Source: an uncultured Paracoccaceae bacterium (GTDB lineage: Bacteria; Pseudomonadota; Alphaproteobacteria; Rhodobacterales; Rhodobacteraceae). From it: a stretch of DNA of 64,000 nt. A model generated the notes under the pieces. It was not told the origin of the DNA, made no database searches, and worked only from the letters and a program-made list of their open reading frames with translations. Made by a program: the position numbers and the translations under genes. Below are positions 1-64,000 of this stretch, piece by piece. Location: NCBI GenBank assembly GCA_947500135.1, contig CANMQX010000001.1, positions 62,001 to 126,000 on the forward strand. Reading direction: 5' to 3'. Position 1 is the stretch's first letter. Each line of letters opens with the position of its first letter.

Positions 1-128
1 ATCTCGCAATTCTCAAGTTTGAAAACGATTGTCCCATCAGGGTTACGAATCTCTGATGTTGTCGCTTTGAACGCCAGTTCTGCATATGCGTCCTGGCCAT
101 CCTTGGTGAAATTGCGTTCGATCTGCAT
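1..128 (-). CDS. nrdJ: Vitamin B12-dependent (class II) ribonucleotide reductase, N-terminus only
   Basis: The minus strand from the ATG at 128 reads 42 residues that run off the window edge, beginning MQIERNFTKDGQDAYAEL and continuing with TTSEIRNPDGTIVF. This opening matches, from memory of the family, the N-terminus of adenosylcobalamin-dependent NrdJ of Rhodobacteraceae. The enzyme reduces ribonucleotides to deoxyribonucleotides without needing oxygen. A purine-rich stretch (AGGGGCAGCAAGA) precedes the ATG. None of the catalytic cysteines is inside the window, so the identification rests on the N-terminal extension alone. The gene has its own long upstream region with candidate NrdR and DnaA sites. 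Confidence 0.8.
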   Translation of the reverse strand, partial: MQIERNFTKDGQDAYAELAFKATTSEIRNPDGTIVFKLENCE

Positions 129-315
129 TCTTGCTGCCCCTACTTCTGTCTACTGCCGTCGTTGCGGCAAATACCTGAAATGCACCGATTGGACGGCGCG
201 CATTTATGTCTTCGTGATAGTTTCAGGCCGCATTCGACCGTCCGGCCAAAAGCCGGGTTTCGTTCGTGACGCCGTTATTCGGATGCGCCCGCCTGCTGAA
301 ACTGTCCCCGTGCCG

Positions 316-331
316 ATACCACATCTAGTGT
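316..331 (-). promoter_or_regulatory. Candidate NrdR box upstream of nrdJ
   Basis: Read on the minus strand this is ACACTAGATGTGGTAT, matching about 12 of 16 positions of the NrdR-box consensus acaCwAtATaTwGtgt. A second, weaker match (11 of 16) lies at 391-406. NrdR boxes are normally paired about 31 bp apart; here the two candidates are 75 bp apart, which weakens the call. The position upstream of a ribonucleotide reductase gene is what would be expected. Confidence 0.35.
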
Positions 332-469
332 CGCGGTGACCAGCCTGCACAACTTGACGTATCTAGCCCTAGGGGGTCAACGGATTTTTAACACTAAATG
401 TCGATTAAAGAACTTGACGGATTTGTGACAGAGTGGGTGGCGCGCTGGGTTTGTGATTCATGCACCGCT

Positions 470-478
470 TTATCCACA
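470..478 (+). promoter_or_regulatory. DnaA-box-like sequence
   Basis: TTATCCACA is an exact match to the strict 9-mer DnaA box. It lies in the long region upstream of nrdJ. DnaA is known to regulate ribonucleotide reductase in some bacteria, but a single 9-mer can occur by chance. Confidence 0.3.
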
Positions 479-647
479 AGGCACAATTTATCACGATTTT
501 GAGAAAACCTTTTGTTCGGCCCACTTAGCGCCGATGGCTCATTTCTTGGGTGAGGATTGCAGCGCATGTTCTGACGCAATTAAACAAGATTAACAAAGAA
601 TTAACATCCGCAGCGGGTGACTAGCCAGCCATAGGCAGAAACAAATA

Positions 648-666
648 AACCGCCGAATCGGCGGTT
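648..666 (-). terminator. Rho-independent terminator of tRNA-Pro
   Basis: A 7-bp stem (AACCGCC/GGCGGTT) with a 5-nt loop is followed on the minus strand by TTTATTTGTTT. It lies about 20 bp past the 3' end of the tRNA. Confidence 0.75.
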
Positions 667-686
667 CATTTATCAAGATTTTGAAG

Positions 687-763
687 TGGTCGGGGCGGAG
701 AGATTCGAACTCCCGACCCTCTGTTCCCAAAACAGATGCGCTACCAGGCTGCGCTACGCCCCG
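687..763 (-). tRNA. tRNA-Pro (anticodon UGG)
   Basis: A 77-nt cloverleaf reads on the minus strand from CGGGGCGTAGCGCAGC to GCCCCGACCA. The anticodon loop CTGTTTTGGGAACAG gives TGG. The T arm has the expected GTTCGAATC and CCA is encoded. A terminator follows at 648-666. Confidence 0.97.
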
Positions 764-807
764 AACCATGGCGTGTCTTTAGCCCCCCGAAACTGATTTG
801 AAAAGCC

Positions 808-1284
808 CTAACTTTCCGAAGTTTGTTCACAAGGCAGGATCGCATCCGCGCCAAAGCTGGGATGCTGCAAAACGTCCCCTTCTGCGATGCCCAGACGGGC
901 CGCCAACCCGCCATTGATTTCCAGCACGGCCAATATACCGTCACCGCTCGGAATGGCGGTCAGGTCACCCGGTATTGCATTTTCATGCACTGACATCACC
1001 TCGCCCAAGGGGCCAACAAAAACCATATCAAGCGGGATCAGCGTGTTCTTCATCCAGAAACTGACACGCTGCGGTTCTTCATAGACGAACAGCATCCCCG
1101 CCAGCGTGGGCATCTGTTCGACAAACATCAAACCCTGCGCGCGCTCTTGCGGATCATCAGCCACATCAACAGTAAAGGTGGCCTGCCCCCAGTCGCCAAC
1201 AACCGCAACCTTGTCCTCGGCGCAAAGCCCCCAGACAGGCTGCCCGGCCAGCACAATCAGCGCAGCCGTCAGATAGCATTTCAC
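808..1284 (-). CDS. DUF192 family exported protein
   Basis: A 158-residue protein with an N-terminal signal-like hydrophobic stretch (residues 4-20) followed by a DUF192 domain. The family pattern is visible: RAQGLMFVEQMP, MLFVYEEPQRVSFWMKNTLIPLDMVFV and a C-terminal VLEINGGLAARLGI. DUF192 proteins are small beta-rich proteins of unknown biochemical role, often exported. The start is a GTG overlapping the stop of the upstream cold-shock gene (GTGA), so the two are probably translationally coupled. Its function is not known. Confidence 0.85.
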   Translation of the reverse strand: MKCYLTAALIVLAGQPVWGLCAEDKVAVVGDWGQATFTVDVADDPQERAQGLMFVEQMPTLAGMLFVYEEPQRVSFWMKNTLIPLDMVFVGPLGEVMSVHENAIPGDLTAIPSGDGILAVLEINGGLAARLGIAEGDVLQHPSFGADAILPCEQTSES

Positions 1285-1808
1285 TTGACCGCGGCCTCCC
1301 AGCCGACAACCTCGATGGCCATGCGACCGCGTTCGCCATCCACCAGTCGCAAACCGACAGCCTCGCCAGATTGCAGATCAGACAGACCCGACCGGCGCAG
1401 AACCTCGACATGGATAAAGACGTCTTCGTCATTGCCAAAGATATTGGCAAAACCAAAACCCTTCGCCTTGTCGAACCACTTCACCCGTGCGGGTTCAATC
1501 GGCCGCTTGAGGATATCCTCTGGCGTAAATTCCATCATATCCCGCAACGGAACGGATGTGTCAGCCTGTGGCGGTGTGATCGATAACACTTGGGTGGCTT
1601 GTAAACCACGCTGCGTGTCCTGCACGAGAATCTCGATAGCAGAGCCGTCAACAACGGATCCCTGACCGAAATTTCGCAAGACATTGGCGTGCAAGAGTAT
1701 GTCCGGGCCGCCCAAGTCAGCCACGACAAACCCGAACCCCTTGGTCGGATCAAACCACTTCACCTGGCCATTCACCTGCCGTTGTCCGCCGGTGTCCTGC
1801 GTATTCAT
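1281..1808 (-). CDS. Double cold-shock-domain protein
   Basis: A 175-residue protein with two cold-shock domains at about residues 11-75 and 105-170. Each begins with the conserved VKWFDxxKGFGF (RNP1) signature, and the second has an RNP2-like DVFIHVEVL. Such proteins bind single-stranded nucleic acid and act as RNA chaperones. The tandem arrangement, with a linker of about 30 residues, is common in Rhodobacterales. It is followed by the DUF192 gene with a 4-bp overlap. The name does not prove cold induction. Confidence 0.9.
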   Translation of the reverse strand: MNTQDTGGQRQVNGQVKWFDPTKGFGFVVADLGGPDILLHANVLRNFGQGSVVDGSAIEILVQDTQRGLQATQVLSITPPQADTSVPLRDMMEFTPEDILKRPIEPARVKWFDKAKGFGFANIFGNDEDVFIHVEVLRRSGLSDLQSGEAVGLRLVDGERGRMAIEVVGWEAAVK

Positions 1809-1926
1809 CTTGTCTTCCCCTAAACGGCACCGTTTTGAACGATGTCGCCGACTTTAACTTCTACTTCCGATCACGACCAGAAAACCGCCCAAACATCAAG
1901 GCCTTGCATTTCACGATACGTGAAAT

Positions 1927-2532
1927 TCAAGGATTTAATCGGGTAATTTCCCAGTCTTGATCAATTGCTATGCGTGACCACCGAAACCGGTCATGCAACC
2001 TAAATTGACCGTCGGACCAAAACTCGATCTCCAACGGCGCGATACGATACCCGCCCCAAAAGGGTGGACGTTCCGGATCCATCCCCTTTTGCATCGTTAC
2101 TTTTGCAACGTCCGCCATCAAAGACGCACGCGACGTGAGCGGCTGCGACTGCCGCGACGCCCACGCTCCCAACCTACTCTTGAGTGAGCGGGACCGATAG
2201 TAGGAATCGGCGACTTCACCGTCTTCTTTGCTGACCAGACCACGCACCCTGATTTGCCGTGCAAGGGATTTCCAATGCATGACAAACGCAGCCTTACCGG
2301 CATGTGCGATCTCTGACGCCTTTTTGCTCTCATAATTACTATAGAAAACAAACGCTTCGGCTTCAATCTCCTTCAGCAGGACCATCCGCACATTTGGCAA
2401 GCCTTCAGCATCGGCCGTCGCCAATGCTATTGCGTTCGGATCATTGGGTTCAGCCTTGGACGCTTCCTCCAGCCATGCCCGCGCGATATCGAACGGGTCA
2501 TTGCCCGCAAATATGCCGTCCCGATCAGACAT
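1927..2532 (-). CDS. pdxH: Pyridoxamine 5'-phosphate oxidase
   Basis: A 201-residue protein of typical PdxH length. It oxidises pyridoxamine/pyridoxine 5'-phosphate to pyridoxal 5'-phosphate using FMN. Family motifs are present: [22 protein letters not shown] near the N-terminus, [34 protein letters not shown] and the C-terminal RLHDRFRW...WEITRLNP. An AGGGATCGGCA ribosome binding site precedes the ATG. It stands alone, divergent from fabI. Confidence 0.95.
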
Positions 2533-2684
2533 TGCCGATCCCTGTTTACGCCCCCGCCGTAACGGTTATGAGCAATCCAACACAGTGGCAACCACTTTAC
2601 CTGACTTCGGCAACAGGTTGCTGACGGGTTGGCAATGGCATAAACCACTTTTGACACCGTCAAATGGGACAAGGGACACATGAA

Positions 2685-3491
2685 ATGAGCAGCAATCTGA
2701 TGCGGGGCAAACGCGGCCTGATCATGGGTCTGGCCAATGACAAATCCATCGCCTGGGGGATCGCCAAAGCCTGCGCCGATGCCGGCGCCGAACTTGCATT
2801 TTCGTTCCAGGGTGATGCGCTGCGCAAACGGGTTGAACCGCTGGCCGCCTCCGTCGGGTCAGATATCGTGTTGCCCTGCGATGTGGGTGATGAGACCTCG
2901 ATCGACACGCTGTTTGCAGAACTGGAAAAACGCTGGGGCAAGCTAGACTTCATCGTGCATGCCATTGGTTTTTCAGATAAATCAGAACTGCGCGGGCGCT
3001 ATGTCGACACCAGCCGGGCGAATTTCCAGATGTCCATGGACATCTCTGTCTACTCTTTCACCGCCGTCGTACAGCGCGCCGAAAAAATGATGACAGAGGG
3101 CGGTTCCTGCCTCACGCTCACCTATTATGGCGCCGAAAAAGTCATGCCGCATTACAACGTCATGGGCGTCGCCAAGGCCGCGTTAGAGGCGTCCGTGCGC
3201 TACCTGGCCGAGGATCTGGGCAAGGACAATATCCGGGTAAACGCGATCAGCGCTGGCACGATCAAGACCCTTGCCGCATCCGGCATCGGCGATTTTCGGC
3301 TCATCATGAAATGGAACGAATATAACAGCCCATTGCGGCGCACCGTGACACAGGAAGAGGTGGGGAAATCAGCCCTCTATCTTCTCTCTGATCTGGGCAG
3401 TGCAGTCACCGGCGAGGTGCTGCATGTCGACGCCGGTTATCACGTCGTCGGGATGAAGGCGGTCGACGCCCCCGACATCACCAAAGAATAA
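2685..3491 (+). CDS. fabI: Enoyl-[acyl-carrier-protein] reductase (NADH)
   Basis: A 268-residue short-chain dehydrogenase of the FabI type. It carries out the last reduction in each fatty acid elongation cycle. The dinucleotide site [13 protein letters not shown] is at residues 15-27 and the catalytic Tyr157-x6-Lys164 lies in YNVMGVAK. The start at 2685 (MSSNLMRGK) is preferred over an in-frame ATG 21 nt upstream because AAGGGA sits 10 nt before it. gpt follows 37 nt downstream. Confidence 0.95.
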
Positions 3492-3528
3492 ACCGCTGAC
3501 TGATACCTTCGATTTGAAAGATGACACC

Positions 3529-4035
3529 ATGACAGACACCCGCCTGCCCCATGAGAAAGGTTTCCACATCAGCTGGGATCAGATCCACCGTGACAGCCGC
3601 GCGCTGGCCTGGCGTCTTGACGGGCAAGGGCCTGATAACGGGGCATGGAAAGGTGTTGTCGCAATCACCCGCGGCGGGATGGCACCCGCGATGATCGCAG
3701 CCCGAGAGTTGGATATCCGCACCGTCGATACGATCAGCGTCAAAAGCTATGACCATCAGGACCAGTCAGAGGCAAAAGTGCTCAAAGCCCCCGATGACGA
3801 CCTGATGGGTGACGGCACGGGCATTCTGATTATCGACGATCTGGTCGATAGCGGCAAAACGCTGGAACTTGTGCGTGCGCTTTATCCCAATGCGCATTTC
3901 GCGACAGTCTACGCCAAACCCAAAGGACGGCCGCAGGTCGATACGTTCATTACCGAAGTCAGCCAGGACACCTGGATCTTCTTCCCGTGGGATATGGCAC
4001 TACAATATGTGCAGCCATACCGCGGGACAGACTAG
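3529..4035 (+). CDS. gpt: Xanthine phosphoribosyltransferase
   Basis: A 168-residue type I phosphoribosyltransferase that salvages xanthine/guanine using PRPP. The PRPP loop [13 protein letters not shown] and the N-terminal [21 protein letters not shown] are clear. The ATG at 3529 ([11 protein letters not shown]) is chosen over an in-frame ATG at 3514 because the family usually begins just before LPHEKGF; the ribosome binding site is weak for both. It lies between fabI and an aminotransferase on the same strand. Confidence 0.92.
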
Positions 4036-4084
4036 CGCCAAACCAAACATCTCTTGCGGCGCAGCCGCCCATTTTGGAAAACCC

Positions 4085-5260
4085 ATGTCACAGTCACGGA
4101 CAGCCACCACATTTGCACCACCTGTGATGGAGGCCCGGCGCTGGCTCGACGGGGTCACCCATCCGGCAGACCGCCCCCTGCTCAATGTCAGTCAGGCCGC
4201 CCCGGTTGATCCGCCCCCCGCGCCCATGCGGGCGGCCATGGCCGAGATGATTGTGGGCGATGCAGAGACGCATCTTTACGGTCCCGTGCTTGGCCTGCCG
4301 GATTTACGCGCAACACTGGCGACGCAATGGTCATCCGATTACGGCGGCCAGATCGACGCCGATCAGGTGGCGATCACATCGGGCTGCAATCAGGCCTTTG
4401 CCGCCACCATCGCATCGCTGTGCAATGAAGGGGATGAGGTGATCCTGCCAATCCCTTATTATTTCAACCACCGGATGTGGCTGGACATGTCCGGGGTCAA
4501 GACCTGCGCGCTGATGGTCGGCGATGGCATGATCCCCGACGCGGGTGCGGCTGCAAAGCTGATCACGCCGCGCACAAAGGCGATTGCCCTCGTCAGCCCC
4601 AATAACCCTTGCGGCGTCGAATACCCCAGGGAAACGCTGCGCGCTTTTCTTGACCTCGCCCGTGCGCATGAAATCGCCCTTATCGTGGACGGAACATATC
4701 GCGACTTCGACAGTCGAACAGACGCGCCGCATGACCTGTTCACCGATGCGCAATGGGCCGACACATTCATCCACCTCTATTCCTTTTCCAAAGCCTACCG
4801 GTTGACCGGCCACCGGGTCGGGGCTGTGGTGGCCAGCACTGCAAGGCTGGCCGAGATGGAAAAATTCCTCGACACGGTCACCATCTGCCCAAACCAGCTG
4901 GGGCAACGCGCGGCACTTTGGGGGATGCAGAATCTGTCGCAATGGCTGGCGGGTGAACGGGATGAAATCCTGAACCGGCGCGCGGCAATTTCCGACCATT
5001 TCCCAATGCTGGCCGCAAAGGGCTGGAAACTGATGGGATGTGGCGCCTATTTTGCCTATCTACAGCATCCGTTTGGCATATCCTCGGCAGAGCTGGCGCG
5101 CAGATTGGTACCCGATGCAGGCGTGCTTTTGTTGCCCGGCACCATGTTCATGCCTGACGATATCCCCGACGGGCACAACCAGGTCCGCATCGCCTTCGCC
5201 AATATCGACCGGGCCGGTGTGCAGACCCTGTTTGAACGGCTGTCAGCACTGCGTTACTGA
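4085..5260 (+). CDS. PLP-dependent aminotransferase, class I/II
   Basis: A 391-residue fold-type I aminotransferase. The PLP-lysine is Lys236 in SFSKAYRLTGHR; other landmarks are YGPVLGLPDLR near the N-terminus, SPNNPCG (about residue 171) and VDGTYRDF. The long upstream open frame overlaps gpt and is not coding; the ATG at 4085 starts the recognisable domain. Substrate cannot be told from sequence; relatives are annotated as aspartate/aromatic-type transaminases. It is 49 nt downstream of gpt and 76 nt upstream of the PpiD-like gene. Confidence 0.88.
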   Translation: MSQSRTATTFAPPVMEARRWLDGVTHPADRPLLNVSQAAPVDPPPAPMRAAMAEMIVGDAETHLYGPVLGLPDLRATLATQWSSDYGGQIDADQVAITSGCNQAFAATIASLCNEGDEVILPIPYYFNHRMWLDMSGVKTCALMVGDGMIPDAGAAAKLITPRTKAIALVSPNNPCGVEYPRETLRAFLDLARAHEIALIVDGTYRDFDSRTDAPHDLFTDAQWADTFIHLYSFSKAYRLTGHRVGAVVASTARLAEMEKFLDTVTICPNQLGQRAALWGMQNLSQWLAGERDEILNRRAAISDHFPMLAAKGWKLMGCGAYFAYLQHPFGISSAELARRLVPDAGVLLLPGTMFMPDDIPDGHNQVRIAFANIDRAGVQTLFERLSALRY

Positions 5261-5336
5261 CACTTGCGCCCCTGCCCGCAGCCTCGTATTCATGCGCAAC
5301 CCCGGACCGGGGGATAACAGGTAACGGGCAGGTTTC

Positions 5337-7181
5337 ATGGCTGAGAAAAAGAATAAACGATACGGCGTCTGGTTCGTTGTGATCCTCATTCTGCTGGGGC
5401 TGGCGGGGTTTGGATCCGGCGGGCTGAGCGGGAATATCCGCAGCATCGGCACGGTCGGCGAAAAAGACGTCAGCGTGAACGCCTATCAGAACGCCCTGAA
5501 CCAACAGATCCGGGCGCTGTCCGCGCAGTTCGGCACACAGATTTCGTTTCAGCAGGCGCAGGCCTTTGGCATCGATCAGGCCGCATTGGGGCAATTGATC
5601 CTGACGCGCACGCTGGACAATGAAGCCGCCCAATTGGGCATCTCAGCCGGTGATGAAACCGTGCTGGACCGCCTGCGCCAAATTCCGCAATTCCAAGGGG
5701 CCGGTGGCACATTCAACCGCGAAAGCTATGCTTTTGCCCTGCGGCAAAGCGGGCAAAGCGAGGCAGAGTTCGAGGATGGCCTGCGTGAAGATGTGGCCCG
5801 CACCCTGCTACAAGGCGCCGTCGTTGGTGGCATCCCAGAGGCGGAAGCTTACGCCGATGTGCTGGTGCAATATCTTGGCGAACAGCGCAGCGTGACCTGG
5901 GCAACCCTTGGTGCCGATGCGCTGACTGCACCTGTTCCGGGCGCGACAGAGGCTGATCAACAGGCCTATTATGATGCCAATCCAGATAAATTCACCCTGC
6001 CCGAAACCCGCGACATTACCTATGTCTGGCTGACCCCAACAATGATCCAGGACCAGATGACCGTTTCTGACGACCAGATCGCGCGGATTTATCAGGACAG
6101 GATCGCCGAATTCGTTCAGCCGGAACGGCGGCTGGTCGAACGGCTGGTCTATATCAGTCAGGCCGATGCCGCCGACGCCAAGGCGCGTCTGGACAGCGAA
6201 AACATCACTGTCGAGGATCTGGTGATCGAACGCGGGCTTAGCCTTGCGGATATCGATCTGGGCGATGTCGATCAGGAAAGCCTTGGCGATGCGGGTGAAG
6301 CGGTCTTTGCCGCCAACCCGGGTGCAGTTGTCGGGCCCTTCAATTCCGGGCTTGGGCCAGCATTATTCCGCATGAACGCGGTTCTGACAGCGCAGGAAAC
6401 ATCACTGGAAGAGGCGACACCGGGCCTGCGCGAAGAACTGGCCGCCGATGCCGCCCGCGAGGTGATCAATAACAGCACCGACCAGATCATCGACCTGCTG
6501 GCCGGTGGGGCCACAATGGAAGACCTCGCCGAACGCACCGATATGGAACTGGGCACAATCAACTGGACGGCAGATATCGCCGATGGGATCGCCGCCTATG
6601 ACGCCTTCCGTCAGGCCGCCGCAGAGGTGCAGGAAGGCGCCTTTGCAGAGGTGATCGATCTGGCCGATGGCGGCATCTTTGCGCTGCGGCTGGACGGCGT
6701 CACCCCGCCAACCGTGCAACCGATTGATGATGTCCGCGATGCGGTCAAAACCGCGTGGCAGGCACAAGCCCGGCAGGACGCGATCATCGCCCAGGCAGAA
6801 GAGGTCGCCGCATCAATCCAACCCCTCACCGGGTTCGACACGCTGGGGCTGACGCCGACCGTGGATGCCGATCTGACGCGGCGCAGTTTTGTTGAAGGCA
6901 CACCAACCGATTTCATCGACCAGATGTTTGAAATGACCGTGGGCGAAACCCGCGTCATCCCAGCCGACACCGAAGGCGCGATCATCCTGCGGCTCGACGA
7001 TATCGCACCCGCTGATCTGACGGCAGAAACGAATGCAGCCCAACGCGAACAGCTTGCGGCAAATGCCGCAGCCGGAATCGCGCAAGAGGTCTTTGACGCC
7101 TACGCCACATCCGTGCAGGAACGCACCGAGCTTAACATCAATCAGGCAACCGTGAACGCGGTCAACGCCCAGTTCCAATAG
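5337..7181 (+). CDS. PpiD-like membrane-anchored periplasmic peptidyl-prolyl isomerase
   Basis: A 614-residue protein. One N-terminal membrane segment (about residues 9-26, VWFVVILILLGLAGFG) anchors a large periplasmic part with a SurA/PpiD N-terminal chaperone domain (YQNALNQQIRALSAQ onward) and a degenerate parvulin-like domain around residues 260-360. Such proteins help fold outer-membrane and exported proteins. The architecture and length match PpiD. It is 7 nt upstream of trpE, a pairing I believe to be common in Rhodobacterales. Confidence 0.88.
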   Translation: MAEKKNKRYGVWFVVILILLGLAGFGSGGLSGNIRSIGTVGEKDVSVNAYQNALNQQIRALSAQFGTQISFQQAQAFGIDQAALGQLILTRTLDNEAAQLGISAGDETVLDRLRQIPQFQGAGGTFNRESYAFALRQSGQSEAEFEDGLREDVARTLLQGAVVGGIPEAEAYADVLVQYLGEQRSVTWATLGADALTAPVPGATEADQQAYYDANPDKFTLPETRDITYVWLTPTMIQDQMTVSDDQIARIYQDRIAEFVQPERRLVERLVYISQADAADAKARLDSENITVEDLVIERGLSLADIDLGDVDQESLGDAGEAVFAANPGAVVGPFNSGLGPALFRMNAVLTAQETSLEEATPGLREELAADAAREVINNSTDQIIDLLAGGATMEDLAERTDMELGTINWTADIADGIAAYDAFRQAAAEVQEGAFAEVIDLADGGIFALRLDGVTPPTVQPIDDVRDAVKTAWQAQARQDAIIAQAEEVAASIQPLTGFDTLGLTPTVDADLTRRSFVEGTPTDFIDQMFEMTVGETRVIPADTEGAIILRLDDIAPADLTAETNAAQREQLAANAAAGIAQEVFDAYATSVQERTELNINQATVNAVNAQFQ

Positions 7182-7188
7182 GTCCGCC

Positions 7189-8697
7189 ATGGCGCTTTTG
7201 CCCGATTATGACAGTTTCGCACGCGGCTATGACGCGGGCGAAAACCAGATCGTTTACACACGGATCGCCGCTGATCTGGACACGCCGGTATCATTGATGC
7301 TGAAACTGTCGGGCGCAGGCAAAAACGCCTTCATGCTCGAAAGCGTGACAGGGGGCGAAATACGCGGGCGCTATTCCATCATCGGGATGAACCCGGACCT
7401 GATCTGGGAATGCCGGGGCACATCATCGCGGGTCAACAGACAGGCCCGGTTCGATGATAACGGCTGGACCCAGATGGACGATGACCCGCTCACCGCCCTG
7501 CGCAGCCTGCTGGCCGAAGCACGGATTGATCTGCCCGCCGACCTGCCTGCGGCCTCTGCCGGGCTATTCGGATATCTGGGTTATGACATGATCCGGCTGG
7601 TCGAACACCTGCCTGACGTGAACCCCGACCCGCTTGGCCTGCCTGATGCGGTCATGATGCGGCCATCGGTCGTGGCAGTGCTGGACGGGGTCAAGGGCGA
7701 CGTGATCCTTGTCGCGCCCGCTTACGTGAACGATGACCTGCCCGCGCGCGCCGCCTATGCACAAGCCGCCGAACGGGTAATGGACGCGCAGCGCGCGCTG
7801 GAACGGCCCATGCCGGGCACCGGCCGGGCACTCGCTGATCCGGCCCCAGTCGCACCGCCCGTATCAAATTTCGACCATGCCGATTACCTGCAAGCCGTTG
7901 AAAAGGCCAAAGACTATATCAGGGCGGGCGACATCTTTCAGGTCGTCCCCTCGCAACGCTGGACGCAAGACTTCCGCGAACCGCCCTTCTCGCTCTACAG
8001 GTCACTGCGGCGGACCAACCCATCACCCTTCATGTTCTTCTTCAACTTCGGCGGGTTTCAGGTGATCGGGGCCAGCCCCGAAATTCTGGTGCGGGTCTTC
8101 GGGTCAGAGGTGACAATCAGACCGATCGCAGGCACACGGCCACGCGGGGCCACGGTCGAGGAAGACAATGCCAACGAGACCGACCTGATGGCCGACAAAA
8201 AAGAACTGGCCGAACATCTGATGCTGCTTGATCTGGGGCGCAACGACACCGGCAAGGTCAGCAAGATCGGGACCGTGCGCCCAACCGAAAAATTCATTGT
8301 CGAACGCTACAGCCATGTGATGCATATCGTGTCCAACGTGGTGGGCGAACTGGCCGATGATCAGGACGCGCTCAGCGCCTTTTTCGCAGGCATGCCCGCT
8401 GGCACCGTATCAGGCGCACCCAAGGTGCGGGCGATGGAAATCATTGACGAACTAGAGCCGGAAAAGCGCGGCGTCTATGGCGGCGGCTGCGGCTATTTCA
8501 GCGCCAATGGCGACATGGACATGTGCATCGCGCTACGCACGGCGGTGTTGCAGGATGAAAAGCTGTATATCCAGGCCGGTGGCGGCGTTGTCTATGACAG
8601 CGATCCAGAGGCCGAATATCAGGAAACCGTCCATAAATCCAACGCGATCCGCAAAGCGGCAGCAGACGCGACGATGTTCCAAAGCGGCGGAAATTAG
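7189..8697 (+). CDS. trpE: Anthranilate synthase component I
   Basis: A 502-residue chorismate-utilising enzyme that makes anthranilate for tryptophan synthesis. Landmarks are the N-terminal feedback-site region (LMLKLSGAGKNAFMLESV), then GDIFQVVPSQRW, FGGFQVIGASPEILVRV, PIAGTRPRG, LDLGRNDTGKVSKIG and the C-terminal GTVSGAPKVRAMEI...GGCGYF. No glutamine amidotransferase subunit (trpG) or leader peptide was seen next to it, so trpG must lie elsewhere. Confidence 0.96.
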   Translation: MALLPDYDSFARGYDAGENQIVYTRIAADLDTPVSLMLKLSGAGKNAFMLESVTGGEIRGRYSIIGMNPDLIWECRGTSSRVNRQARFDDNGWTQMDDDPLTALRSLLAEARIDLPADLPAASAGLFGYLGYDMIRLVEHLPDVNPDPLGLPDAVMMRPSVVAVLDGVKGDVILVAPAYVNDDLPARAAYAQAAERVMDAQRALERPMPGTGRALADPAPVAPPVSNFDHADYLQAVEKAKDYIRAGDIFQVVPSQRWTQDFREPPFSLYRSLRRTNPSPFMFFFNFGGFQVIGASPEILVRVFGSEVTIRPIAGTRPRGATVEEDNANETDLMADKKELAEHLMLLDLGRNDTGKVSKIGTVRPTEKFIVERYSHVMHIVSNVVGELADDQDALSAFFAGMPAGTVSGAPKVRAMEIIDELEPEKRGVYGGGCGYFSANGDMDMCIALRTAVLQDEKLYIQAGGGVVYDSDPEAEYQETVHKSNAIRKAAADATMFQSGGN

Positions 8698-8850
8698 GGC
8701 AGGATTCGCTGCCCAACAGTAGGGTCGGGCGCCAACCGGATCGCAGGCGATCCGGGGGCTGTTTGATGCAGCGAACCTTAGTGGCCTCACCCCATTGATC
8801 CCCTCGCAATTTAAGCCATCTATAGGGCTGCACCCAAAGGATCACCGCCC

Positions 8851-9195
8851 ATGGACATTATCAACATCATCTTCGCCCTTCTCAGCATCGGCTTGGGCTG
8901 CTTTGGCTGGCTCGCGCCCCGCTACACGCTTGGGGCGCTCGATCTGACCATGGGCGAAACCACCATGGGGATGTCGGAAATCCGGGCTTCTGTCGGGTGC
9001 CTTTTTGTGGGCATGGGGATCGGGGCGCTGATCCTTGGCACGCCACCGGCTTATGTCATGCTTGGGTTCTGTTGGATGGGGGCCGCCGCCGGGCGGCTGA
9101 CATCGCTGATCCTTGACGGGCAATCGCAAAAGAAATGGGTTTATTTCCTTGTTGAATTCGCGGTCGCAGTTCCCGCCATCTGGCTCAACATCTGA
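8851..9195 (+). CDS. DUF4345-like small membrane protein
   Basis: A 114-residue protein with four predicted membrane segments and the pattern SEIRASVGCLFVGMG...GAAAGRLTSLILDG typical of the DUF4345 family. Function is unknown. Its 3' end overlaps the 3' end of the convergent LysR gene by 55 bp. Confidence 0.75.
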   Translation: MDIINIIFALLSIGLGCFGWLAPRYTLGALDLTMGETTMGMSEIRASVGCLFVGMGIGALILGTPPAYVMLGFCWMGAAAGRLTSLILDGQSQKKWVYFLVEFAVAVPAIWLNI

Positions 9196-10049
9196 CCTTC
9201 CAGCGCCGGGCGCGCCTTGATCAACGCAGCAGCAATAAAGTCGCGCAGAACCTTCATCCGGGCCGTTTCGCGCAAATCACGATGGGTCAGGACCCAGATG
9301 TCGCGGGCAGGTTTGGGGACCATGCCCGGCAGCCGGGTCAGGCGCGGGTCGGCGTCCCCGATAATGCAGGGCAAATAGGCGGCCCCCAATCCCGCAACAG
9401 CGGCGTGATGTTGCAATTCAGCATGATTGTAGGACCCAACCACCGGCCAATCCGGATAGGGCGTCGCGCACGCCCAATCACCATCATCATCGGCCGCCCA
9501 CCCCAACCAACATGCATTGCCGCCATCAGCACCGTAACCCGTGGCATGGGACACGCCCACCCGACGCCCGACCAGCGTTTCAGGCGGTGATGCATCAACG
9601 GCAATCATGCGCACTGCCACATCCGCCTCGCGCCGGTCCAGATCAAAAGCGGCATAGGAAATATCAACTTCCAACGCGATGTCGGGATAGGCCGCCTGAA
9701 ACTGCCGCAGCGGGTCCAGCAGGCAATAAAACGCCAGAAAATCGGGCAAGGTCAGCCTGATCGGCCCGGCCAGACGCTGATCCAACCCCGACACTTTCAA
9801 TAGGCCCGCATCAAACTGCGCCGCAGCCGCATCAACCGACCCCAGCAACACCTGCCCCGATGTGGTTAGGGTAAAACCGCGCGGTCCCCTTTCGAACAAC
9901 GCAGCACCCACCTGATGCTCCAACCGATCCAGCCTGCGCGACAGGGTTGAATGGCTGATGCCAAGTGCTGCTGCGGCGGCGCGCACGGTCGGATGCACAG
10001 CCAAGGCCTGAAACAGGCGCAGATCATCCCAGTCAATTTGCAAATCCAT
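9141..10049 (-). CDS. LysR-family transcriptional regulator
   Basis: A 302-residue LysR-type regulator. The helix-turn-helix is at about residues 5-65 (WDDLRLFQALAVHPTVRAAA, GISHSTLSRRLDRLE), followed by a substrate-binding domain. The ATG at 10049 (MDLQIDWDD) is chosen because AAAGG lies 7 nt upstream and the DNA-binding domain starts there. It is divergent from the SRPBCC and DUF2892 genes, which are its likely targets. The intergenic region carries operator-like repeats (10058-10104). Confidence 0.9.
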   Translation of the reverse strand: MDLQIDWDDLRLFQALAVHPTVRAAAAALGISHSTLSRRLDRLEHQVGAALFERGPRGFTLTTSGQVLLGSVDAAAAQFDAGLLKVSGLDQRLAGPIRLTLPDFLAFYCLLDPLRQFQAAYPDIALEVDISYAAFDLDRREADVAVRMIAVDASPPETLVGRRVGVSHATGYGADGGNACWLGWAADDDGDWACATPYPDWPVVGSYNHAELQHHAAVAGLGAAYLPCIIGDADPRLTRLPGMVPKPARDIWVLTHRDLRETARMKVLRDFIAAALIKARPALEGQMLSQMAGTATANSTRK

Positions 10050-10057
10050 GCTGATAC

Positions 10058-10104
10058 CTTTGGTCCATTTACGCACCAAAGCATATCATTTCGGACCATT
10101 TATG
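10058..10104. promoter_or_regulatory. Operator-like repeats in the lysR/SRPBCC divergent region
   Basis: An inverted repeat CTTTGGT...ACCAAAG (10058-10081) overlaps a direct repeat, GGTCCATTTACG at 10062-10073 and GGACCATTTATG at 10093-10104, whose copies are 31 bp apart (about three helical turns). This is a plausible binding region for the divergent LysR protein. Confidence 0.45.
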
Positions 10105-10155
10105 AAACCCACAGCACATGCCATTTGAAGAACACAACCACCAAAGGACCAGATC

Positions 10156-10587
10156 ATGAAACATTGTCACGTCATGCAATCACGCCAAATACCCGCCCCG
10201 CCCGATCAGGTTTGGGCGATCATCAATCAGGTCGAAGGCATGGAACGCTGGTATCCGGCACTGATCCAATCCTCCGATGTCACCTATGCCGATGACGACA
10301 TCAAACGGGTGTGCATCATGACAAATGGCGGACAACTGGACGAACGGATCCTCATCCGCGACGACAAGACGCGCAGCTTCAGCTACGCCATCGACAGCCA
10401 TCCCCTGCCCGCGCAAGGCGTGGTCGGCACCTTGCGGGTCGATGATCTGAACGGGGAAACCCATGTCAGTTGGAGCGCACAATTCACCGTCGCCGACGAC
10501 GAAGAAACCGCCACCGTGCAGATGGTCAACAACATGTATGCCGCAGGCCTGCAAAGCCTCGCCACCTTCGCCACAACCCAATCATAG
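10156..10587 (+). CDS. SRPBCC family protein (START/polyketide cyclase-like fold)
   Basis: A 143-residue protein with the SRPBCC pattern: IPAPPDQVWAIINQVEGMERWYPALIQS near the N-terminus, a beta-rich centre and a long C-terminal helix (VQMVNNMYAAGLQSLATFA). Proteins of this fold bind hydrophobic ligands; no ligand can be named. An AAAGGACC ribosome binding site precedes the ATG. It is followed 13 nt later by a DUF2892-like gene and is divergent from the LysR gene. Confidence 0.8.
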   Translation: MKHCHVMQSRQIPAPPDQVWAIINQVEGMERWYPALIQSSDVTYADDDIKRVCIMTNGGQLDERILIRDDKTRSFSYAIDSHPLPAQGVVGTLRVDDLNGETHVSWSAQFTVADDEETATVQMVNNMYAAGLQSLATFATTQS

Positions 10588-10600
10588 AAAAGGAAAACAG

Positions 10601-10828
10601 ATGTCACTTTTGAAAAAACTCACGACCCGCAATGTCGGCACATTGGACAGGTGGATCAGGGCCCTGCCCGCCGTGATCGTCGCGGGCCTTTGGGCCAGCG
10701 GCGCCCTGACCGGCACCGCCCTGCTGATCGCCGGTATTCTGGCGGCGATGTTGCTGGTCACGGCGATCACCGGCATGTGCTCGATCTACGCGATGCTGGG
10801 GATCAGCACCTGCCCGGTCAAATCTTAA
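10601..10828 (+). CDS. DUF2892/YgaP-like small membrane protein
   Basis: A 75-residue protein with two membrane helices and the family pattern NVGTLDRWIRALPAVIVAGLW...ITGMCSIYAMLGISTCPVKS. The start at 10601 has AGGAAAACAG before it. The family (called DUF2892, also the membrane part of YgaP) has no settled function. Probably co-transcribed with the SRPBCC gene. Confidence 0.82.
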   Translation: MSLLKKLTTRNVGTLDRWIRALPAVIVAGLWASGALTGTALLIAGILAAMLLVTAITGMCSIYAMLGISTCPVKS

Positions 10829-10887
10829 CGCAGGCTTCACATTTGCACCGCACGCACCCTTAAAGGGGGCAACAGGCGTCACGGGGT

Positions 10888-10925
10888 CCGACGTTTTGCC
10901 GACGTCTGGCCGACGCTTTGCAGAC
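10888..10925. repeat. Dispersed repeat, copy 1 (three 11-bp units)
   Basis: Three consecutive 11-bp units, CCGACGTTTTG, CCGACGTCTGG and CCGACGCTTTG, followed by CAGAC. The same 38 bp occurs at 38292-38329 with a single difference. Similarity continues downstream (CAAAA, then GCGTTAA at matching distance). This copy lies between the DUF2892 gene and the tmRNA gene. Confidence 0.85.
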
Positions 10926-11019
10926 CGCCCAAAATCCCTGATTTGCTTGCGTTAATGGATGATTCGGGGGTGTATGGCGAAACAGCGGTGTTGCGCACCC
11001 CTTGCCTGCGCACCGAACG

Positions 11020-11350
11020 TTGCCTATGTATGTGTTGTCCTTCGGGACTATGGACATAAACGCGCTCGTAATAAGCGGATCGGACCCGGGGGCGGTACCC
11101 GGCGTCTCCACCAAACACTGCTCATTTGGCAGCCATGGGGACGAAACAGGATCGACGAACGTCTAAAGGGGTTTGCTTTGTCTCGGTGAGTTACCACCGT
11201 TATCGGTACAAATTGTATAGTTGCAAATGACAACAATGCACCGATGGCAGTCGCAGCGTAAGCTGTGCCTAATATCGAAAATTAACTCCTAAGGTTTTGC
11301 GACCTTGGGCGGGGTTCGCAGGTACCTGGCAACAGAAACCTGCACTTTCC
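11020..11350 (+). ncRNA. ssrA: Circularly permuted two-piece tmRNA (SsrA)
   Basis: The acceptor piece comes first and ends at 11113 with a T arm (stem CCGGG/CCCGG) and CGTCTCCACCA. A 23-nt linker (11114-11136) separates it from the coding piece, which starts GGGGACGAAACAGGATCGACG at 11137. GGGGACG pairs with CGTCTCC to form the 7-bp acceptor stem. The tag frame at 11223-11261 encodes ANDNNAPMAVAA and a TAA stop. This permuted order is typical of alphaproteobacteria; the precursor is cut into two RNAs. The outer ends given are approximate. Role: rescue of stalled ribosomes and tagging for ClpXP. Confidence 0.92.
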
Positions 11351-11366
11351 ACCAGACAACAAAAAA

Positions 11367-11390
11367 GGACCATCGCAGATGCAATGGCCC
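11367..11390 (+). terminator. Terminator downstream of ssrA
   Basis: A stem of GG, a mismatch and CCATCGC/GCAATGG with an AGAT loop is followed by CTCTTATTGTGTTGTTT on the plus strand. It fits termination of the tmRNA precursor and sits between two convergent genes. Confidence 0.65.
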
Positions 11391-11422
11391 TCTTATTGTG
11401 TTGTTTAGAAAGGGTTTTCAGA

Positions 11423-12295
11423 TCAGTCCAGCACCGCAACCTGTGGCGACACACCGCCATCAGCGGGGGCGTGATACGTGTCGACCAGTTCGGCCATCCG
11501 CCCGCCCAACCCATCGGTACGTACGCGCAGACGGTGCAACGCATCGGGTGAGGCAGAGCCTGTTACAGCGATTGTCGCCAGGATCGGCTTCATGGTCTGC
11601 CAGTCAAACCGTGCAGCCGCCAACACTTGCTGGGTGGCATAATCGGTGGGCGCCGCGATGGCCAGATCAGGCCGCCCCTGTGTCAGGGCTTCCAATGACC
11701 GCTCATAATAGGACATCGTGTCCAGCAGTGCGGTCTTTGCCTCTTCAAAAACGGGCGCGTCATTCATCTCGCAGGACATCAATTTCATTTTCTGAACAAG
11801 AACTTCCTGCCGCTCGGCCAGATCAACGGTAAAGGCATCTGCGGCAGTCATCTGTGCCACATATTGTGGTTGCAGCGATGCCTGATCAGCCAGCAAAAAG
11901 GCCGCGTTTTCGACCGTTGGGCGCGCTTCGTTGATCATCGCGATATGGCCTGCAGGGGCGTCACCAAAGATGATCATGCTGAACGCCTCATCCAGCGGCA
12001 GCCATGCCTGTGCGACCACCTCGACACGGTCCGACAGACCATCATCTGCCAGCATCTGCATGGTCGCATTGAACTCTTTACGGGCAGCTACAAGGGCCTT
12101 CATCTCAACATCCGCGTCGATCCCCGCATTCACCATGCAGGCGGACGCAGAGGCCTCATAAACCAGTGCCGTCAGGTTACTGGCCAGTTGTACTTGTGTC
12201 AGCGCGTCGTCGGCCAAAGCCGGGGTTGCCGTTGAAAAACCAGCGACCGCCGCCAGTGTTATTGCCAGCCGGCGTGTGAGTGGTGGGTTAGGCAT
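11423..12295 (-). CDS. Exported protein with two PilJ/NarX-like sensory helical domains
   Basis: A 290-residue protein with a signal peptide (residues 1-28, cleavage likely after PALA) and two helical repeats of the type IV pili methyl-accepting chemotaxis transducer N-terminal (PilJ) kind: residues about 40-130 (ACMVNAGIDADVEMKALVAARKEF) and 145-240 (MKLMSCEMN...). No membrane segment or signalling domain follows, so it is a free periplasmic protein. Homologues in Proteobacteria often lie near nitrate or redox genes, but nothing here shows that. An AAAGG ribosome binding site precedes the ATG. Confidence 0.65.
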   Translation of the reverse strand: MPNPPLTRRLAITLAAVAGFSTATPALADDALTQVQLASNLTALVYEASASACMVNAGIDADVEMKALVAARKEFNATMQMLADDGLSDRVEVVAQAWLPLDEAFSMIIFGDAPAGHIAMINEARPTVENAAFLLADQASLQPQYVAQMTAADAFTVDLAERQEVLVQKMKLMSCEMNDAPVFEEAKTALLDTMSYYERSLEALTQGRPDLAIAAPTDYATQQVLAAARFDWQTMKPILATIAVTGSASPDALHRLRVRTDGLGGRMAELVDTYHAPADGGVSPQVAVLD

Positions 12296-12519
12296 TGTGA
12301 ACCTTTCTATGCGTCCGGCGGGCGATCAGTTCCGTGAGTGGGATTGAGAGCGACGGATCAGTCAATTTCGTGCGTTATCGTCTGTGCAACCTCCCGCCCA
12401 ATTAAGCCGATAAAACGGCAGAATTGGGCAACCGCGATGGAAATCCTGATCAAATCGACATTACCTCAGGTTAACCATTGTGACTTGAATTGGACGGAAC
12501 TGCTGCGCAGGATGGTTCC

Positions 12520-13176
12520 ATGAGCTTTTTGAAAATAGCGTTCGCATCGTTGATTGGCGTGCTCCCATTCTCAGCGCAGGCTTGCGACACGGCACTTGTT
12601 TTGACAATCGACGTCTCCAATTCAATCGACACGGGCGAATACCGATTGCAGACCGATGGTTTGGCCGATGCGCTGCGCGATCCTGAAATTGTTGAAACGA
12701 TGATCAGGACCGAAACCGCGATTGCCGTGGTGCAGTGGTCCGGCGAGGATAAACAGGAACTATCGATCCCCTGGATTCGCATCAAAACCGCACTGGACGC
12801 CGATTACCTTGCCAATCAGGCCCGTCTGATGCAACGCGCCTTTGTGCTGTCCGACACCGCCCCGGCAGAGGCGATCTATTTCTCGCTGCCATTGTTCGAT
12901 CAGGTGCCGGACTGTCGGCGCAAGGTCATCGATGTGTCCGGCGACGGCACGCCCAATGGCGGCACTGCAGTCAGGGATGCGCGCAACGCGGCAGAGCGTG
13001 CAGGCGTTACAATCAACGGGATTGCCATTGAATCGATGGGGTTGGCGATCACCAATTTCTACCGGGGTGCGGTGATCACCCGCAACGGCTTTGTCATCAC
13101 CGCCCGCACCCATCGCGAATATCCCAGCGCCATCCGGGCCAAAATCCTGCGCGAGATCAGCAAGATCGTGGGATAG
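12520..13176 (+). CDS. DUF1194 exported protein (von Willebrand A-like)
   Basis: A 218-residue protein with a signal peptide (MSFLKIAFASLIGVLPFSAQA) and a VWA-like domain showing a MIDAS-type DVSNSID motif, then IDVSGDGTPNGG and GITINGIAIE-like strands. DUF1194 proteins are common and uncharacterised in Rhodobacteraceae. The ATG at 12520 is chosen since it begins the signal peptide and has AGGATGG upstream; an in-frame start 30 nt earlier is less likely. Confidence 0.82.
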   Translation: MSFLKIAFASLIGVLPFSAQACDTALVLTIDVSNSIDTGEYRLQTDGLADALRDPEIVETMIRTETAIAVVQWSGEDKQELSIPWIRIKTALDADYLANQARLMQRAFVLSDTAPAEAIYFSLPLFDQVPDCRRKVIDVSGDGTPNGGTAVRDARNAAERAGVTINGIAIESMGLAITNFYRGAVITRNGFVITARTHREYPSAIRAKILREISKIVG

Positions 13177-13288
13177 TATTGACGCGGGCGCATTGATTTC
13201 GCACAAACGCGCCATGGGGTCCGCGAGCACCCCGTGAGGCTCAGGCTCAAGCGTCGCATCCACTGACCACTTTCAGAAAGGATGCACC

Positions 13289-14068
13289 ATGGCTGCCTTC
13301 AACGAAATCACACCCGCCCAGCTGATGCGCCTGATTGGTACGCCCGCGTCTCCAGTGCTGGTAGATGTCTGCATTGATAGTGACTTTGTCGATGATCCGT
13401 ACCTGATCCCCACGGCAAAGCGATATGCTTACAATGATATCAACGGATTAACCCACGACCTTAACAGTCGTGACACCGTCGTCATCTGCCAGAAGGGAAA
13501 AAAACTGTCGCATGGGGTCGCCGCACAACTCCGCGTGGCGGGGATCAATGCCCAGGTCTTACAAGGCGGCAACCGCGCGTGGCGCGATGCAAAGCTGCCG
13601 CGTGTTCCGGCCGATGCCATCCCAGGACCACTTTGGGTCACCAGACATCGCCCCAAGATTGACCGGATTGCCTGCCCATGGCTGATCCGGCGCTTTGTAG
13701 ACCCCGATGCCCGCTTTCTGTTCGTGCCCCCTGCCGAGGTAATGGCGGTGGCAGACCGGTTCGACGCAACCCCGTTTGATATCGAAGATGGGTTCTGGGT
13801 CCATAGGGGCAATCAATGCACATTCGACACGATGATTGCAGAATTCGGATTAAGCCACCCTGCCCTGGATGCGCTGGCCACTGTCGTGCGTGCGGCTGAC
13901 ACGGACCGTCACGACCTTGCGCCGCAGGCCGCTGGATTGCTGGCCGTATCGGTTGGCCTGTCGCGCATGTATCGGGACGATACGCAGCAGTTAGAGGCAG
14001 GCATGGGCATCTATGACGCACTTTACCGCTGGGCGCGCGACGGGCAGGACGAAACACATGACGGCTGA
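13289..14068 (+). CDS. Rhodanese-ChrB fusion, chromate resistance-associated
   Basis: A 259-residue protein. Residues 1-105 form a rhodanese-like domain with the loop VICQKGKK (Cys67), and residues 115-255 form the ChrB C-terminal domain (WVTRHRPKIDRIACPWLIRRFVDPDARFLFVPP, DRHDLAPQAAGLLAVSVGLSR). It overlaps the following chrA by 11 bp, which supports a shared role. ChrB-domain proteins are linked to chromate sensing or reduction; the rhodanese part suggests thiol or persulfide chemistry. The exact reaction is unknown. Confidence 0.82.
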   Translation: MAAFNEITPAQLMRLIGTPASPVLVDVCIDSDFVDDPYLIPTAKRYAYNDINGLTHDLNSRDTVVICQKGKKLSHGVAAQLRVAGINAQVLQGGNRAWRDAKLPRVPADAIPGPLWVTRHRPKIDRIACPWLIRRFVDPDARFLFVPPAEVMAVADRFDATPFDIEDGFWVHRGNQCTFDTMIAEFGLSHPALDALATVVRAADTDRHDLAPQAAGLLAVSVGLSRMYRDDTQQLEAGMGIYDALYRWARDGQDETHDG

Positions 14069-15302
14069 ACTGATCAGGGTCTTCGGGCGGATCGGGCTTT
14101 TGTCGTTCGGCGGACCGGCAGCGCAAATCGCTTTGATGCATAAAGAGCTGGTCGAAGACCGGGATTGGCTGACAGAGCCGCAATTCCTGCGCGCCCTGTC
14201 GTTCTGCATGCTGCTGCCCGGGCCAGAGGCGATGCAACTGGCCACCTATGCAGGTTGGAGACGGCAGGGGATCATCGGCGGGCTGATCGGCGGTGGATTA
14301 TTCGTGCTTCCGGGCGCATTGGTGATCTTGTGTCTGGCGCTTGCATATGGGGCCTACGGCAATCTGCCCATGGTGCAGGCGCTGTTTTTGGGGGTAAAGG
14401 CCACGGTGGTGATCATCGTCATCCAAGCCCTGATCAAGATCAGCAAACGCGCGCTACAGCGACAGGCTCATCTGGTGATCGCTTTTTGCGGGTTCGCAGC
14501 GCTGTTCGCGTTCGGACTACCCTTCCCGCTTGTGATCGCGGTTGCTGCCTTGGCCGGTGCGCTGCTGCAAGATGGCGAGAATTCAACCACCCAACCGGGC
14601 AAACCAGACCTCAGCGGCAGCGCCCGGATCATCGCCGTTGGTGGTGCGATCTGGGTCAGCCCACTGATCCTGATCGGGTTGTGGGATCAGGCATTCCTGA
14701 TGGATGTCGGCGTGTTCTTTTCCAAACTGGCGGTTGTTACATTCGGCGGGGCCTACGCAGTGCTGGCCTATATGACGCAAGAGGTGGTGGTGTCATACAC
14801 GTGGCTCAGCACGGCGCAAATGATGGATGCGCTGGGGCTGGCAGAGACGACACCGGGGCCGCTGATCCTTGTCACACAGTTTGTGGGCATGATTGCGGGG
14901 CTGGCTAATGGGGGCGTCACCATGGCGCTGCTGGCGGGGTTCCTGACCCTCTGGGTGACCTTTGTACCTTGTTTTATATGGATATTTGCAGGCGCGCCAC
15001 TGATCGACTGGCTAGACGGGCAACCGCTGCTGCGGGGGGCATTGGCAGGTATCACGGCAGCTGTGGTCGGGGTGATCGGTAACCTGTCGCTGTGGTTTGC
15101 GCTGCATGTGTTCTTTGGCGAACTCAACACAATCAGCTGGGGGCCGGTGCAGATGATTTTGCCAGTGCTGGCATCAGCACAACCTGTGGCCATAATGCTG
15201 GCCTTGCTGGCGGGTCTTCTGCTGCTATGGCGGCGATGGCCACTGCCCCTCGTTCTGGCCGTGATGGCGGGGCTTAGCCTGATCGTTCAGATTGCGGGCT
15301 GA
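14058..15302 (+). CDS. chrA: Chromate transporter ChrA, two-domain (long) type
   Basis: A 414-residue membrane protein of the CHR family with two homologous halves, each starting with the FG motif (LLSFGGPAAQIALMHKELVEDRDW and KLAVVTFGGAYAVLAYMTQEVV) and containing the LLPGPEAMQLATYAG or ETTPGPLILVTQFVG signature. Characterised members export chromate; some relatives move other oxyanions. It is translationally coupled to the rhodanese-ChrB gene upstream. Confidence 0.9.
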   Translation: MTAELIRVFGRIGLLSFGGPAAQIALMHKELVEDRDWLTEPQFLRALSFCMLLPGPEAMQLATYAGWRRQGIIGGLIGGGLFVLPGALVILCLALAYGAYGNLPMVQALFLGVKATVVIIVIQALIKISKRALQRQAHLVIAFCGFAALFAFGLPFPLVIAVAALAGALLQDGENSTTQPGKPDLSGSARIIAVGGAIWVSPLILIGLWDQAFLMDVGVFFSKLAVVTFGGAYAVLAYMTQEVVVSYTWLSTAQMMDALGLAETTPGPLILVTQFVGMIAGLANGGVTMALLAGFLTLWVTFVPCFIWIFAGAPLIDWLDGQPLLRGALAGITAAVVGVIGNLSLWFALHVFFGELNTISWGPVQMILPVLASAQPVAIMLALLAGLLLLWRRWPLPLVLAVMAGLSLIVQIAG

Positions 15303-15376
15303 GCCGACGATGGCCCCTTCCTTCCCGCCCCGAATCCCTTATGGTGAGCATATCGACAACGGGGGATGTCAAAGCC

Positions 15377-15859
15377 GTGAGCAGATCTATCGACTATGGT
15401 AATCTGATGCACCGGGCCATGCGCGGCCTTATTCAAGATGTGCTGAACCGTGTCGCAAAGGATGGGCTGCCGGGGGCACATCATTTCTTTATCACCTTTG
15501 ATACGATGCACCCGGATGTTGAAATCGCCGATTGGCTGTCCGACCGGTATCCGGGCGAAATGACTGTGGTGATCCAGCATTGGTTCGACAATCTGGACGT
15601 CACCAACGAAGGGTTCACCATCACCCTGAATTTCGGGGACAACCCTGAAACGCTTTATATTCCTTATGATGCGATCAAGACTTTTGTTGATCCATCCGTC
15701 GAATTTGGCCTGCGGTTTGAAACCCAGGAAGAAGAGGACGAAGACGCCTCCGACGACGTTGAAGAGGCGCCGATGGATGAAATGGTCGAACCGGAGGATG
15801 AAGACGGCGCGGATCGTAAAGAGGCCGAAGTCGTCAGCCTAGACCAGTTTCGGAAATAA
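15377..15859 (+). CDS. sspB: SspB-like ClpXP adaptor protein
   Basis: A 160-residue protein of the alphaproteobacterial SspB family (SRSIDYGNLMHRAMRGLIQ, GAHHFFITFDTMHPDVEI, YPGEMTVVIQHWFDNLDV). SspB delivers ssrA-tagged proteins to ClpXP. The C-terminal third is strongly acidic and ends in VVSLDQFRK, a short tail of the type that docks on ClpX. I choose the GTG at 15377 rather than the ATG at 15341 because the family begins at SRSIDYG; GGGGGATG lies upstream. Confidence 0.88.
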   Translation: MSRSIDYGNLMHRAMRGLIQDVLNRVAKDGLPGAHHFFITFDTMHPDVEIADWLSDRYPGEMTVVIQHWFDNLDVTNEGFTITLNFGDNPETLYIPYDAIKTFVDPSVEFGLRFETQEEEDEDASDDVEEAPMDEMVEPEDEDGADRKEAEVVSLDQFRK

Positions 15860-15862
15860 GCT

Positions 15863-16426
15863 ATGATGGCCGAACCACAATATATTTCGGTGCGCCTGCC
15901 GCTGAAAATTGGCCCAATGGACCGGGGTGATTACTGGGAAGATCCGCTCATGGCGCGGCTGGACAGCGACCCATTGGGCGAGGTGACGGGCGGCGGCACC
16001 ATGATGGCCGAGGATGGCGGCATCGCCTATTGCGATCTGGAGGTCGCCCTGCCTGATCTGTCCGACAAACGGCTGGATGAATTGCAGGCGCATCTGGAAG
16101 CACTCGGCGCGCCCAAGGGCACCGCATTCATCACCGATGAGGGCAAAAGCCTGCGTAGCTTTGGCACGGTCAGCGTCGTGGGGATAGGTCTTGATGGCAG
16201 CGGGTTGCCCGACGAAGCCTATGAAGGCTTTGATCCAGACACATTCAACGAACAGATCGTGACGGCCTTGGGCGACGGCTACAGCTATGGCGGTAGCCAC
16301 GCGGGCGACAGATATACATATTTCTATTACCATGGCCCCGACGCCGCCCATATTGACAAGACATTGCGTGCCGTTGCCGATGCTCAACCAATTGGCGCAG
16401 GCGCACAATTTGATCAGGTGGCGTGA
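15863..16426 (+). CDS. Unknown protein downstream of sspB
   Basis: A 187-residue acidic protein starting 3 nt after the sspB stop, so very probably co-translated with it. It has no signal peptide or membrane segment. Visible features are a glycine-rich TGGGTMMAEDGGIAYCDLEV, a helical segment DKRLDELQAHLEAL and an aromatic GDRYTYFYYHG. I do not recognise the family and infer no function. Confidence 0.75.
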   Translation: MMAEPQYISVRLPLKIGPMDRGDYWEDPLMARLDSDPLGEVTGGGTMMAEDGGIAYCDLEVALPDLSDKRLDELQAHLEALGAPKGTAFITDEGKSLRSFGTVSVVGIGLDGSGLPDEAYEGFDPDTFNEQIVTALGDGYSYGGSHAGDRYTYFYYHGPDAAHIDKTLRAVADAQPIGAGAQFDQVA

Positions 16427-16496
16427 GCGCTACCAACATTGCGGTCCGCGGTCCCGCCACCTATAGGTTTCGCAACAGATTGAGCGAGGCAAAATC

Positions 16497-17888
16497 ATGA
16501 CCGACACCCGTACCGAAACCGACAGCTTTGGCCCATTGGAGGTCCCAACCGACCGTTACTGGGGCGCGCAGACCCAGCGGTCGATCATGAATTTCCCTAT
16601 CGGCTGGGAAAAGCAGCCTGTCGCCATCGTCCGCGCCTTGGGCGTGATCAAACAAGCCTGTGCCATGGCCAACAAAGACCGCGGCAAACTGGACGCTGAT
16701 AAGGCCGACGCGATGATCGCCGCCGCGTCCGAGGTTGTGGCAGGCAAGCTTGATGATCACTTTCCGCTTGTGGTCTGGCAGACAGGATCTGGCACGCAAT
16801 CGAACATGAACGCCAATGAGGTGATCAGCAACCGGGCCATTGAAATGCTGGGTGGCGTGATCGGGTCCAAGGACCCCGTCCACCCCAATGATCACTGCAA
16901 TATGGGGCAATCCTCTAACGATACATTCCCCACCGCCATGCATATCGCCGTCGCCACAACCGCCCATGACGTGTTGCTGCCCGGTCTGGCGAAACTGCAC
17001 GCCGCGCTAGAGCAAAAGCAGAAAGAATTCGACGCGATCATCAAGATCGGGCGCACTCATACCATGGACGCAACTCCCCTGACGCTGGGCCAGGAGTTTT
17101 CGGGCTACACCCATCAGGTCGCCATGGGCATTCGGCGCGTCAAAGCAGCGCTGCCAGCGATTTACGAGCTTGCCCAAGGCGGCACCGCCGTTGGCACCGG
17201 GCTGAACACCCCCAAAGGCTGGGGTGAGACCGTGGCCAAGAACATGGCAGAAATCACTGGCCTGCCTTTCGTAACCGCCCCCAACAAGTTCGAAGCGCTC
17301 GCCGCCCATGACGCATTGGTCGAAATGTCTGGCGCGCTGAAAACCGTCGCCGCCAGCCTTTACAAGATCGCCGCCGACATTCGCATGCTCGGCTCTGGCC
17401 CCCGCTGCGGGTTGGGCGAGCTGATGTTGCCCGAAAACGAACCCGGATCATCTATCATGCCCGGCAAGGTCAACCCGACGCAGGTCGAGGCACTGACACA
17501 GGTTTGCGCCCATGTCATGGGCAATGACGCCGCTGTCGGCTTTGCCGGTTCGCAGGGGCATTTCGAATTGAACGTGATGAAACCAATGATGGCCTATAAC
17601 GTGCTGCAATCCATGCAGCTGATTGGCGATGCCGCAGCCACGTTCACAGATAACTGCGTCGTAGGCATCCGGGCAGATGAAACCCGGATCGAAAAACTGA
17701 TGCGGGAATCGCTGATGCTGGTGACGGCCTTGGCCCCCACCATCGGCTATGACAATGCCTCAACCGTCGCCAAGACCGCCCACAAGAATGGCACGACGCT
17801 GAAGGAAGAAGCGATCAAGCTGGGCTTTGTGAACGAAGCAACCTTTGACAAGGTCGTGCGCCCCGAAGACATGATTGGGCCCAAGTGA
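16497..17888 (+). CDS. fumC: Fumarate hydratase, class II
   Basis: A 463-residue iron-independent fumarase of the TCA cycle, interconverting fumarate and malate. The superfamily signature [13 protein letters not shown] is intact; other landmarks are [34 protein letters not shown] and [20 protein letters not shown]. Length matches the family. A GAGG motif precedes the ATG. The last codons overlap a GTG-started DUF4169 gene. Confidence 0.97.
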
Positions 17889-18061
17889 AGCCCATCAACC
17901 TCAACCAGGCGCGCAAAGCGCGCGCCCGGACGCAGGCCAAAGCCAAGGCGGATGAAAACGTCATCCGCTTTGGGCGGAGCAAGGCCGAACGGGAACTGGA
18001 TGCGGCACAAGAGGAACTGGCCCGTAAGCGGCATTCAGAATTGAAGCGCGAAGATGAATAA
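17885..18061 (+). CDS. DUF4169 family small protein
   Basis: A 58-residue highly charged protein starting with GTG that overlaps the fumC stop (GTGA) and ending inside the next gene. It reads [16 protein letters not shown] near the start and has [17 protein letters not shown] in the middle, the usual DUF4169 layout, predicted to be mostly helical. Function unknown. The tight overlaps on both sides suggest co-translation with fumC and the RHH gene. Confidence 0.8.
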
Positions 18062-18284
18062 GCACGGCCGCCCGGTCAAACATTCGCTAACCCTACGCGG
18101 GCATCGCACATCTGTTTCACTGGAAGACATCTTTTGGGATGCGTTTCGTCAGATTGCCGAAGAAGACGGCAAGACGATCAACGGGCTTGCCGCTGAAATA
18201 GACGAAGGCCGAGGGGACATCGGTCTCGCCTCGGCCTTACGTGTGTTCGTCTATGAACGCGCTGTGTCCCGCAACACGTCGTGA
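18054..18284 (+). CDS. Ribbon-helix-helix domain protein
   Basis: A 76-residue protein with the RHH_4-type pattern GRPVKHSLTLRGHRTSVSLEDIFWDAFRQIAEEDGKTINGLAAEID, which in relatives forms a dimeric DNA-binding fold. Its start overlaps the DUF4169 stop by 8 bp. No target is known. It ends 19 bp before the convergent small gene at 18304. Confidence 0.85.
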   Translation: MNKHGRPVKHSLTLRGHRTSVSLEDIFWDAFRQIAEEDGKTINGLAAEIDEGRGDIGLASALRVFVYERAVSRNTS

Positions 18285-18303
18285 TCACGCGAAACCCGCG
18301 TGA

Positions 18304-18555
18304 TCAGTCCTTGGAGTACAGCGCGCCACGCAGGCTGTTCAGCCGCGCACGATCCCGCTTTTCTGTGTCGTTCAGCTTTGCCGGACCCTTGGTCTTTTTG
18401 ACCATCGTCGGATCCTGCGTAAACAATTTCGCAACCTCTTCCGGGCGTAACTGCTTGGCAGCAGGTTTCGGTGTGCCCTTCTCAGCATTGCGACGCTTAC
18501 GACCCATCAATCCTGATAGGCCCAGCTTTGAACTTCCTGGTAGTGCAATAGTCAT
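18304..18555 (-). CDS. Small basic protein of unknown function
   Basis: An 83-residue lysine/arginine-rich protein (GLSGLMGRKRRNAEKG, PEEVAKLFTQDPTMVKKTKG, ending RARLNSLRGALYSKD). A GGGGGATGAC ribosome binding site lies just before the ATG, which supports it as a real gene. No membrane segment. I do not recognise the family. Confidence 0.6.
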   Translation of the reverse strand: MTIALPGSSKLGLSGLMGRKRRNAEKGTPKPAAKQLRPEEVAKLFTQDPTMVKKTKGPAKLNDTEKRDRARLNSLRGALYSKD

Positions 18556-18816
18556 GTCATCCCCCGATAAACTCGATTTGCGCTTGAACCTCTAATATGA
18601 CCAGCAATGAGGCGGAAAAATGGCAGCGCAATTCTGGCCTCGCTGGGCAAATGTCGCCTCCAAGCTCCCTAAGTGCTTATAATACATGGATTAACTCAGG
18701 TTAAACAAAGGTTAAGCTGCCAATTCTAGACATAATGAAGCCATTTAAGTTGCGCGCGCTTGATCAAAAATGGGGCGGATTCCGGCTTTGTGCCCGCTCA
18801 AGAAACAACTGCAGGA

Positions 18817-20169
18817 TCATCTGCGTGCGAATCGCAACCAGATACCGTTCTGCGATCGCACTGTCAGATGGGCCGCTGGAACAGGGATTCGCGCAGGGTC
18901 AGGTTCGAACCTGTAAGCCTTTAACAAAGCTGCCAGCAAAACGACCCCTTCGATCATCGCAAAGCCCGCCCCGATACACACACGCGGCCCTGATGAGAAC
19001 GGCAGATAGGCATCCCGAATGCACTGTTTGTTCGCATCATCCTGCCAGCGTCCGGGGTCAAACCCATCCGGGTCGGTCCAGATGCGCGTATGGCGTTGCA
19101 GATGCCAGGGCGACAGCACCACCTGCGCGCCGGGTTTGACCGCACGTTTGCGAAATACCTCATCTTTGGTCGCTTCGCGCACCATCATTGGCACGGGGGG
19201 ATAAAGGCGCAGCGCCTCGCGAAAGATGTCACGGGTCTGTTTCAGCGTAGATAGCCCGGCAAAGCTGCCGTCAAAATCCGCGGCCTCGGCCGCCGCCTTG
19301 TCCTGCCAATTCGGATACTGCGCCAGCAGATAAAGCGTCCATGCCAACGCTGACGCGCTTGTTTCATGCCCAGCGAGGAAAAAGATCGCTACCTGATCGA
19401 CCATTTCCGACAGGGTGAATGTCTGATCCGTTTTCGGGTCCTTTGTGGTCAGGATTTTGGTCGCCAGATCATCGGGCGCATCCCCCGTGGCAATCAGCGT
19501 CAGCCGGTCCTCTGTCAAGCGGGTGATCAGACGGCGGATTTCGCGCGCTGTCTGCTTGGTGCCCCGCCGAAAGAAACGCGGCATCCATTTTGGACCGGGC
19601 AGGAAAGCCGCAAGGTTCAGGATCGGCTGACTGCGCTGATAGTCGCGAAAGGCGGCAAAGACCTGTGTGGCGGTTTCATCCTCAATCGGGATCGAAAACA
19701 GGGTACGAAAAATCACGTCAGCAGCGATATGGCTGGTGATCGCCTCAATCTCTTGAAAATCGCTCCCGGGGGTCATCCGTTCGGCCCCGGCCTGCCCCGC
19801 AGCCAGAATACCGGGAAACGCATCGCGCAAACGCCCGCCTTCAAAAGCCGGGTCAATGATCCGACGCTGGCGTTTCCAGACATCACCATTTGTCAGAAAA
19901 ACACTATCACCCAGCAAAGGGCGCAGCCCCGCACCAATACGGTCCGATTTTGGAAAGGCGTCTGGGCTTTCATTCAGCACATAACGGATCAAATCAGGGT
20001 CATTGATCATATAGCTGCGAAAAAACGGTGTGCGAAACTCAGCCATCCACGCCCTGTAAAGCCGTGCAGGCTGTGCCGACAGGATATCGCGCCGAAACAG
20101 ACGCATATATTGCCATAGCGACACTTTATCGGCGCGGGCCTGCGGTTTGGGCGGATGAGGTTCGGTCAT
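18817..20169 (-). CDS. Cytochrome P450
   Basis: A 450-residue P450 monooxygenase. The haem-binding loop FSSGPRVCIGAGFA places the ligand at Cys398; the I-helix AGHETSA and the K-helix EALR are present. No signal or membrane anchor is obvious. Substrate unknown; no ferredoxin or reductase gene lies nearby. It overlaps the upstream membrane hydrolase gene by 4 bp (ATGA), so the two are likely co-translated and act together, perhaps on a lipid or ester. Confidence 0.93.
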   Translation of the reverse strand: MTEPHPPKPQARADKVSLWQYMRLFRRDILSAQPARLYRAWMAEFRTPFFRSYMINDPDLIRYVLNESPDAFPKSDRIGAGLRPLLGDSVFLTNGDVWKRQRRIIDPAFEGGRLRDAFPGILAAGQAGAERMTPGSDFQEIEAITSHIAADVIFRTLFSIPIEDETATQVFAAFRDYQRSQPILNLAAFLPGPKWMPRFFRRGTKQTAREIRRLITRLTEDRLTLIATGDAPDDLATKILTTKDPKTDQTFTLSEMVDQVAIFFLAGHETSASALAWTLYLLAQYPNWQDKAAAEAADFDGSFAGLSTLKQTRDIFREALRLYPPVPMMVREATKDEVFRKRAVKPGAQVVLSPWHLQRHTRIWTDPDGFDPGRWQDDANKQCIRDAYLPFSSGPRVCIGAGFAMIEGVVLLAALLKAYRFEPDPARIPVPAAHLTVRSQNGIWLRFARR

Positions 20170-21431
20170 GCGGTCAGGGATGTGTATTTCGACACGGCCA
20201 CGTCAATCCGCGATTTGGACGGGGGGCGGCCCTCAAAACGGTCAGCGAGGCTGACGGGCCCTGCCGTGATCTGGAAATAGTCATAATCCCTGGGCCGATC
20301 AAAGGCGCAAAGATATTGGAAATGCAGGCGGAAGAACCGCCAGCGCAGGGCCTTCCATCGCTCCGGCGACAGGCTTTGCGTGAACGCCGCCGAAATCACC
20401 AAGGGCCAGCGTTTGCCCGGCGGGGTGACCCCCGTCACGGCCACCGGATCACAGAGCGCAAAGCAACAGCCATCGCCGGGGGCGGTGACATCCACCCATG
20501 TCAGCGCCTCTTGCGTCGCCAGAAAAGCCAGATCGGCGCGCAACTGTCCGGCCTGCGGCAGGAACGACACCATCGGCACCACCTGCCCCAATGACAGCAG
20601 CGCCAGCTTTGGCCCCCCCGCGGGAACGCGCCCTTGTCGGATCAGATCAGCCAGAATGGAAATCGCCAGATGCGCACCCGATGAATGACCAACCACCAGA
20701 ACCTCATCCACATCGGCCGTAAAAGCGGCGGCAATCCGGTCGCCAAACGCCGCCATCCGTGTCTCTAACGCGGGCGGGGTCGCACCGCGCAACCGGGCCG
20801 AAAACGCATAGTCATGCATCAGGTAATAGGCGAAAAGCTTGTTATCGCGGGCCTTGCACCAGCGCAGGACGAAAACAACCACCGCAAGCCAAAGCGCGTA
20901 TTTCAATACCCATCCGACCCAACCCAAGATGGTCGCTAACAACCCGCCGGTCATCGCGGCCAGCGCCAGTGCCCCCGCCTGCACCAGATTGCCCAGAAAC
21001 TGGCCTAACAGGACGGCAATCAGCAATTGCAGCAATAGCATGCCCACCGGGTAAAGGGCCGCAATCACCGGCCCTTTGCGCATCCACATCAGGCGGCGCA
21101 GCGTGCCGGTGCTAATGTAAATCCAGGCCGTTTGCAGCAGTTGCAGATAAGTGGCGGGAATAGATTGGGCCATGCTATCACGCACGATATCCGACCAGAC
21201 CAGCACATCGATATCAGACCGCACATCTGCGTCATCAATGCGCGCAGCCACCGACCAGCCAAAACTGTCAGAGGCGGGCTTGGCCTGCACGGCGATCTGA
21301 TAGCCGCTAATCTCAGCCTGCGCGGCACTTTCGGTGCGGTAAAGCTCACGATAGCGGCGGGGCGGAATAGGATCATAGCCCGGGATATGGAAAACCCGCC
21401 GCTGCCTGACCGGCCTTGTCTGATCGCGCAT
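20166..21431 (-). CDS. Membrane-associated alpha/beta-hydrolase-like protein
   Basis: A 421-residue protein. The N-terminus (RRVFHIPGYDPIPPRRYRELY) is cytosolic-looking; hydrophobic segments cover about residues 120-200; the C-terminal half carries a nucleophile elbow VVGHSSGAHLAISIL like that of serine lipases. The ATG at 21431 is preferred to a GTG one codon upstream because AGAGG is well placed. Homologues are usually labelled hypothetical or lipase-like. It overlaps the P450 gene by 4 bp. Serine hydrolase activity is inferred. Confidence 0.68.
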   Translation of the reverse strand: MRDQTRPVRQRRVFHIPGYDPIPPRRYRELYRTESAAQAEISGYQIAVQAKPASDSFGWSVAARIDDADVRSDIDVLVWSDIVRDSMAQSIPATYLQLLQTAWIYISTGTLRRLMWMRKGPVIAALYPVGMLLLQLLIAVLLGQFLGNLVQAGALALAAMTGGLLATILGWVGWVLKYALWLAVVVFVLRWCKARDNKLFAYYLMHDYAFSARLRGATPPALETRMAAFGDRIAAAFTADVDEVLVVGHSSGAHLAISILADLIRQGRVPAGGPKLALLSLGQVVPMVSFLPQAGQLRADLAFLATQEALTWVDVTAPGDGCCFALCDPVAVTGVTPPGKRWPLVISAAFTQSLSPERWKALRWRFFRLHFQYLCAFDRPRDYDYFQITAGPVSLADRFEGRPPSKSRIDVAVSKYTSLTA

Positions 21432-21494
21432 CACTGCCTCTTGGCTTTAGACCCCAAGGCGACGCTAGCCGAGAATGCACGGAAAGATAAGTCC

Positions 21495-22250
21495 TTAGCC
21501 GACAGTCGCCAGCGCCGGAAACCGTTCCAGCAACCAAAAACTAAATGCGGTAAACTGGCCCGTGATCATCAGCAAACCAACGGTCCATAACAGCAGGCCA
21601 GAACAGCGCTCAATCCGTTCCATATGCCGCTTCATCCAACCCATGACACCTTTCATATGCGGAAAGAACGCAGCTACCAGTAAAAACGGCAGGCCTAGGC
21701 CTAACGCGTAAACCGCCAGCAGGATCGTACCCCGTGCGACGTCACCCTCGGTCGCGGCCAGTCCCAGGATCGCGCCCAGAATGGGACCCAGGCACGGTGT
21801 CCAGCCAAATGCGAAAGCCAACCCCAACACATAGGCGCCAAAGGCCGATCCACCGCGATCACCGGTTTTGACCCGCGCCTCGCGATCTAGAAACCCGATC
21901 CGAAAGACGCCCACAAAATGCGCGCCAAAGATCATCACGACGACACCCGCAATAAACACAAACCAATCCTGCGCCTGCAACAACATCCGGCCCATGGCCG
22001 ATGCCGCAAAGCCAAGCAGCAGAAAAATCGTGGACAGACCCAGCACGAAAAACGCCGCTGCCAGCAACACCTTGCGGCGCGCACCCGCAGTCTCGTCCAT
22101 CTCGGACACGGACACACCGCCCATATAGGCCAGATAAGGCGGCACGATGGGCAACACACAAGGGCTCAGGAACGACAGGACCCCGGCCACCATCGCAATG
22201 AACATCGCGGGCAGCAAAGTAGCGTCCAGAAACAGGGTCGTATCAAGCAT
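21495..22250 (-). CDS. ccdA: Cytochrome c biogenesis protein CcdA
   Basis: A 251-residue membrane protein with about six transmembrane helices and the two conserved redox cysteines, Cys31 in SPCVLPIVPPYLAYMGG and Cys153 in GWTPCLGPILGAILG. CcdA passes electrons from cytoplasmic thioredoxin to periplasmic thiol proteins for cytochrome c maturation. An AGGAAAACAC site precedes the ATG. It is 63 nt upstream of the hydrolase-P450 pair on the same strand. Confidence 0.94.
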   Translation of the reverse strand: MLDTTLFLDATLLPAMFIAMVAGVLSFLSPCVLPIVPPYLAYMGGVSVSEMDETAGARRKVLLAAAFFVLGLSTIFLLLGFAASAMGRMLLQAQDWFVFIAGVVVMIFGAHFVGVFRIGFLDREARVKTGDRGGSAFGAYVLGLAFAFGWTPCLGPILGAILGLAATEGDVARGTILLAVYALGLGLPFLLVAAFFPHMKGVMGWMKRHMERIERCSGLLLWTVGLLMITGQFTAFSFWLLERFPALATVG

Positions 22251-22354
22251 GTGTTTTCCTTTGCACCCTGCCTAAGCGATGCAAGACGATCCGTCACGGG
22301 GGAATGGCTCACAACTTAGTGGACAAACTGAAACATCACGCCTAACTGGCAATC

Positions 22355-22582
22355 ATGACCCATGACGCAGAACTTGATGCCAAAGGGCTGCTATGCCCCC
22401 TGCCCGTGCTGAAAGCACGCAAACGACTGCAAGCGCTGGCAACTGGCCAAGTCCTTCGAATGGAAGCAGACGACCCAGCTGCCATCGTCGATGTACCACA
22501 TTTCTGTGCCGAGGCGGGGCATGAATTGGTTGAGGTCAGCGACGGGGATCGGGCACAGGTATATATGATCCAAAAAGGCTAG
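22355..22582 (+). CDS. tusA: TusA-like sulfurtransferase
   Basis: A 75-residue protein of the TusA/SirA family with the active-site motif GLLCPLPVLKARKRL (Cys14). Members carry persulfide sulfur to tRNA thiolation or other sulfur pathways. Single gene, divergent from ccdA; it converges on the sugar operon. Which sulfur pathway it serves is not shown. Confidence 0.9.
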   Translation: MTHDAELDAKGLLCPLPVLKARKRLQALATGQVLRMEADDPAAIVDVPHFCAEAGHELVEVSDGDRAQVYMIQKG

Positions 22583-22740
22583 ACCTAACTGGGCGCCGCA
22601 TGCCGCTTTAGAGTCATATACTAGCAGGATGCAGGCCTCATCATCCTTTGTGTTCCCTGTCGACAAGCCCTCGTGGAGGAAATGGCCGCTCTGTGACGAA
22701 TCCGAGGCCAAGCCAGTTGGTGAAAGAGGCCAATATATGA

Positions 22741-23975
22741 TTAGGACGTCGAGTTGAGTTTCATGTTAGACGCATACCGCGACAGGCCTTCGGTGAGTGG
22801 ATACAGGCAGGCTTGTAGGGAATGGTAGATGTCTGGTTTTCCCTTGAATAGCGTTGCAGTGACCTTGCCAGAGTTGTCAATTTCAGGGAACCAGCCGCCA
22901 TACTCATGATCAATGTAATGCGCGTCTGCGAAGGCCCAGAGCCGTCTGTACCAAGCCTCATCCGTGTCCTGACGGTCTAATTTTATCAGCGACGCAACTG
23001 CCCCAATTGCTTCCGTCACCGGCCACCAAAACCGGGACTGTATGGCGACTGAGCCATCAAAGTTCAGCGTGTAGCAAAAACCGCCATCTTCGCGCCAAGC
23101 ATCGTTCAGGGCCTGTTCGATCAGGCGACGACCCCGGGCTGGCGCGTCCCCGTCTGGCCGACCAGACAAGTCCCAATGCTGCAACAAGAGGCGACCCAAT
23201 TCAAATGAATGCCCCGGTGTTGTGCCCGCCGGTCGGAACATTGGATTACCTGAATATGCGCGGTCAATTTGCCAATCTTCATTGTAATGCTCGGGCAACC
23301 GCCAGCCTTCGGCTGAGGCGATCTGATTGGTGAAGAACTCAAGTATTCGTCCTGCGCGGGACAGGAATATGTCCTGCCCTGTGGCCTCATACGCTGTCAG
23401 CAGAGCTTCCACGCCATGCATATTCGCGTTCATGCCACGATACGTTGAAAACGGTGTCCAGTCGCGGTTCCATTCATCGGCGAACAACCCGTGATGTTCA
23501 TCCCAATAGTGCCGATCCAGCACCTCGCCAATGTCGGCAATCAAGGCGTCAGCATCCGGATGACCGGCCATTTTAGCACTGGAGGCGGCAAGCAGCACAA
23601 ACACATGCCCGTATGCAAGTTTGCGATCGTCAACGATCTTGTCGCCATTAAGTGCCCACACATAACCACCATGCTTTGCATCGCGGTGGTGGCGGTCATG
23701 CCATGATCGACAATCTGGGCCGTGCCTGCGAACCCAAATTGATGCCCAAGGGAATAGGAATGTATGAGCCGCGTGGTTGTGTGAAGCTCTTGCGTTAGGT
23801 CATTCAAAGGCATGCCGGACGGGCCAAGCGTGTTGAAGCCCGGCGCATCGCGCAAGCTGGCCGCAAAGAATTTCAACTGTTTTTGTGCATCTGTGGCAAG
23901 CCATACCCGATGGTCAGCCTGATCCAACCAGAAGCCCGGCGCGTCGGTCAGACCCGGAATTGGATTTGTCGTCAT
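22741..23975 (-). pseudogene. AGE-family sugar epimerase, interrupted by a 1-nt frameshift
   Basis: Two frames together make one N-acylglucosamine 2-epimerase-like (AGE) protein of about 411 residues. The first starts at 23975 (MTTNPIPGLTDAPGFWLD) and reads correctly to IVDHGMTA; the second continues with HHRDAKHGGYVWALNGDKIV down to 22741. The switch lies at about 23691-23693, where GCCACC would need one more C (GCC CAC CAC). AGE enzymes epimerise or isomerise free sugars through an (alpha/alpha)6 barrel; the catalytic-region GHSFELGRLL is in the second part. Last gene of the sugar operon. It may be a true pseudogene or an assembly error. Confidence 0.8.
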
Positions 23976-23995
23976 CAGTATTGACCTTTGCAGCG

Positions 23996-26383
23996 TCAAC
24001 CTGCCAGCGGTGCGAGGTAGCGCTCACCGCGTCCAGGCAATAGCGACCTTCCTGCATGCATGATCGCATTCGCGTCAAGCCCGTGCAGATGGTAAACGTC
24101 TTCAATCGTTCCGGCCTGACCAAAATGTTCAACGCCAAGGGATTTGGTACGCAGGCCAGTGACGCCACCTAACCAGCTTAGGGCGGCGGGATGGCCATCC
24201 GTGACGGTGACTAGACCTGCATCGCCGGGGGCTGCCGCAAGAAGCATTTCGATATGGGATATCGCAGTCTGATTGCCGCGTTGCCTTGCGCGTTCTGCTG
24301 CTTGCCAGCCTGCATTCAACCTGTCAGCGGAGGTGACCGCAAGCACAGCGACATCGCGCATATCCTCGGCCAGTAGACCAGCGGCACGTATCGCTTCCGG
24401 GGCAACAACGCCGGTATAGGCAATGTTCATTCCGGTGGAGCCCGTCGGTGGTCGAAGCCAATAGCCACCGGCGACAACATCTTTTGCCAACGCGTCGGTC
24501 ATATCCCGCTGCAACTGATCTTGCGGCAAGGTGGACAGACGCAGGTATATCGATCCGCCTTTTTCGTCGCGTAGCCAGTTTTCTTCGTCCTGAGACACAG
24601 CACCGTCTCGTTGCATATAGTCGAAGCCCCAGCGCATGATGACGTCCAGTTCATCGGCGAATGCAGGCTCAAACGTCGCTAGCCCATCTTGTGCCATACC
24701 GATCAACGGGGTTGAGATGGATTGGTGTGCCCCACCCTCATGGCTGAGCGAGACACCGGACGGGGTTGCCGCCAGCATGAACCGCGCATCCTGGTAGCAG
24801 GCGTAGTTTAACGCATCAAGGCCCCGGCAAATGAAAGGATCGTAGACGGTGCCGACAGGTAAAAGTCGTTCGCCAAACAGCGAATGCGATAGGCCCAACG
24901 CGCCGAGAAATGTGAACAGGTTGTTCTCGGCAATGCCCAGCTCTACATGGCGACCTGCAGCGTGGCGGCGCCATTTCTGGGTCGACGGGATCGCGTGATC
25001 CTTGAAAACATCAGCTTGACCCGTCTTGGCAAACAGCCCCGTCTTGTTGACCCACGGCCCAAGGTTGGTCGACACCGATACATCAGGGGAGGTGGTCACA
25101 ATTCGCGCGGCCAACTGTGGCGCATCTGAAGCGATAGCCGAGAGAATTTGACCAAATGCTTCTTGGGTCGATGCGTTTGGCTTGATCCTTGGTGTGATCT
25201 GCTCATTCGTGGGGAGTGTTGCCGCGGAATGGCGACGCCGCCCATTCGCGTTGAAAGGAACCTGATCAAGGAACGCTTGAATGTCGTCTTGCGCCTTCTC
25301 AAGCCCTGCAAATGGTTCCCACTCTTCACCCGGGGCAATGCCCATATCTGCGCGCAGTCCTTCGATCTGAGCATGCGTCATAATGCCTGCGTGATTGTCC
25401 TTGTGACCGGCAAGCGGCAGCCCATGTCCTTTGACGGTGTAGCAGATGAAGCAAACAGGCCGGTCGTGATCAATCGCGTGCATTGTCTGCGACATCAATG
25501 CTGCATCATGGCCCGCAAGGTTGCTCATCAGTCGCGCTAGTTCTACGTCTTCATGGTCAGCCACAAGAGCCAGCGCTTCGTTGTCACCGGCAAAATCAGT
25601 TTCAAGCCGCGCGCGCCACGCAGCGCCGCCTTTGAATGTCAGAGCTGAGTATAGTGAGTTGTCACATCCGTCGATCCAAGCGCGCAACTGGCTGCCACCG
25701 GGTTTTTGAAATGCAGCTTGCATGAGCGAGCCGTATTTCAGTTCGATGACGTCCCAGCCGCAGGCAACGAAGATATCGCGAAACCGCGCGTTTAGTCCGT
25801 CGGTGACCACACCATCAAGGGATTGGCGATTGTAGTCGATGATCCACCAGCAGTTGCGCAAATCATGTTTGGCCCCTTCAAGAAGCGCCTCATAGATGTT
25901 GCCTTCGTCCAGTTCGGCATCCCCAACCAGTGCGATCATGCGCCCTTTGGGTTGTTTCAGCCAGCCATGGGCGGTCAGATAATCCTGCGTCAGGCTGGCA
26001 AAGGCCGTCATGGCCACGCCCATTCCGACCGAGCCGGTCGAGAAATCTACATCATCATGATCTTTTGTCCGCGACGGGTAAGGCTGCGCGCCGCCCAATG
26101 CCCGAAAGTCTTTCAATTGCTGACGGCTCTGATTGCCCAGCAGGTATTGAATGGCGTGAAACACCGGGCTTGCATGCGGTTTGACTGCGACGCGGTCTTC
26201 GGGTCGCAAAACATCGAAGTAAAGCGCGTTCAGAATAGCGTTCATTGATGCTGAAGATGCCTGATGCCCGCCTACTTTGATCCGGCCCTTTTCCCGAATG
26301 TTATTGGCGTTGTGGATCATCCAGGACGACAGCCACAGGGTTTTGGCCTCTAGTGCACGGCGTATATCATTTTGTTGGGTCAT
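23996..26383 (-). CDS. AceE/transketolase-like TPP-dependent enzyme
   Basis: A 795-residue thiamine diphosphate enzyme. The TPP/Mg motif GDAELDEGNIYEAL begins at residue 154 and ends in IIDYNRQSLDG near 191, which is closer to homodimeric pyruvate dehydrogenase E1 (AceE) than to ordinary transketolase. A pyrimidine-binding domain (GRHVELGIAENNLFTFLGALGLS) and a transketolase C-terminal domain follow. It is about 90 residues shorter than AceE and no E2 or E3 gene is nearby, so a pyruvate dehydrogenase complex role is doubtful. It starts 1 nt after the ABC ATPase gene; the substrate is unknown. Confidence 0.82.
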   Translation of the reverse strand: MTQQNDIRRALEAKTLWLSSWMIHNANNIREKGRIKVGGHQASSASMNAILNALYFDVLRPEDRVAVKPHASPVFHAIQYLLGNQSRQQLKDFRALGGAQPYPSRTKDHDDVDFSTGSVGMGVAMTAFASLTQDYLTAHGWLKQPKGRMIALVGDAELDEGNIYEALLEGAKHDLRNCWWIIDYNRQSLDGVVTDGLNARFRDIFVACGWDVIELKYGSLMQAAFQKPGGSQLRAWIDGCDNSLYSALTFKGGAAWRARLETDFAGDNEALALVADHEDVELARLMSNLAGHDAALMSQTMHAIDHDRPVCFICYTVKGHGLPLAGHKDNHAGIMTHAQIEGLRADMGIAPGEEWEPFAGLEKAQDDIQAFLDQVPFNANGRRRHSAATLPTNEQITPRIKPNASTQEAFGQILSAIASDAPQLAARIVTTSPDVSVSTNLGPWVNKTGLFAKTGQADVFKDHAIPSTQKWRRHAAGRHVELGIAENNLFTFLGALGLSHSLFGERLLPVGTVYDPFICRGLDALNYACYQDARFMLAATPSGVSLSHEGGAHQSISTPLIGMAQDGLATFEPAFADELDVIMRWGFDYMQRDGAVSQDEENWLRDEKGGSIYLRLSTLPQDQLQRDMTDALAKDVVAGGYWLRPPTGSTGMNIAYTGVVAPEAIRAAGLLAEDMRDVAVLAVTSADRLNAGWQAAERARQRGNQTAISHIEMLLAAAPGDAGLVTVTDGHPAALSWLGGVTGLRTKSLGVEHFGQAGTIEDVYHLHGLDANAIMHAGRSLLPGRGERYLAPLAG

Positions 26384-26384
26384 C

Positions 26385-27461
26385 TCAAGCTGCAGCTTCG
26401 TTCGTGTGGCACCTCAACGCGTTTCCGTCCGGTCCAAAGAGATGGACGTTTTCCGACTGGATGCGCAATCCAACGCGGTCTCCCGGTTGTACGGGAATAT
26501 TGCCATGTTCACGGACCATAAGTGGGCCCAATCCCTCGACCTGAAGATAGAGATTTGTGTCAGACCCCAGATGCTCAACCACATCCGCAACCCCAACCAG
26601 ATCGCCGACCTCGACAACGTCAATATGTTCGGGACGAATGCCAAGCTCGACGGCGTCAATTGTGCCGAACAAATGCGGAAGCTCTAACAAGGCGCCATCG
26701 GCCAGTTTAACCCCATTTGATTTGCCCTGAACGGGGATGATATTCATCGTGGGTGAGCCAATGAACTGCGCCACGAACTTGTTTGCGGGGCGTTCATAAA
26801 GGTCAAGCGGGCTGCCTACTTGCTGAATATCACCGCCGTTCAGCACGACGATCCGGTCGGCCAAAGTGAGTGCTTCGACCTGATCATGGGTGACGTAGAT
26901 CATCGTCGCGCCCAGTTTTTGGTGCAGCCGCGCGATCTCCAAGCGCATCTCGACCCGCAAAGACGCATCAAGGTTGGAGAGCGGTTCGTCGAACAAGAAT
27001 GCCCGTGGGTCTCGGATAATCGCACGCCCCATTGCGACACGTTGCCGTTGCCCGCCTGACAATGCTTTTGGCAAGCGTTCGGTCAGGGAAGTCAGCCCCA
27101 GCGTCTCCGCAGCCTGCTTGACGCGTGACGTGCGCTCATTGCTTGGATCTTTACGGATTTCCATCGAGAACCCCATATTCCGTGCAACATCCATATGCGG
27201 ATAAAGAGCGTAGGATTGGAACACCATCGCAATGTCGCGATCACGTGGGCGAACATCGTTCATCCGCTCGCCATCAATCAGGAAATCCCCTGATGTGATT
27301 GGCTCAAGCCCCGCGATCATCCGCAGCAAGGTAGACTTACCGCAGCCCGATGGGCCGACGAGGACGATAAATTCACCGTCTTCGATGTCGAGGTCAATGT
27401 CACGCAGTACCTCGACGGAACCATAGCGTTTTACGACGTCTTTTAGTTCGATACGTGCCAT
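26385..27461 (-). CDS. Sugar ABC transporter ATP-binding protein (UgpC/MalK type)
   Basis: A 358-residue ATPase of the carbohydrate importer class 1. The Walker A GPSGCGKST is near residue 37, the signature ALSGGQRQRVAMGRA near 135, Walker B FLFDEPLSNLD follows, and a C-terminal regulatory (MalK-type, OB) domain occupies residues about 235-355. It powers the importer encoded just upstream. It ends 1 nt before the TPP-enzyme gene. Confidence 0.94.
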   Translation of the reverse strand: MARIELKDVVKRYGSVEVLRDIDLDIEDGEFIVLVGPSGCGKSTLLRMIAGLEPITSGDFLIDGERMNDVRPRDRDIAMVFQSYALYPHMDVARNMGFSMEIRKDPSNERTSRVKQAAETLGLTSLTERLPKALSGGQRQRVAMGRAIIRDPRAFLFDEPLSNLDASLRVEMRLEIARLHQKLGATMIYVTHDQVEALTLADRIVVLNGGDIQQVGSPLDLYERPANKFVAQFIGSPTMNIIPVQGKSNGVKLADGALLELPHLFGTIDAVELGIRPEHIDVVEVGDLVGVADVVEHLGSDTNLYLQVEGLGPLMVREHGNIPVQPGDRVGLRIQSENVHLFGPDGNALRCHTNEAAA

Positions 27462-27473
27462 GTGTTTGGCCCC

Positions 27474-28313
27474 CTATCCTTTGACTGCGCCGGACGTGAG
27501 GCCCTGCACAAGGTAGCGTTGAATGAAGATGAAAAAGAGACAGCTTGGGATCAGCGCGAGCACACCGGCCGCCATCATCTGCCCCCAATCGACGGAGAAT
27601 TTTGATACAAATGTCAGCAAACCGACTGGGAAGGTCATCGCCTCATTTTTGGAAATCAGCATCAATGCGAACAACAACTCCGACCACGCGGCGGTGAAGA
27701 CAAAGCCAAGCGTCGCGCCAAGCCCTGGTAGCGTCAGCGGGAAGATCACCTTGCGCAGCGCTTGAAAGCGCGAACAGCCGTCCATCATCGCGGCCTCTTC
27801 TAAGTCTTTCGGGATGCCATCGAAGAAGGACTGCATCAGGAAGGTCGCGAAGGGGATGTTAAATGCGGTATAGACCACGATCAGCGATGTAAGTGAATTG
27901 AGCATCCCCAAGGAGGCTACGATCTTATAGATCGGCGCGATGATCATCAGCAGTGGGAACATCTGGGTGATGAGCATGACTGCGATGATGATTCTCTTGC
28001 CGCCGAAATCAAAGCGCGAAAACGCATATCCCGCGCCTGCCGCGATAAGCGTCGTGGCCGCTGCGGTCCCAAGCGAGACGTAAAGTGAATTACCGAAATA
28101 GGCGAGAAAGTCAGTCTGGAACAGGACCGTGCGGAAGTTGTCCAGTGTCAGCGATGAGGGCCAAAGCTGCGTACCTTCCGTGAAGATCAACTGATCCGGC
28201 GTGATGGCGATTTTCAGCAGCCAGTACAGTGGGAACAGCGCGAAGGTCAGATACCCCAGCAAAGCCGCATATTTGCCGATGGCCAGCAGGGGACGTGACT
28301 GTGCAATAGCCAT
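27474..28313 (-). CDS. Carbohydrate ABC transporter permease (MalG type)
   Basis: A 279-residue inner-membrane permease with six predicted helices and the EAA loop EEAAMMDGCSRFQALRKVIFPL. The start at 28313 (MAIAQSRPLLAIG) is chosen because a GAGG site precedes it and the longer open frame overlaps the upstream gene. It pairs with the MalF-type permease 7 nt upstream. Confidence 0.93.
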   Translation of the reverse strand: MAIAQSRPLLAIGKYAALLGYLTFALFPLYWLLKIAITPDQLIFTEGTQLWPSSLTLDNFRTVLFQTDFLAYFGNSLYVSLGTAAATTLIAAGAGYAFSRFDFGGKRIIIAVMLITQMFPLLMIIAPIYKIVASLGMLNSLTSLIVVYTAFNIPFATFLMQSFFDGIPKDLEEAAMMDGCSRFQALRKVIFPLTLPGLGATLGFVFTAAWSELLFALMLISKNEAMTFPVGLLTFVSKFSVDWGQMMAAGVLALIPSCLFFIFIQRYLVQGLTSGAVKG

Positions 28314-28320
28314 GGGAACC

Positions 28321-29256
28321 TCAGATCTTGACCAGCTTCTTGCGAAGCCAAAGCAAAATGACCGCGTAAACCAGCAAGATGCCAAGAAGCGCCACAGCGA
28401 TGGCAGAGGCATAGCCGAAGTCGAGTCTACGGAACGCGGTTGTGAAAATATACGAACTGACGATCTGTGTTGAGTTTGCAGGCCCGCCGCCGGTCATGAC
28501 GTAGATGAGATCAGCGAAATTCGCGATCCAGATCGTGCGCAGCATCACTGTGATTGCGATCATTGGCGCCAAGAACGGTAGAGTGATCTTAGTGAAAGTC
28601 TGCCATGGGGACGCGCCGTCGATCTCTGCCGCTTCGTACAATTCGCCCGGAATGGATTGCAACGCGGCCAACAGCGTGATCGCAAAGAACGGTACGCCGA
28701 ACCAGATATTGGCCACAATCGGGCCCCACATGGCAAGGTCAGGGTCGCCCATGATGTTGTAGGGTTCTGACAAAATGCCAAGGGCGGCCATCCAATGAGG
28801 CAGAGGGCCAATCACGGGGTTGAACAGCCATGCCCATGTGAGCGCTGATAGGAACGTCGGTACGGCCCATGGCAAAAAGACCAGCGCTTGGAACAGTTTC
28901 TTGCCAACGAATTGCGTGTTGAGCAGCATCGCAAGGCCGAGGCCTAACAGGAACTGGAAGCTGATCGACCAGAACGTCCACCAGAAGGTGTTTTCCAATG
29001 CGAGCCAGAATTTGCGGTCAGACCAGAGCTTTTGGTAATTCTCAAACCCCACCCAGCCGGTGTTGAATGGGTTAAGCAGCTCTATGGACTGAAAGGAATA
29101 AGAGATGCCGATGATCAGAGGGATCATCATCACGGTGCCGATGAGAAATATCCCCGGTGACAAATAAAGGAACGGCTCCACCATATAATGCCAGTAAAGC
29201 GAGCGTCGTGCCCGGGAACTCCCGGGCATGACTTGTGTTTGTTGACCCGGTGTCAC
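28321..29256 (-). CDS. Sugar ABC transporter permease (MalF type)
   Basis: An inner-membrane permease of about 311 residues with six helices and the EAA loop YEAAEIDGASPWQTFTKITLP. The start is uncertain: a GTG at 29256 overlapping the binding-protein stop (GTGA) is chosen; an ATG at 29229 (MPGSSRARRSLYW) is the alternative. It forms the channel with the MalG-type partner. Confidence 0.92.
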   Translation of the reverse strand: MTPGQQTQVMPGSSRARRSLYWHYMVEPFLYLSPGIFLIGTVMMIPLIIGISYSFQSIELLNPFNTGWVGFENYQKLWSDRKFWLALENTFWWTFWSISFQFLLGLGLAMLLNTQFVGKKLFQALVFLPWAVPTFLSALTWAWLFNPVIGPLPHWMAALGILSEPYNIMGDPDLAMWGPIVANIWFGVPFFAITLLAALQSIPGELYEAAEIDGASPWQTFTKITLPFLAPMIAITVMLRTIWIANFADLIYVMTGGGPANSTQIVSSYIFTTAFRRLDFGYASAIAVALLGILLVYAVILLWLRKKLVKI

Positions 29257-30512
29257 TGCTTTGCTTTCCACTTGGCGTATTCGGATGTCAGCAATTCTGC
29301 CCATTCGTCAGCGACGTCCTGCGCGCTGCGTTGCCCCAACAGCGCTTCCTGGCTGGTTTCCAACAGAACAGTGCTGCCAAAATAGCCCCATTGCTCCAGA
29401 TAGGTCGGCATCACAGTCGGCTCATATTGTTCGCCGTTCAGCTCGTCGAACCAACCTTTGAATTGCTCTGTCTGGAAATACGGATCCTGATCTGCACCCT
29501 TATGGATTGGGATCACGCCCACGCGCTTAGACCATATGGAGTTGGCCTCGGGCGAGGAAAGTGTCGCGACAAGATCGAATGCTTCATCTTCATGTTGGGT
29601 CGAACTGAAAACGGACCAACCCGCAAATCCGATGGTCGGGAAGGCTTTGCCAGATGGCCCAACAGGCATCGGGATCACGGCAAAGTCTTCCGCTGGCATC
29701 CGCTCTGCAATGGCGATCAAAGCATCCGGGTCTTGGTCGAGGAATGCACAAGTCCCTGAGTAGAAGCCAGCAACGATTTCGTTGAAGCCCCAGTTGACAC
29801 TGTCCTTGGGCGCATAGCCATTCTGGTACATGTCGATCATGAACTGAATGCCTTCAACAGAGCCCGGCTCGTTGATGCGGCTTTGCCCGTCTTCGGTAAA
29901 GAACTCGTTGGTACCGTTCATCGTAGCAGCGAACATGATCCAGCCATTGGTGCCGCCGGGACCACCACGCAGGCAATATCCTGACTTGCCCGGCAGTTCA
30001 GATACGGCGGCCGAGGCGGCCATGAATTCTTCCATTGTGCCCGGTGGGTTTTCGATACCGGCCTCAGCCAGCAGTTTCTTGTTGTAGAACATCGCCCGCA
30101 GGTAGAAGCCGTATGGGATCATATAAAGATCACCAGCTTGGCTGCCCATCGCGACAGTTTTGTCGGTCAGCGTCGCGCCGTGCTCCCACCCTGCCACGTG
30201 TTCTGTCAGGCTGGCCAGCTGGCCTGAGCCTGCGTAAAGCGCTTGCCAAGTGTCGGGCATTTCAACCACGTCGGGGATGTCCCCACCAGCGACCATTGTG
30301 GCAAGTTTCTCAAAGGCTTGCCCCCACGGCAGGCTAACAATCTCTACCGTAACACCCGGATTTGCGGCTTCGTAGCTGTCGACAATGCCTTGCAAAACTT
30401 CGGTCCGCTCTGGGCTGGTGATCACTTCGACCAGCTTTAGCGTCGTATCGGCGTACGCTCCGCTCGCCATTAAGATGGTAGCAGTGCTGAGTGTGGTTAA
30501 CATTCGTCTCAT
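29253..30512 (-). CDS. Periplasmic sugar-binding protein of ABC transporter (family 1)
   Basis: A 419-residue extracellular solute-binding protein with a signal peptide (residues 1-21, MRRMLTTLSTATILMASGAYA). The mature part shows the family 1 fold pattern (GIVDSYEAANPGVTVEIVSLPWGQAFEKLATMVAGG). A GGAAGG site precedes the ATG. It lies 46 nt downstream of the PLP enzyme gene; being first among the transport genes is usual. The ligand cannot be predicted; it is probably a sugar or sugar conjugate. Confidence 0.92.
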   Translation of the reverse strand: MRRMLTTLSTATILMASGAYADTTLKLVEVITSPERTEVLQGIVDSYEAANPGVTVEIVSLPWGQAFEKLATMVAGGDIPDVVEMPDTWQALYAGSGQLASLTEHVAGWEHGATLTDKTVAMGSQAGDLYMIPYGFYLRAMFYNKKLLAEAGIENPPGTMEEFMAASAAVSELPGKSGYCLRGGPGGTNGWIMFAATMNGTNEFFTEDGQSRINEPGSVEGIQFMIDMYQNGYAPKDSVNWGFNEIVAGFYSGTCAFLDQDPDALIAIAERMPAEDFAVIPMPVGPSGKAFPTIGFAGWSVFSSTQHEDEAFDLVATLSSPEANSIWSKRVGVIPIHKGADQDPYFQTEQFKGWFDELNGEQYEPTVMPTYLEQWGYFGSTVLLETSQEALLGQRSAQDVADEWAELLTSEYAKWKAKQ

Positions 30513-30558
30513 TGTGAATTTCCTTCCGTGTTAGTTGGTGACAGCGTCTTGATGCCAG

Positions 30559-31710
30559 TCAGGCTGCGCCTTTGCTGAGAGCGACCATAAAGTCCGCCCA
30601 AAGATCTTCTGCGTCCTCTAGTCCAAGGTTCAGTCGAACCAAGTTCGGAGAGACGCCAAATTTCTGCATTGAGTTCTGTTCGCCAGCCTGCGCCAACCCC
30701 ACGCGTGCGGGCAGGATCAGGCTTTCGAACCCACCCCAACTGACCCCAAGCCGGAAATGCGCGAGTGCGTCGGAGAATTTTGGAATGTCGACACTGTCAT
30801 CAAACTCGATCGACATAAGGCCGGACCGACCTGTCAGGCCCGGTACCGCATTTGCGCCGGGACTATTGATCTTGCGCACTTGGGGAATGGTCGCCAGGCG
30901 ATCTACGAACAAGTTGGCGGTGGCCTGATGCTGCATCATACGCGCATTCAACGTGCGCAATCCGCGTGTCAGCAGGAACGCCTCGAACGGGGCAAGTTTT
31001 GCGCCAAGAAGCGGAAGGGTCAGATCACGGATGCGAGAGATATGCTCTAGGGAGGAGATAACAACCCCCGCAACCGTGTCCGAATGCCCCGAGATATACT
31101 TCGAGGCTGAGTGCACAACGATATCGATGCCAAGCGTCAGCGGGCGCTGAAACAAGGGGCTGGCCCATGAATTATCGATCATGGTTACGGCTTGATGCCG
31201 TTGCGCGTGACCTGCCACTTTCACCAAATTCATTGGCGTGAAGACGACGGAATTCGGGCTTTCCAGATAGGCCAGATCAACGCCTTCAAGCAGGCCTGCG
31301 TCGTTCTCAAACGCTTCAACCGAATGATAGCTGATCTCGACCCCAAAGGGGCGCAGGATACGTTCCATGAAGCGGTATGTGTCTGGATAAACATGTTCGA
31401 CGCAGGCAATCCGGCTGCCCGGTTTCACGAATGCCAGCAGCGTCGAGGTGATCGCCGCAATGCCAGAGGCGAATCCGATGGCGGCCTCACCTTGTTCTGC
31501 ATTGGCCATCAATTGCTCAAACGCTGCAACCGTGGGGTTCTGAACGCGTGTGTATATCGGCTGATCAGAGCGACCTGCCATGCGATCTTCGAAGTCCTGA
31601 TAGGTGTCAAACGAGAAAAGCGAGGTTTGCACGATCGGGGGTGTCATCGATCCGTTAGCGTCGTCAAAGACCGTCGCCATCAGGGTTGCGAGGGTTTGTT
31701 CCTCAGACAT
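30559..31710 (-). CDS. Cys/Met-metabolism PLP enzyme (gamma-lyase/synthase-like)
   Basis: A 383-residue fold-type I PLP enzyme of the cystathionine gamma-synthase/methionine gamma-lyase family. The PLP-lysine is Lys204 in HSASKYISGHSDTVAGVV and the phosphate-contact YTR motif is at residues 53-55. Members catalyse gamma-elimination or gamma-replacement on homoserine/homocysteine derivatives. The ATG at 31710 has GGGGGACC upstream and overlaps the regulator gene by 8 bp. Its place in a sugar-uptake operon is unusual. Confidence 0.87.
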   Translation of the reverse strand: MSEEQTLATLMATVFDDANGSMTPPIVQTSLFSFDTYQDFEDRMAGRSDQPIYTRVQNPTVAAFEQLMANAEQGEAAIGFASGIAAITSTLLAFVKPGSRIACVEHVYPDTYRFMERILRPFGVEISYHSVEAFENDAGLLEGVDLAYLESPNSVVFTPMNLVKVAGHAQRHQAVTMIDNSWASPLFQRPLTLGIDIVVHSASKYISGHSDTVAGVVISSLEHISRIRDLTLPLLGAKLAPFEAFLLTRGLRTLNARMMQHQATANLFVDRLATIPQVRKINSPGANAVPGLTGRSGLMSIEFDDSVDIPKFSDALAHFRLGVSWGGFESLILPARVGLAQAGEQNSMQKFGVSPNLVRLNLGLEDAEDLWADFMVALSKGAA

Positions 31711-32452
31711 CTGGTCCCCCCAAGATCGCAATGACTTCCGCCTCAACCATGTCCATGATCCGCTCCATCACTTTGGCAGCAGCAGCGCCGTCCCCCTTGG
31801 CGACGGCACGGGCCAATTCAGGGTGCAAGGGTATCGTCGCCTGACCCAAATGTGGTTGTCCAAAAGGCGCTTCATAGATCGCGTTGAAGCCGTCTTGAAT
31901 CTGACGGATCAGTTGCTCGAATAGCGGATTGCCTGAGGCCTCGTGGATCGCGCTGTGAAACCGATGGTCTGCCGCGCGCCAATCTTCACCTGCCTCATAC
32001 ACCGCCATCAGTTCAGCTGCGCGTGCGATAATGATCAGGCCTTGCTGCTCGGTCATTTGTTTTGCCGCGACGCGCACGGCCTCGATTTCCAGCGGGCGCC
32101 GCACGGCATGAGTACGCAACAGGCTTTCTGCCTCAAGTTTCAGTGTCAAAGGCATGTGGATTGCGTTGGCAGAGACCTCAGCCGCGAGACGCGTGCCGGC
32201 CTTCTTGTTGCGGGTGACAATCCCCATGTTTTGCCACGCGATCAGCGCTTCGCGCACTTTTGAACGCCCGACATTCAGCTTTTTTGCTATTTCAATTTCT
32301 GGTGGCAACCGGTCCCCGACGCCTAGTTTGGCGCGTTCGATCATCACAGACAGCGCTTCGAGGACATCACGACTGTCACCTGACTGTTCAAGATGATCTA
32401 GCGCTTCACGCGAAGATGTCGGGCTCTTTGATGTTGCGTCTGCGTCGGTCAC
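31703..32452 (-). CDS. GntR/FadR-family transcriptional regulator
   Basis: A 249-residue regulator with a winged helix at about residues 30-95 (GDRLPPEIEIAKKLNVGRSKVREALIAWQNMGIV) and a helical FCD ligand-binding domain, with AVRRPLEIEAVRVAAKQMTEQQ and HRFHSAIHEASGNPLFEQLIRQ typical of FadR/VanR types. The start is a GTG at 32452. It is the first gene of the operon and most likely represses it in the absence of its substrate through the two palindromes just upstream. Confidence 0.9.
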   Translation of the reverse strand: MTDADATSKSPTSSREALDHLEQSGDSRDVLEALSVMIERAKLGVGDRLPPEIEIAKKLNVGRSKVREALIAWQNMGIVTRNKKAGTRLAAEVSANAIHMPLTLKLEAESLLRTHAVRRPLEIEAVRVAAKQMTEQQGLIIIARAAELMAVYEAGEDWRAADHRFHSAIHEASGNPLFEQLIRQIQDGFNAIYEAPFGQPHLGQATIPLHPELARAVAKGDGAAAAKVMERIMDMVEAEVIAILGGPDV

Positions 32453-32488
32453 GGGAAACTCATTTTTGCTGTTAATACACTACAGCAT

Positions 32489-32525
32489 ATAATGTCCCAC
32501 ATAATCAAGTTAATGTCGGACATTA
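32489..32525. promoter_or_regulatory. Paired palindromic operators of the sugar operon
   Basis: Two related palindromes, ATAATGTCCCACATAAT (32489-32505) and TAATGTCGGACATTA (32511-32525), have centres 21 bp apart (two helical turns). Both share the TGTC-(1)-GACA-like core of FadR-subfamily operators. They lie 37-74 bp upstream of the regulator start, in an AT-rich segment that probably includes the promoter. Confidence 0.75.
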
Positions 32526-32530
32526 TAATT

Positions 32531-32976
32531 TTATCAAACAAATTAATAGCTTATGAAAGTTCCTGGCCAATCAACACTAAAATCTGAATAGACTGATTCC
32601 CAAATTTGATTCCCTGTAGCTGGGATTGGACTTGGGTTTTGAGGCGCGTTTCGAGTCGGAATTAAACGCGCAAGGCATCAACACCAAACCATAACGTTCG
32701 ATTTACGCACGCTCGAAGGAGTTGAGAGTTTCTGAACTACTGCGAACGTCAAACGTCCTATCATTTCGCTGGGGTGTTTTTGAGCTAAGATATTGATGTC
32801 AAAGTGGATCGCGAACAATCGCTGAACCACCACTGGTCACATTCCATCAAGCCACTCAGACTTCGCCTGCCCGCATAAAATGGACATTCAGCTATCAGAC
32901 TTGAATGGCAACTATGTCCCGCACAGCCGACACCAGAGTGTTCTCCGCTCCCCGCTGGAAGAACCGTTAATACAGC
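32531..32976. other. Intergenic region with no clear gene
   Basis: No open frame here has a ribosome binding site or a recognisable product. The part at 32531-32600 is AT-rich and belongs to the operon promoter; the rest has ordinary composition. A short frame ending in TAA at 32877-32879 could be a remnant but is too short to judge. Confidence 0.4.
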
Positions 32977-33006
32977 AAGACGCCGCCCAACAAAGGGCAG
33001 CGTCTT
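32977..33006 (-). terminator. Hairpin downstream of rne
   Basis: A stem AAGACGC/GCGTCTT plus GCCC/GGGC around one mismatch, with a 6-nt loop, lies 40 bp past the rne stop. The tail on the minus strand is not very T-rich (GCTGTATTAA), so the strength is uncertain. Confidence 0.5.
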
Positions 33007-33045
33007 ATATTGCTTGTCATCGCATCAGGGCGGAACAATCGCCGC

Positions 33046-35691
33046 CTAACCCCGACCCAGCGACCACCAGCCTTTGCGCTTGGGCTTGGCTGGCGCTTCG
33101 TCCGCGACAGGCTCTGGTGCCTTTGCGGCTGCCACCGGTTCCGCGACCTCTGCCGATCTGGGAGTTGGTGCCGGTGTGGCCGTGTCCGCCTTTGGTGCGG
33201 GTGCCTCTTCTGCTGCGGGCGCAGGTGCGTCCTCCGCCTTGGGTTTGGCCCGGCTGCGGCGCTTTGGTTTGGGCTTTTCTTCGGCTGCGGGTGCCGCCTC
33301 TTCCACCTGCGGTTCAGCAACAGCCTCGTCAGCCTTTGGCGCCACCTTCTTACGGACCCGCCGCTTGGGTTTGGTTGCCTCTTCAGCCGCCTCGACCTCG
33401 GGCTTCTCTGCGTCATCCGCAGGCGCAAGGTCGGCTTCGGGTTTTTCCTCTACCTTCTTTTTGCGGCTCCGTGTGCGCTTCGGCTTTTCTTCGGGGGCGG
33501 GAGCCTCCTCAGCAGCAGGTGCTGCATCTGCCTCTGACTGTTCTGCTGGCGCTGCATCCGCCGCCTGCTCTGCAGGGGTTGCGTCGCCTTCAGCCTGCAC
33601 ACCATCAGCCTGCTGCCCATCAGGACCATTACCGCCACCGCCACGCCGCCGCCGACGACGACGACGTTTGCGCTTGGGCCGGTCTTCAGTATCGGAGGTT
33701 TCCTCCGCCTCGGCCTCGACCAATGTGGTCGTATCCTCATCGTCATCATCCATGATCACGACCGAGGTGACGACAGGGGCGGCATCCGGTACCACGCGGG
33801 TGGCCGTCTTGAATTTCTCAATTGCGAAATCAGGCGACACAAGGGTCGGATCACATTCGATCCGCACCGACATGCCGTAACGGGCTTCGATATCAGCGAT
33901 ATGTTCGCGTTTGCCATTCATCAGGAAGTTGGCAATGGAAATCGGCGCCTTGATCAGCACCTCTTTGGAACGGCCACGCACGCCTTCTTCTTCAAGGGCA
34001 CGAATGATCGACAGGGCGACATTGTCGTCCGAGCGAAGCAAACCGGTGCCATGGCAATGCGAACACATCTGTGTCGTTGCCTCTAACATCCCCGGGCGCA
34101 AACGCTGACGCGACATCTCCATCAGGCCAAAGCCAGAGATACGACCCACCTGAATACGGGCGCGGTCGGTCTTCAGCTTGTCCTTGAACCGCTTTTCCAC
34201 CGACGCATTGTTGCGACGTTCATCCATGTCGATGAAGTCGATGACGATCAGACCAGCCAGATCGCGCAGGCGCAACTGGCGCGCCACCTCGTCGGCGGCT
34301 TCCAGATTGGTCTTCAGCGCGGTCTGCTCGATCGAGCCTTCCTTCGTCGCCCGGCCAGAGTTCACATCAATGGCCACCAAAGCCTCGGTAATCCCGATCA
34401 CGATATACCCGCCGGATGGCAGCTGCACAGTCGGATTGAACATGCCACCCAGATAGCCCTCAACCTGATAGCGGGCGTATAGCGGCAATTGCTCGGCATA
34501 GTATTTCACGTTCTTGGCGTGGGACGGCATGATCATCTTCATGAAGTCCTTGGCCGTCCGGTACCCCTGCTCACCCGCGACGATCACCTCGTCAATCTCT
34601 TTCGAATAAAGATCACGGATCGACCGTTTGATCAGGTCGCCTTCCTCATAAATCTTCGCCGGGGCGATGGATTTCAGGGTCAGCTCGCGGATCTGTTCCC
34701 ACATCCGTTGCAGATATTCGTAGTCACGCTTGATCTCTGCCCTGGTACGCTGTGATCCAGCGGTGCGGATGATCAAGCCCGCACCTTCGGGTACGGTCAT
34801 GGAACCCGCGATCTCTTTCAGTTTCTTACGGTCAGCGGCATTGGTGATCTTGCGGCTGATCCCACCGCCACGCGCGGTGTTCGGCATCAACACGCAGTAA
34901 CGGCCAGCAAGCGACAGATAAGTTGTCAGGGCGGCACCCTTATTGCCGCGCTCCTCTTTCACAACCTGAATCAGCAGGATCTGGCGAACCTTGATGACTT
35001 CCTGGATTTTGTAACGCTTCGGGCGGGGCTTGCGCACCGGGCGCACCTCGTCAGTGTCATCCTCTTCGGCGACACTTTCGATGGTCTCGTCCTTGGACCG
35101 GGGATCGACCTTGGGCTGATCATCTTCGTCGTCATCATCATCTTCGCCAGCCGCAGGCGTGTCGACGGGGGTTTCGGCCACCAGCTCCATGGGCGAACTG
35201 CCCTCTTCGCTGTCTTCCACGTCAAAGGTTTCCATACCCGCGATATCGCCGGATGTTTCCTCTTCGGGGGTTTCAACCTCGGCTGTTGCAACAGGATCGT
35301 CGCCCTCAACCTCGGCCGCCTTGGCCTTGCGGCGGCGACGCTTTGGTTTGGGCTTTTCGTCCCTTTCGGCTTCAGCCTCCGCCTCAGCCTTCAGGCTTTC
35401 AGCATAGGCTTTTTCCTCGGCGATCAGCGCCTCGCGATCCGCAACCGGGATCTGATAATAGTCTGGATGGATTTCCGAGAAGGCAAGAAAACCATGGCGA
35501 TTGCCGCCATAGTCCACAAAAGCGGCCTGCAGTGACGGTTCAACCCGTGTCACCTTGGCCAGATAGATATTCCCAGCAAGCTGACGCTTGAACTGGCTTT
35601 CGAAATCAAATTCCTCGACTTTGTTTCCGTCTACTACGACAACGCGGGTTTCCTCCGCATGTGTCGCATCGATTAGCATTTTTTTTGGCAT
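33046..35691 (-). CDS. rne: Ribonuclease E
   Basis: An 881-residue endoribonuclease of the RNase E/G family that starts mRNA decay and processes rRNA and tRNA. The ATG at 35691 (MPKKMLIDATHAEE) matches the family start. An S1 RNA-binding domain (about residues 36-110) is split by a long acidic insertion of about 110 residues. The catalytic DNase I-like domain has VAIDVNSGRATKEGSIEQTA and GLIVIDFIDM, and the zinc-link CSHCHGTG follows. The last 220 residues are low-complexity Ala/Pro/Glu/Lys with an Arg-rich block (RKRRRRRRRR), probably the degradosome scaffold. Confidence 0.93.
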   Translation of the reverse strand: MPKKMLIDATHAEETRVVVVDGNKVEEFDFESQFKRQLAGNIYLAKVTRVEPSLQAAFVDYGGNRHGFLAFSEIHPDYYQIPVADREALIAEEKAYAESLKAEAEAEAERDEKPKPKRRRRKAKAAEVEGDDPVATAEVETPEEETSGDIAGMETFDVEDSEEGSSPMELVAETPVDTPAAGEDDDDDEDDQPKVDPRSKDETIESVAEEDDTDEVRPVRKPRPKRYKIQEVIKVRQILLIQVVKEERGNKGAALTTYLSLAGRYCVLMPNTARGGGISRKITNAADRKKLKEIAGSMTVPEGAGLIIRTAGSQRTRAEIKRDYEYLQRMWEQIRELTLKSIAPAKIYEEGDLIKRSIRDLYSKEIDEVIVAGEQGYRTAKDFMKMIMPSHAKNVKYYAEQLPLYARYQVEGYLGGMFNPTVQLPSGGYIVIGITEALVAIDVNSGRATKEGSIEQTALKTNLEAADEVARQLRLRDLAGLIVIDFIDMDERRNNASVEKRFKDKLKTDRARIQVGRISGFGLMEMSRQRLRPGMLEATTQMCSHCHGTGLLRSDDNVALSIIRALEEEGVRGRSKEVLIKAPISIANFLMNGKREHIADIEARYGMSVRIECDPTLVSPDFAIEKFKTATRVVPDAAPVVTSVVIMDDDDEDTTTLVEAEAEETSDTEDRPKRKRRRRRRRRGGGGNGPDGQQADGVQAEGDATPAEQAADAAPAEQSEADAAPAAEEAPAPEEKPKRTRSRKKKVEEKPEADLAPADDAEKPEVEAAEEATKPKRRVRKKVAPKADEAVAEPQVEEAAPAAEEKPKPKRRSRAKPKAEDAPAPAAEEAPAPKADTATPAPTPRSAEVAEPVAAAKAPEPVADEAPAKPKRKGWWSLGRG

Positions 35692-36220
35692 ATTGTCCGT
35701 TCGCACATAACCCCGGTGGCCCCCCTGGGGGGGCGGTGGTCCGTGTTATATGTCTGATTAAGGCGATCCGCGCGCTCGCAAAACCGGGGCCCCTCGGGGC
35801 CGCACTGTCTTGCCTGTCATAGCCTGCGCGTTGCATCGCGTTTCTTCTCCGACCGCATGTAATCTGCGGCCCGTTCAAGGCCCGGTCTGCGTTTGAGTCG
35901 ACGCAGCCAGAGCGTTCTTCTGGTCAAACTGACCAAATCAGCTGTCTTACCGGTAACAGACCCACGGTCCAAATCAACCAAGACAGAGAATTCTCCCGAA
36001 TGGCTCCGCACAACGTCGTACGGGCATCCGTACCTCATACATAAGGGAGGAAGGTCAGGTATTACAATGACAATTTGCATCCCTAGTGATCACGACCCCA
36101 CGATAAGGCCGGATGGCATACACAACCATTGGTTGAGTAAAGGTCCTGAAACGCTAGTCAAGGTGAACCAATTCTTCAGCATTGGGCTTTATCGCATACG
36201 TTCTGGAACAGGAGCCATGA
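35692..36220. other. rne leader and divergent promoter region
   Basis: There is no confident gene. On the minus strand this is the long leader of rne, with GC-rich self-complementary segments (for example GGGGCCCC near 35788-35795) that could fold and allow the feedback on rne known in other bacteria. A minus-strand frame of 87 codons at 35817-36080 lacks a good ribosome binding site. The plus-strand promoter of the GGDEF-EAL gene should lie near the right end. Confidence 0.4.
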
Positions 36221-38242
36221 TTGAAAGAGCCGCCGCACAAAAAGACGCTTTGGGGACTCACAGCCGTCCCAATTGTGTCGGCGCTTTTGTTTGCGTCGGC
36301 CTTTTTCGTTGCAACAGCGTGGGAAGCCGCTGTTGTCGAACGCAATCAACGGGCCCAGTTGATCGACATGACCAACAGCTTTGTGACAGCGTTTTCGAAC
36401 GCGGGCGCCGGTGGCACGGTTGTCCCGGCGACCTTCCGACGTATGGGGATCGACCATTATTCTGAGCGACCAAGAACCGATGCATATGGCGTCGAAACAA
36501 GCGTCACAATGCCCGGCACGCCCGGGCTTGAAATCCACACATCAGAACCCGATGGCCGCCTGAAACGGATTATTCAGCGCCTTGCGGCCAAGGAACTGAC
36601 CGGACCAATCGTTGAAAACCGCATCGAAAACGGAAACTTCATCGGTCGGACCATCTCGCCCTCTATTGCCACCAGTGCAAGCTGCGTGGATTGCCACAAC
36701 CGGCTAATGGCCGAAGAGGTCTATCAAATTGGCGATGTCATGGGGGCGTTCATTGTCGAAAGCAATATGACCGCATCAATATGGCGAAATGCCGGGTTTT
36801 CCGGTCTGATCTTCATCGTCTCACTGGTGGGCGCCGGCTTATTGGCACAGCGTGAACGCGGGCGCATGCAACAGATCGTCAATGGGCTGGAGGCGCAGGT
36901 TCACCTTGAACAGGTCAAATCTGAAGCTGAGGCGCAGCAGCGGTTTTTGCTATCCCATGATCCGCTCACCGGCCTGCCAAACCGGACGATGTTTCATGAC
37001 CGGCTGGATACAGAATTGAAACTAGCCCCGGTCTCGGATGTGGTGGTGGTGGTGGTCGATCTTGACGGATTTAAAACCGTCAATGACACATCGGGACATA
37101 GCACAGGCGACGCCCTGCTTTGCGAGGTCGCACAGCGCCTGTTATCTGTCATAACAGATGATCGGGGGCTTGTTGCGCGACTGGGTGGTGATGAATTTGC
37201 GGCCGTTTTTCGACATGCGCCTGATCGACCCGATGCCGATACCATCGGCCATCAGATCGTTACGGCCATGCAAGATGATTTTGTTTTTGAAAACAATGTG
37301 ATCAAACCGGGATGTTCCGTCGGTATTGCGATCGCCGATCACCATGCCGGCGTGACGGCGACTGAATTGCTGCGCGGTGCGGACGCCGCTCTCTACACCG
37401 CCAAAACCGAAGGTAAGAACACCTATCGTATCTTCGATGCGGCGATTTCCGCCCTGCTTGGCCGACGCACCGAAATCGCGGCCCGCCTGCCCCGCGCTGT
37501 GGCCAACGACGACATCCGTGCGGTGTTTCAACCCAAAATGTGCATTGCAACCGGCCTGCCTCATGGGTTTGAGGCGTTGGCCAGGTGGCGCATGGATGAT
37601 GAAGACGTCGGGCCGGATGAGTTTATCCCAATCGCAGAAAAAACCGGGGTCATTCGCGACCTCGATCTTGCAGTGTTACAGATGGCCGCAGAATTTGCTG
37701 TGGCGACCAGCGCCGAATTCGGCCAGCCCGTGCGGATTAGCTCCAACCTGTCCGCCCAGAATTTCCATACTGACGGGCTGGCCGAGGATATCATGGCAAT
37801 CGTCAAAAAAGCCGGGCTAGCACCCCAACATCTGACGCTGGAAGTCACGGAAAGTGTCGCCGTCGAAAACTGGGATGTGGTCGAAGCAACATTGCGCACG
37901 TTGCGCCAGCATGGCGTCAGTGCAGCATTGGATGACTTTGGCACGGGATATTCATCGCTCAGCTATCTGCGACGTTTTGAATTCGAGGAGATTAAGATCG
38001 ATCGCAGCTTCATCACCAATATCAATGATGATGACGAGATCCGTTTCCTGTTTGAAAGCATTACCGACATGGCGCGCGGCCTTGGCGCGACGGTGGTTGT
38101 CGAAGGGATCGAAACAACCGCACAGGCCGAAATTGTCGCATTACGCGGTGCGCAGATCGGGCAAGGTTACCTCTATTCAAAACCACTGGAATGGGACGAA
38201 GCGCGCGCATTCCTGAAATCAAGCTTTGACCGCGTGGCCTAG
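36221..38242 (+). CDS. Membrane GGDEF-EAL protein with a periplasmic CxxCH haem motif
   Basis: A 673-residue protein starting with TTG, 7 nt after GGAG. Membrane helices lie at about residues 11-33 and 190-212 and enclose a periplasmic Tll0287-like/DUF3365-type domain with Cys155-x-x-Cys158-His159, a c-type haem site. The cytoplasmic part has an intact GGDEF motif (322-326), expected for c-di-GMP synthesis, and an EAL domain with EAL at 451-453 and DDFGTGYSSL, expected for its breakdown. It probably links a redox or gas signal to c-di-GMP. Which activity dominates cannot be told. Confidence 0.88.
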   Translation: MKEPPHKKTLWGLTAVPIVSALLFASAFFVATAWEAAVVERNQRAQLIDMTNSFVTAFSNAGAGGTVVPATFRRMGIDHYSERPRTDAYGVETSVTMPGTPGLEIHTSEPDGRLKRIIQRLAAKELTGPIVENRIENGNFIGRTISPSIATSASCVDCHNRLMAEEVYQIGDVMGAFIVESNMTASIWRNAGFSGLIFIVSLVGAGLLAQRERGRMQQIVNGLEAQVHLEQVKSEAEAQQRFLLSHDPLTGLPNRTMFHDRLDTELKLAPVSDVVVVVVDLDGFKTVNDTSGHSTGDALLCEVAQRLLSVITDDRGLVARLGGDEFAAVFRHAPDRPDADTIGHQIVTAMQDDFVFENNVIKPGCSVGIAIADHHAGVTATELLRGADAALYTAKTEGKNTYRIFDAAISALLGRRTEIAARLPRAVANDDIRAVFQPKMCIATGLPHGFEALARWRMDDEDVGPDEFIPIAEKTGVIRDLDLAVLQMAAEFAVATSAEFGQPVRISSNLSAQNFHTDGLAEDIMAIVKKAGLAPQHLTLEVTESVAVENWDVVEATLRTLRQHGVSAALDDFGTGYSSLSYLRRFEFEEIKIDRSFITNINDDDEIRFLFESITDMARGLGATVVVEGIETTAQAEIVALRGAQIGQGYLYSKPLEWDEARAFLKSSFDRVA

Positions 38243-38291
38243 GGGCAGGACCGCGCGTTGCGTTAACCCGGCAGACTCCGTCCCTTTGTGC

Positions 38292-38329
38292 CCGACGTTT
38301 TGCCGACGTGTGGCCGACGCTTTGCAGAC
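38292..38329. repeat. Dispersed repeat, copy 2 (three 11-bp units)
   Basis: Units CCGACGTTTTG, CCGACGTGTGG and CCGACGCTTTG followed by CAGAC match the copy at 10888-10925 at 37 of 38 positions. It lies between the convergent ends of the GGDEF-EAL gene and dctD. GTTAAC occurs on both sides (near 38261 and 38354). Confidence 0.85.
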
Positions 38330-38338
38330 AACACAAAA

Positions 38339-38373
38339 CCGGCAATGCAGCGCGTTAACACATGCATTGCCGG
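38339..38373. terminator. Perfect hairpin between convergent genes
   Basis: An 11-bp perfect stem CCGGCAATGCA/TGCATTGCCGG with a 13-nt loop sits just before the dctD stop. There is no T-run on either side, so it may be a structural end rather than a classic terminator. Confidence 0.45.
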
Positions 38374-38389
38374 GGCTATCATATACGGC

Positions 38390-39721
38390 CTAAAGGTAGT
38401 CGGACCGCTGTAATCCGTATTTCGCCATCTTCTCGTTCAACGTCCGGCGTGGCAGGCAAAGCTCTTCCATCACCGCAACGATGGACCCTTTATGCCGCCG
38501 CATGGTGTTGTCGATCAGCATCCGTTCAAACGCTTCGACAAACTCTTTCAGCGGCTTGCCTTCGGTGGTCATGGCCGGTTTGGTTTCTTCGGTATCGGCC
38601 ATCAGCAGTGACGCGATGGAGCCTGTGCCGCGCCGGTTTTGTAGCACCGCACGTTCGGCCACATTGATCAACTGGCGTACATTTCCGGGCCATGGCGCCT
38701 GCAACAACTGGGCCGCCTCCTGCGCGCTGACCTCGGGCGCATCACAGCCATATTCATCGGCAAACTGCTCACCCAACCGGGTGAAAAGCGCCAGAATATC
38801 CTCGCCACGCTGACGTAGCGGCGGCACCGTGATCCGCAATGCGGCAAGCCTGTAAAACAGGTCAGGACGCAACACGCTTTCGCAGGTTTTGTCCTGCTCC
38901 TGCAGGTTACAAATGGCCACAATACGGGTCTCCGCCGGGGTGCCCTGATCATTGATCGCTGTCAGCAACCGGGCCTGCAACGCATGGCTCAACGCCTCGA
39001 TATCTTCCAGAACCAGCGTGCCGCCGCGGGCCTCTTCCATGGCTGGGATCGGCTCATCATCATTGGCGGGGCCAAAGATACGGCGACCCAATGTTTCCTC
39101 GTCATAGGCCGAACAACTCAGCAGCACGAATTTCTTGTTCGCGCGGGCACCAACGGCGTGCAGGGCATGAGCGACAAGGGTCTTACCGGTACCGGTCTCG
39201 CCCTCGACCAGGACGTGGCCATCAGCCTGCCCCAGATCAAGAATATCCTCTTTCAACCGCTCCATCGGGACCGATTGACCGATCAATTTCTTGATCAAAG
39301 CAGAGCCATCGGACAATTCCTTGCGCAGCGCACGGTTATCCAAAGTCAGGCGGCGGGCCTGCGTGGCGCGCTTGGCCAGTTCGGTCATCCGGTCGGGATT
39401 GAAGGGTTTTTCAAGGAAATCGAATGCCCCGACCCGCATCGCCTCAACCGCCATCGGCACGTCACCGTGGCCGGTGATCATGATGACCGGTAGCGAGCTA
39501 TCGACGCCCTTGAGTTTTTTGAGGAATTGCATCCCATCCATGCCCGGCATCTTGATGTCACTGACAACAACGCCGGGGTAATCATTTCCTAACCCTTTCA
39601 GCGCATCCTCAGCGGATGCAAAGGTCTCTGTGTCAAACCCGGACAGGGCCAGCCACTGACTGATCGATTGACGCATATCCTTTTCGTCATCGACAATCGC
39701 GATTTTCATAGCCTTCGACAT
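38390..39721 (-). CDS. dctD: DctD-like response regulator lacking the GAFTGA loop
   Basis: A 443-residue NtrC-family regulator of C4-dicarboxylate transport, paired with the DctB kinase. The receiver domain has Asp55 in VVSDIKMPGMDG; the AAA+ domain has Walker A GETGTGKT (174-181); a Fis-type helix-turn-helix ends the protein (KGSIVAVMEELCLPRRTLNEKM). The sigma-54 contact loop GAFTGA, expected between the ELFG and GGTL motifs, is replaced by IFGPANDDEPIPAMEEARGG. It therefore may not work with sigma-54. It starts 11 nt after dctB ends. Confidence 0.88.
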   Translation of the reverse strand: MSKAMKIAIVDDEKDMRQSISQWLALSGFDTETFASAEDALKGLGNDYPGVVVSDIKMPGMDGMQFLKKLKGVDSSLPVIMITGHGDVPMAVEAMRVGAFDFLEKPFNPDRMTELAKRATQARRLTLDNRALRKELSDGSALIKKLIGQSVPMERLKEDILDLGQADGHVLVEGETGTGKTLVAHALHAVGARANKKFVLLSCSAYDEETLGRRIFGPANDDEPIPAMEEARGGTLVLEDIEALSHALQARLLTAINDQGTPAETRIVAICNLQEQDKTCESVLRPDLFYRLAALRITVPPLRQRGEDILALFTRLGEQFADEYGCDAPEVSAQEAAQLLQAPWPGNVRQLINVAERAVLQNRRGTGSIASLLMADTEETKPAMTTEGKPLKEFVEAFERMLIDNTMRRHKGSIVAVMEELCLPRRTLNEKMAKYGLQRSDYL

Positions 39722-39732
39722 TACTTCTTTCC

Positions 39733-41490
39733 TTACTCTGCCGCCGCGACGTCCTGTTCCAACGCAGGCAGCTGAACTTCAAAAATTGCCCCACCATCGA
39801 CTGCATTTCTTGCCGTCAGACGTCCATTCAAATCGTTGACGATGCCAGAGGAGATGGCAAGCCCAAGCCCGACCCCATCCCCCGGTTCCTTGGTTGTGTA
39901 AAACGGCTCGAACAACTCGTTCAGGTTTTCAATTCCCGGACCATTGTCGTGGATTTGCAAGCTGACGGTTTCGCCCGCCGCCAGCAGAATTTCAATAGTG
40001 GGATTGCTGGATGATTTGGTTGCATCAAACGCATTGCGCAGCAGATTGATAATCACCTGTTCCAACCGCAACCGATCACCCAAAATCATCACCGGTTCGT
40101 TGGGCAAAGTGCGAATGATATTGACCTGCCGGGTCTTCAACTGCGGCTCCATCATGGCAAGTGCAGATGACACCGCGGCCCTTGTGTCTACTGGTTCAAA
40201 TGCCTCTGACCCTTTGCGGGCGTAGGATTTCAGCTGGCGCGTAATCGCCCCCATCCGTTCCAGCAAATCATCGATCCGCTGGAATGACGACAGCGCCTCA
40301 TCCTGCCGCTTGCGTTGCAGCAAAAGCCGAGCACCGGCGAGGTAGGTTTTCATCGCCGCCAATGGCTGGTTCAACTCGTGACTGACAGCGGCTGACATCT
40401 CACCCAAGGCCGCTAATTTTGAGGATTGCGCGATGGTCTGTTCGGCAACCTGGAGGGTCTTTTCGACCTTCTCACGTTCGGCGATTTCTCGCTGTAGCCT
40501 ACGGTTCAATGCGCGAAGCTCTGCTGACTCACGTTGGAAAAATACCAATCGGGAAGCCGTCTTGCGGGACATGAAATAGAAGGCCAGCGCCAAAAGCAGG
40601 GCGAATCCCATCACCTCAAGCGCCAGAATGCCGTTCACCCTCTCGCGCACAGAGGCGTAAGTGGTAAAGCTGATCATCTTCCAACCCTGATGCGGTACAC
40701 GCGCCTCGCGACGTAAAACCGCCTCACCCCGCAGATAAGCATCCGCAGGCAGCGCCGCCCAACCTTGTGTGGCACGGATCGCGCGTTCAATTGCGGATGG
40801 GGCGGATTGTCGGGCCAGCGCCTCTGCCTCCATCCGACCACGCCAGCGCGGCTCGGACGACATCAAGATCGTACCGTCTGTATCAGTGACGATCACCGCA
40901 TCTGACAGCCCCGCCCAGCTGCGCTCCAGTGCGGGGACGTCGACCTCCACCATGATCACGCCCAGGAAAACGCCCTCTGCATCGATCTTGCGCGAATAGA
41001 CAAAGTTGAAAGTTCCGTCATCCTCGTCCTTGTAGGTGGTATAGATCGTTTGATTGGCCCGCTGCGCATTGACGAAATAGGGTTTCGCCCTGTGCGTTTG
41101 GCCTAGCCGGTTGCGGTCAGTGGCGGCAACTGTGCGCCCATCACGGTCAAGCAACACCAATGATGCAGCTCCAAAATCGTCGACAAATGACAGCAATCGC
41201 GCCGTTGATAGTGAATAATTGGCATCTTCCAGCGCGGTAATCAGCTCCGGATCGCGCGCCAGAAACAACAGGCCACGCGCGCTGTGGCGCAGCTCGCTCA
41301 TCAAATCGCTGACATGGCTGGCCAACCGGATCTCGGATCGGTTTCGCGTCGTCTCGGTGAACCGCTGAGTCAGGAATTGATTGCTGACATAAATCACGAT
41401 GACCGCAAAAAGGCATATCACAAGGATAGACAGCCGCAGATACCATCTGCCCTGACCGCGCCGTCCCTTGAGTTTTGTGATCCCCGCCAT
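39733..41490 (-). CDS. dctB: C4-dicarboxylate sensor histidine kinase DctB
   Basis: A 585-residue membrane kinase. Transmembrane helices at about residues 18-38 and 285-305 enclose a periplasmic double-PAS (dCache) sensor domain. A coiled coil (ELRALNRRLQREIAEREKVEKTLQ) leads to the HisKA domain with the phospho-histidine in AAVSHELNQPLAAMKTYLAG, then the HATPase domain (NLLRNAFDATK, DNGPGI, GVGLGLAISSGI). It phosphorylates DctD, encoded 11 nt downstream. No DctPQM transporter genes are in the window. Confidence 0.92.
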   Translation of the reverse strand: MAGITKLKGRRGQGRWYLRLSILVICLFAVIVIYVSNQFLTQRFTETTRNRSEIRLASHVSDLMSELRHSARGLLFLARDPELITALEDANYSLSTARLLSFVDDFGAASLVLLDRDGRTVAATDRNRLGQTHRAKPYFVNAQRANQTIYTTYKDEDDGTFNFVYSRKIDAEGVFLGVIMVEVDVPALERSWAGLSDAVIVTDTDGTILMSSEPRWRGRMEAEALARQSAPSAIERAIRATQGWAALPADAYLRGEAVLRREARVPHQGWKMISFTTYASVRERVNGILALEVMGFALLLALAFYFMSRKTASRLVFFQRESAELRALNRRLQREIAEREKVEKTLQVAEQTIAQSSKLAALGEMSAAVSHELNQPLAAMKTYLAGARLLLQRKRQDEALSSFQRIDDLLERMGAITRQLKSYARKGSEAFEPVDTRAAVSSALAMMEPQLKTRQVNIIRTLPNEPVMILGDRLRLEQVIINLLRNAFDATKSSSNPTIEILLAAGETVSLQIHDNGPGIENLNELFEPFYTTKEPGDGVGLGLAISSGIVNDLNGRLTARNAVDGGAIFEVQLPALEQDVAAAE

Positions 41491-41534
41491 GGGCGTATTC
41501 TAAGCCCAAGCATTGGGCGCAGCAAGGTAACAGA

Positions 41535-42203
41535 TTAGGCGTTTGCCAACTGTCCAATCAACCCGCGGAAAAGCGCCTGCCCATCCGTGCCGCCATGCCC
41601 AGTATCAACCGCCCGTTCGGGGTGCGGCATCATGCCAAGAACACGCCGGTTATCCGACAAGACACCTGCGATATCGGCCACGGATCCGTTTGGGTTCTGC
41701 GTGTAACGGAATGCGATACGTTCATCGGCCTCAAGCCGCGCTAAAGTATCGGGATCAGCCGTGTAGTTGCCATCATGATGCGCCACCGGAAACGCGACAA
41801 GATCGCCTGCGTTGTACCCTTCGGTGAAGGCAGAGCTGGATGTTTCGACTTTCAGATCAAGGGTTTTACAAACGAACTTCAACGCCGCATTGCGCATCAG
41901 CGCCCCGGGCAATAGCCCACTTTCGGTCAGTACCTGAAAGCCGTTGCAAACGCCCAAGACATAGCCACCACGTGCAGCATGCGCCACAATCGCCTTGCAA
42001 ATCGGCGATTGCGCCGCAATCGCACCGCAACGCAGATAATCGCCAAAGCTAAACCCGCCCGGCACAGCCACCAGATCGACACTTTCCGGCAGGTCAGGAT
42101 CCTTGTGCCAGACCATGCTGACATCTGCACCAGCGGCGCGTAATGCAACGGCCATATCCCGATCACAATTCGATCCGGGGAAAACGATGACAGCCGCACG
42201 CAT
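41535..42203 (-). CDS. purQ: Phosphoribosylformylglycinamidine synthase, glutaminase subunit
   Basis: A 222-residue class I glutamine amidotransferase that supplies ammonia for the fourth purine step. The nucleophile Cys lies in [22 protein letters not shown], and the C-terminal His/Glu in MPHPERAVD. It works with PurS and PurL. Its ATG shares one base with the purS stop, so it is coupled. purL is not in this stretch. Confidence 0.96.
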
Positions 42204-42433
42204 CAGAGCAGTTCCACCCGGTAGCTTTCGATCACAGTATTCGCCAGCAGCTTTTCACACATGTCGGTGATTGTGTCCTCGGACGTGCCATCGGCCAGAT
42301 CAAGCTCGATCACTTTGCCCTGCCGCACGCCCGACACACCGTCAAAGCCCAGATTGCCCAATGCATGCCGCACTGCTTCGCCTTGTGGGTCCAGCACGCC
42401 ATTCTTGAGCATCACATGTACTCTTGCTTTCAT
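42203..42433 (-). CDS. purS: Phosphoribosylformylglycinamidine synthase, PurS subunit
   Basis: A 76-residue small subunit that bridges PurQ and PurL. It shows the family pattern [20 protein letters not shown] and [15 protein letters not shown]. It lies between purC (29 nt upstream) and purQ (1-nt overlap), forming purC-purS-purQ. Confidence 0.95.
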
Positions 42434-42462
42434 CTGTCAGCTTTCCGTTCTTATCTGCGTCT

Positions 42463-43227
42463 TCAGTTGATTAATGTCGGCTTCGCCGGGCGGTGCGTGA
42501 CGTTGGACGGCATCACACCAAGCCGCTTGGCAACCTCGGTATAGGCGTCGGTCAGATTGCCCAGATCGCGGCGGAATACATCCTTGTCCAGTTTCTGACC
42601 GCTTTCGATATCCCAAAGGCGGCAGCTATCGGGGCTGATCTCATCGGCCAGCATCAGCCGGGGAAATTCGTTATCCCAGACGCGCCCAATCTCAATCTTG
42701 AAATCAATCAGTTTGATCCCAACGCCATACATGACCCCCGACATCCAGTCATTGACCCGCAATGCAAGGCTGACGATGTCGTCCAGATCCTGCTGTGTCG
42801 CCCAACCAAAGGCGATGATGTACTCCTCGGGGACCAGCGGGTCGCCAAGGCTGTCATCCTTATAGGAAAATTCAACAATCGGGCGCGGCAGGGCTGTGCC
42901 CTCTTCCATGCCGAGACGTTTGGCCATGGACCCGGCGGCGAAATTACGCACGATCACCTCAAGTGGAATAATCTCTGCCTGACGGATCAGTTGTTCGCGC
43001 ATATTCAGGCGCTTGATGAAATGGGTTGGGATGCCGATCTGGGTCAGACCAGTCATAAAAAACTCTGACAAGCGGTTGTTCAGCACGCCCTTGCCTTCGA
43101 TCACGGCTTTCTTTTCGGCGTTATAGGCCGTTGCATCATCCTTGAAATACTGCACCAAAGTACCCGGTTCCGGACCTTCATACAGGATCTTTGCCTTGCC
43201 TTCGTAAATCTTCTTACGGCGCGCCAT
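42463..43227 (-). CDS. purC: SAICAR synthetase
   Basis: A 254-residue phosphoribosylaminoimidazole-succinocarboxamide synthase for purine synthesis. Landmarks are [47 protein letters not shown] and [10 protein letters not shown]. The ATG at 43227 ([10 protein letters not shown]) has AAGGGG upstream. First gene of purC-purS-purQ and divergent from the ATPase zeta gene. Confidence 0.96.
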
Positions 43228-43358
43228 GTTCACCCCTTGCCCCTGCGCGTATCCCGCCCTGGGTCGCGTCATGTGCGCGTCATAGTGCAAGCCCCCCTTG
43301 CGGGCAAGCACCTGCAGGGGCATATCAGAAGGGAACACACCCAATCCGTGAGGCCATA

Positions 43359-43673
43359 ATGAACACATTTGACGATCGCGAACATGCATTCGAGGCGAAA
43401 TTCGCACATGATGCCGAGATGCAATTCCGGGCCGAGGCCCGCCGTAACAAGTTGTTGGGTCTTTGGGCTGCTGAATTGTTGGGCAAATCCGGTGATGATG
43501 CCGCCGCTTATGCAGCCGAGGTGGTAAAAGCCGATATGGAAGAACCCGGCGAGGAAGATGTCTATCGCAAGGTCGCTGGCGATCTTGGCGACAAGGCGGA
43601 CGAGGCTACAATTCGCGGCCAGATGGCCAGCCTGATGGTGGAAGCCAAGGCGCAATTGATCGCCGAGCTCTGA
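43359..43673 (+). CDS. F1-ATPase zeta inhibitor subunit (DUF1476)
   Basis: A 104-residue helical protein of the alphaproteobacterial zeta family, first characterised in Paracoccus denitrificans as an inhibitor of the F1-ATPase. It starts [18 protein letters not shown] with the inhibitory N-terminal region, followed by [15 protein letters not shown]. The start at 43359 agrees with the family. Divergent from purC. Confidence 0.93.
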
Positions 43674-43809
43674 TTAACTTTAAATGTGAATGATATAAGC
43701 GGCGCATCATGGCAAATGATGCGCCGCTTTTGCCGTTTCGCCCCTTCGCCTTAACACCTGCTTCATGCCCCTGCCCTAGCCATTGATGGGTTAATTGGTC
43801 GGAGCGGTC

Positions 43810-45624
43810 ATGATCCATCCTCAACCCACGCGCGTTGGCGTTTCCGGGGCAACTGCCCTGCGCATCATTTTTCCGGTCATGTTGCTGGGCATTTGTGGTG
43901 CGATCCTGTGGCAAGATATTGCGGCCATGGATACGAATGCCATCTTGCAGGCTGTGGCACAGGTGACATGGATGCAATGGGCGCTGGCCGGTGTCGCCAC
44001 ATGGTGCAGTTTTCAAACCATCGGGCGTTATGATGCGATGTGGCATCGGCATTTGAAAACAGGCGTGCCGCCTCGACTGGCGCGTCGGTCAGGCATCAGG
44101 GCGATTGCCATTGCACAAACGCTTGGCTTTGGGGCGCTGACGGGCAGTCTGGTTCGCTGGTATAGCCTGCCCGGCATGACGCTCTGGCAGGCAACGCAGA
44201 TTTCCATCGCGGTCACAATTGCATTCAGTGCCTGTTGGGCCATTTGGGCGTTGCCGGCACTGTTATGGCTAGGTGGCCATGCCGGGCTTTCTCATTTTAT
44301 CCCAACTATGATTGTCATCGCCGCTACTCCGCTTGCCTTTTGGGTGCATCGCAGGTTTGCGCCAGAATTGCAGTATAAGGACGTTGCCGCATTGCTGTGC
44401 CTGACCGCCGTCGATCTGTTTTGTGCGGCTGTGGCGCTTTATCTGGTTATACCACAAGGTGCCGACATCGCGTTTCTGCCTCTGCTCGCAGCCTATGTGA
44501 TCGCACTCGGCGTCGGCCTGATCGCCAACACGCCGGGCGGCGCTGGTGCTTTTGAACTGACCCTTTTGTCACTTTTGCCGATGGCAATGCCCGAACCAGT
44601 GATCGCGGCGATTATTGCGTTTCGGATTGTATATTACTTGATCCCGGCGACGCTCGCACTTTTGGCCTTGGCACGACCGGCACCGGCCCAAGCGGACAAT
44701 CCGACGGCCGCCATGTGGGGGCTGGCCCGGCAATCAGGCGAAACCGGGCGGATCGGCGGTGTTGATTTGTTGCTGGGCGATTTGCCCCTGCTCCTGACCA
44801 CATTGGGACCGCAACCAAAACCGGTGCCCGTCACTGCATTTTGGAAACAAGCCCTATGGCAAGGCAAGCTACCGACCTGCTACAACGCAGATCCGCGTAC
44901 GGCACTGGCGACGCGCAACTCCGGTTGGCATGTGCGCCGGGTGGCGATTGAGGCGATCCTGCGCCCCGCTGACTGGACCACCGCCGGTGGGCGTCGGCAA
45001 ACACTACGGCGCAAGCTTAAACAGGCCGCGCGCGCGGGCATTGTTGTTGAAGAGTTGAAAAGCAGCAGCCCCACCGCTCAACTGCGCAACATCGCGCGAA
45101 GCTGGGCACTCTCCCATGGCGGAGAGTACGGGTTTTCGATGGGGCGGTTTTGTTCTCAGTATATTGCGGGGCAGCGTATTTTTCTAATTAAGAAAGACGG
45201 TTATAGCATTGGTTTTGTTTCCTTTCATGCGTCCGCTGATGAGTGGGTGCTTGATCTGATACGGCATAAAGACAATGTGCCGGATGGTGCCATTCACGCC
45301 GCAATCGTTGCCGCCATCGATGTTGCCAAGGACGAAGCTGTGCAGCGGCTGTCGCTTGCATCCGTACCTGATCCGCGCGTGACGCCGCGTTTCTGGGCCA
45401 GCTCACGGGCCGGGTTGGCGCAGTTTAAACGCAGCTTTGGTCCGGTTTGGGTGCCGCGCTATCACGCGGCTCCTAATCGTTGCGTTTTCTGGTTAGGCGG
45501 GTTGATTATCGGGCTTGCCATTCATCGACCGATTGCCAACTTTCCTTGGAAACTTGCAGCAAAGCTCAAGTTCTTCTTGCAAAAATATCAACTGTGGAGG
45601 GCTGGTTCACCGTTGCGCCGATGA
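43810..45624 (+). CDS. MprF-like protein (flippase-type membrane domain plus DUF2156)
   Basis: A 604-residue protein. The N-terminal part (about residues 15-290) has roughly eight hydrophobic helices with the LPI/flippase pattern NTPGGAGAFELTLLSLLP; the C-terminal part (about 340-560) is a DUF2156 aminoacyl-phosphatidylglycerol synthase-like domain (RRQTLRRKLKQAARAGI, GFSMGRF, IGFVSFH). MprF proteins add lysine or alanine to phosphatidylglycerol and flip the product, lowering surface charge. It is shorter than classic MprF. The ATG at 43810 with GGAG upstream is the start; a TTG 15 nt earlier is less likely. Confidence 0.78.
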   Translation: MIHPQPTRVGVSGATALRIIFPVMLLGICGAILWQDIAAMDTNAILQAVAQVTWMQWALAGVATWCSFQTIGRYDAMWHRHLKTGVPPRLARRSGIRAIAIAQTLGFGALTGSLVRWYSLPGMTLWQATQISIAVTIAFSACWAIWALPALLWLGGHAGLSHFIPTMIVIAATPLAFWVHRRFAPELQYKDVAALLCLTAVDLFCAAVALYLVIPQGADIAFLPLLAAYVIALGVGLIANTPGGAGAFELTLLSLLPMAMPEPVIAAIIAFRIVYYLIPATLALLALARPAPAQADNPTAAMWGLARQSGETGRIGGVDLLLGDLPLLLTTLGPQPKPVPVTAFWKQALWQGKLPTCYNADPRTALATRNSGWHVRRVAIEAILRPADWTTAGGRRQTLRRKLKQAARAGIVVEELKSSSPTAQLRNIARSWALSHGGEYGFSMGRFCSQYIAGQRIFLIKKDGYSIGFVSFHASADEWVLDLIRHKDNVPDGAIHAAIVAAIDVAKDEAVQRLSLASVPDPRVTPRFWASSRAGLAQFKRSFGPVWVPRYHAAPNRCVFWLGGLIIGLAIHRPIANFPWKLAAKLKFFLQKYQLWRAGSPLRR

Positions 45625-45674
45625 CCAACCCATGACAGGCGAGGGCATCGCGCGACAGCAAGGATACCGGGCCA

Positions 45675-46691
45675 ATGACAAACGCACTTTCTCAACTACT
45701 TGAAAACCGCGATTGGGTGATGGCTGATGGGGCGACGGGGACAAACCTGTTCAATATGGGTTTGATGTCGGGTGACGCGCCCGAATTGTGGAACGTCGAG
45801 GAAACCGCAAAGATTACAGCGCTTTACAAAGGTGCTGCTGACGCAGGTAGCGATATCTTTCTGACCAATAGTTTTGGCGCGAATGCATCGCGCCTGAAAC
45901 TGCATGGTGCGGAGGGGCGCGTACGTGAGCTGAACAAGGCCGCAGCCGAGATCGGGCGCGAGGTGGCCGACGCCGCAGATCACCCGGTGATTGTCGCAGG
46001 CTCAGTCGGACCGACCGGCGAAATCATGGCCCCGATGGGCAGCTTGACCCATGAAATCGCGGTCGAGATGTTTCATGAACAAGCAGAGGGCCTAAAGGCT
46101 GGTGGTGCCGATGTCGTCTGGGTGGAAACGATCAGCGCCGCAGCAGAATACAAAGCCGCAGCCGAAGCGTTTGCGCTAGCCGATATGCCATGGTGCGGGA
46201 CGATGAGCTTTGACACCGCAGGCCGGACGATGATGGGCCACACCTCTGCCGATATGGTGAAACTTGTCGGTAAATTGGATCACCAACCGATTGCTTTTGG
46301 GGCCAATTGCGGTGTCGGCGCATCTGACCTGCTGCGCACCGTTTTGGGGTTTGTCACTGCAGGGCCCGCCAAACCGCTGATTGCAAAGGGGAATGCTGGC
46401 ATTCCTAAATATCATGACGGTCATATCCATTATGATGGCACGCCTGAATTGATGGCCGAATATGCTGTCCTGGCACGTGATTGCGGCACCACGATCATTG
46501 GTGGCTGCTGCGGAACAACGCCCGAACATCTGCGCGCCATGCGCGAGGCACTTGAGACACGGCCAAAAGGTGACGCACCACAGCTTGAAGTGATCGCAGA
46601 GAAGTTGGGCGGTTTTTCATCCGTCTCGGACGGCACTGATGGTGCAGGCCCGGCGCCTAGTCAGCGGCGCGGTCGGCGGCGGCGCGGTTAG
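45675..46691 (+). CDS. bmt: Betaine-homocysteine/homocysteine S-methyltransferase domain protein (Bmt)
   Basis: A 338-residue zinc-dependent methyltransferase of the homocysteine-binding (Pfam S-methyl_trans) family. Zinc ligands are visible as Cys212 (GANCGVG) and Cys278-Cys279 (GGCCGT). The N-terminus has ADGATGTNLFNMGL. In roseobacters such stand-alone proteins act with a separate corrinoid protein as part of a split methionine synthase; the corrinoid gene mtbC is 1.2 kb away. The C-terminal tail is Gly/Arg-rich (SQRRGRRRRG). Its stop overlaps the convergent radical SAM stop. Confidence 0.87.
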   Translation: MTNALSQLLENRDWVMADGATGTNLFNMGLMSGDAPELWNVEETAKITALYKGAADAGSDIFLTNSFGANASRLKLHGAEGRVRELNKAAAEIGREVADAADHPVIVAGSVGPTGEIMAPMGSLTHEIAVEMFHEQAEGLKAGGADVVWVETISAAAEYKAAAEAFALADMPWCGTMSFDTAGRTMMGHTSADMVKLVGKLDHQPIAFGANCGVGASDLLRTVLGFVTAGPAKPLIAKGNAGIPKYHDGHIHYDGTPELMAEYAVLARDCGTTIIGGCCGTTPEHLRAMREALETRPKGDAPQLEVIAEKLGGFSSVSDGTDGAGPAPSQRRGRRRRG

Positions 46692-47770
46692 ATCAAGCTA
46701 AGCTGATCGCCGGGTTGCGGTGGCCGGGCGAATAAGTCAGTGCGTAATGGCGGCAGCGATCTGTCCAGCCCCAGCTTGCGCGTGACCAACCGAAACCGTT
46801 GCTGCATCATGGTGGCCCATTCCCCATGCCCGACCATGCGCTTGCCAAATTGCGGATCGTAATCCTTGCCACCATGAAGTTCCCGGACCCGTCCCATGAC
46901 GCGCTCCGCCCGGTCAGGGAAATTCATGTGCAGCCAGTCGCGAAACAAGGTTGCAACCTCGCGTGGTAGACGCAGCACAATCGAAGACGCTGCAACCGCC
47001 CCCGCGTCGTGGCAAGCTGTCAGGATCGCCTCAAGCTCATGATCTGTCAACGCGGGCACGACGGGCGACACCATGGCACGAATGGGAATACCCGCGTCAG
47101 TTAGACGCCGGATCGTGCGCAATCGGGATGCGGGTAAAGGCACGCGCGGCTCCATCGCCCGAGAAGTCTTTGGATCAAGCGTTGTGACGGAAATGCCGAC
47201 ACGCACCAACCCTTTTGCGGCCATCGCACCAAGGATATCAGCATCGCGTTCAATCAACGTTCCCTTCGTGACGATGGCAACCGGGTGATTGAAAGCCTGC
47301 AACACCTCCAGCACCGCGCGCATGATCTTTCTGTCTTTTTCAATCGGTTGATAGGGGTCGGTATTGGTGCCAATCGCAATTGTGGCCGGGCGATAGCGTG
47401 GATTTGAAAGCTCCGCCTCAAGCCTTTCGGCGGCATTGGGCCGCGCGATTAGCTTTGTTTCAAAATCAAGGCCGGGCGAAAGGCCCAGAAACGCGTGGCT
47501 GGGCCGAGCAAAACAGTAGATACAGCCATGTTCGCAACCGCGATATGGATTGATTGATCGGTCAAATGACAGGTCCGGCGATGTATTACGCGTGATTATC
47601 TTGCGCGCCACCTCATCGGTGATTTCGGTGCGCAACACGGGGAGATCATCGTCCTGATACCAACCATCATCAATTGCTGTCGACGTATAGCGATCAAACC
47701 GAACGTCAGGGTTTGATGTGGCAGCGCGCCCCGGTGTGCGATGCGATTTTTGAACCTGAGATTCAGACAT
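46688..47770 (-). CDS. PA0069-family radical SAM protein
   Basis: A 360-residue radical SAM protein of the SplB-related PA0069 group. The cluster cysteines are Cys79, Cys83 and Cys86 in YRGCEHGCIYCFARPSH; GTNTDPYQPIE and the C-terminal FGKRMVGHGEWATM are further landmarks. Reaction unknown. It is convergent with bmt (stop codons share bases) and divergent from mtbC, a gene arrangement that I recall from other Rhodobacteraceae. Confidence 0.88.
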   Translation of the reverse strand: MSESQVQKSHRTPGRAATSNPDVRFDRYTSTAIDDGWYQDDDLPVLRTEITDEVARKIITRNTSPDLSFDRSINPYRGCEHGCIYCFARPSHAFLGLSPGLDFETKLIARPNAAERLEAELSNPRYRPATIAIGTNTDPYQPIEKDRKIMRAVLEVLQAFNHPVAIVTKGTLIERDADILGAMAAKGLVRVGISVTTLDPKTSRAMEPRVPLPASRLRTIRRLTDAGIPIRAMVSPVVPALTDHELEAILTACHDAGAVAASSIVLRLPREVATLFRDWLHMNFPDRAERVMGRVRELHGGKDYDPQFGKRMVGHGEWATMMQQRFRLVTRKLGLDRSLPPLRTDLFARPPQPGDQLSLI

Positions 47771-47904
47771 ATTCTTTATTAGAACAATTCAAGAACATGG
47801 ACAAGCGCAGGTCGGTGATATCTCTGGGAATGTCGCTATTCAGCAGGTAGAAAAAATCAATCGCGCGCACAAATGGTAAACGACTGCACACCGAAAGGCA
47901 CATC

Positions 47905-48612
47905 ATGTCCGACGAAGAAGACGACATCATCCTGTCTGAACTCAACGACGAAGAGCTCGTCGCACAAATGTTCGACGACCTTTATGACGGCATGAAGGAA
48001 GAAATCGAGGAAGGCGTAAACATCCTGCTGGAACGCGGATGGCAGCCTTACAACATTCTGACCGAAGCCTTGGTCGGTGGCATGACGATCGTTGGTCACG
48101 ACTTCCGCGATGGCATCTTGTTCGTGCCCGAGGTTTTGCTGGCCGCAAACGCGATGAAAGGCGGCATGGCGATCCTGAAGCCGCTTTTGATTGCAACTGG
48201 CGCGCCCCGCGTCGGGAAAATGGTCATTGGCACTGTCAAGGGCGATATCCATGACATCGGCAAGAACCTTGTTTCGATGATGATGGAAGGCGCCGGTTTC
48301 GAAGTGGTTGATCTGGGTATCAATAATGCGGTCGAAGCGTATCTTGAGGCCATCGAAGCAGAAGAACCCGATATTCTGGGCATGTCCGCCCTGCTGACGA
48401 CAACCATGCCTTACATGAAGGTGGTCATCGACACGATGGTCGAAAAAGGCATTCGCGATGACTATATCGTGCTGGTTGGTGGCGCGCCATTGAACGAAGA
48501 ATTCGGCAAGGCCATTGGTGCCGATGCCTATTGTCGTGACGCGGCTGTCGCGGTGGAAACGGCAAAAACCTTTGTTGCGCGCAAACATAATCAGGGGGCA
48601 GGTGCCGCCTGA
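47905..48612 (+). CDS. mtbC: Corrinoid (B12)-binding methyltransferase protein
   Basis: A 235-residue protein with a helical cap domain (residues about 15-105) and a cobalamin-binding Rossmann domain carrying Asp114-x-His116-x-x-Gly119 (KGDIHDIGKNLV), SALLTTTMPYMKVVID and GGAPLNEEFGKAIGADAY. This is the B12 module found in MetH and in methylamine corrinoid proteins. Near bmt, it is the likely methyl carrier of a split methionine synthase. An AAAGG site precedes the ATG. A reductive activator and the folate-binding part are not in the window. Confidence 0.9.
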   Translation: MSDEEDDIILSELNDEELVAQMFDDLYDGMKEEIEEGVNILLERGWQPYNILTEALVGGMTIVGHDFRDGILFVPEVLLAANAMKGGMAILKPLLIATGAPRVGKMVIGTVKGDIHDIGKNLVSMMMEGAGFEVVDLGINNAVEAYLEAIEAEEPDILGMSALLTTTMPYMKVVIDTMVEKGIRDDYIVLVGGAPLNEEFGKAIGADAYCRDAAVAVETAKTFVARKHNQGAGAA

Positions 48613-48665
48613 CCCCTTTTAAAGCGCGACTGCGATGCACATCTAAAGTGTCGGAGGGTTATCCG

Positions 48666-48842
48666 ATGTCATTTCGTCTATTCGCCATCATTGTATTGGG
48701 TGTGATCGCCGCTTCCGCGCTTACGATCCTGATTGCATCGCAGATTGCCATTTATCTGGATGCGCCCGCATTCATTGGATTGGCAGGGTTTGGTGCGGTG
48801 GCGCTTGCCGCATCACTGTTGTTGCGCGGGCGTGATGGATGA
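48666..48842 (+). CDS. Small two-helix membrane protein
   Basis: A 58-residue protein with two predicted membrane helices (LFAIIVLGVIAASALTILIA and FIGLAGFGAVALAASLLL). GGAGG lies 8 nt before the ATG. It ends inside the start of the DUF1638 gene (8-bp overlap), so co-translation is likely. No known family is recognised. Confidence 0.7.
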   Translation: MSFRLFAIIVLGVIAASALTILIASQIAIYLDAPAFIGLAGFGAVALAASLLLRGRDG

Positions 48843-49458
48843 TGCCACGCTGACCACCGAAGGGATTGACCCGACCGGTAGCGGTCGGGTCTTACTGATC
48901 GCTTGTGGCGCGCTTGCGCGCGAGATCATCGCGCTGAAAACCGCTAATCGCTGGGACCATATGGACCTGCAATGCCTGCCGGCAATCCTGCATAATCACC
49001 CCGACCGGATCGTTCCCGGTGTTCGTGCTGCCGTCGAAAAACACCGTGGGTCTTACGCGAAGATCTTTGTGGTCTATGCCGATTGCGGCACCGGCGGACA
49101 GTTACAATCGGCCTGTGATGAACTGGGCGTTGAGATGGTCGCCGGACCGCATTGCTATTCCTTCTTTGAAGGCAATGCGGATTTTGAAATGCGGGACGAG
49201 ATTACAGCCTTTTACCTTACGGACTTCCTTGTGCGACAGTTTGATGCTTTCGTCTGGGAACCACTTGGGCTGGGCCGGCACCCGGAACTGCGCGATATGT
49301 ATTTCGCCCATTACGAAAAACTTGTTTATCAGGCGCAGACTGATGATCCGGTATTAACAACGAAGGCGAAGCAATGCGCAGAGCGCCTCGACCTTGCATT
49401 TGAGCGTCGCTTTACCGGCTATGGCGAGCTTTCAACAACGCTCGACGCAATTTCTTGA
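48835..49458 (+). CDS. DUF1638 family protein, corrinoid-methyltransferase associated
   Basis: A 207-residue protein of DUF1638. It has conserved cysteines in VLLIACGALAREI and VVYADCGTGGQLQ, and PHCYSFFEGN. DUF1638 genes are regularly found next to corrinoid methyltransferase genes such as mtbC and mttB; the biochemical role is unknown. The ATG at 48835 overlaps the small membrane gene. The stop lies inside a hairpin (49449-49469). Confidence 0.85.
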   Translation: MDDATLTTEGIDPTGSGRVLLIACGALAREIIALKTANRWDHMDLQCLPAILHNHPDRIVPGVRAAVEKHRGSYAKIFVVYADCGTGGQLQSACDELGVEMVAGPHCYSFFEGNADFEMRDEITAFYLTDFLVRQFDAFVWEPLGLGRHPELRDMYFAHYEKLVYQAQTDDPVLTTKAKQCAERLDLAFERRFTGYGELSTTLDAIS

Positions 49459-49492
49459 TACAAGAAATTGACCAAATTTAAAAAAAATTTGG
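49449..49492. terminator. Double hairpin between DUF1638 and sufE
   Basis: First hairpin: AATTTCTTG-ATA-CAAGAAATT (49449-49469), a perfect 9-bp stem with a 3-nt loop. Second: CCAAATTT-AAAAA-AAATTTGG (49472-49492), an 8-bp stem. They sit between convergent genes and probably terminate both. The first resembles the hairpins at 57761-57806. Confidence 0.65.
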
Positions 49493-49496
49493 CGCC

Positions 49497-49904
49497 CTAC
49501 CCGGCAGCTGCCGTTTGCCTGATCCGCTCGACCATGGCGCGTAGCCCGTTCGACCTTTGCGCGGATAAATGTTCGTTCAGACCAAGACGACCCAGTTCTT
49601 CGCGGGCATCGATAGAAAGAACGTCAGCAACCGATTGATCATTGTAAAGCGTCTGCAACACTGCGATGAGGCCACGCACGATCATTGCGTCACTTTCGCC
49701 GCGAAAACGGAACACGCCGTTATCGATTTGCGGTACAAGCCAGACTTGGCTTGCGCAGCCATCAACCTTGGTTGCAGGGACGCGCAGCGCATCTTCTAGC
49801 GGGTCCATTGACTTACCCATGTCGATCACATGCCGATACCGGTCTTCCCAATCATCAAGGAAGTCAAAGGTTTCGACCAGGTCTTCAAAGTCAGGATTTG
49901 CCAT
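49497..49904 (-). CDS. sufE: SufE family sulfur acceptor
   Basis: A 135-residue protein that accepts sulfur from the SufS cysteine desulfurase for Fe-S cluster assembly. The catalytic Cys50 lies in KVDGCASQVWLV. The ATG at 49904 (MANPDFEDLVETF) fits the family start; the longer open frame adds 17 unlikely residues. No other suf gene is adjacent. Confidence 0.92.
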   Translation of the reverse strand: MANPDFEDLVETFDFLDDWEDRYRHVIDMGKSMDPLEDALRVPATKVDGCASQVWLVPQIDNGVFRFRGESDAMIVRGLIAVLQTLYNDQSVADVLSIDAREELGRLGLNEHLSAQRSNGLRAMVERIRQTAAAG

Positions 49905-49962
49905 AATGCCACCGCTTGCCGCTTTGTTCCGGATGTAGGGGCTGCCTGCGCCCACGTCCAGA

Positions 49963-51120
49963 TCAAAGCGTCACGGTCACGACCTTCTGGCCCTTGACGG
50001 CCAGTCCAACCTGTCCATCACAAAGCCGTAGTGCGTCATTGCCGAAAACTTCGCGACGCCAACCCTTAAGTGCAGCCACATCACGCTCGCCCGCAGCAAG
50101 CGCATCCAGATCAGCGGAAGACGCAATCAGTTTGGGCGCGACACCTTCGTCATCGGTCTTGGCCTTTAGCAGCACCCGCAGCATATCCGCCAAGGCGGGA
50201 TTGACCTGCAACTTGCTGCGGGTTTGGTCTGGACGTGGCAGGTCGTCGGGAGCCACGGCCATCCCTGCCTGAATGCTGGTCAGGATGCCTGTAGCGATAT
50301 CCCCTCTACGTGCTTCGCGCAAAAGAAGCCGCGACCGGCCCAGATCCTTCTCCGATTGCGGTTTGGTCGAAGCGAGTTCAACCAATGCATCATCTTTGTA
50401 GACGCGGTTGCGCGGTACGTTGCGATCCTGGGCATAGATTTCACGGAACTTGGCCAGTTCCCGGACGACGGCTAGGAACTTACCCGATTGTGTCCGCGTT
50501 TTGACCCGGCGCCACGCCTGATCGGGATCCACTTTGTAGGTGCCCGGATCATTCAATACAGCCATTTCTTCGGCGACCCACTTCTTACGCCCGGATTTGC
50601 CCAATCGATCCGACAAGTATTCATATATATCCCGCAGATGTGTGACATCCGCCAAGGCATACTTTGCCTGTGCATCTGTCAATGGACGGCGCGACCAATC
50701 CGTGAACCGCGATGATTTATCCAGATCGGATTTCGCTATTTTCCGGACGAGTGTTTCATAACCGACCTGTTCGCCAAAACCACATACCATGGCGGCAACC
50801 TGCGTGTCGAACAAAGGCTCGGGGATGACGCCTGCATCAACATAGAAAATCTCAAGATCCTGTCGGGCGGCGTGGAATACTTTCACCACACCCACATCGC
50901 GGAACAGATCGTAAAGCGGCGCCAGCGACAGATCATCCGCCAGCGGATCGACCAGAACAGCATCCTCGCCAACCGCGTCCCGATAGGCCAACTGTACAAG
51001 ACACAGCTTGGAATAGTAGGTCCGCTCGCGCAGGAACTCTGTATCGACTGTGACGTAGGGCCGTTTTGCGGCCTCTTTACAAAATGCGGCCAAGCCGTCG
51101 GTGGTGGTGATTGTTTTCAT
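49963..51120 (-). CDS. rnd: Ribonuclease D
   Basis: A 385-residue 3'-5' exoribonuclease that trims tRNA 3' ends. The DEDD motifs are visible: VTVDTEFLRERTYY, VKVFHAARQDLEIFY and a C-terminal motif in YALADVTHLRDIYEYL. An HRDC domain follows (about residues 210-290). The ATG at 51120 has GGAACAAGA upstream. It stands alone between sufE and the pur genes. Confidence 0.94.
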   Translation of the reverse strand: MKTITTTDGLAAFCKEAAKRPYVTVDTEFLRERTYYSKLCLVQLAYRDAVGEDAVLVDPLADDLSLAPLYDLFRDVGVVKVFHAARQDLEIFYVDAGVIPEPLFDTQVAAMVCGFGEQVGYETLVRKIAKSDLDKSSRFTDWSRRPLTDAQAKYALADVTHLRDIYEYLSDRLGKSGRKKWVAEEMAVLNDPGTYKVDPDQAWRRVKTRTQSGKFLAVVRELAKFREIYAQDRNVPRNRVYKDDALVELASTKPQSEKDLGRSRLLLREARRGDIATGILTSIQAGMAVAPDDLPRPDQTRSKLQVNPALADMLRVLLKAKTDDEGVAPKLIASSADLDALAAGERDVAALKGWRREVFGNDALRLCDGQVGLAVKGQKVVTVTL

Positions 51121-51205
51121 TCTTGTTCCGTCACTCGTGCAGGCCCACACCCCAACGTTTCCCTGTCATAGGTGATCTGGGCTTATATTAAAAGAGCGCC
51201 GTGTT

Positions 51206-51802
51206 TTATGCGCGCATTATGACGGGTTCACGGTCGCCGCCGGCAAAGCGGCGCAAAACCTTTGCATAAAGCGCGTGTTCCAGTGGCAAAAGGCGTGTCG
51301 CAAGGCTCTCTGCTGTGTCATCGGCCGCCACATTGATGATCGATTGACCCAGAACAGGGCCGCCATCCAACTCTGCAGTCACTTCGTGTACGCTGCATCC
51401 ATGTTCCGGGTCCCCAGCCGCCAGCGCACGCGCGTGGGTGTTAAGCCCCTTGTATTTGGGCAAAAGCGACGGGTGTATGTTCAGCATCTTGCCTTGCCAT
51501 CCCTGAATAAAATCCGGGGACAGAATACGCATGAACCCCGCAAGGCAAATGATATCAGGATTGGCCGCAACAAGTGCATTTTGCAGCTTATGTTCGAACG
51601 CGGCCCGATCCTTGCCATAGGGTCGGTGATCAATGGTCAGTGTCGGTACACCAAGTGCTTGTGCCTTGGAAAGGCCTGCCACATCAGGCTTGTTTGACAA
51701 AACCAAAACCGGCCTCGCCGGATGGTCGCCCATCATCGATTTGACCAGTGACACCATATTCGAGCCGCTCCCCGAAATCAGGATCGCAACCCGTTTGGTC
51801 AC
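51206..51802 (-). CDS. purN: Phosphoribosylglycinamide formyltransferase
   Basis: A 198-residue folate-dependent formyltransferase, third step of purine synthesis. Landmarks are [46 protein letters not shown] and [13 protein letters not shown]. The GTG start overlaps the purM stop (GTGA), so purM-purN are coupled. Confidence 0.96.
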
Positions 51803-52839
51803 AAAAGAGATCCGTTGTAGCGCACGCCGGTTCCGGCGGACACGATGCCCAATTGGTGAACGGTTTCACCTGACTGTGTCAGCAAATCCGTCAACTTCGT
51901 CGCCTCATCCGGTGCAACGCACAGCACCATACCGATGCCCGCATTGAAGGTTTTGAGCAACTCCGCCTCAGCCAGCCCACCGGTTTCGCTAAGCCACCGA
52001 AAGACGGCCGGCAGTTCCCAACTGTTCAAATCAATCTCGGCCCCAAGACCGTCGGGCAGAACACGCGGCAGGTTTTCGGTCAAGCCGCCGCCCGTGATAT
52101 GCGCCAAGCCGTGCACGCCCCCTGCCCGCACCGCTGCAAGCGCCTGTTTGACATAAAGCCGCGTCGGCGCCAGCAATTCCGCACCCAGCGTGTTTGAACC
52201 AAATGGCGCGTCATCCGCCCATGCCAGACCGGACAGATCAACGATCCGACGGACCAATGAGTATCCGTTGGAGTGAATGCCGTCCGAGGCCAGTCCAAGC
52301 AAAACGTCGCCGGCTTGCACATCTTTTGGCAGGTCGCTGCCCCGTTCCATCGCACCAACGGCAAACCCTGCCAGATCAAAATCACCACCGTGATACATGC
52401 CTGGCATTTCAGCGGTTTCACCACCTATCAGGGCACAACCGGATGCGGCACAGCCAGCCGCGATACCTTCGATGATCCGGGTTGCTTGATCCAGTTCAAG
52501 CTTGCTTGTTGCGAAATAATCGAGGAAAAACAATGGCTCTGCGCCCTGACAGACCAGATCGTTGACGCACATGGCGACAAGGTCGACACCAATCGTATCA
52601 ACGTTGCCAGTATCGATGGCGATCCTCAGCTTCGTCCCGACCCCGTCAGTTGCCGCGACCAATATCGGGTCCGTGAACCCTGCATCCTTGAGGTCAAACA
52701 AGGCACCAAAGCCGCCCAACCCGGCCATGACACCCGGTCGCGCCGTGCGCTTGGCCGCCGGTTTGATCCGCTCTATCAACGAGTTGCCTGCGTCGATATC
52801 GACGCCAGCATCCGCATATGTCAGGCCATTTTTTGTCAT
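51799..52839 (-). CDS. purM: Phosphoribosylformylglycinamidine cyclo-ligase
   Basis: A 346-residue AIR synthetase. The start at 52839 ([14 protein letters not shown]) matches the family, and a longer open frame upstream is leader sequence. Landmarks are [34 protein letters not shown] and [20 protein letters not shown]. Coupled to purN. Confidence 0.97.
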
Positions 52840-53208
52840 CGCTTTACCCCAGCTTTCGGCTTGGCCTGCGATAGCGGATGGCCCTTCGTTCTGCAACGGC
52901 ATGGAAGCAAGAAGTCTCAATAAAGAGTCAGTCTGTAGAGGCTTTGTTAAGGATTTGTACCGCATATTATGAAGGAGACAAGGCGCCCTCCTCACGCGAT
53001 TTTTTTGTCTCGCTGGTTTTGGGGCGGCCGACGTTTGGTTGAAAATACATGCGTCGCCGCCCGTTTTCCTGGAAATTTGCAGTTTATTTGCTTCGCTGTT
53101 GGGGTGGGACTGGCAACGTGAGTCACAACTGCGGCTGGCTTTATCGCGTGGCACAGTCATCACCCGCCTTGACGCGTCAGCCCGGTCTGATAATCCAACG
53201 ATACGGAT
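52840..53208. other. Leader of purM and promoter of the CAU tRNA
   Basis: No gene is supported. The left part (to about 53000) is the untranslated leader of purM on the minus strand. TTGACG (53169-53174), a 16-bp spacer and TAATCC (53191-53196) form a candidate plus-strand promoter 12 bp ahead of the tRNA. Confidence 0.45.
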
Positions 53209-53285
53209 GGGCCTGTAGCTCAATTGGTTAGAGCAGAGCGCTCATAACGCTTTGGTTGCGGGTTCAAGTCCTGCCGGGCCTACCA
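53209..53285 (+). tRNA. tRNA with CAU anticodon, probably tRNA-Ile2 (lysidine type)
   Basis: A 77-nt cloverleaf from GGGCCTGTAGCTCAATTGG to CCGGGCCTACCA with anticodon loop GCGCTCATAACGC (CAU). The variable-loop and T-arm region (TTTGGTTGCGGGTTCAAGTCC) resembles tRNA-Ile2 of E. coli (CTTGGTCGCTGGTTCAAGTCC), whose C34 is changed to lysidine by TilS. Elongator tRNA-Met is the alternative. CCA is encoded. Confidence 0.85.
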
Positions 53286-53404
53286 AAAGCCATCCGCCCG
53301 TATTTTCGGAAAAGTGACCGACTATAGGCGCAATTGCGGGCATACCGAACAATGCGTTAGGTTGGCGGCGCTCCGCAATCCCATCGGCCCGATCAACCCA
53401 TTAA

Positions 53405-53424
53405 CGGTATACGATTGCATACCG
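53405..53424. promoter_or_regulatory. Inverted repeat upstream of icd
   Basis: CGGTAT-8 nt-ATACCG forms an imperfect 20-bp palindrome 65 bp before the icd start, in a sequence of operator character. The binding protein is unknown; a carbon-metabolism repressor is possible. Confidence 0.4.
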
Positions 53425-53488
53425 CTTTCTGTCCACGGTGAATTGCTTTAAGGGAAGCAGGAGAATCCATGCAGTACGGAGGCACGCG

Positions 53489-54697
53489 ATGTCCAAGATT
53501 AAGGTAGAGAACCCAATCGTCGAACTTGACGGTGACGAAATGACCCGGATCATCTGGGACTTCATCAAACAGAAGCTGATCCTGCCTTATCTTGATGTTG
53601 ACCTGCTATATTACGATCTGGGCATGGAAGAACGCGACCGCACCGAAGATCAGATCACCATTGATGCTGCTGAAAAAATCAAGGAAATCGGTGTTGGCGT
53701 AAAATGTGCGACCATTACGCCCGATGAGGCGAGGGTCGAAGAATTTGGCCTGAAAAAGATGTGGCGCAGCCCGAACGGGACGATCCGCAACATCCTGGGT
53801 GGTGTCGTCTTCCGCGCACCGATTATCTGCAAGAACGTACCTCGCCTTGTGCCCGGTTGGACGCGGCCGATTGTGATCGGTCGTCACGCCTATGGTGATC
53901 AATATCGTGCCACCGACATGAAATTTCCCGGGCCAGGTAAGCTGTCAATGAAATTTGTCGGTGAAGACGGCAAAGTGATCGAACATGAGGTGTTCGATGC
54001 CCCTTCGTCGGGCGTTTATATGGGTATGTACAATCTTGATAAATCGATTGAGGATTTCGCACGCGCATCGTTCAACTACGGTCTAAATCTTGGCTGGCCC
54101 GTTTATTTGTCGACCAAGAACACGATCCTCAAACAGTACGACGGTCAGTTCATGCTGATCTTCCAGCGTATCTTTGATGCCGAGTTTACCGACAAATTCA
54201 AGGAAGCTGGCATCACCTACGAACACCGGCTGATTGACGACATGGTCGCAGCGGCAATGAAATGGTCAGGCGGATTTGTTTGGGCCTGCAAGAATTATGA
54301 CGGTGATGTGCAGTCTGACACGGTTGCGCAGGGCTTCGGATCATTGGGTTTGATGACCTCGCAATTGATGACACCCGATGGCAAAATCGTGGAGGCCGAG
54401 GCCGCCCACGGCACCGTCACCCGCCATTATCGCCAGCATCAGGCGGGTCAGGCCACATCCACCAATTCCATCGCATCAATCTTTGCCTGGACCGGCGGAT
54501 TGAAGCACCGCGCGAAGCTGGATGATAACGCGCAGTTGATGCAATTCGCCGAGACACTCGAAAAGGTCATTGTCGATACTGTTGAAAGCGGTCACATGAC
54601 CAAGGATCTGGCCTTGCTGGTCGGCCCGGACCAGAAATGGCTGACGACTGAAGGTTTCCTTGAAAAGATTGACGAAAACCTGAACGCTGCGATGTAA
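53489..54697 (+). CDS. icd: Isocitrate dehydrogenase (NADP), dimeric
   Basis: A 402-residue NADP-dependent enzyme of the eukaryote-like subfamily used by alphaproteobacteria in the TCA cycle. Landmarks are [57 protein letters not shown] and [15 protein letters not shown]. The ATG at 53489 has CGGAGG upstream. A terminator follows. Confidence 0.97.
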
Positions 54698-54706
54698 ACC
54701 GCGTTG

Positions 54707-54731
54707 AAGGGGCCGGTTTTGCTGGCCCTTT
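54707..54731 (+). terminator. Terminator of icd
   Basis: A stem of about 10 bp (AAGGGGCCGG with CTGGCCCTT, including G-T pairs) and a TTTTG loop, followed by TTTTC, lies 10 bp past the icd stop. It also lies beyond the 3' end of the convergent lipoprotein gene. Confidence 0.75.
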
Positions 54732-54753
54732 TCATATCTCGGGGCCTTGTGGA

Positions 54754-55713
54754 TCAGTCCGATCCGACGACAAAACTGCCTGCTCCCAAAAACTGATACG
54801 CATCACCTTCAATGTCATTTGTGGTATCTATTTGCAGTACCCCGCCAATCTCATCCGCGGATGGCCCGAAAAAACCAGCATCCATATTGGTGGCAGAGCC
54901 ACACCCCATAGCGGACTGGCAGATGAATGCACCCGCCAATGTGTTCCCGAAAAAAGCCGTATGTGGTAGGATAAGATCGACTGCGATCACCCGCGCATCA
55001 GCGGTGTAAGTCGCGTCAAGATCACCGGTCACCCAGTCATCCGCGAAGTTGACGGTCAGATTGATGGCCCCGTCCAGTTCGGTTCCCGTCGGATCAGCTG
55101 TTGCGATACCATTGATGGCCACCAGCCCGCTAGCCGAGATATCGCCCGAATAGCTTACTGCACCTGAAATCCGCCCATCAATCACATCGGGATCTGACAG
55201 AAAGCCAAAAAGATAATGCGCCTCCGCATTGATGGGGTCCGTGGGTGAGACGCTTTCCAATGCGGCATAGGCGGCCAGTTGCGCCGTGCCGGCGTAAGTC
55301 CCTGCGGCGGATGGGTCGTAGAACAAGCGCACGGTCTGGCCGTTGGCTAACGTTCCTTCGCCGCCGCTGATCGTCACTGGTTGTCCCAGAAAAATGGCTT
55401 GCGCATTGCGGGCCGTTGGCCCGGCGGCAGAGAACCCCGGATCGAGCGTTATGGTAACCGTGTCGCCAGCGACGCCGGTCACGTCGTGGATCGCTGATTG
55501 CATTGCCATCAGTTCGTTCCCTTCGATTTCTGCCAGTGATTGGCCCGCTATCCCGTAAGGCAACCCATTTTCCTGCGGTGGCGCGGGTGGTGCGGGCAAC
55601 ACAACGATGCTCGTTCCTTTGGCCGATGGCGTCGCATCCCCACCGCCGCCCATGCAGGCTGAAAGAAAGCTAATTGATGTCGCAGCCAATAGACTGATAT
55701 TCATCTGAGTCAT
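54754..55713 (-). CDS. TbpB-like beta-barrel lipoprotein
   Basis: A 319-residue protein with a lipoprotein signal (LLAATSISFLSACMGGGG; lipidation at Cys20) and a Gly/Pro-rich linker. The C-terminal half (GAINLTVNFADDWVTGDLDA, FFGPSADEIGGVLQI) has the pattern of transferrin-binding protein B/factor H-binding beta-barrels: strand-rich with FFGP...AxEIGG near the end. In roseobacters its ligand is unknown. A related, shorter gene lies at 63321-63923. It is convergent with icd. Confidence 0.7.
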   Translation of the reverse strand: MTQMNISLLAATSISFLSACMGGGGDATPSAKGTSIVVLPAPPAPPQENGLPYGIAGQSLAEIEGNELMAMQSAIHDVTGVAGDTVTITLDPGFSAAGPTARNAQAIFLGQPVTISGGEGTLANGQTVRLFYDPSAAGTYAGTAQLAAYAALESVSPTDPINAEAHYLFGFLSDPDVIDGRISGAVSYSGDISASGLVAINGIATADPTGTELDGAINLTVNFADDWVTGDLDATYTADARVIAVDLILPHTAFFGNTLAGAFICQSAMGCGSATNMDAGFFGPSADEIGGVLQIDTTNDIEGDAYQFLGAGSFVVGSD

Positions 55714-55935
55714 TCATCATCCGCCGTGATCGAGAGACTGACTTTTACCGCAGATAAGGTGATGATTAGGTTAAGCCGGGTCAGATTTAGACAGATCACG
55801 TCCAGACCTGCGCGCCAGTATCGGCGCGGTTCGACCCTGAGGTTTGAAACGTCACGCGACATGGTATTTTAGGGGGTGGCTTTTATAGCTGATGCGCGAT
55901 ATCCGCGCCGCAACTTACCCAAAAGGCTTACCCCA

Positions 55936-57753
55936 ATGGATATCCGCAATATCGCGATCATCGCGCATGTTGACCACGGCAAAACAACACTGGTTGACGA
56001 ACTTCTCAAACAATCCGGCGTGTTCCGGGAAAACGAGGCCGTGTCCGAACGCGCCATGGACAGCAACGATATTGAGCGCGAGCGCGGGATCACCATTCTT
56101 GCGAAATGTACGTCGGTTGAGTGGAAAGGCACGCGGATCAATATCGTGGATACACCCGGCCACGCCGATTTTGGCGGCGAAGTGGAACGGATCCTGTCCA
56201 TGGTCGATGGGGTTGTACTGCTGGTCGACGCCGCCGAAGGGCCCATGCCCCAAACTAAGTTCGTGACCTCCAAGGCGCTGGCCCTTGGCCTGCGTCCGAT
56301 TGTGGTGGTCAACAAGGTCGACAAACCCGATGGTGAGCCTGACCGGGCTGTGGACGAAGTCTTTGATCTTTTTGCCAATCTTGACGCAAATGACAATCAG
56401 CTGGATTTCCCCAGCATGTACGCATCCGGCCGCGCAGGTTGGTGCGATGCAGAGCTTGACGGACCGCGCAAAGATCTGTCGGCCCTGTTCGATCTGATCG
56501 TTGAGCACGTTCCCACACCTGCACAGATCACCCGCAAGGACGAGCCGTTTCAGATGTTGGCGACCACCCTTTCGGCTGATCCGTTTATCGGACGCATCCT
56601 GACAGGACGCGTGGAATCCGGAACACTCAAGGCGGGTGAAACGGTCAAGGCGCTGTCCCGCGAAGGTGACAAGATTGAACAGTTCCGCGTCTCCAAGATC
56701 CTCGCCTTCCGCGGCCTGGCCCAGCAACCTATCGACGTGGCTGAAGCAGGCGACATCGTGACACTGGCAGGCATGACCAAGGCCACCGTAGCCGACACGA
56801 TCTGTGACCTCAGCATCGAAGCAGCCATCCCGGCACAGCCGATCGATCCGCCTACGATCACAGTCACCTTCGGGATCAACGACAGCCCATTGGCAGGCCG
56901 CGACGGCAAGAAAGTGCAGTCGCGCGTGATCCGTGAGCGGTTGATGAAAGAATCCGAAGTCAATGTCGCAATCAAGATTGCGGATACCCCCGGCGGGGAC
57001 GCCTTCGAAGTGTCCGGCCGTGGCGAATTGCAGATGGGCGTGCTGATCGAAAACATGCGCCGCGAAGGGTTTGAACTCTCGATCTCTCGCCCGCAGGTGA
57101 TTTTCACCGAAGAAGATGGGCAACGGATGGAACCCGTTGAAGAGGTTACCATTGATGTGGATGATGAATATACCGGCTCTGTCGTCGAAAAACTGACCGG
57201 GCCGCGCAAGGGTGACCTGGTCGAGATGAAGCCTGCCGGTGCGGGTAAAACCCGCATTATCGCACATGTGCCCTCGCGCGGGCTGATCGGCTATCATGGC
57301 GAGTTCCTGACTGACACACGCGGTTCCGGCGTGCTGAACCGGTTATTTCACGGCCAGACACCCTATAAAGGCAAGATTGAAGGGCGCCGTCAGGGGGTAC
57401 TGATTTCGATGGAAAACGGAAGCTCCGTCGCCTTCGCGCTGTGGAACCTCGAAGATCGGGGCAAGATGTTCATCGGGGCGCAGGAAGCGATTTATCAAGG
57501 TATGATCATTGGCGAACATAGCCGCGAGAATGATCTTGAAGTAAACCCACTGAAGGGCAAGAAACTGACCAATGTGCGCGCGTCCGGCACGGATGAAGCG
57601 GTGCGCTTGACGACACCGGTGACGATGTCATTGGAGCAGGCGATTGCCTATATTGATGATGATGAGCTGGTCGAGGTGACGCCCAACGCAGTGCGACTAC
57701 GCAAGCGGTATTTAGATCCGCATGAACGCAAAAGGCAGGCGCGCGCGAGCTGA
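55936..57753 (+). CDS. typA: Ribosome-binding GTPase TypA/BipA
   Basis: A 605-residue translational GTPase related to EF-G, involved in ribosome assembly and stress responses. G motifs are [26 protein letters not shown] and NKVDKPD; the C-terminal domain has [18 protein letters not shown] and [17 protein letters not shown]. The start at 55936 ([14 protein letters not shown]) fits the family; the longer frame begins with GTG and is not needed. Confidence 0.97.
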
Positions 57754-57760
57754 GGGGACG

Positions 57761-57806
57761 CAAAGTTTCGCAGAAACTTTGACAACAGACTTTCTACGAA
57801 AGTCTG
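57761..57806. terminator. Pair of hairpins between typA and the MOSC gene
   Basis: CAAAGTTTC-GCA-GAAACTTTG (57761-57781) and CAGACTTTC-TAC-GAAAGTCTG (57786-57806) are two perfect 9-bp stems with 3-nt loops, 4 nt apart. They fill the gap between convergent genes and probably end transcription from both sides. Confidence 0.65.
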
Positions 57807-57808
57807 GC

Positions 57809-58279
57809 TCACCCCGGTGTAACAATATCGCCCAAATGGATTGGTCCGGGACGAACGACGCTTGCGTACCAACCACCATGGCCACGCATGGCGTTGTAAC
57901 CGCCCGGGCCCAGTTCAGCTTCCATTCGTGAACAAGGCGGACAAGGCGCATGGATTTCCAGCGTGACACCACCGATACGCAGCAATCCTTTTCGGACAGC
58001 CAGCAAGTTCAAACCTGAAATCACCAAGTTCCGCCGCAATTGTGCAGGCAAAACCAGTACGTTACCGGACAAAGCCGCAATAACGGGCAGGTGCTCGGCC
58101 TGAATCAGCGTCACGGCGCGCTTTCCTGCGCGCCCATGATCACCAATCAAGCCAGCTTCTGTCAGTTCCACACTGTTAACCGCATCAATGACCGCGTGAC
58201 GCGCGCTGCGCAGCCCGATCCAATCCAATCGCCCCGGCACTGCGTGACGGGCCATCATTTCGGCAAGCTGGCCTTTCAC
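57809..58279 (-). CDS. MOSC domain protein
   Basis: A 156-residue stand-alone MOSC-type protein (IGDHGRAGKRAVTLIQAEHLPVIAALSG, LRRNLVISGLNLLAV, HAPCPPCSRMEAELGPGGYNAMRGHGG). MOSC domains bind molybdenum cofactor and handle sulfur; a conserved Cys is near residue 115. The GTG start overlaps the DUF1330 stop. Third gene of alaS-DUF1330-MOSC. Confidence 0.85.
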   Translation of the reverse strand: MKGQLAEMMARHAVPGRLDWIGLRSARHAVIDAVNSVELTEAGLIGDHGRAGKRAVTLIQAEHLPVIAALSGNVLVLPAQLRRNLVISGLNLLAVRKGLLRIGGVTLEIHAPCPPCSRMEAELGPGGYNAMRGHGGWYASVVRPGPIHLGDIVTPG

Positions 58280-58563
58280 CCGATCTCTTCAACGATGCTC
58301 AACTCGCGCTGGGCAGCACCTTTGGCAAAGCTGAGCGCCTCTTGATAGGCATCCGAATAATAGCAGTCATGTGCCGCCTGCAAACTGGGAAAGCGCGCCA
58401 CAACATTGCGGGGCCGATCGGGCCCTTCAAGCTGCTCATAAGCCCCGCCGCGGGCCAGAAACACGCCACCGTGATCGGCAACCGCACCAGTGGCGCGCTT
58501 GGCGTATTCGCCATAAGCGGCCTCATCAGTAACGTTTACATGGGCAATCCAAAGTACGCTCAT
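58276..58563 (-). CDS. DUF1330 family protein
   Basis: A 95-residue protein of the dimeric alpha/beta-barrel DUF1330 family ([71 protein letters not shown]). Function unknown. The ATG overlaps the alaS stop (ATGA) and the stop overlaps the MOSC start, so the three genes are coupled. Confidence 0.9.
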
Positions 58564-61214
58564 TTCAATTCCTCCAAAACCTTCTTTGCGGCTGCGATGG
58601 CGGCTTGTGCATTCGCGGCAGATGCACCGCCACCCTGTGCCATATCGGGCCGCCCACCGCCGCCTTTACCGCCAAGTTCCGGCGTCGCAGCGCGCAGAAT
58701 ATCCACCGCAGACACACGGCCTGTCATATCGTCGGTCACGCCCACAGCGACAGCCGCCTTGCCGCCGGTGTCGGCGATCAACAAGACGGCGCCACTGCCC
58801 ATGGATGTCTTCATCTCATCAATCAACGATGGCAGGTCCTTGCCCGTCACACCGCTGAGCACCTGCGCTTGAAAGGCGACGCCATTGATCACTTCGGACG
58901 GGGTGGCATCCTTTGCACCACCGCCCATGGCTAGGTCACGACGCAGTTGGGCCACCTCGTTTGTCAGCGCCTTGCGCTCGTCCAGCAGTGCTTTCACCCG
59001 ATCAGCCACTTCTGACGTGGGCGCTTTTAACGCCCAAGCCGTCTGGGCCAAGCGGTCATCCTGCGCGCGTAAATAGTCCAGCGCTGCTTGTCCGGTCAAT
59101 GCCTCGATCCGGCGCACGCCAGCACTTGACGCACTATCGCCCAGCGTCACGAAGGCCCCGATCTCACCCAGCTGTTTGACATGGGTGCCGCCACACAGCT
59201 CCAGCGAATAGGTGTTCCCATCGACGCCTTTACCGGAACCGTCCTGACGGCCCATGGACACAACCCGTACCTCATCACCGTATTTCTCACCAAAGAGCGC
59301 CTGCGCCCCCATGGCGCGGGCATCATCAGGTGTCATGATCCGGGTCTCAACCGCACTGTTCTGCCGGATGATGGCATTCACATCGCGCTCGACCTGCGCC
59401 AACTCGTCCCGGTCAAGCGGTTTTGTATGGCTGAAGTCGAAACGCAGCCGGTCCGGCGCGTTCAGCGACCCGCGCTGCGCGATATGATCACCCAGCACCT
59501 CACGCAACGCCTCGTTCAGCAGGTGCGTGGCAGAATGATTGGCTTGAATCTGCGCCCGACGCGCGGGGTCAACGCGCAATTCAGCGCCTTGCCCTTTGGT
59601 CAACGTTCCTTCAGTCACCTTGCCGAAATGCACATATAAGCCGGCCACCTTTTTGGTGTCGGTGATCTGGGCCATGCCACTATCCGTTTTCAACGTTCCT
59701 GCATCGCCGACTTGACCACCAGCCTCGGCATAAAACGGGGTTTGGTTCAGCACGATCTGCACGTCACCATCGGCCTGATCAACACCGCTACCATCGACAA
59801 CCAAGGCCGCAATCTGCCCTTCAGCCGTCAGCGTATCGTAGCCCAGAAAATCGGTCGCCCCGCTATCATCGGCAATATCGAACCAAACAGCGCTATCCGC
59901 AGCTTCACCCGTACCGGACCATGCCGCACGCGCCTTGGCCTTTTGCGCAGCCATAGCCGTGTCGAACCCATCGGTGTCGACATCGCGCCCCTTTTCACGC
60001 AGGGCATCCTGCGTCAAATCCAGCGGGAAGCCATAGGTATCATAAAGCTTGAACGCCGCCGCCCCGGGCAGTGCAGCATCTTCGGGCAAATCTGCCAATT
60101 CATCATCCAGCAGCTTCAAACCACGGTCGAGCGTTTGTTTGAACCGAACTTCTTCGTTCTGCAGCGTCTCTTCGATCAGGCGCTGGCCTTGGCCCAGTTC
60201 AGGGTAAGCTGCGCCCATCTGTCGCACCAGCGCGGGCACCAGCCGGTGCATTACGGGGTCCTTGGCACCCAACAAATGCGCATGGCGCATCGCCCGGCGC
60301 ATGATCCGTCGCAGCACATATCCACGCCCTTCATTGGACGGCAAAACGCCTTCCGCAATCAGGAAAGAAGTCGAGCGCAAATGATCGGCGATCACCCGGT
60401 GATGCGTGTTCCCGTCACCATCAGGGTCGGTGGACGTCGCATCGGCCGATGCCTCGATCAAGGCGCGCATCAGGTCCGTGTCATAATTGTCATGCTTGCC
60501 TTGCAGCAGCGCACCAATCCGTTCCAGCCCCATGCCAGTATCGATGGACTGCATCGGCAGCGGCTTGGTGGTACCATCCTCGAACTGCTCATCTTGCATA
60601 AAGACGAGGTTCCAGATTTCGATGAACCGGTCACCATCTTCCTCTGCCGAACCGGGAGGACCGCCCCAGATATGATCGCCGTGATCATAGAAAATTTCCG
60701 TACAAGGACCACAAGGACCGGTTGGCCCCATCCGCCAGAAATTGTCATCGGTGGCGATGCGGATGATCCGATCTTCGGGCACGCCGATTTTTCGCCAAAT
60801 ATCAAAGGCTTCATCGTCGGTGTGATAAACCGTGGTCAGCAACCGTGACGCGTCGATACCAAAATCCTTGGTCAGCAATTCCCAAGCGAAAGGGATGGCA
60901 TCGGATTTAAAATAGTCACCAAAACTGAAATTCCCCAGCATCTCAAAAAAGGTGTGGTGCCGTGCGGTGTAACCGACATTATCGAGGTCATTGTGCTTGC
61001 CGCCTGCACGCACACATTTCTGGCTAGTCGTGGCCCGCGAATAGTCACGGGTTTCGACGCCGGTGAACAAGTTCTTGAACTGCACCATACCGGAATTGGC
61101 GAACATCAGCGTGGGGTCGTTACGCGGCACCAGCGGACTGGAGGCCACGACCGCATGACCCTGCTTTTCGAAGTAGGACAAAAACGTGGATCGAATATCA
61201 GCAAGGCTGGTCAT
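58560..61214 (-). CDS. alaS: Alanyl-tRNA synthetase
   Basis: An 884-residue class II synthetase charging tRNA-Ala. The catalytic domain begins [18 protein letters not shown] and has [14 protein letters not shown]; the editing domain has the zinc site [12 protein letters not shown] and [14 protein letters not shown]; a DHHA1 domain ends the protein ([14 protein letters not shown]). Full length. First gene of the alaS-DUF1330-MOSC group. Confidence 0.98.
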
Positions 61215-61293
61215 GGCAGGCTTTCAAACAGATGCGTTACATTGAAAGCGAGAAATAGCTCTGCCCATGGGGACTGTCCACAGTGCCACGCAA

Positions 61294-61321
61294 AAAGGGC
61301 GCTGCAACGGCAGCACCCTTT
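61294..61321 (-). terminator. Terminator of recA
   Basis: On the minus strand, AAAGGGTGCTGC-CGTT-GCAGCGCCCTTT forms a 12-position stem with one mismatch and is followed by TTG. It lies about 62 bp past the recA stop. Confidence 0.8.
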
Positions 61322-61383
61322 CCTTTGCCTGTTCTTAATCGCATGTCGTGATGCGGGTGTTTCGACACTCGCCTACTGTGTCC

Positions 61384-62466
61384 TTAGACTTCGACGAGAT
61401 CGTCGTCGCCATCCTCAGCACTACCTTCAGGCAGATCAAAATCCAGACCATGGGCGGCGCGGATCTTGTCTTCGATCTCTAACGCGATAGACTGATTTTC
61501 CTTGAGGAACAGCTTGGAGTTTTCACGCCCCTGCCCAATCCGCTCATCCCCGTAGGAAAACCAGGCACCGGATTTTTCAACAACACCGGCTTTGACGCCC
61601 AGATCAAGCAATTCGCCCATTTTGGAAATGCCTTCGCCATACATGATGTCGAATTCGACCTGCTTGAATGGCGGGGCCACTTTGTTTTTTACGACCTTGA
61701 CGCGGGTGGCGTTGCCCACAACCTCATCACGATCCTTCAAAGCGCCAATACGGCGAATATCCAAACGAACGGAGGCATAGAATTTCAGGGCGTTGCCGCC
61801 CGTCGTCGTTTCAGGCGAACCAAACATGACGCCGATCTTCATCCTGATCTGGTTGATGAAAATCACCATGCAGCCGGACCGGTTGATCGACCCTGTCAGC
61901 TTGCGCATCGCCTGGGACATCAGGCGGGCATGAACACCAACAGAACTGTCGCCCATATCGCCTTCAAGTTCCGATTTTGGGGTCAACGCAGCGACCGAGT
62001 CGACAATAACCATGCTGACCGCACCTGAGCGTACCAGCGTATCGACAATCTCCAGCGCCTGTTCACCGGTATCAGGCTGCGAAATCAGCAACTCATCCAG
62101 GTTCACACCAAGCTTCTTGGCATAGGTCGGGTCAAGCGCATGTTCGGCATCGACAAAGGCGCAAACGCCGCCCTTTTTCTGCTCCTCCGCAATCGCATGC
62201 AGGGTCAGCGTCGTCTTACCAGAGGATTCAGGTCCGTAAATCTCGATCACGCGGCCCTTTGGCAACCCGCCAATACCAAGCGCAATATCCAGACCCAGCG
62301 ACCCGGTCGACGTCGCCTCTATATCGGCCATCTGATTCTGACCGCCTAATTTCATGATGGAGCCTTTGCCGAACTGCCGTTCGATCTGCGCCAACGCGCT
62401 TTCCAGCGCTTTTTCCTTATCCGCGGTCTTCTTGTCAGTCATTTTGAGGAGTTCTGCCGTTGCCAT
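61384..62466 (-). CDS. recA: Recombinase RecA
   Basis: A 360-residue RecA, the strand-exchange protein and co-protease of LexA. Walker A GPESSGKT is at residues 78-85; other landmarks are [31 protein letters not shown] and [17 protein letters not shown]. The ATG at 62466 ([13 protein letters not shown]) has AGGACAGGAAAT upstream. A LexA box lies 50 bp upstream, so SOS control is expected. Confidence 0.98.
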
Positions 62467-62515
62467 ATTTCCTGTCCTTATTTCACGCACCCGACGGTGC
62501 GGCAATCACTGCTTT

Positions 62516-62530
62516 GTTCTTCTTGTGTTC
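62516..62530 (-). promoter_or_regulatory. LexA box (SOS operator) of recA
   Basis: GTTC-TTCTTGT-GTTC matches the alphaproteobacterial LexA operator GTTC-N7-GTTC exactly. It lies 50-64 bp ahead of the recA start codon. Confidence 0.85.
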
Positions 62531-62659
62531 TCACTGTTAATGAGACCAAAATAGGAACATTGCAACTAAAATTTTCTGGGTTCACCATTGGGTTTGAGTG
62601 GTTAAAGATTGGTTTATGACCTAGAAAAGGTTCGGCAATGAACGAAGGACAGTGATCAA

Positions 62660-63256
62660 ATGCTTGTTTTCTGGAAAGAAAATCTTGTCCTTCTGGCCGT
62701 ACCGAAAACCGGTTCAACCGCTTTGGAAGGTGCATTGGCCCCACGCGCATCTATGGTTCTGCGCGATCCGCCACATCTGAAACACGCACCCTGCTATCGT
62801 TACAAACGATTCCTCAAACCGTTCTTTGTACAGGCTGGCGGCCAAAAGCCGGAACTCATGGCGGTTGTCCGCAACCCCATTGACTGGCTGGGCAGCTGGT
62901 ATCGCTACCGGACGCGGGAGGATTTGATTGGCCATGAAAATAGCACACGTGGCGTGAGTTTTGACGAATTCGTATTGGAATACTGCAAAGGGCAGCCCGC
63001 CCCTTTTGCCAATGTGGGATCACAGAACAAGTTCTTGCGGATCAACGACGGGGATATTGGTGCCGAGCACCTGTTTCAGTATGAAGCTTGGGATAAGGTG
63101 ATTGGTTACCTAGAAGAGCGGCTGGAGATAACAATCACGCTGAAACAGAAGAACGTATCGCCAAAGATGGATTTGTCGCTATCATCTGTAGCCAGGGCAA
63201 AACTGCACGATAAACGCGCAGCCGAGTTTGACATATGGGAGCAGGGTCAACGCTAG
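62660..63256 (+). CDS. Sulfotransferase-family-like protein
   Basis: A 198-residue protein with a PAPS 5'-phosphosulfate-binding-like loop near the N-terminus (LVLLAVPKTGSTALEGAL) and AVVRNPIDWLGSWYRYRT, which resembles the 3'-phosphate motif of sulfotransferases. It is shorter than most. A GAAGGAC sequence lies upstream of the ATG. No partner genes show the acceptor. Divergent from recA. Confidence 0.72.
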   Translation: MLVFWKENLVLLAVPKTGSTALEGALAPRASMVLRDPPHLKHAPCYRYKRFLKPFFVQAGGQKPELMAVVRNPIDWLGSWYRYRTREDLIGHENSTRGVSFDEFVLEYCKGQPAPFANVGSQNKFLRINDGDIGAEHLFQYEAWDKVIGYLEERLEITITLKQKNVSPKMDLSLSSVARAKLHDKRAAEFDIWEQGQR

Positions 63257-63320
63257 GCCGTTTCTGACTACGCCTGACACGCTTAATTGCGCGAAACACA
63301 GCCTGTCCTCAACTATCTGA

Positions 63321-63923
63321 CTATTCTTGCTTTTCCACAATAAAGCCACCGTCCAGATCGACATCAATGACCCCCCCGCCACCGCCTAGCTGTAGCGGAT
63401 AAGAAACATCAATCGAACCGGCTATATAATCGGCATCTTCACCAGCAAAAGCGCCTGTGAGCGTACCATCAAGGTCCTTGACACCGCTGACGATATCAAG
63501 CGTTCCGGAGACATTCGCAGCCAATATCGCCCCGCCCGAAACCCTGATCAATTGGCCGTCACTCAGGTTCAATTGACCCTCGCGCGCGTCCCCGTCACGA
63601 CTGTAGAAATCATCAATCTGACCGGTGACTTCATCATCGGCAAAGTCGACCTCGACCGACATGTCACCGCCTACGCCGTCACCATTTGACGACTCAGCAA
63701 AAAAGCCAAACGTCGCCAGTCCGGTATAGGTAACGCTGCCTGACGTTGGCACATCCATCGGTGCTGTCGGGTCAACCGCAGAAACAGCCGCGCTCAATCG
63801 CGCGGCCTCGTTGCGCAATATCTCAATCTCGGTGGGTGGCTGACTGGTCTCAGACAAACCAGTCCCACCACCAACACAACCAAAAAGCGCCAAGGGAACC
63901 GTGAGCAGCAGGAATGCGCGCAT
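63321..63923 (-). CDS. Small TbpB-like lipoprotein
   Basis: A 200-residue protein with a lipoprotein signal (MRAFLLLTVPLALFGCVGGG; Cys16 lipidated) and a strand-rich C-terminal domain rich in Gly and Asp (MSVEVDFADDEVTGQIDDF, GTLTGAFAGEDADYIAGSID), like the TbpB-type barrel of the longer protein at 54754-55713. GGAG lies 8 nt before the ATG at 63923. Ligand unknown. Confidence 0.68.
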   Translation of the reverse strand: MRAFLLLTVPLALFGCVGGGTGLSETSQPPTEIEILRNEAARLSAAVSAVDPTAPMDVPTSGSVTYTGLATFGFFAESSNGDGVGGDMSVEVDFADDEVTGQIDDFYSRDGDAREGQLNLSDGQLIRVSGGAILAANVSGTLDIVSGVKDLDGTLTGAFAGEDADYIAGSIDVSYPLQLGGGGGVIDVDLDGGFIVEKQE

Positions 63924-64000
63924 GTGGTGATCTCCAATTCGAAACATCTGTGGAATGTGCGTGTTAAGGGATGGCTAATCACGGATTGCGGTTCAATTGC

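Follow-up and report, generated by a model that had tools for sequence, protein, structure and literature searches.

A conserved, putative importer-lyase operon with a GntR regulator and optional ThDP enzyme and isomerase genes in a Paracoccaceae bacterium

In malI-malX-malY of Escherichia coli and in the malY-PTS cluster of Lactobacillus sakei (PMC5845896), one unit brings together a repressor of its own, an importer of the sugar type and a PLP-dependent C-S lyase, and the L. sakei MalY is reported to act as both a racemase and a beta-lyase. The nearest described analogue of the operon core analyzed here is malXY of E. coli, and the likeness is one of layout: the importer family differs, with a PTS importer in malI-malX-malY and an ABC importer, plus genes for a ThDP enzyme and an isomerase, in our locus. 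The regulator of malI-malX-malY belongs to a different family from our GntR protein, and MalY is likened to our PLP enzyme by unit layout rather than by direct comparison. A second related system is the Lrp/methionine gamma-lyase/ThDP unit of Ruegeria pomeroyi DSS-3, which we take to resemble mdeA-mdeB of Pseudomonas putida. Its ThDP protein is ~60-64% identical to ours and likewise adjoins a PLP gamma-lyase, but this lyase is a methionine gamma-lyase, regulation is by Lrp, and the unit has neither an importer nor an AGE-family gene. A literature search for the gene combination found no paper on the set. An earlier note on this DNA knew of no described pathway with such a combination; the parts, at least, are known, from malX-malY in E. 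coli and from annotated genomes in which methionine gamma-lyase adjoins a ThDP enzyme of the same family.

Our locus lies within a 64,000-nucleotide stretch of DNA from an uncultured Paracoccaceae bacterium (the window). Positions 22741..32525 hold eight minus-strand genes in the order and families first described (Table 1). Three junctions are gaps of 46, 12 and 1 nt and the remaining four are overlaps as called, in agreement with the original description of eight co-directional genes with gaps of at most 46 nt and several overlaps. Downstream start codons are possible for both overlapping permease genes, as is an alternative ATG start at 31710 for the PLP gene.

Table 1. Features of the operon, in window coordinates
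Feature	Position	Strand	Evidence
Operator site 1, ATGTCGGACAT, palindrome WTGTCNGACAW	32513..32523		inverted/direct repeat
Operator site 2, one mismatch to WTGTCNGACAW	32492..32502		inverted/direct repeat; its start lies 21 bp from that of site 1
GntR/FCD (FadR-type) regulator, 249 aa, GTG start	31703..32452	-	Pfam PF00392 and PF07729 above cut-off
Cys/Met-metabolism PLP enzyme, NCBIfam subfamily NF004627	30559..31746	-	540 bits
CUT1-type (sugar) solute-binding protein	29253..30512	-	SBP_bac_1
ABC permease A (MalF/UgpA type)	28321..29304	-	family profiles
ABC permease B (MalG/UgpE type)	27474..28412	-	family profiles
ABC ATPase (MalK/UgpC type)	26385..27461	-	NF008653, 464 bits (cut-off 432)
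AceE/transketolase-like ThDP enzyme, 795 aa, open reading frame	23996..26383	-	profiles, residues compared with those of E. coli AceE and TktA, tree
AGE-family isomerase gene, frameshifted, two pieces in different frames	22741..23999	-	Pfam matches, motif spacing

The operon is two-layered, with a conserved six-gene core (GntR regulator, Cys/Met-type PLP enzyme, sugar-type binding protein, two permeases and ATPase, in this order) and an optional add-on of the ThDP enzyme and AGE genes. Because automatic gene picks were unreliable in high-GC relatives, core genes were counted by tblastn in 80 named loci, the best of at least 583 confirmed. All six were found in the same order in 60 of these 80, in hosts ranging from roseobacters to Rhizobium, Erwinia, Pantoea and Rahnella; nine others were cut by contig ends and 11 were incomplete despite room, three of them only for want of a detectable ATPase match. 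That these six genes recur in roseobacters of the sea, on rhizobial plasmids and in enterobacteria associated with plants points to a real but unnamed nutrient. Most relatives seen carried the core without a ThDP or AGE gene, suggesting that these two steps are dispensable for its basic function. The full eight-gene order was found in Pacificibacter marinus (with an in-frame stop inside the ThDP gene), three Ruegeria and Tritonibacter scottomollicae, showing that the gene set is conserved together. In a sister species both add-on genes are reduced to remnants, and a conjugative plasmid carries the whole operon flanked by IS elements. Thus, of the eight-gene set proposed earlier, the core stands as a unit and the ThDP enzyme and AGE gene do not stand as fixed members.

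Conservation extends to the predicted regulatory sites. Allowing one mismatch to WTGTCNGACAW, a consensus refined on the same loci in which it was counted, at least one site occurred upstream of the GntR gene in every one of the 36 loci with a GntR protein at least 50% identical to ours, and two or more in 34 of them, compared to 14 of 704 control segments. The operator-pair pattern had one match in the whole genome, at this operon. The pair claimed in the earlier note is therefore real and beyond chance, is co-conserved in roseobacter-side relatives of the core, and is predicted to serve the GntR regulator. At loci with more distant GntR proteins an upstream site was found in 23 of 41 at one mismatch and exactly in 2, so these regulators may use a related site.

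The PLP enzyme fits the NF004627 (PRK05968) Cys/Met PLP subfamily, scoring 540.3 bits against a cut-off of 508. The earlier assignment to a gamma-lyase-type enzyme holds at the level of the superfamily. By the curated cut-off the protein is not a methionine gamma-lyase, its TIGR01328 score being 267.4 bits against 549.7. All 75 aligned relatives have D122 in the column that we take to match C116 of P. putida methionine gamma-lyase, a column occupied by cysteine in the aligned Roseibium methionine gamma-lyase, so the cysteine expected of that enzyme is replaced. K216, R371, Y120, Y65 and R67 are invariant in the same 75 of 75, with K216 presumably the PLP lysine and R371 the alpha-carboxylate arginine, by analogy. 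The structural model has the methionine gamma-lyase fold, and its closest PDB structures are methionine gamma-lyases, at large rmsd and with low confidence in the N-terminal and loop parts. From the family and the kept catalytic residues we infer a beta- or gamma-elimination; canavanine gamma-lyase, a further candidate identity, was set aside, and none of the tests used here tells it apart.

The same enzyme could instead be an amino-acid racemase or a broad beta-lyase of the MalY/TM1270 kind, in a module that recovers D-amino acids or peptides on cell-wall sugars. The Ala/Glu racemase family NF041088 is its second-best NCBIfam match, TM1270 is among its close solved relatives, racemases are among its fold relatives, and L. 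sakei MalY, with both activities, sits in a PTS cluster (PMC5845896). Scattered neighbors of PLP loci, namely a class IV aminotransferase (L121), an LD-carboxypeptidase (L084) and an M20 peptidase, also point to D-amino acids or peptides. However, its NF041088 score of 300 bits falls well short of the 629 cut-off, the D-amino-acid-type neighbors are sporadic and lie outside the operon, and the recruitment of a ThDP enzyme that is elsewhere the companion of methionine gamma-lyase is left unexplained; we consider this reading unlikely.

The importer resembles CUT1 sugar ABC transporters such as MalEFGK and UgpBAEC in its four-component layout and families, although its binding protein shows no more than a distant likeness to sugar binders of solved structure. 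The best solved relatives found with the binding-protein profile were mostly named sugar-binding proteins, maltose- and acarbose-type included. This argues against a sulfur-scavenging role, in which the sugar label would mislead and an imported S-substituted cysteine or homocysteine would be cleaved to free the thiol, as known cystathionine lyases do. CUT1-like transporters can carry non-sugars, e.g. glycerol phosphodiesters, and both the PLP family and the W194 and SWGG motif that the enzyme has in common with E. coli MetC are compatible with such chemistry, as is a sodium-dependent transporter near one PLP relative (L143). None of 20 scanned neighbor proteins was a sulfur-assimilation gene (the recurring clusters being annotated in part), and we give sulfur scavenging a low probability. 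Some PLP relatives, with a TRAP (L106) or the sodium-dependent (L143) transporter nearby, lack the CUT1 transporter, so the substrate of the module could also be an unconjugated amino acid, which counts against the sugar-conjugate reading favored below.

The ThDP enzyme resembles two known families, AceE and transketolase. Its AceE-like alignment spans ~750 positions, yet it scored 173.9 bits on the homodimeric AceE profile TIGR00759 (cut-off 859.9) and begins at about AceE residue 72, thus missing the N-terminus that we take to bind E2. The columns of AceE E401 and H407, in what we take to be the lipoyl acylation loop, hold H and G in all 28 rows. The absence of the E2-coupling residues and of the AceE N-terminus, together with a kept transketolase-type histidine, makes it improbable that this is a pyruvate dehydrogenase E1, and an ordinary E1 that borrows the E2/E3 of the cell is very improbable. 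Of the residues that we assume to form the TktA active site, all 28 rows keep H26, H66, H261 and H473 and have another residue in place of H100; in the presumed phosphate clamp, R520 is replaced in all 28 and the poorly aligned R358 column has no arginine. The transketolase residue set is thus incomplete. An AlphaFold model built from eight sequences was poor (mean pLDDT 43.7) and was left unused.

Comparing the neighborhoods of AceE-like homologs, as the earlier note had proposed, showed that a lyase does recur. In 20 same-family neighborhoods taken from the best-matching of 71 genomes, rather than at random, methionine gamma-lyase lay within 1.8 kb of the ThDP gene in eight, as it adjoins the R. 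pomeroyi gene, and Lrp was often present as well. Of the lyases that neighbor ThDP genes, three scored 565-641 on TIGR01328, above the cut-off that the PLP enzyme of the window did not reach; two of the three belong to the eight loci just named. Among sampled genomes of the family that have the binding protein, 6 of 7 also had the ThDP enzyme, compared to 71 of 248 overall (P=0.0025); with our own genome excluded the count was 5 of 6 (P=0.008). The genomes in both comparisons are not independent. The simplest reading of the ThDP tree, in which the root node is not fixed and the long branch of locus L075 is unsurely placed, suggests that the enzyme joined the core operon on two separate occasions. 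Both the recurrent lyase pairing and the two suggested joinings fit a ThDP enzyme that would use the 2-oxo acid released by the lyase.

The earlier note took the AGE epimerase as a working gene, and this part did not survive: in the assembled sequence the gene is broken by a frameshift. Its length is 2 mod 3, both pieces exceed the PF07221 gathering score but in different frames, and it is 10 nt shorter than its relatives near 23660-23700. Two conserved motifs are 116 nt apart in the window and 126 nt apart in five of five relatives (nine were tried, and both motifs were found in five). The encoded protein is ~34% identical to the YihS sulfoquinovose isomerase and D-mannose isomerase, and keeps the TPGH and DIYH motifs that we take to be catalytic. 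On the D-mannose isomerase profile NF051846 (cut-off 600), three intact relatives scored 302-324 bits and E. coli YihS itself 501 bits.

These features raise the alternative that the ThDP enzyme and AGE form their own sugar pathway, with AGE making a free ketose that would then be split by the ThDP enzyme, acting as a transketolase for unphosphorylated sugars. Sulfoquinovose breakdown has a transketolase route, the solved structures nearest to AGE include YihS, the operon has no sugar kinase, and the kept H261 and missing clamp arginines would suit a sugar without phosphate. However, the two genes occur apart (ThDP alone at L084 and L075, AGE alone at L088, L092 and L076), the ThDP family often adjoins Lrp and methionine gamma-lyase genes instead, H100 is replaced, and a PfkB-type kinase lies beside some AGE relatives, as expected of a mannose/fructose isomerase. 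We regard a separate sugar pathway as quite unlikely.

Our best explanation, which we favor tentatively and hold at less than even confidence, treats the core as a catabolic module under local regulation that has spread horizontally. The GntR protein would occupy the operator pair in front of its gene until the substrate or a product releases it, as the conserved sites suggest, and the CUT1 transporter would take in a disaccharide-sized compound with a sugar part and an amino-acid part. Beta- or gamma-elimination of the amino-acid side chain by the PLP enzyme would then release a sugar or thio-sugar fragment together with ammonia and a 2-oxo acid. One roseobacter lineage would have gained two further enzymes behind the importer: the ThDP enzyme, to consume the 2-oxo acid, probably 2-oxobutyrate or pyruvate, without lipoyl E2/E3, and the AGE isomerase, to convert the freed aldose to a ketose for kinase entry, a step presumably lost in the window strain. 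The sequence of import, lyase and ThDP steps first put forward is a plausible hypothesis.

A broader proposal, which we consider doubtful, is that the ThDP family is a new kind between AceE and transketolase that acts alone on unphosphorylated 2-oxo acids (2-oxobutyrate/pyruvate) and serves PLP C-S/C-O lyases generally. Its recruiters would have been methionine gamma-lyase and, on two occasions, an importer-lyase module not described before, which would handle conjugates of sugars with amino acids and connect plant with algal hosts. The repeated pairing with PLP lyases makes the function of the ThDP enzyme directly testable in R. pomeroyi. The ThDP family, present in 71 of 248 sampled genomes of this bacterial family, carries the label of a transketolase or DXP-synthase domain in many records and is probably misnamed.

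Sulfoquinovose, considered as a substrate on account of the YihS-like isomerase, was rejected, as the ThDP and AGE genes are also found separately and most of the cores seen lack both. Co-occurrence of AGE with the binding protein is weak once our own genome is removed (3 of 6, P=0.07). In 15 AGE neighborhoods from 44 genomes, with the AGE gene picked out in 12 of the 15, a PfkB-type sugar kinase, LacI regulator or CUT1 ABC genes adjoined related AGE genes in a few. An AGE paralog with its own sugar ABC genes is present on another contig of the genome.

Starting at 32452, the run of genes in the window encodes a GntR/FCD regulator, a Cys/Met-type PLP enzyme, a sugar-type solute-binding protein, two permeases, a MalK/UgpC-type ATPase, an AceE/transketolase-like ThDP enzyme and an AGE-family isomerase, with intergenic gaps of 46, 12 and 1 nt and overlaps, as called, at the remaining junctions. 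The eight-gene set and the families that an earlier note had proposed as a sugar-linked operon were recovered, except that the AGE gene falls into two Pfam pieces in different frames. Its inter-motif stretch is 10 nt shorter than in relatives (116 nt vs 126 nt in 5/5; nine relatives were tried and both motifs were found in five).

Coordinates of the operon and its broken gene in the window
Feature	Coordinates	Strand	Remarks
Whole gene run	32452 down to 22741	minus	eight genes, Pfam/NCBIfam family assignments
AGE-family isomerase gene	22741-23999	minus	broken, changes frame

The earlier note left the question of whether the gene set is conserved together, and for the six genes from GntR to ATPase the answer is yes: all are present and in order in 60 of the best 80 of at least 583 loci found with the PLP enzyme. 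This core is truncated by contig ends in 9 more of the 80 and incomplete despite room in 11. Complete cores among the 80 occur in roseobacters, Roseibium, Hoeflea, Rhizobium, Mesorhizobium, Thalassospira, Azospirillum, Erwinia, Pantoea and Rahnella. Few genomes of the window's own family have the binding protein (7/248 sampled). Plasmid records with PLP-enzyme relatives (E up to 1e-80) number 323, 228 of them from Rhizobium; the core layout recurs in that of Rhizobium etli CIAT 652, under the annotations mdeAa and sugar ABC transporter. In Tritonibacter scottomollicae (L223, NZ_CP136707) the eight-gene operon is flanked by transposase genes of the IS110 and IS6 families, and the plasmid that carries it is typed as conjugative.

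The regulator gene is preceded by two palindromes spaced 21 bp apart. Within 160 nt upstream of GntR, at least one WTGTCNGACAW site (at most one mismatch) was found in all 36 loci, window included, with a GntR identity of 50% or more; 34/36 have at least two such sites, bearing out the operator pair reported earlier, and 33/36 have an exact site, vs control segments with at least one site in 14/704 (one mismatch allowed) or 1/704 (exact). More distant GntR loci (n=41) had the site in 23 with one mismatch allowed and exactly in 2. The paired pattern has a single match in the 4.57 Mb genome, at the window operon, and the simplest reading is that the GntR/FCD protein is a local, self-regulating repressor. 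A promoter-like match lies directly upstream of the sites in the window; such matches showed no excess over shuffles.

The last two genes are an add-on to this core. Most cores seen among the best 80 of at least 583 loci carry neither; ThDP homologues occur at 9 and AGE homologues at 10, all among the 37 loci with a PLP-enzyme identity of 60% or more. The two genes come after the ATPase gene in Pacificibacter, three Ruegeria and Tritonibacter, the Pacificibacter marinus ThDP gene has one in-frame stop (L080, 15340-17724), and a sister species with a near-identical core (G291; PLP enzyme 96% identical) retains only short ThDP and AGE remnants behind it (L072, 5786-6163), so the add-on has been both gained and lost. 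In the ThDP tree, the eight core-operon copies form two groups, the window clade and one other genome (G107, L220), and well-supported branches force two label changes among them; the simplest reading is that the ThDP gene joined the core operon twice, separately. It adjoins the core in two further arrangements, in Frigidibacter and Roseibium.

ThDP homologues at ≥51% identity are present in 71/248 sampled family genomes, and 37 others have matches at 25-30% only, the range of true AceE. The enzyme occurs in 6/7 sampled genomes of the family that also encode the binding protein (P=0.0025; one family, genomes not independent), or 5/6 without the window's own genome (P=0.008; genomes not independent). 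In 28/28 rows compared with E. coli AceE and TktA, the positions of AceE E401/H407 (literature numbering; E2-coupling residues) are H and G, TktA H26, H66, H261 and H473 are matched, and TktA H100 and R520 are replaced; R was found in 0/28 rows at the poorly aligned R358 column. Because of these changes and an N-terminus that aligns at about AceE residue 72, the enzyme is unlikely either to feed a lipoyl E2 or to bind phosphorylated sugars. Among 20 ThDP loci drawn from best-matching genomes, 8 have Lrp and methionine gamma-lyase genes within 1.8 kb; three ThDP-neighbour lyases, two from these loci and one from Roseibium, exceed the curated methionine gamma-lyase cut-off. One genome (G075) has an Lrp-methionine gamma-lyase-ThDP unit ~8-9 kb from a core-AGE operon. 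In R. pomeroyi the gene adjoining the ThDP gene is annotated methionine gamma-lyase; we infer that it is megL (SPOA0318), which has a value of 28.9 in a table of genes enriched with Micromonas (PMC9870897).

By NCBIfam scores, the PLP enzyme of the window belongs to NF004627 and not to methionine gamma-lyase. The PLP lysine and alpha-carboxylate arginine, assigned by analogy, are kept, and D122, R125, W337 and Q353 are invariant in its relatives and absent from a Roseibium methionine gamma-lyase, W337 being shared with MetC. The predicted model is nearest to methionine gamma-lyases, with multifunctional TM1270 also close, and the enzyme may be a beta-lyase, a gamma-lyase or a racemase. One relative (L068, G075:C1:1716769-1717929) has an in-frame TGA.

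Intact AGE relatives are ~34% identical to YihS and keep the TPGH and DIYH motifs, and the likely role is aldose to ketose isomerization. AGE relatives occur in 44/248 sampled family genomes, mostly away from window-type operons. Of 15 such neighbourhoods, three include a CUT1-type ABC ATPase (L205, L206, L211), one of them an adjoining PfkB-type kinase (L206) and two an adjoining LacI-type regulator (L211, scanned; L216, by similarity). L205 is a paralogue in one open frame on another contig of the window's own genome (G000:C14), adjoining other sugar ABC genes.

The mechanism in the earlier note, in which a lyase releases a 2-oxo acid for the ThDP enzyme, survives in outline. The recurrent pairing of ThDP genes with PLP lyases is observed; the import, cleavage, 2-oxo acid use and sugar isomerization steps are ones we infer. 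The importer would take up a compound with a sugar part and an amino-acid part, the PLP enzyme would cleave it to a 2-oxo acid used by the ThDP enzyme, and AGE would isomerize the freed sugar. Against this count the majority of the cores seen, which have neither add-on gene, the weak co-occurrence of AGE, and two PLP relatives without the importer (L106, L143) near a TRAP or sodium-dependent transporter. Also against it are neighbours in a few loci that point to amino acids, to D-amino acids or to peptides. An M20-type peptidase gene adjoins the core downstream in two Hyphomicrobiales loci (L147, L157). In Defluviimonas (L101, L102) the PLP gene, without importer, follows carboxylate-amine ligase and amidase genes (families scanned in L102), and in L102 AGE comes directly after it. 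In L106 a GntR-PLP pair stands without ABC importer, and TRAP genes begin ~1.1 kb on, beyond a minus-strand ORF.

Annotated genomes show a methionine gamma-lyase/ThDP pair, comparable to Pseudomonas putida mdeA-mdeB. In E. coli, malI-malX-malY combines a repressor, a PTS permease and a PLP lyase in one unit, whereas the importer of the window operon is of ABC type; the operon is an ABC version of malI-malX-malY to which one lineage adds a relative of the methionine gamma-lyase/ThDP pair. L. sakei MalY, within a cluster of PTS genes, is described as both racemase and beta-lyase (PMC5845896).
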